A stretch of DNA of 11,425 nucleotides. Origin: an uncultured Clostridia bacterium. GTDB taxonomy: Bacteria; Bacillota; Clostridia; Christensenellales; Borkfalkiaceae. Location: NCBI GenBank assembly GCA_947176445.1, contig CAMWQK010000011.1, positions 1-11,425 on the forward strand, read 5' to 3'. Shown in pieces: positions 1 through 11,425 of this stretch. Each line of letters begins with the position of its first letter. Position 1 is the first letter of the stretch. The position numbers and the translations under genes are program-made. The notes under the pieces were generated by a model. That model saw nothing but the letters and a program-made list of their open reading frames with translations, had not been told where the DNA came from and made no database searches.

Positions 1-1188
1 GCCCTCCGTCAGGGTCGCGTTCTCCGCCTCGTAGCGCACCTTCTCGGTGACGTCGCCCGAGGGAAGTTTCAGCTCTTCCGTCCATGCCGACATCTTCACC
101 TTGGGGGTGTTGCCGTCCCATTCGAGCTTCTGAAGGCGCACCGTTCTGCTCCAACCCGCTCCCGAATATTTCGCCGAGTGATATACGATCCAGTCCTCCG
201 TGCCGTCGGGAGATTTCACCACCGAGTTGTGACCGGGGGAAACCACGTCCGCACGAAGAAGGTCGGTCTCCATGAGCGGCTTTTCACCCTTCTCCCAGCT
301 GCTCTGTTCGAGCGGGTTATCGCCCGTCATTTTCAGATACCCGATGCAATAGCAGTCGGACGCTGCGAAACTTGCCGAGAACAGCAGTACGGGCGTTCCG
401 TCGGGCGCATAGATGAGACAGGGTCCTTCGTTCTGGCTCGAGCTGTTGCGCTCCCAGTCGGCTTTGGGTTCGGAGATGAGGCAGCGCTCGCCGCCCGAAC
501 TCTCCTTGACCTTCGTGGGATCGCCCGTTTCAAGCTCGGTGATGTACAGGTTCTGTTGCCAGAACGCCGTATGGAGTTCGTTGGGCCAGCCCGCCCAGAT
601 GACGTACTGTTTGCCCTTGTAGTTCATAAACGTCGCGTCGATCGAACGTCTGTCGGGCGAGAGCTCCAGCTTGATCGCCTTTCCGTAATTGCCGAACGGA
701 TCGTCCGTCTCGCTCTTGATGATATACGTTCTGCGCGCACTGTCGATCACGTCCGTCTTGTCCTGGATCGCGTCGAGATACTCCTTGTCGGTGGTGGCTG
801 CCGTGAACAGCAGATACCAGTGTCCCTCGAAGAAGAAGATCTCGGGCGCCCAAACGGACTGAATGTTCGAATCTTCCAAAAATCCCGCAATGTGCGTCGT
901 TTGGGGATCGTCGAGATCGACGTACAGCGTCGTCAGACTCTTGGAACGCGTCACCGTGAACGCATAATTCAATTCGCCGTTTCTCTCTACCCCTTTGACT
1001 AAAACGTGGTAGTAGTAGTCGCCGTGCTTATAGAACCACGGGTCCTGCCCCGAAAGATGAATGGGATTGAAAAAAGTATCGTTCATATCTTCTCCGTTGT
1101 TCCCGCCGCACCCGCCGGTAAGGAGCGTCGCTCCGAACGTGACGATGGCGAGAATCGTGCAAAGGATTGCTTTGAATTTGCCCTTCAT
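1..1188 (-). CDS. GH43 lipoprotein glycosidase with C-terminal CBM, partial (3' end beyond window)
   Basis: Secreted glycoside hydrolase family 43 enzyme; the family contains arabinofuranosidases, beta-xylosidases and arabinanases that act on plant hemicellulose and pectin side chains. The window holds 396 residues read without a stop to its left edge. Residues 1-27 form a lipoprotein signal (MKGK start, hydrophobic stretch, lipobox LLTGGC with Cys27). The five-bladed GH43 domain runs from about 37 to 365. Its three expected acidic residues are visible: Asp49 in QDPW (base), Asp184 in SIDATF (pKa modulator) and Glu254 in NEGP (acid). WAPE at 113-116 and SPGHNS with His320 are also family hallmarks. 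A CBM6/35-like domain begins near 384 (YEAEN) and is cut by the edge; by comparison with the paralogue upstream about 120 residues are missing. The ATG lies one base after the stop of that paralogue, with GGAG inside the end of the upstream gene, so translation is probably coupled. Exact substrate cannot be read from sequence. Confidence 0.92.
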   Translation of the reverse strand, partial: MKGKFKAILCTILAIVTFGATLLTGGCGGNNGEDMNDTFFNPIHLSGQDPWFYKHGDYYYHVLVKGVERNGELNYAFTVTRSKSLTTLYVDLDDPQTTHIAGFLEDSNIQSVWAPEIFFFEGHWYLLFTAATTDKEYLDAIQDKTDVIDSARRTYIIKSETDDPFGNYGKAIKLELSPDRRSIDATFMNYKGKQYVIWAGWPNELHTAFWQQNLYITELETGDPTKVKESSGGERCLISEPKADWERNSSSQNEGPCLIYAPDGTPVLLFSASFAASDCYCIGYLKMTGDNPLEQSSWEKGEKPLMETDLLRADVVSPGHNSVVKSPDGTEDWIVYHSAKYSGAGWSRTVRLQKLEWDGNTPKVKMSAWTEELKLPSGDVTEKVRYEAENATLTEG

Positions 1189-1189
1189 C

Positions 1190-2734
1190 TTACTTCTCCA
1201 AGGCGTCTACCACAATGCAGTCGATCAGGATGTTCTGATCGCATTTGATCGTAATTTCGTTGGGGCCGGAAGGTCTCAGATACAGATCGCAGAAGAACGC
1301 GTTGTTGCAGAACGTATCGTCGTAAGGGGTTCTGGGCGTATACAGCGTGTAAGCCGTGCCGTTTACGCTCACGCTGATCGTCGTTGCCGATACCGCCTGA
1401 TTCGAATAACGAACGACGAGGCGATACTGTCCGTTCTTTTGCACGTTGACCTTGAAGGTGAGACTGTCGTTATCGGCAATACGGACTGCCTTGCCGCCCG
1501 AAGCCGCCGCCTGTTCCTCGCCGTCCGCGTCGATATAGACGCTGTCGATGACCGTACAGCCCTCGCCGAGCTCCGCATCCTCCGCCTCGTACTTAATGCG
1601 GTTTACCTTCTCGCCCGAAGGCATCGGGCTCTCTTCGTTATACGCGTAGATGTGTTCCACAACGGGGATATCGCCGTTCCAGGTCAGCTTTTGCAGACGC
1701 AGCACTCTGTCCCAACCCGCGCCCGAATATTTTGCCGAGTGATAGCAGATCCAGTCCTCCGTGCCGTCGGGAGACTTGACGACGGAGTTGTGTCCCGGAG
1801 AGATAATTTCCTCATCTGTCTCCATGAGCGGCTTTTCACCCTTCGTCCAGCTCGCGGGATTGAGCGGGTTCTTGTCCGCCCCGTCAAGCACGATGTAGCC
1901 GATGCAGTATGCGTCCGAGCCGGAGTACGCACCCGAATAGAGAAGCACGGGCGTGCCGTTCGGGGAGTAGGTCACAACGGGCCCCTCGTTCTGCTTTGCG
2001 CCGATCTTTTCCCAGTCGTACTCGGGCGTGGAGATCGCCACGCGGGTAGACGTCGGATCGACGACCTTCGTGGGATTGTTGTATTCGAGCTCCGCAATGC
2101 ACAAATCTTGCTGGTAGTCGGGCGTATGGCTCGCATACGGCCACGCCGCCCAGATGATATACTGTTTATTGTTGTACTCCATGAACGTCGCGTCGATCGA
2201 GCGGATATTGTTCTCGGGCAGGTTGACAAGGTAAGGCTGCGTCTCCCATTCGCCCATCGCATCGTCCGTCACGCTCTTTAAGCAGTAGGTGCGTCTGCCC
2301 GCATCCTGCAAGCCGGCGTTTGCGCCGTAGTCATGCGTCGCCGTGAAGTAGATGTACCAGTGTCCGTCGACGAAGAAGATTTCGGGTGCCCAGATCTCTA
2401 CGAGGTTCATCGCCTTCTGGCGAACGACCACCTTGGTGCGCGTCTCGTCGCCCGAGTTCGACGTGATATTCGTCATCCACTTGGAGCGGGTGACGGTGAT
2501 CTGCGTGCCCTCCGAATAGGTCACGTAGTAGTAACCGTCCTTCGTATACATCCACGGATCGCCGAGCCCCGACTCCACGCGGAGCGGGTTATAGAAGGTA
2601 TCGTTCATTACCGTGCCTTCGCCGTCGTAGCCGCCGGGCGTGTTCTCGTCGCCGCAGCCCGCAAAGCCCGCCGCGCACGACATACCGATCACCGTGCAAA
2701 ATGCAATCGCCGCGATCTTTTTCAAGTGTTTCAT
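1190..2734 (-). CDS. GH43 lipoprotein glycosidase with C-terminal CBM6/35-like domain
   Basis: A complete 514-residue exported glycosidase, expected to be tethered to the outer face of the membrane. The signal peptide ends in FAGC with Cys27 as lipid anchor. The GH43 domain covers about residues 45-365, with Asp59 (GDPW), Asp181 (SIDATF) and Glu250 (NEGP) as the predicted base, modulator and acid; WAPE at 115-118 and His315 in SPGHNS support the family. Residues 380-514 form a beta-rich domain opening with YEAEDAELGEG, typical of CBM6/CBM35 carbohydrate-binding modules. Motif style resembles exo-alpha-L-arabinofuranosidases or beta-xylosidases, but the subfamily is uncertain. The start is fixed by an AAGGAGG site five bases upstream. 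It lies 31 bases after the glycyl radical enzyme with no terminator between, so it is read as part of the same operon. It is clearly paralogous to the next gene, with shared blocks such as SPGHNSVVKSPDGTEDWI. Confidence 0.95.
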   Translation of the reverse strand: MKHLKKIAAIAFCTVIGMSCAAGFAGCGDENTPGGYDGEGTVMNDTFYNPLRVESGLGDPWMYTKDGYYYVTYSEGTQITVTRSKWMTNITSNSGDETRTKVVVRQKAMNLVEIWAPEIFFVDGHWYIYFTATHDYGANAGLQDAGRRTYCLKSVTDDAMGEWETQPYLVNLPENNIRSIDATFMEYNNKQYIIWAAWPYASHTPDYQQDLCIAELEYNNPTKVVDPTSTRVAISTPEYDWEKIGAKQNEGPVVTYSPNGTPVLLYSGAYSGSDAYCIGYIVLDGADKNPLNPASWTKGEKPLMETDEEIISPGHNSVVKSPDGTEDWICYHSAKYSGAGWDRVLRLQKLTWNGDIPVVEHIYAYNEESPMPSGEKVNRIKYEAEDAELGEGCTVIDSVYIDADGEEQAAASGGKAVRIADNDSLTFKVNVQKNGQYRLVVRYSNQAVSATTISVSVNGTAYTLYTPRTPYDDTFCNNAFFCDLYLRPSGPNEITIKCDQNILIDCIVVDALEK

Positions 2735-2739
2735 AGTTT

Positions 2740-2746
2740 CCTCCTT
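2740..2746 (-). promoter_or_regulatory. Strong ribosome binding site of the first GH43 gene
   Basis: AAGGAGG on the minus strand, five bases before the ATG at 2734. It is the best match to the anti-Shine-Dalgarno sequence among the operon genes and fixes the start. It suggests the secreted GH43 is translated independently of the upstream glycyl radical enzyme, unlike the coupled genes elsewhere in the operon. Confidence 0.8.
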
Positions 2747-2765
2747 ATTCTCTTTTTTATTTCGT

Positions 2766-4814
2766 TTAGCTTAAAAATTCCAACCGTTTGATGATATGGT
2801 TCTGATAGACGACGTCAAGCTCGTTGAAGTATCCGCTCCAACCCCACACGCGAACGATGAGGTTCTTGTGATCTTCGGGGTGCTTCTGCGCATCGAGCAG
2901 CGTATCGCGGTTGATGGCGTTGAGCTGCATCTGATGCCCGCCGTTCTCCACGAACAGCTTCACGAGCTGTGCGACCTTCTGCGTGCCCTCGTCGTTGCGG
3001 AAGAGCGTATCATGGAATTCGAGGGTGAGCGGTCCGCCGTTGCAGATACGCCCGAGGTTCGGCTTCGTGAAGGAGTGAATGACCGAGAGCACGCCGTCGA
3101 ACTTCACGTTCAGCGAGGGCGAGTAATTCGCACTGAACGGCTCGCCTGCATACCGTCCGTCGGGCGTTGCACCGAGGTGCTCGGAGAGCCAGATGTAGTA
3201 CATCGCGCTGCCCGTACCCGCGCGGAAGATGCCCCCGCGTTCGTTCTTTTCGCCCTTCAACCCGTCTGCAAAGCAATCGGTGAGCTCCACCGCAATGCTG
3301 TCTACGTAGTCGTCGTTGTTGCCCATCTTGGGAGCCGCAAGGCAGTCCGCATGCAGCTTCTCGTACCCCTTGAAGTTTGCTTTAAGCGCCGCTTTGAGCT
3401 CCTCTGCCGTGTACTTCTTCTCGTCGTACACGAGCTTTTTGATCGCCGCGAGCGAGTCTGCCGCCGTGGAGAGCCCCGCTCCGTGGAATCCGTAGTTGTT
3501 GTACTTCGAACCGTCCGCAATGTCCTTCGCCTCTTTGATGCAGTTCGTCATCATGACCGACTGGAAGGGCGACGGCTCTACAAAGATATTCTTCGTGCTC
3601 GCGATCAGCTGTTTACAGGTCGCGGTGAGATTTTTCTTTACCTCCGCCATGAGCGCGGGGAAGGTATCGAACGCTTCGAGCTTCTCCGCCGCCGTGAGCA
3701 TCACGTTGGGATAGCTCAGCGCGTCGATATTCGGAATGTCGTATGCAACGCCGGGAATGATGAACTCCCAGCACGCGGCGACCACGTAGTTTCTTGCGTC
3801 CTCTTCCTCATACCCCATCTCCATGAGCGCGGGAATGACCACGTCGTCGTTGGAGTACTGCGGGAAGCCGAGCCCCTTTTTGGTGAGCAACGTTCCGAGA
3901 TAGTAAGTATCGTACGAGGTATTCTTGCCCACGCGGATGTTGATCTTCGGATCGATGAGGTTGAGTTGCAACGACGCTTCGAGGCACACCTTGCTCAGCT
4001 CGTTGAATACCTCTTTTCCGTCCGTGCCCATACCGCCGAGCACCATGCTCTGTCCGTTATCGCCCTGCTGTACGCCGGGGTAGAGATCGGCGTCGAAGTT
4101 GAGATCGATGAAGAACTCGCTCGTAAGTTCGAGCGCCTCTTCCCGCGTGAGTTTCCCGCTTGCGATATCCGCCTGGAAGTAAGGATACATATACACGTCG
4201 AATCTGCCGATCGTATTGTGCTTGTTCGCGTTCAGCCAAAGGCTGAAATTGAGAAGCCGCATCATGACGAGCGCTTCGTAGTAGCTCTTGGGTGAATGCG
4301 CGGGCACGTGTTCAAGCGCGCATGCGAGTTCTTTGATCCCGAGCTTTTCCGCCTCTTTCTTATATTTTTCCGCCAGCGCATAGACCGCGTCGATCGTGAG
4401 GTTCATCGCGTAGAGTTCGTTGTACTCTTTGCTGCCGGTTTTATACTTTTTAATCTCTTTTTCGATTTCCTTCAGCTTTCCTTCAAGTCCGCCTTGGAGC
4501 GCGGAGGCGTAGTCGCTCGAAATATTGCCGACCTGCGCGCCGTCGAAGATGAAGTACTTTGCCCGCACTTCCTCTGCCTCCTTCTCGGTTAAAAGGGGCG
4601 GGAGTTTTTGCAGGGTGCGCATCATGCCGATCTTATCCTCTGCAAAGAGCATCGCCTTTTCCGCCTCAACCGCTTCCATCAGACGGCGGGCGCTGCGAAT
4701 GGCAAGATCCTTTTCCTCATAGAACTTGCAGGGCATTGCGCTCTCTTTCTGACGCAGATTGCGATATTCCCGCTTCTGAAAACGATCGTAAATTTTTTGC
4801 AGTCTCTCTTCCAT
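2766..4814 (-). CDS. Glycyl radical enzyme of the pyruvate formate-lyase superfamily, substrate unknown
   Basis: A 682-residue cytoplasmic glycyl radical enzyme. After activation by a radical-SAM partner such enzymes carry a backbone glycyl radical that makes a cysteine thiyl radical; members cleave pyruvate, dehydrate diols or hydroxyproline, or break C-N and C-S bonds. The glycyl loop is RVWGWSGYF with Gly658 as radical site. The thiyl cysteine is Cys348 in AACWE, followed by Glu350. Other superfamily marks are SSDYASALQGGLEG (99-112), FPQYSNDDV (317-325), GAGLSTAADSLAAIKK (445-460), ATPDGR (549-554) and NRDTLLDAQ (635-643). The Cys-x-Glu pair argues for a dehydratase/lyase-type enzyme rather than true pyruvate formate-lyase, which has Cys-Cys. 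It is compact: PFL has about 760 residues and choline lyase about 850. AGGAGA lies seven bases before the ATG. The gene follows its activase by 15 bases. Neighbouring glycosidases suggest a carbohydrate-derived substrate; this is inference. Confidence 0.9.
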   Translation of the reverse strand: MEERLQKIYDRFQKREYRNLRQKESAMPCKFYEEKDLAIRSARRLMEAVEAEKAMLFAEDKIGMMRTLQKLPPLLTEKEAEEVRAKYFIFDGAQVGNISSDYASALQGGLEGKLKEIEKEIKKYKTGSKEYNELYAMNLTIDAVYALAEKYKKEAEKLGIKELACALEHVPAHSPKSYYEALVMMRLLNFSLWLNANKHNTIGRFDVYMYPYFQADIASGKLTREEALELTSEFFIDLNFDADLYPGVQQGDNGQSMVLGGMGTDGKEVFNELSKVCLEASLQLNLIDPKINIRVGKNTSYDTYYLGTLLTKKGLGFPQYSNDDVVIPALMEMGYEEEDARNYVVAACWEFIIPGVAYDIPNIDALSYPNVMLTAAEKLEAFDTFPALMAEVKKNLTATCKQLIASTKNIFVEPSPFQSVMMTNCIKEAKDIADGSKYNNYGFHGAGLSTAADSLAAIKKLVYDEKKYTAEELKAALKANFKGYEKLHADCLAAPKMGNNDDYVDSIAVELTDCFADGLKGEKNERGGIFRAGTGSAMYYIWLSEHLGATPDGRYAGEPFSANYSPSLNVKFDGVLSVIHSFTKPNLGRICNGGPLTLEFHDTLFRNDEGTQKVAQLVKLFVENGGHQMQLNAINRDTLLDAQKHPEDHKNLIVRVWGWSGYFNELDVVYQNHIIKRLEFLS

Positions 4815-4829
4815 AAAACCATCTCCTAA

Positions 4830-5681
4830 CTACATGATTTTTGCTTGAATTCCGTAACGTCGGAACAGTTCGACGTTCGCATTGACTTCCGATTTTTCAT
4901 CGAATTTCGGGTGATATTCCATGCCGACCATGGTATATTTGCTTCCCGACATCTTGTTGTACGGCAGCAGCTCGATCCCGAGCGCGCCCGAATTTTTCAC
5001 TTTTTCTGCAATCGCCGTCAAATTCTCTTCGGTATCCGTCACGCCGGGGATAAGAGGCGTTCTCGCCATGAACTTCACGCCGCTCTTTTTCAGCAGTTCG
5101 AAGTTTCTGAGAATGGGCTCGTTGCTTCTTCCCGTATACTCGATCGCCTTCTCTCTGTCCATCACTTTGAGATCGAACATCACGTAATCGACCACGGAGA
5201 TGACCTTCATAAAGTCCGCTTCGGACGCGTATCCGCTCGTCTGGATCGCCGTATGCACGCCGATCTCTTTGAGCATGGGAATGAGCTCGTGTAAGAAGTC
5301 GGCATACAACAGGCACTCTCCGCCCGAGAATGTTACGCCGCCGCCCGCCTGTTTCAGATAATCCGAATTCTTTTTCAGCTTTTCGAACAGTTCCTTCGTC
5401 GTATAGGCAACGCCGCTGTATCGGATGAGCCCGCGCGGACAGACGGAAATGCAGTTTCCGCAGGCGACGCAACCGTCCTTATGCGCGCAGATTTTCTCAC
5501 ATGCGCCGCAGTGCAGACATCCGTTGGGGGCTTTGACGACCTGAATTTTTTGGCTCAGTCCCTCGGGATTGTGGCACCAGTTGCACCGCATCGGGCAACC
5601 CTTGAAAAACACCGTGGTGCGTATCCCCGGTCCGTCATAGACGGAAAATTCTTCAATTGAAAAGACAATGGCTTGCTTCAT
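4830..5681 (-). CDS. Glycyl-radical-enzyme activating protein (radical SAM, two extra 4Fe-4S clusters)
   Basis: A 283-residue radical-SAM activase that reductively cleaves S-adenosylmethionine and abstracts a hydrogen from the radical glycine of its partner, here almost certainly the enzyme encoded 15 bases downstream. The signature YDGPGIRT (15-22) leads into the SAM-cluster motif CxxxCxxC at Cys29, Cys33 and Cys36. A ferredoxin-like insert follows with two CxxCxxCxxxC sets (Cys55/58/61/65 and Cys71/74/77/81), as in activases of choline lyase, glycerol dehydratase and hydroxyphenylacetate decarboxylase; the short PFL activase lacks this insert. The SAM-binding glycine motif is GGGVTFSGGE (113-122), and RTPLIPGVTD (207-216) and LLPYN (238-242) are further family marks. 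Its ATG overlaps the stop of the GH2 gene in ATGA, and GAGGG in the end of that gene supplies the ribosome site. The stop codon is TAG. Confidence 0.95.
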   Translation of the reverse strand: MKQAIVFSIEEFSVYDGPGIRTTVFFKGCPMRCNWCHNPEGLSQKIQVVKAPNGCLHCGACEKICAHKDGCVACGNCISVCPRGLIRYSGVAYTTKELFEKLKKNSDYLKQAGGGVTFSGGECLLYADFLHELIPMLKEIGVHTAIQTSGYASEADFMKVISVVDYVMFDLKVMDREKAIEYTGRSNEPILRNFELLKKSGVKFMARTPLIPGVTDTEENLTAIAEKVKNSGALGIELLPYNKMSGSKYTMVGMEYHPKFDEKSEVNANVELFRRYGIQAKIM

Positions 5682-7450
5682 TTTCCCTCATACGTCTCTC
5701 TGTCATTGAGCGGGGCGATCTTCTTCACGTCGAACTTCGGCTCGTGATCCTTGCTGAGTAGCCCGTTCACTTCCTGTTTTACGTCGGTGAGCTGGGTATA
5801 GCAGTATCCCGCAAAGTCGCAGGCAAATACGCCGCGGTTGAGATCCTTGAAGCGTTGCAGGAAGTTCTCCGACTTTTCGAGGCAATACCCCCACGCCTCG
5901 CCGTCCGACTCGGTGTGCAATTCCTTGACGCCCGCATGCAGCACGGCGATCCCGCCGTATTCTGTGAGAATGACGGGCTTATCGAGACTGATCTTCTCGC
6001 CGAAGCCCATGAGGCGGCGCGCCATCGGGAAGACCTCCGTGAGATTTTCCGTTCTGTACTTCTCCGCCCAGGTCTCCGTATTCGGCGAATAGTCGTGAAT
6101 ACTGATGATGTCCGTCTCCTCGACGCCTTCCCACCCGTCGTTGGTACTCACGAGGCGGGTTGCATCGATGGATTTGGTGAGATAGTACATTGCGCGGGCG
6201 TAATCCTTCTGCTTTCTGTCCATCAGCAGCTTGCGCACGCCCCAGCTCTCGTTCAGCGGCACCCATACGATGACCGACGGATGATTGTAAAGATCGAGGA
6301 TCAGCTCCTCGTACTGCGCCGTGTGCAGCCTGATCTCGCGGTTGTTATAGTCGTATGCGCTGGGCATCTCTCCCCAAACGAGGAACCCGAGCGTATCGGC
6401 ATAGTAATAATAGTAAGGATCTTCCACCTTCTGGTGCTTTCTGCCGCCGTTGAAGCCCATCGCCTTGGAGATGAGGATATCCTCTTTGAGGCTCTCCGCA
6501 GAGGGCGGCGTCAGATCCGTCTCGTCCCAGTAGCCCTGATCGAGCACCAGCTTCTGATAGAGCGGAATGTTGTTGAGCAAAATCTTATTCTTCTCGGTGC
6601 TGATCTTGCGGAATGCAAAGTATGTATCCACACTGTCAACCACTTCGCCCCCGCACATGAGTTCCAGCCGTACTTCGTAGAGGTTGGGATTTTCGGGCGA
6701 CCAGAAATGAATTTCGTCGATACTGTCCTCGGGCTTTAAGAAGAGTCCGATCTTCGCGTCTCGCCCGCAGAGCGAATTCGTCTGCGTGAGCACCGTAGCG
6801 CCTCTATAAGAGATCGTCGTTTTCAGCGCGTCGAACTTCCCTGCGCTCTCTGTTTCGAGCAGTACGCTGTTCGTATCGATGTCGGGCGTGAAGAGCGCGC
6901 GCTCGATGTAGCCGCAACCCGTCTTTTCCAGCCATACGCTCTGCCAGATCCCCGAGCTTGCCACATACCAGCAACGGCTCGGCTCCTTCTTCCAGTACTG
7001 CTTGCCGCGCGGCTGCGCACAGTCATAGCGGTCGGTCACGCGGATGGCGATCGTGTTCTCCTCCGCGAGATACTCTGTAACGTCAAAACTGAAATGGGTG
7101 TAGCCGCCGACGTGACTGCCCACGTATTTTCCGTTCAGCCAGATCTCCGCTTCGTAGTCCACGCCATTGAAGTGCAGAAGCGTCTTGCCGCCCTTCATCT
7201 CCTCCGAGAGACGGAACGTGCGGCGATACCACATGACCTCGTGCAGATCGGAAATCCCGATCCCGCTCGCCTTGCACTGATAGGCGAAGGGAACGTTGAT
7301 GTTCATGCCGAGCGGTTTGCCACTCTCGTACAGTTTTTTTGAAATACCGTTTTCGGCATCGTCAAAACAAAACTCCCACGTCCCGTTCAGGGTTTGCCAA
7401 TTTTCGCGCTTGAATTGCGGAGACGGATATTCTGACCTTGAAAAACTCAT
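5678..7450 (-). CDS. Cytoplasmic glycoside hydrolase family 2 enzyme
   Basis: A 590-residue retaining glycosidase of GH2, the family of beta-galactosidases, beta-glucuronidases, beta-mannosidases and some arabinopyranosidases. There is no signal peptide, so it should act inside the cell on imported oligosaccharides. Domains in order: sugar-binding jelly roll (about 15-178, with LNGTWEF and WLNGKYVGSHVGGYT), immunoglobulin-like domain (about 180-285), and TIM barrel from about 290 to the end. The predicted acid/base is Glu401 in PLNESWG and the nucleophile Glu497 in ILTEYGG. GFNGGRKHQKVEDP (332-345) is the usual barrel-entry motif. It lacks the extra C-terminal domains of LacZ, which has about 1,020 residues. 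It is the first gene of the operon. GAGG lies 11 bases before the chosen ATG, and in-frame stops lie upstream with no other ATG. Substrate is not assignable; the GH43 partners suggest plant hemicellulose or arabinogalactan. Confidence 0.93.
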   Translation of the reverse strand: MSFSRSEYPSPQFKRENWQTLNGTWEFCFDDAENGISKKLYESGKPLGMNINVPFAYQCKASGIGISDLHEVMWYRRTFRLSEEMKGGKTLLHFNGVDYEAEIWLNGKYVGSHVGGYTHFSFDVTEYLAEENTIAIRVTDRYDCAQPRGKQYWKKEPSRCWYVASSGIWQSVWLEKTGCGYIERALFTPDIDTNSVLLETESAGKFDALKTTISYRGATVLTQTNSLCGRDAKIGLFLKPEDSIDEIHFWSPENPNLYEVRLELMCGGEVVDSVDTYFAFRKISTEKNKILLNNIPLYQKLVLDQGYWDETDLTPPSAESLKEDILISKAMGFNGGRKHQKVEDPYYYYYADTLGFLVWGEMPSAYDYNNREIRLHTAQYEELILDLYNHPSVIVWVPLNESWGVRKLLMDRKQKDYARAMYYLTKSIDATRLVSTNDGWEGVEETDIISIHDYSPNTETWAEKYRTENLTEVFPMARRLMGFGEKISLDKPVILTEYGGIAVLHAGVKELHTESDGEAWGYCLEKSENFLQRFKDLNRGVFACDFAGYCYTQLTDVKQEVNGLLSKDHEPKFDVKKIAPLNDRETYEGK

Positions 7451-7492
7451 ATTCTGTTCATCCTCGTACTTAGTTTTAGTCTTTTCGAGTTA

Positions 7493-7521
7493 ATCTTACC
7501 TAATTAAAAAAAACTTGTAAA
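7493..7521 (-). promoter_or_regulatory. Candidate sigma-A promoter of the GH2-GRE-GH43 operon
   Basis: On the minus strand a TTTACA -35 box (7521-7516) and a TAAGAT -10 box (7498-7493) are separated by 17 bases. They match the consensus at 5 of 6 and 4 of 6 positions. The predicted start is near 7486, giving a leader of about 36 bases. An oligo-T tract of eight lies in the spacer. The imperfect -10 box suggests dependence on an activator or low basal expression. Confidence 0.45.
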
Positions 7522-7530
7522 TCCATAATC

Positions 7531-7550
7531 GGCAAATAAATTTATTTGCC
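7531..7550. promoter_or_regulatory. Perfect 20-bp palindrome, probable operator
   Basis: The halves GGCAAATAAA and TTTATTTGCC are exact reverse complements with no gap. The site lies in the divergent gap between the operon and the regulator gene. It would be centred about 55 bases upstream of the predicted operon start and about 77 upstream of the predicted regulator start, so it should not be transcribed from either promoter. That favours a dimer-binding DNA site over an RNA hairpin. The adjacent ArsR-like protein is the obvious candidate to bind it. Binding is inferred from position. Confidence 0.7.
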
Positions 7551-7582
7551 TACCCCTTCTTCGTAAAATCCTGAAATACCCC

Positions 7583-7611
7583 TTGACAAACAAAAAGCCA
7601 AATATTATAAT
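7583..7611 (+). promoter_or_regulatory. Consensus sigma-A promoter of the ArsR-like regulator gene
   Basis: TTGACA (7583-7588) and TATAAT (7606-7611) are both perfect boxes with a 17-base spacer. Transcription should start near 7618, leaving a 49-base leader before the ATG at 7667. The spacer contains GCCAAATA (7597-7604), one mismatch from the first eight bases of the palindrome half-site, so autoregulation is possible. Confidence 0.85.
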
Positions 7612-7666
7612 GAAATAAAATGCACCGCGCACGTTTCCCGTATCGCGGCAATCATAAGAGAGTGCT

Positions 7667-8584
7667 ATGCTGAAAGTCACCTATTACAATTTCAAAAACG
7701 AAAACGAGCTTCTCGAAATTGCGCGGGCAATCTCCTCGCCGAACAGGCTGGATATCTTAAAAGCGCTGAACACGAAGAGTCTGAGCATCAAGCAGCTGAG
7801 CGAGCTTCTCAATCAGCCCGTCTCCTCCACTTCGATGAACGTGGATATCTTGGAGCGGTGCGGTCTCATCCGCACGGAGCGGCAGATCTCGCAGTTCGGA
7901 AAGGTTCGGCTCTGTTCGCGCGCCTGCGACAGTATTTCCATCGACCTGCAAAACGACACTTCCGTCAAGGGAAACGAAATCAAGATCGCCCTGCCCATCG
8001 GCTCCTACTTTGACTGCGATATCAAGCCCGACTGCGGAATTGCAACGAGCACGGGAAACCTCGGCATCGACAGCGAGAACAACTGCTTCTTTATGCCCGA
8101 GCGACATATGGCGCAGCTCATCTGGTTCAGCAAGGGATACCTCGAATACCGCATCGCGAAGAACATGATCCCGCCGAACGCGAAGCGCATGGAGATCTCC
8201 TTCGAGACCTGCTCGGAAGCCCCCTTCTACCGCAACGACTATAAGTCGGATATCACGCTCTGGGTAAACGACGTGGAGATCGGCACGTACACGAGCCCAG
8301 GAGACTACGGCGACAGACGGGGTAGGCTCAATCCCCCTTGGTGGCCCGATTCGATGACGCAATACGGAATGCTCGTCACCTGGCGCATTACCGAGAACGG
8401 ATGCAAGTTGGGCGCGGAAGAGATCAACGTGAAGAAGTTCAAAGATTTCGATATCTTCTCCCGCGAATATATTTCGATCAAGATCGGCGTCAAGGAGGAC
8501 GCAAAGTATCAGGGCGGACTCAACCTGTTCGGAAAGGAATTCGGCGATCACGCGCAGGATATCGTCGTCAAATTCAGCTGGTGA
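7667..8584 (+). CDS. ArsR-like winged-helix regulator with a large C-terminal domain
   Basis: A 305-residue predicted cytoplasmic transcription factor. Residues 13-95 form a winged-helix domain of the ArsR type: AISSPNRLDILKAL for the first helices, SIKQLSELLNQPVSSTSMNV for the turn and recognition helix, and ERCGLIRTERQ leading into the wing. The classical metal-binding cysteine motif of ArsR/SmtB is absent. Residues 105-305 form a long extension rich in alternating beta-type segments and aromatic residues (NPPWWPDSMTQYG at 222-234, QGGLNLFGKEFGDH at 282-295), unlike the roughly 100-residue metal sensors of the family. I read it as a ligand-binding domain, plausibly for a sugar; this is inference. 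The gene is divergent from the glycosidase/GRE operon, shares a palindrome-bearing control region with it, has its own consensus promoter, and ends in a strong terminator. The ribosome site is weak (AGAGAG). Confidence 0.85.
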   Translation: MLKVTYYNFKNENELLEIARAISSPNRLDILKALNTKSLSIKQLSELLNQPVSSTSMNVDILERCGLIRTERQISQFGKVRLCSRACDSISIDLQNDTSVKGNEIKIALPIGSYFDCDIKPDCGIATSTGNLGIDSENNCFFMPERHMAQLIWFSKGYLEYRIAKNMIPPNAKRMEISFETCSEAPFYRNDYKSDITLWVNDVEIGTYTSPGDYGDRRGRLNPPWWPDSMTQYGMLVTWRITENGCKLGAEEINVKKFKDFDIFSREYISIKIGVKEDAKYQGGLNLFGKEFGDHAQDIVVKFSW

Positions 8585-8586
8585 AT

Positions 8587-8625
8587 AAAAAGCCGCAGAT
8601 TTCAAATGGAAATCTGCGGCTTTTT
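8587..8625. terminator. Bidirectional intrinsic terminator
   Basis: A 17-bp perfect stem (8587-8603 with 8609-8625, core GCCGCAGATTTC) closes a 5-base loop. The A-tract on the left and T-tract on the right make it work in both directions. It starts three bases after the regulator stop and lies 17 bases beyond the stop of the convergent lipoprotein gene, so it probably serves both. Confidence 0.93.
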
Positions 8626-8641
8626 CTACCTATTCATATTA

Positions 8642-9472
8642 TTACAGCGGCATGGTATACCATTCGGGCAGCGTCAGATCGCGCACCAGATAGTAATCGT
8701 CTATGTCGTACTCCGTAAAATCGCTGCTCTCCACCGTATACCCGTGCGTGTATCCCGCGGAAGCGTTCTCCCGCACCGTACGGAAGGAATACGTGCCTTC
8801 GAGGCAATCGACTTTATAGTACAGCGAATATTCGGACTGTTCGCCAAGCGTCAGCTCCAACCCCTTGGAATAGCGCCCAATGCCGAACGTGGATTCCATG
8901 CTAAGAAGCGTATTTACGTCGTCATAGTTATGTTTGCAGCTGTCCGCATACGCCGTTAAAAGCCGCCCGTCCTTGCCCGTAACGAATATCACCGTATCCT
9001 CCGTCGGCGACATGCTGTCGGTATAAGTGAGCCTGAAATCCCCCTCGCTCCCGCTCAATTGCATGTTCCGCGTCTCGGTGAGATAGTCCGCAATGACGAC
9101 GCTGTACGGTCCCGCGCCGCAATACTCGTTGAGAACGTCGTCCTGATAGCTGCCGCTCACCGTAAAATTAATGAGGTGCGTGACCCTGATCCCCTTTAAG
9201 TAAGAGACGGACGAATCCGCCGCTTCAAGGAGTTCGGACTTTTGCGGAATACCGCTTAAATATTCGGCGGGAAGGGTCGCCGTCGATTCCGCGCCCGTCG
9301 CCCTTGCATAGGAGCGCCCGATGGCGACCGTCAACGCGCTCATGGAATAGGAGTACTCCACCTTTCCCTCGGGCGCGGGCAGAGGCTCGTCTCCGCCGCC
9401 GCAACCGACGCCCGCGGCGATCATCGCCGCCACGGTCAGACATACAAATATATTTCGGCGCAATTTCTTCAT
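8642..9472 (-). CDS. Putative lipoprotein of unknown function
   Basis: A 276-residue exported protein that I do not recognise. The N-terminus (MKKLRRN, then a hydrophobic run) ends in AAGVGC with Cys24 followed by GGGDE, a slightly atypical lipobox because Gly rather than Leu sits at -3. The rest has no membrane segment and looks beta-rich, with many Tyr, Ser, Thr and Asp residues and alternating strands to the C-terminus (LPEWYTMPL). The open frame extends upstream to an ATG at 9625, but that is rejected: a clear promoter at 9509-9537 places the transcript start near 9502, and only the ATG at 9472 gives a lipoprotein signal. AAGGA lies 11 to 12 bases before this ATG. It stands alone, convergent with the regulator gene, and nothing links it to the glycosidase operon. 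Confidence 0.82.
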   Translation of the reverse strand: MKKLRRNIFVCLTVAAMIAAGVGCGGGDEPLPAPEGKVEYSYSMSALTVAIGRSYARATGAESTATLPAEYLSGIPQKSELLEAADSSVSYLKGIRVTHLINFTVSGSYQDDVLNEYCGAGPYSVVIADYLTETRNMQLSGSEGDFRLTYTDSMSPTEDTVIFVTGKDGRLLTAYADSCKHNYDDVNTLLSMESTFGIGRYSKGLELTLGEQSEYSLYYKVDCLEGTYSFRTVRENASAGYTHGYTVESSDFTEYDIDDYYLVRDLTLPEWYTMPL

Positions 9473-9508
9473 GTTTCGCCCCGTCCTTAAATCAATTTTT
9501 CGCCCTCT

Positions 9509-9537
9509 ATTATATCCCCTTTTTCCGATAAAGTCAA
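9509..9537 (-). promoter_or_regulatory. Near-consensus sigma-A promoter of the lipoprotein gene
   Basis: On the minus strand TTGACT (9537-9532) and TATAAT (9514-9509) are separated by 17 bases. The predicted start near 9502 leaves a leader of about 30 bases containing AAGGA before the ATG at 9472. The promoter lies inside the upstream extension of the open frame and therefore decides the start codon. Confidence 0.85.
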
Positions 9538-9644
9538 CCGCAAAATTTACACAAAAAATATGGAACGAACGCTCTGTTTTGGCAGTTTTTTGGCGTGGCG
9601 AATGGTAAACTTTGCCTACATTCATATTTTAAGGAGTATTCACC

Positions 9645-10028
9645 ATGGCAAAACTCAATTTAGATGCGTACAATTTTATCGATCTTTCGCAGACGGACTT
9701 TTCGCTCTTGACCGACGAGGAACTCGCGGTATACATAAAGGATACGATCGCCGTTCTCGATGCGTACAAGAAGAAGGCGACGAAGGCGAAGATGATCTTC
9801 GGGCTTGCGGCGGGTCTGCTTGCGATGCGCGGGGGCGAACTCACCAAGGTTACGCTCTTTTCCAAGAAGTACAAGAAAGGCAACGCCACCAAGCAGGAAT
9901 TGAAGCTCGTAAAAAGAGTCATCAAAACCTTCCGCATTTATCTCGTATTCAAAGTCGTCATCGCCCTCGTAGGCAATCAGCAGGCAGGCATGCAGTTGCT
10001 TGCTCCGCATGCTGCAAGGAAAAAATAA
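9645..10028 (+). CDS. Small protein of unknown function (127 aa)
   Basis: A 127-residue basic, mostly helical protein with no family I recognise. The N-terminal 50 residues are acidic and amphipathic (LSQTDFSLLTDEELAVYI). Two moderately hydrophobic stretches follow, about 49-63 (AKMIFGLAAGLLAMR) and about 98-111 (YLVFKVVIALVG), linked by a lysine-rich segment. They are too short and mixed for confident membrane spans. AAGGAG nine to ten bases upstream fixes the start. No clear promoter was found in the 172-base gap shared with the divergent lipoprotein gene. The next gene begins two bases after the stop, so the two are co-transcribed. The frame overlaps a long open frame starting at 9560 in another phase, which is judged a shadow. 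Confidence 0.8.
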   Translation: MAKLNLDAYNFIDLSQTDFSLLTDEELAVYIKDTIAVLDAYKKKATKAKMIFGLAAGLLAMRGGELTKVTLFSKKYKKGNATKQELKLVKRVIKTFRIYLVFKVVIALVGNQQAGMQLLAPHAARKK

Positions 10029-10030
10029 CG

Positions 10031-11206
10031 ATGGGAAAATTTCGTTTTCCGAAGGAACGACCGGAAATCACGCAAAAGCTCGAAGAGGCGAAAAAACTCA
10101 TCGCACAATCCCCCGACGATATTCAGACGGTATTACAGGTCTATAACATGATTTCGGAGTGCGCCGAGGCGGGCAGCCCGCGCGGCTGCTTTTTGAAGGC
10201 ATGTTTTCTGTATGCGGACGAAGCGCAGTCGGGAGATCATAAGGACGAGATCCTCCCCCTTCTTGACGCCGCCATAAAGGAAAAATATCCGCTCGCCTAC
10301 GGTATGAAGGTCGACTATCTTCTGGCATTTGAAGATTCCGATCTCCTGTATAACGCCATCCGCAAGTGCAAAATCGAAACCCCGCAGGCGCTCTATTACG
10401 AGGGCGGGTTTTGGGCGAGGCTCTGCGACCCGCCTAAAGGGCTGAAAAAGAATTTATCAAAGGCGATCGCATGCTTCGAACGTTCGGCACAGCTGTACCT
10501 TGAATACGACCGCGCATACCGCGCGGGGTGCACGGAGCTCTCCGATATCATCGTCTGCTTTCGCAACCCCGACTTCTTTACGTCGCAGGCGGCATATGCG
10601 TATCAGATGCTCATGTACGTGTACGCGGACATGGACGCAAAGGAGAATGTGCCAAGATACATTGCGGCATACGACAACGCGCAAAGGTACGGCAATCTCA
10701 TCGTACAGTACAAGACGGCTTCAACGCGAGCGACCGACTGCATGAATAACGTACTCGGCATGCACAGCTTAAAGACGGTAAACGCCGTACTCAAAACGGC
10801 GAAAGCTGCGTATGCACAGCTCGACGAAGCGCAGCAGGAGAGACTGCAAGAGAACTACGACGAGCTGTGGGCGCTGTACGACGAATTTTACGATTACGAA
10901 ATGCAGAGACTGGAAGAGATCGGAAACATGGAGGTCTATACCTCTCCCGACTACGCGAGGCAGGATTCGCTCCTCTCCGATTTCGCAAACGCCGTGCAGC
11001 AATGGTCGGAGACCAGACAAGCGGCGACAGAATACACGGTCAAGGTGGGCAACAAGACGTACCGTCTCAACGAACACGGAGAGATGGTGGACGAATACGG
11101 GCAGGGCAACGGCTTGCACGTAGACACGACCAGCAGGAAAGTGTACGATTCTAAAAATGACGCCGTGGGCTTCTTCGATAGCTTCGGTGAATTTCATAAA
11201 TACTGA
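10031..11206 (+). CDS. Helical-repeat (Sel1/TPR-like) protein with a beta-rich tail, unknown function
   Basis: A 391-residue protein with no signal peptide or membrane span, so probably cytoplasmic. From about residue 30 to 230 it consists of paired helices with small-residue patterns such as AGSPRGCFLKACFLYADE, ALYYEGGFWARL and LSKAIACFERSAQLY, like Sel1 or tetratricopeptide repeats that mediate protein contacts. Residues 250-300 are charged and may form a coiled coil. The last 60 residues differ: two short beta-type units (VKVGNKTYRLNEHGEMVDEYG and a related KVYDSKNDAVGFFDSFGEFHKY segment) suggest a small binding module. AGGA ten bases upstream and the start two bases after the 127-residue gene indicate an operon. 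The same frame stays open back to 9560, but that stretch is arginine/histidine-rich and covers the upstream gene, so the later ATG is chosen. Confidence 0.85.
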   Translation: MGKFRFPKERPEITQKLEEAKKLIAQSPDDIQTVLQVYNMISECAEAGSPRGCFLKACFLYADEAQSGDHKDEILPLLDAAIKEKYPLAYGMKVDYLLAFEDSDLLYNAIRKCKIETPQALYYEGGFWARLCDPPKGLKKNLSKAIACFERSAQLYLEYDRAYRAGCTELSDIIVCFRNPDFFTSQAAYAYQMLMYVYADMDAKENVPRYIAAYDNAQRYGNLIVQYKTASTRATDCMNNVLGMHSLKTVNAVLKTAKAAYAQLDEAQQERLQENYDELWALYDEFYDYEMQRLEEIGNMEVYTSPDYARQDSLLSDFANAVQQWSETRQAATEYTVKVGNKTYRLNEHGEMVDEYGQGNGLHVDTTSRKVYDSKNDAVGFFDSFGEFHKY

Positions 11207-11214
11207 CAAAGAAC

Positions 11215-11240
11215 AAACCCCCCGAACGGGGGTTTTTTTT
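11215..11240 (+). terminator. Intrinsic terminator of the two-gene unit
   Basis: AAACCCCC (11215-11222) pairs with GGGGGTTT (11228-11235) around a CGAAC loop, followed by T residues to 11240. It begins nine bases after the stop of the 391-residue gene. The stop of the convergent gene from the right edge lies at the end of the T-tract, so the hairpin may also end that transcript, though the T-run in that direction is interrupted. Confidence 0.88.
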
Positions 11241-11425
11241 AACTTTTTCCGAGTTGTTCGAGCATGGATTCGGTCACGATCGACCAATCGTATTGCGGCA
11301 TGTATCTGCCCGAGAATACCCCGCCGCTCTCTATAAACTCCCACATATCGCAACCGGCAAGTTTTTTGTTGATCACCGCCCTCCCCCGTTCAAAGTTCAC
11401 GAGCGCATCCGCGCCCGCCTCTTTG
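11239..11425 (-). CDS. Unidentified protein, C-terminal fragment only
   Basis: The last 61 codons of a gene that enters from the right edge, read without interruption on the minus strand to TAA at 11241-11239. The visible part begins KEAGADALVNFERGRAVINK, contains GGVFSGRYMPQYDW, and ends MLEQLGKS. Codon use and residue composition look like real coding sequence, and the stop abuts a terminator. I do not recognise the family from this fragment and cannot give a start or length. It converges with the helical-repeat gene. Confidence 0.65.
   Translation of the reverse strand, partial: KEAGADALVNFERGRAVINKKLAGCDMWEFIESGGVFSGRYMPQYDWSIVTESMLEQLGKS

Follow-up and report, generated by a model that had tools for sequence, protein, structure and literature searches.

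What does a glycyl radical enzyme (GRE) do within an operon for glycan degradation? Glycyl radical enzymes perform some of the hardest reactions in anaerobic gut metabolism, and to our knowledge substrates have been established for only part of the superfamily. The gene treated here is found on a contig of an uncultured Clostridia bacterium, of which a stretch of 11,425 nucleotides, referred to as the window, was analysed. An earlier note on this DNA had described GH2, activase, GRE and GH43 genes as interlocked and had proposed that the GRE acts on a compound freed from a plant glycan. The features are collected in Table 1.

Table 1. Position and strand of the features of the window, with the basis of each assignment.
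Feature	Position	Strand	Basis
GH43 no. 2, lipoprotein-type N-terminus (by eye), truncated by contig end	1..1188	-	ORF + Pfam GH43
GH43 no. 1, 514 aa, lipoprotein-type N-terminus (by eye)	1190..2734	-	ORF + Pfam GH43
Glycyl radical enzyme (GRE), 682 aa	2766..4814	-	ORF, Pfam, NCBIfam, alignment, AF2 model
Glycyl radical loop VWGWSGYF with G658 (predicted radical site)	2826..2849	-	Alignment
C348-W349-E350, predicted active-site cysteine and Cx-E glutamate	3765..3773	-	Alignment with six characterised GREs
GRE-activating radical SAM enzyme, 283 aa, ferredoxin-like cysteine motifs	4830..5681	-	ORF + Pfam Radical_SAM
CPMRCNWC, radical SAM CxxxCxxC motif of activase (C29, C33, C36)	5574..5597	-	Translation
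GH2 glycoside hydrolase, 590 aa	5678..7450	-	ORF + Pfam GH2
Sigma-70-like promoter, 12/12 consensus matches, upstream of regulator	7583..7611	+	Consensus match only
Divergent regulator, ArsR-type HTH	7667..8584	+	Pfam, opposite operon

The interlocking was confirmed. All four genes lie on the minus strand, the GH2 and activase genes overlap by four bases at 5678-5681 (ATGA, seen as TCAT on the plus strand), and gaps of 15 bases (4815-4829) and 31 bases (2735-2765) separate the activase from the GRE and the GRE from the GH43, respectively. The range first given for the operon, 2766..7450, ended too soon, as a second GH43 and the divergent ArsR-type regulator are also present. The second GH43 begins one base past the first, at 1188, and runs off the contig edge at position 1. 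The C-terminal part of the regulator (approximately 220 aa) is without a Pfam match. Promoter-like sites number 11 against 5.5 (sd 2.6) expected, about two standard deviations above, and one of them is perfect. Terminator-like sites in positions 1-9700 number 13, close to the 9.9 (sd 2.8) of shuffled sequences, and an Rfam scan of the window gave no match at the gathering threshold.

The GRE scores above cut-off with both the PFL-like model (PF02901, 348 bits) and the Gly_radical model (PF01228, 69.9 bits), and with these domains, the glycine, a barrel fold and an activase partner the protein is a member of the glycyl radical enzyme superfamily (PFL-like). Where six characterised GREs carry CVE or CIE the window protein has CWE, and among 113 aligned rows C is found in 113, W in 109 and E in 111. 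In the glycyl radical loop, W657 and W659 replace the A and Y of the six characterised enzymes, each W being present in 109/113 rows, and the whole loop is invariant across a 64-row alignment. The AF2 model (mean pLDDT 89.5) has the full GRE fold with the active-site Cys; the pLDDT of its glycyl loop (656-665) is below 50. The putative catalytic residues C348, E350 and G658, together with the predicted fold, are consistent with dehydratase-type GREs. The activase reaches 267.6 bits with NCBIfam TIGR02494 (cut-off 174.35), and no equivalog cut-off is reached among the models listed. An activase is found at most 0.5 kb from the GRE in 101 of 110 loci.

For alignment and tree construction 113 rows were kept, and GRE frames shorter than 600 aa were excluded. 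Of the six characterised GREs in the trees, four are represented by aligned parts only. Aryl, sulfonate and alkylsuccinate GREs were compared solely by pairwise sequence score and fold, and structure matches are those among the matches listed. A single clade with a support of 100 holds 109 of the 113 rows including the window (support 99 in a second tree of 31 rows), and is separate from diol/glycerol dehydratase, CutC, HypD, PflD and YbiW. The other four rows (L079_3, L136_14, L144_9 and L156_8) fall outside. The hallmark motifs of the clade are RVWGWSGYF and CWE. The GRE was rejected as a member of each of the 12 NCBIfam families that it matches, as it stays below every cut-off. Among them are CutC, the choline TMA-lyase (TIGR04394, 289.5 bits against 1050), from which the window system also differs by having no shell gene in G000 (the genome of the window), G013, G097 or G108, and the (2S)-3-sulfopropanediol dehydratases (NF048009, 285.8 bits, and NF048011, 257.8 bits, against 1000). 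The view that the GRE stands apart is borne out by the trees, for the six characterised members placed in them, and by the models. Clade members occur in Bacillota, Spirochaetota, Bacteroidota, Lentisphaerota and Verrucomicrobia, and among named isolates in Hungatella hathewayi, Robinsoniella peoriensis, Eisenbergiella tayi and Oligosphaera ethanolica. The GRE is part of a widespread branch that is apparently unassigned. A literature search of titles and abstract starts, open-access in scope and not implying absence from print, found no paper on the clade or on a furanosidase-linked GRE.

Neighbour tables were made by tblastn labelling of the loci. The unit regulator<>GH2-activase-GRE-GH43, with the regulator placed opposite the operon, is present in 7/12 loci of the subclade of the window (GRE 55-74% identical; Clostridia and Bacilli), and because the same order is found again the arrangement is not due to chance. 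The genes of L044, L052 and L054 are packed as closely, and those of L046 and L049 less so. A furanosidase-type GH lies within 6 kb in nine subclade loci, and three (L045, L048 and L051) are without GH labels. In relatives the operon is followed by a further lipoprotein and a CUT1-type ABC transporter. This lipoprotein (c27) matches nothing in the PDB at E 0.01, and with Pfam only sub-threshold Ig/PKD-like and other matches.

Outside the subclade, furanosidase-type GHs show no enrichment immediately next to the GRE: they cover 1.0% of the bases in the first 1.5 kb, 2.8% and 3.2% between 1.5 and 6 kb and 1.4% between 6 and 10 kb, where the GH2 label also takes in GH2 proteins that are not necessarily furanosidases. 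The association beyond the subclade is weak, and the expected recurrence of GRE homologues with GH2/GH43 therefore holds for the subclade and not for the family as a whole. Family-wide neighbour counts are descriptive and not a test, because the label families were picked from the same loci; the distance profile of furanosidase labels is their sole internal control. Near-identical loci (e.g. L104/L114 and L093/L103) were counted separately, and many contigs end less than 6 kb away. Sugar genes are frequent near the GRE in distant clade members. The earlier note also saw no microcompartment shell genes at this cluster. No PF00936 match was found in the genome of the window (64% complete), nor in G013, G097, G073, G108, G127 or G115. 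PF00936 is present somewhere in 16 of 33 GRE-bearing genomes tested, one of which (G328, two matches) is from the subclade of the window, and none of these matches lies within the GRE stretches examined.

The GH2 has no evident signal peptide (by eye) and carries the NE motif LNESWG in its translation. Its nearest solved structures are 7xyr, 7sf2 and 9j6n/9j6m, with 310, 261, 232 and 230 bits, and the structure ranked after them reaches 104. An excerpt of PMC12243196 places 7XYR and 9J6M in the GH2 group III furanosidases, which share the NE motif. By sequence the window GH2 groups with alpha-L-arabinofuranosidases/beta-D-galactofuranosidases, predicted GH2 group III (GH2_18/GH2_19), and not with galactosidases or glucuronidases. 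The first GH43 resembles arabinofuranosidase/xylosidase, and its CBM35-like tail is a weak match below cut-off.

We consider it an even call that the operon imports and dismantles a furanose-containing glycan, with the GRE as a dehydratase-like C-O lyase on a carbohydrate that is released or imported. The two surface GH43 lipoproteins would cut the glycan outside the cell, and the cytosolic GH2 of the furanosidase group would free L-arabinofuranose or D-galactofuranose. The activase would place the glycyl radical on G658, from where it would move to C348. C348 would take a hydrogen from a C-H beside a hydroxyl of the carbohydrate (free sugar, alditol or sugar derivative), E350 would accept the hydroxyl proton, and cleavage of the adjacent C-O bond would give a deoxy-carbonyl product. 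Radical transfer and C-O cleavage are proposed by analogy with the chemistry of the family, and we infer a carbohydrate substrate from the neighbouring genes. The earlier suggestion of a sugar, alditol or sugar acid giving a deoxy-carbonyl product is in line with the dehydratase-type residues and fold and with the sugar genes near distant members. A released pentose is less well supported as an essential substrate. AraA (PF11762) is found in 74 of 101 genus genomes; the genome of the window, 64% complete, has no match. Free L-arabinose as an essential substrate is doubtful, because the close relatives G013 and G097, which carry the operon, also hold L-arabinose isomerase, and replacement of the L-arabinose pathway by the GRE was rejected as an essential explanation on the same ground.

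It is unlikely that the GRE instead serves as an electron sink that dehydrates glycerol, propanediol or an alditol formed as the released sugars are fermented, with a place in the operon that does no more than link the disposal of reducing power to sugar use. Among the sequence matches glycerol and diol dehydratases come first, and they are tied with CutC as best structural matches; the B12-independent glycerol dehydratase (1r8w) and 1,2-propanediol dehydratase (5i2a) are 29-30% identical to the window GRE over ~670 residues. Within 6 kb, 36 of the 110 loci carry no label other than activase or regulator and so show no downstream pathway, which also weighs against the glycan reading above. The A and Y of the dehydratase motif RVAGYS are both W in the window GRE, and the operon context of those enzymes is unlike that of the window. 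We take glycerol / 1,2-propanediol dehydratase to be defined by Cx-E plus two further residues, H164 and D447 (GDH numbering). By alignment both DD and GDH carry H and D at these sites, as does PflD, whereas the clade has Asn (N97 in 108/113 and N362 in 111/113 rows), so the window GRE falls outside that residue definition, and leaving-group release would have to differ from that of GDH or use other residues. Conserved polar residues of the clade (D241, Q249, Q250, D252, H444, R531, Y540 and E599) have no counterpart in DD and GDH; this picture of the pocket is drawn from alignments. Furthermore, none of the 12 subclade loci has an alcohol dehydrogenase or aldo-keto reductase label within 6 kb.

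Cleavage of a ring or glycosidic C-O bond of an unphosphorylated sugar, in the manner of YbiW and PflD, is rather improbable as the function of the window GRE. The precedent is that both are GREs that cleave sugar derivatives at a C-O bond: in the excerpted text of PMC12441222 they open 1,5-anhydrohexitol 6-phosphates, PflD being the 1,5-anhydromannitol-6-P and YbiW the 1,5-anhydroglucitol-6-P lyase (PDB titles 8id7 and 8id0). PflD alone of the six characterised GREs resembles the clade in carrying PQ ahead of xND and in the shortness of the segment that follows Cx-E (69 residues; 66-68 in five clade members compared, 81-86 in the other five characterised GREs), and the loss of H164 and D447 could be explained if the leaving group is not water. 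Against this, the H164 equivalent is retained in both PflD and YbiW, and identity to them is only 25-27%. Their own substrates are phosphorylated and PTS-delivered, according to the same excerpt, whereas the window operon is without a PTS, kinase or F6P-aldolase-like gene. Placement in the PflD/YbiW group was rejected, as the clade excludes both in the two trees.

The earlier note had also offered hydroxyproline, and this was not supported. Furanosidases would here trim arabinosylated proteins of the cell wall, and the hydroxyproline set free would be dehydrated by the GRE. GH127 genes lie near some clade members (L050, L053, L055, L082, L107, L117, L119, L121 and L151), and beta-L-arabinofuranosides are present in extensin, a GH127 being a beta-L-arabinofuranosidase (PMC10850190, in excerpt). 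The model of HypD, the trans-4-hydroxyproline dehydratase (NF043068), gives 296 bits against 1100, however, HypD lies apart from the GRE in the trees, no proline-pathway gene is found in the window or in the sample of neighbour representatives scanned with Pfam, and the labelled transporters are of sugar types. We regard this route as very improbable. A PFL-type C-C lyase is scarcely credible: some relatives bear the name pyruvate formate-lyase in their sources, but the GRE has one active-site Cys followed by W-E, scores 85.8 bits with the PFL model (cut-off 994), and is far surpassed by a PFL-like match elsewhere in the genome (G000:C27, 698 bits).

The clade, with its near-invariant fingerprint, several phyla and named isolates, is a defined target, and the furanosidase operon narrows the candidate substrates to derivatives of arabinofuranose- or galactofuranose-glycans. 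If the substrate is a sugar, a radical deoxygenation step would be added to glycan breakdown, and with it a fermentation route overlooked by current annotation, which is often "pyruvate formate-lyase". Tentatively, the WGW clade may be a phylum-spanning GRE family for radical C-O cleavage that acts directly on glycosides or on sugars without a phosphate group; at its boldest, this reading would have the GRE open the ring of a furanoside or break its glycosidic C-O bond without hydrolysis. If so, a radical step would be built into plant- or microbial-glycan catabolism, and in the boldest form the GRE would be a radical counterpart of a glycosidase.

The window is one entire contig (G000:C11) of a source genome, G000, of 1.07 Mb that is 64% complete. 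The interlocking of GH2, activase, GRE and GH43 genes, claimed in the earlier note as part of a glycan-degradation operon, was borne out: the GH2/activase junction is an ATGA overlap and the later gaps, in gene order, are 15, 31 and 1 bases. The operon extends by one gene or more beyond what was stated there. No Pfam match was found for the C-terminal ~220 aa of the regulator, nor for the two plus-strand genes and the putative lipoprotein within positions 8642-11206.

Genes of the window, with signals judged by eye
Feature	Position	Strand	Remark
GH2	7450-5678	minus	no lipoprotein-type signal
Activase	5681-4830	minus	
GRE	4814-2766	minus	
GH43, first	2734-1190	minus	lipoprotein-type N-terminal signal
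GH43, second	1188 to contig end	minus	lipoprotein-type N-terminal signal
ArsR-type HTH regulator	7667-8584		divergent from operon; perfect promoter-like site ahead of gene
Putative lipoprotein	9475-8642	minus	
Gene	9645-10028	plus	127 aa
Gene	10031-11206	plus	391 aa

Clustering of the GRE with a characterised enzyme was checked by tree. FastTree, run on 113 GRE rows together with six characterised GREs (diol dehydratase (DD), glycerol dehydratase (GDH), CutC, HypD, PflD, YbiW), placed 109 of the 113 rows, window included, in a single clade (support 100) separate from all six. A smaller mixture-model tree of 31 rows concurs (SH-aLRT 99, stem 1.87), and both tree outputs flag long branches among the four rows outside the clade. 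The GRE belongs to a known superfamily and sits there in a separate clade, for which no assigned function was found in the sources searched.

The glycyl-loop fingerprint has W657 and W659 (109/113 rows each), where the six characterised GREs carry A and Y. W349 is present in 109/113 rows (V or I in the six), N97 in 108/113 (H in the 4/4 characterised GREs covered there), N362 in 111/113 (D only in DD, GDH and PflD among the six) and E599 in 111/113 (K in the characterised GREs, but R in HypD). The other counts are D241 109, Q249 107, D252 110, H444 109, R531 110 and Y540 108. PflD is the sole one of the six with the clade's PQ before xND and short stretch after Cx-E. N97 and N362 align with H164 and D447 of GDH, residues that assist hydroxyl departure, and since these are replaced, the leaving-group chemistry of the clade probably differs from that of GDH. 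Several of the new fingerprint residues have polar side chains and could suit a larger polar ligand.

In the mechanism we propose, the activase would generate a radical on G658, C348 would take hydrogen from a carbohydrate and E350 would deprotonate a carbohydrate hydroxyl, after which the adjacent C-O bond would break. YbiW and PflD set a precedent: both are GREs whose reaction splits a C-O bond within a sugar derivative (PMC12441222; PDB titles).

Neighbours were labelled by tblastn in 110 GRE-bearing loci (L-numbers). In the window's subclade, 7/12 loci have the complete GH2-activase-GRE-GH43 unit (the window itself, L044, L046, L047, L049, L052, L054). They come from Clostridia as well as Bacilli, with GRE identities of 55-74%, and all seven have an ArsR-type regulator facing the operon. 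A lipoprotein (c27) and a CUT1-type transporter follow downstream in L044, L046, L047, L049 and L052; the other two contigs stop too early. L050 has GH127 upstream and L053 has GH2, GH127 and GH43 upstream. A furanosidase-type GH lies within 6 kb of the GRE in 9/12 subclade loci, and none within 6 kb in L045, L048 and L051. Among 398 family genomes, window aside, GH2 homologues at least 60% identical were found in G013, G097 and G108, all in GRE operons, and wider relatives at E 1e-90 in 84/398. Within its own subclade, the GRE is locked to furanosidases.

The c27 lipoproteins (about 840-880 aa; L044:15146-17683, L046:9546-12065, L049:14386-17016) lie downstream of the GH43 genes in the five operons and are 31-72% identical to the L044 copy. 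They have weak Ig/PKD-like signals and no Pfam match over cut-off, and are perhaps glycan-binding surface proteins.

The recurrence of GH2/GH43 genes with GRE homologues, on which the earlier proposal turned, holds in the subclade. Outside, the GRE-furanosidase link is weak: furanosidase-type GHs cover 1.0% of bases in the first 1.5 kb from the GRE (0-1.5 kb), 2.8% at 1.5-3 kb, 3.2% at 3-6 kb and 1.4% at 6-10 kb. In the same bins the values are 3.6, 8.9, 6.8 and 3.6% for all labelled GHs, 5.6, 8.0, 9.7 and 5.3% for sugar transport and 5.9, 8.4, 4.7 and 3.6% for sugar metabolism. Within 6 kb, 73/110 loci have at least one gene labelled as a GH, for sugar transport or for sugar metabolism, the labels having been chosen from these very loci; activase or regulator are the sole labels in 36/110. 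Some gene sets recur: L056 and L070 have Rbs-type ABC genes, LacI, FucI-like isomerase, FGGY kinase and class II aldolase, and L106 agrees with them except that no LacI is labelled. Isomerases of the FucI-like type, about 465-492 aa long, adjoin Rbs-type transporter genes and the GRE in L073, L075, L105 and L106, with two each in L073, L075 and L106. FGGY, DeoC, Zn-ADH, AKR and SGL are near the GRE in L093 and L103, and a deoxy-sugar route is possible there. These are Diplocloster loci (L093:2921-13942, L103:3001-14050), the DeoC-type aldolase scoring 230 bits against a cut-off of 117. PF00936 shell genes occur in 16/33 GRE-bearing genomes; none was found within the GRE stretches inspected, or anywhere in G000 (64% complete), G013, G097 and G108.

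Clade members were found in 4/101 genomes of the window's genus (G000, G013, G097 and, at 46%, G073), a fifth match (G045, 31% identical) being left out of this count. At E 1e-150, 15/398 family genomes and 19/391 genomes of the class sample have a member, the window's own genome included in both. In a named-genome scan with 580 confirmed relatives, the 80 best loci come from Bacillota, Spirochaetota, Bacteroidota, Lentisphaerota and Verrucomicrobia. The clade is therefore widespread yet patchy. Source-given names among the best 120 listed are pyruvate formate-lyase, formate C-acetyltransferase, benzylsuccinate synthase and hypothetical protein.

A second, very different GRE stands beside the clade member in L079:3501-5882, L136:12973-15006, L144:11896-13875 and L156:11892-13898, with a further activase in L079, L136 and L156. 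None of the four turned up another in the eight top blastp matches listed per protein, and two carry glycyl loops of another kind (RMYGFSEYF in L156, RVGGYSEYF in L144).

The window GH2 matches the structures 7xyr, 7sf2 and 9j6n/m at 230-310 bits and all others at 104 bits or less; 7XYR and 9J6M are assigned by PMC12243196 to GH2 group III, the furanosidase group. Both GH43s match arabinofuranosidase/xylosidase structures. These matches argue for a glycan that most likely carries L-arabinofuranose or D-galactofuranose. Hydroxyproline, the earlier note's second candidate substrate, is not supported by the family-model scores, both trees or the neighbours scanned. The usual L-arabinose isomerase is present in G013 and G097, so that any use of arabinose by the GRE would come on top of that pathway. 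Equally likely as substrates are an alditol, an anhydrosugar, an oligosaccharide and a compound derived from galactofuranose.
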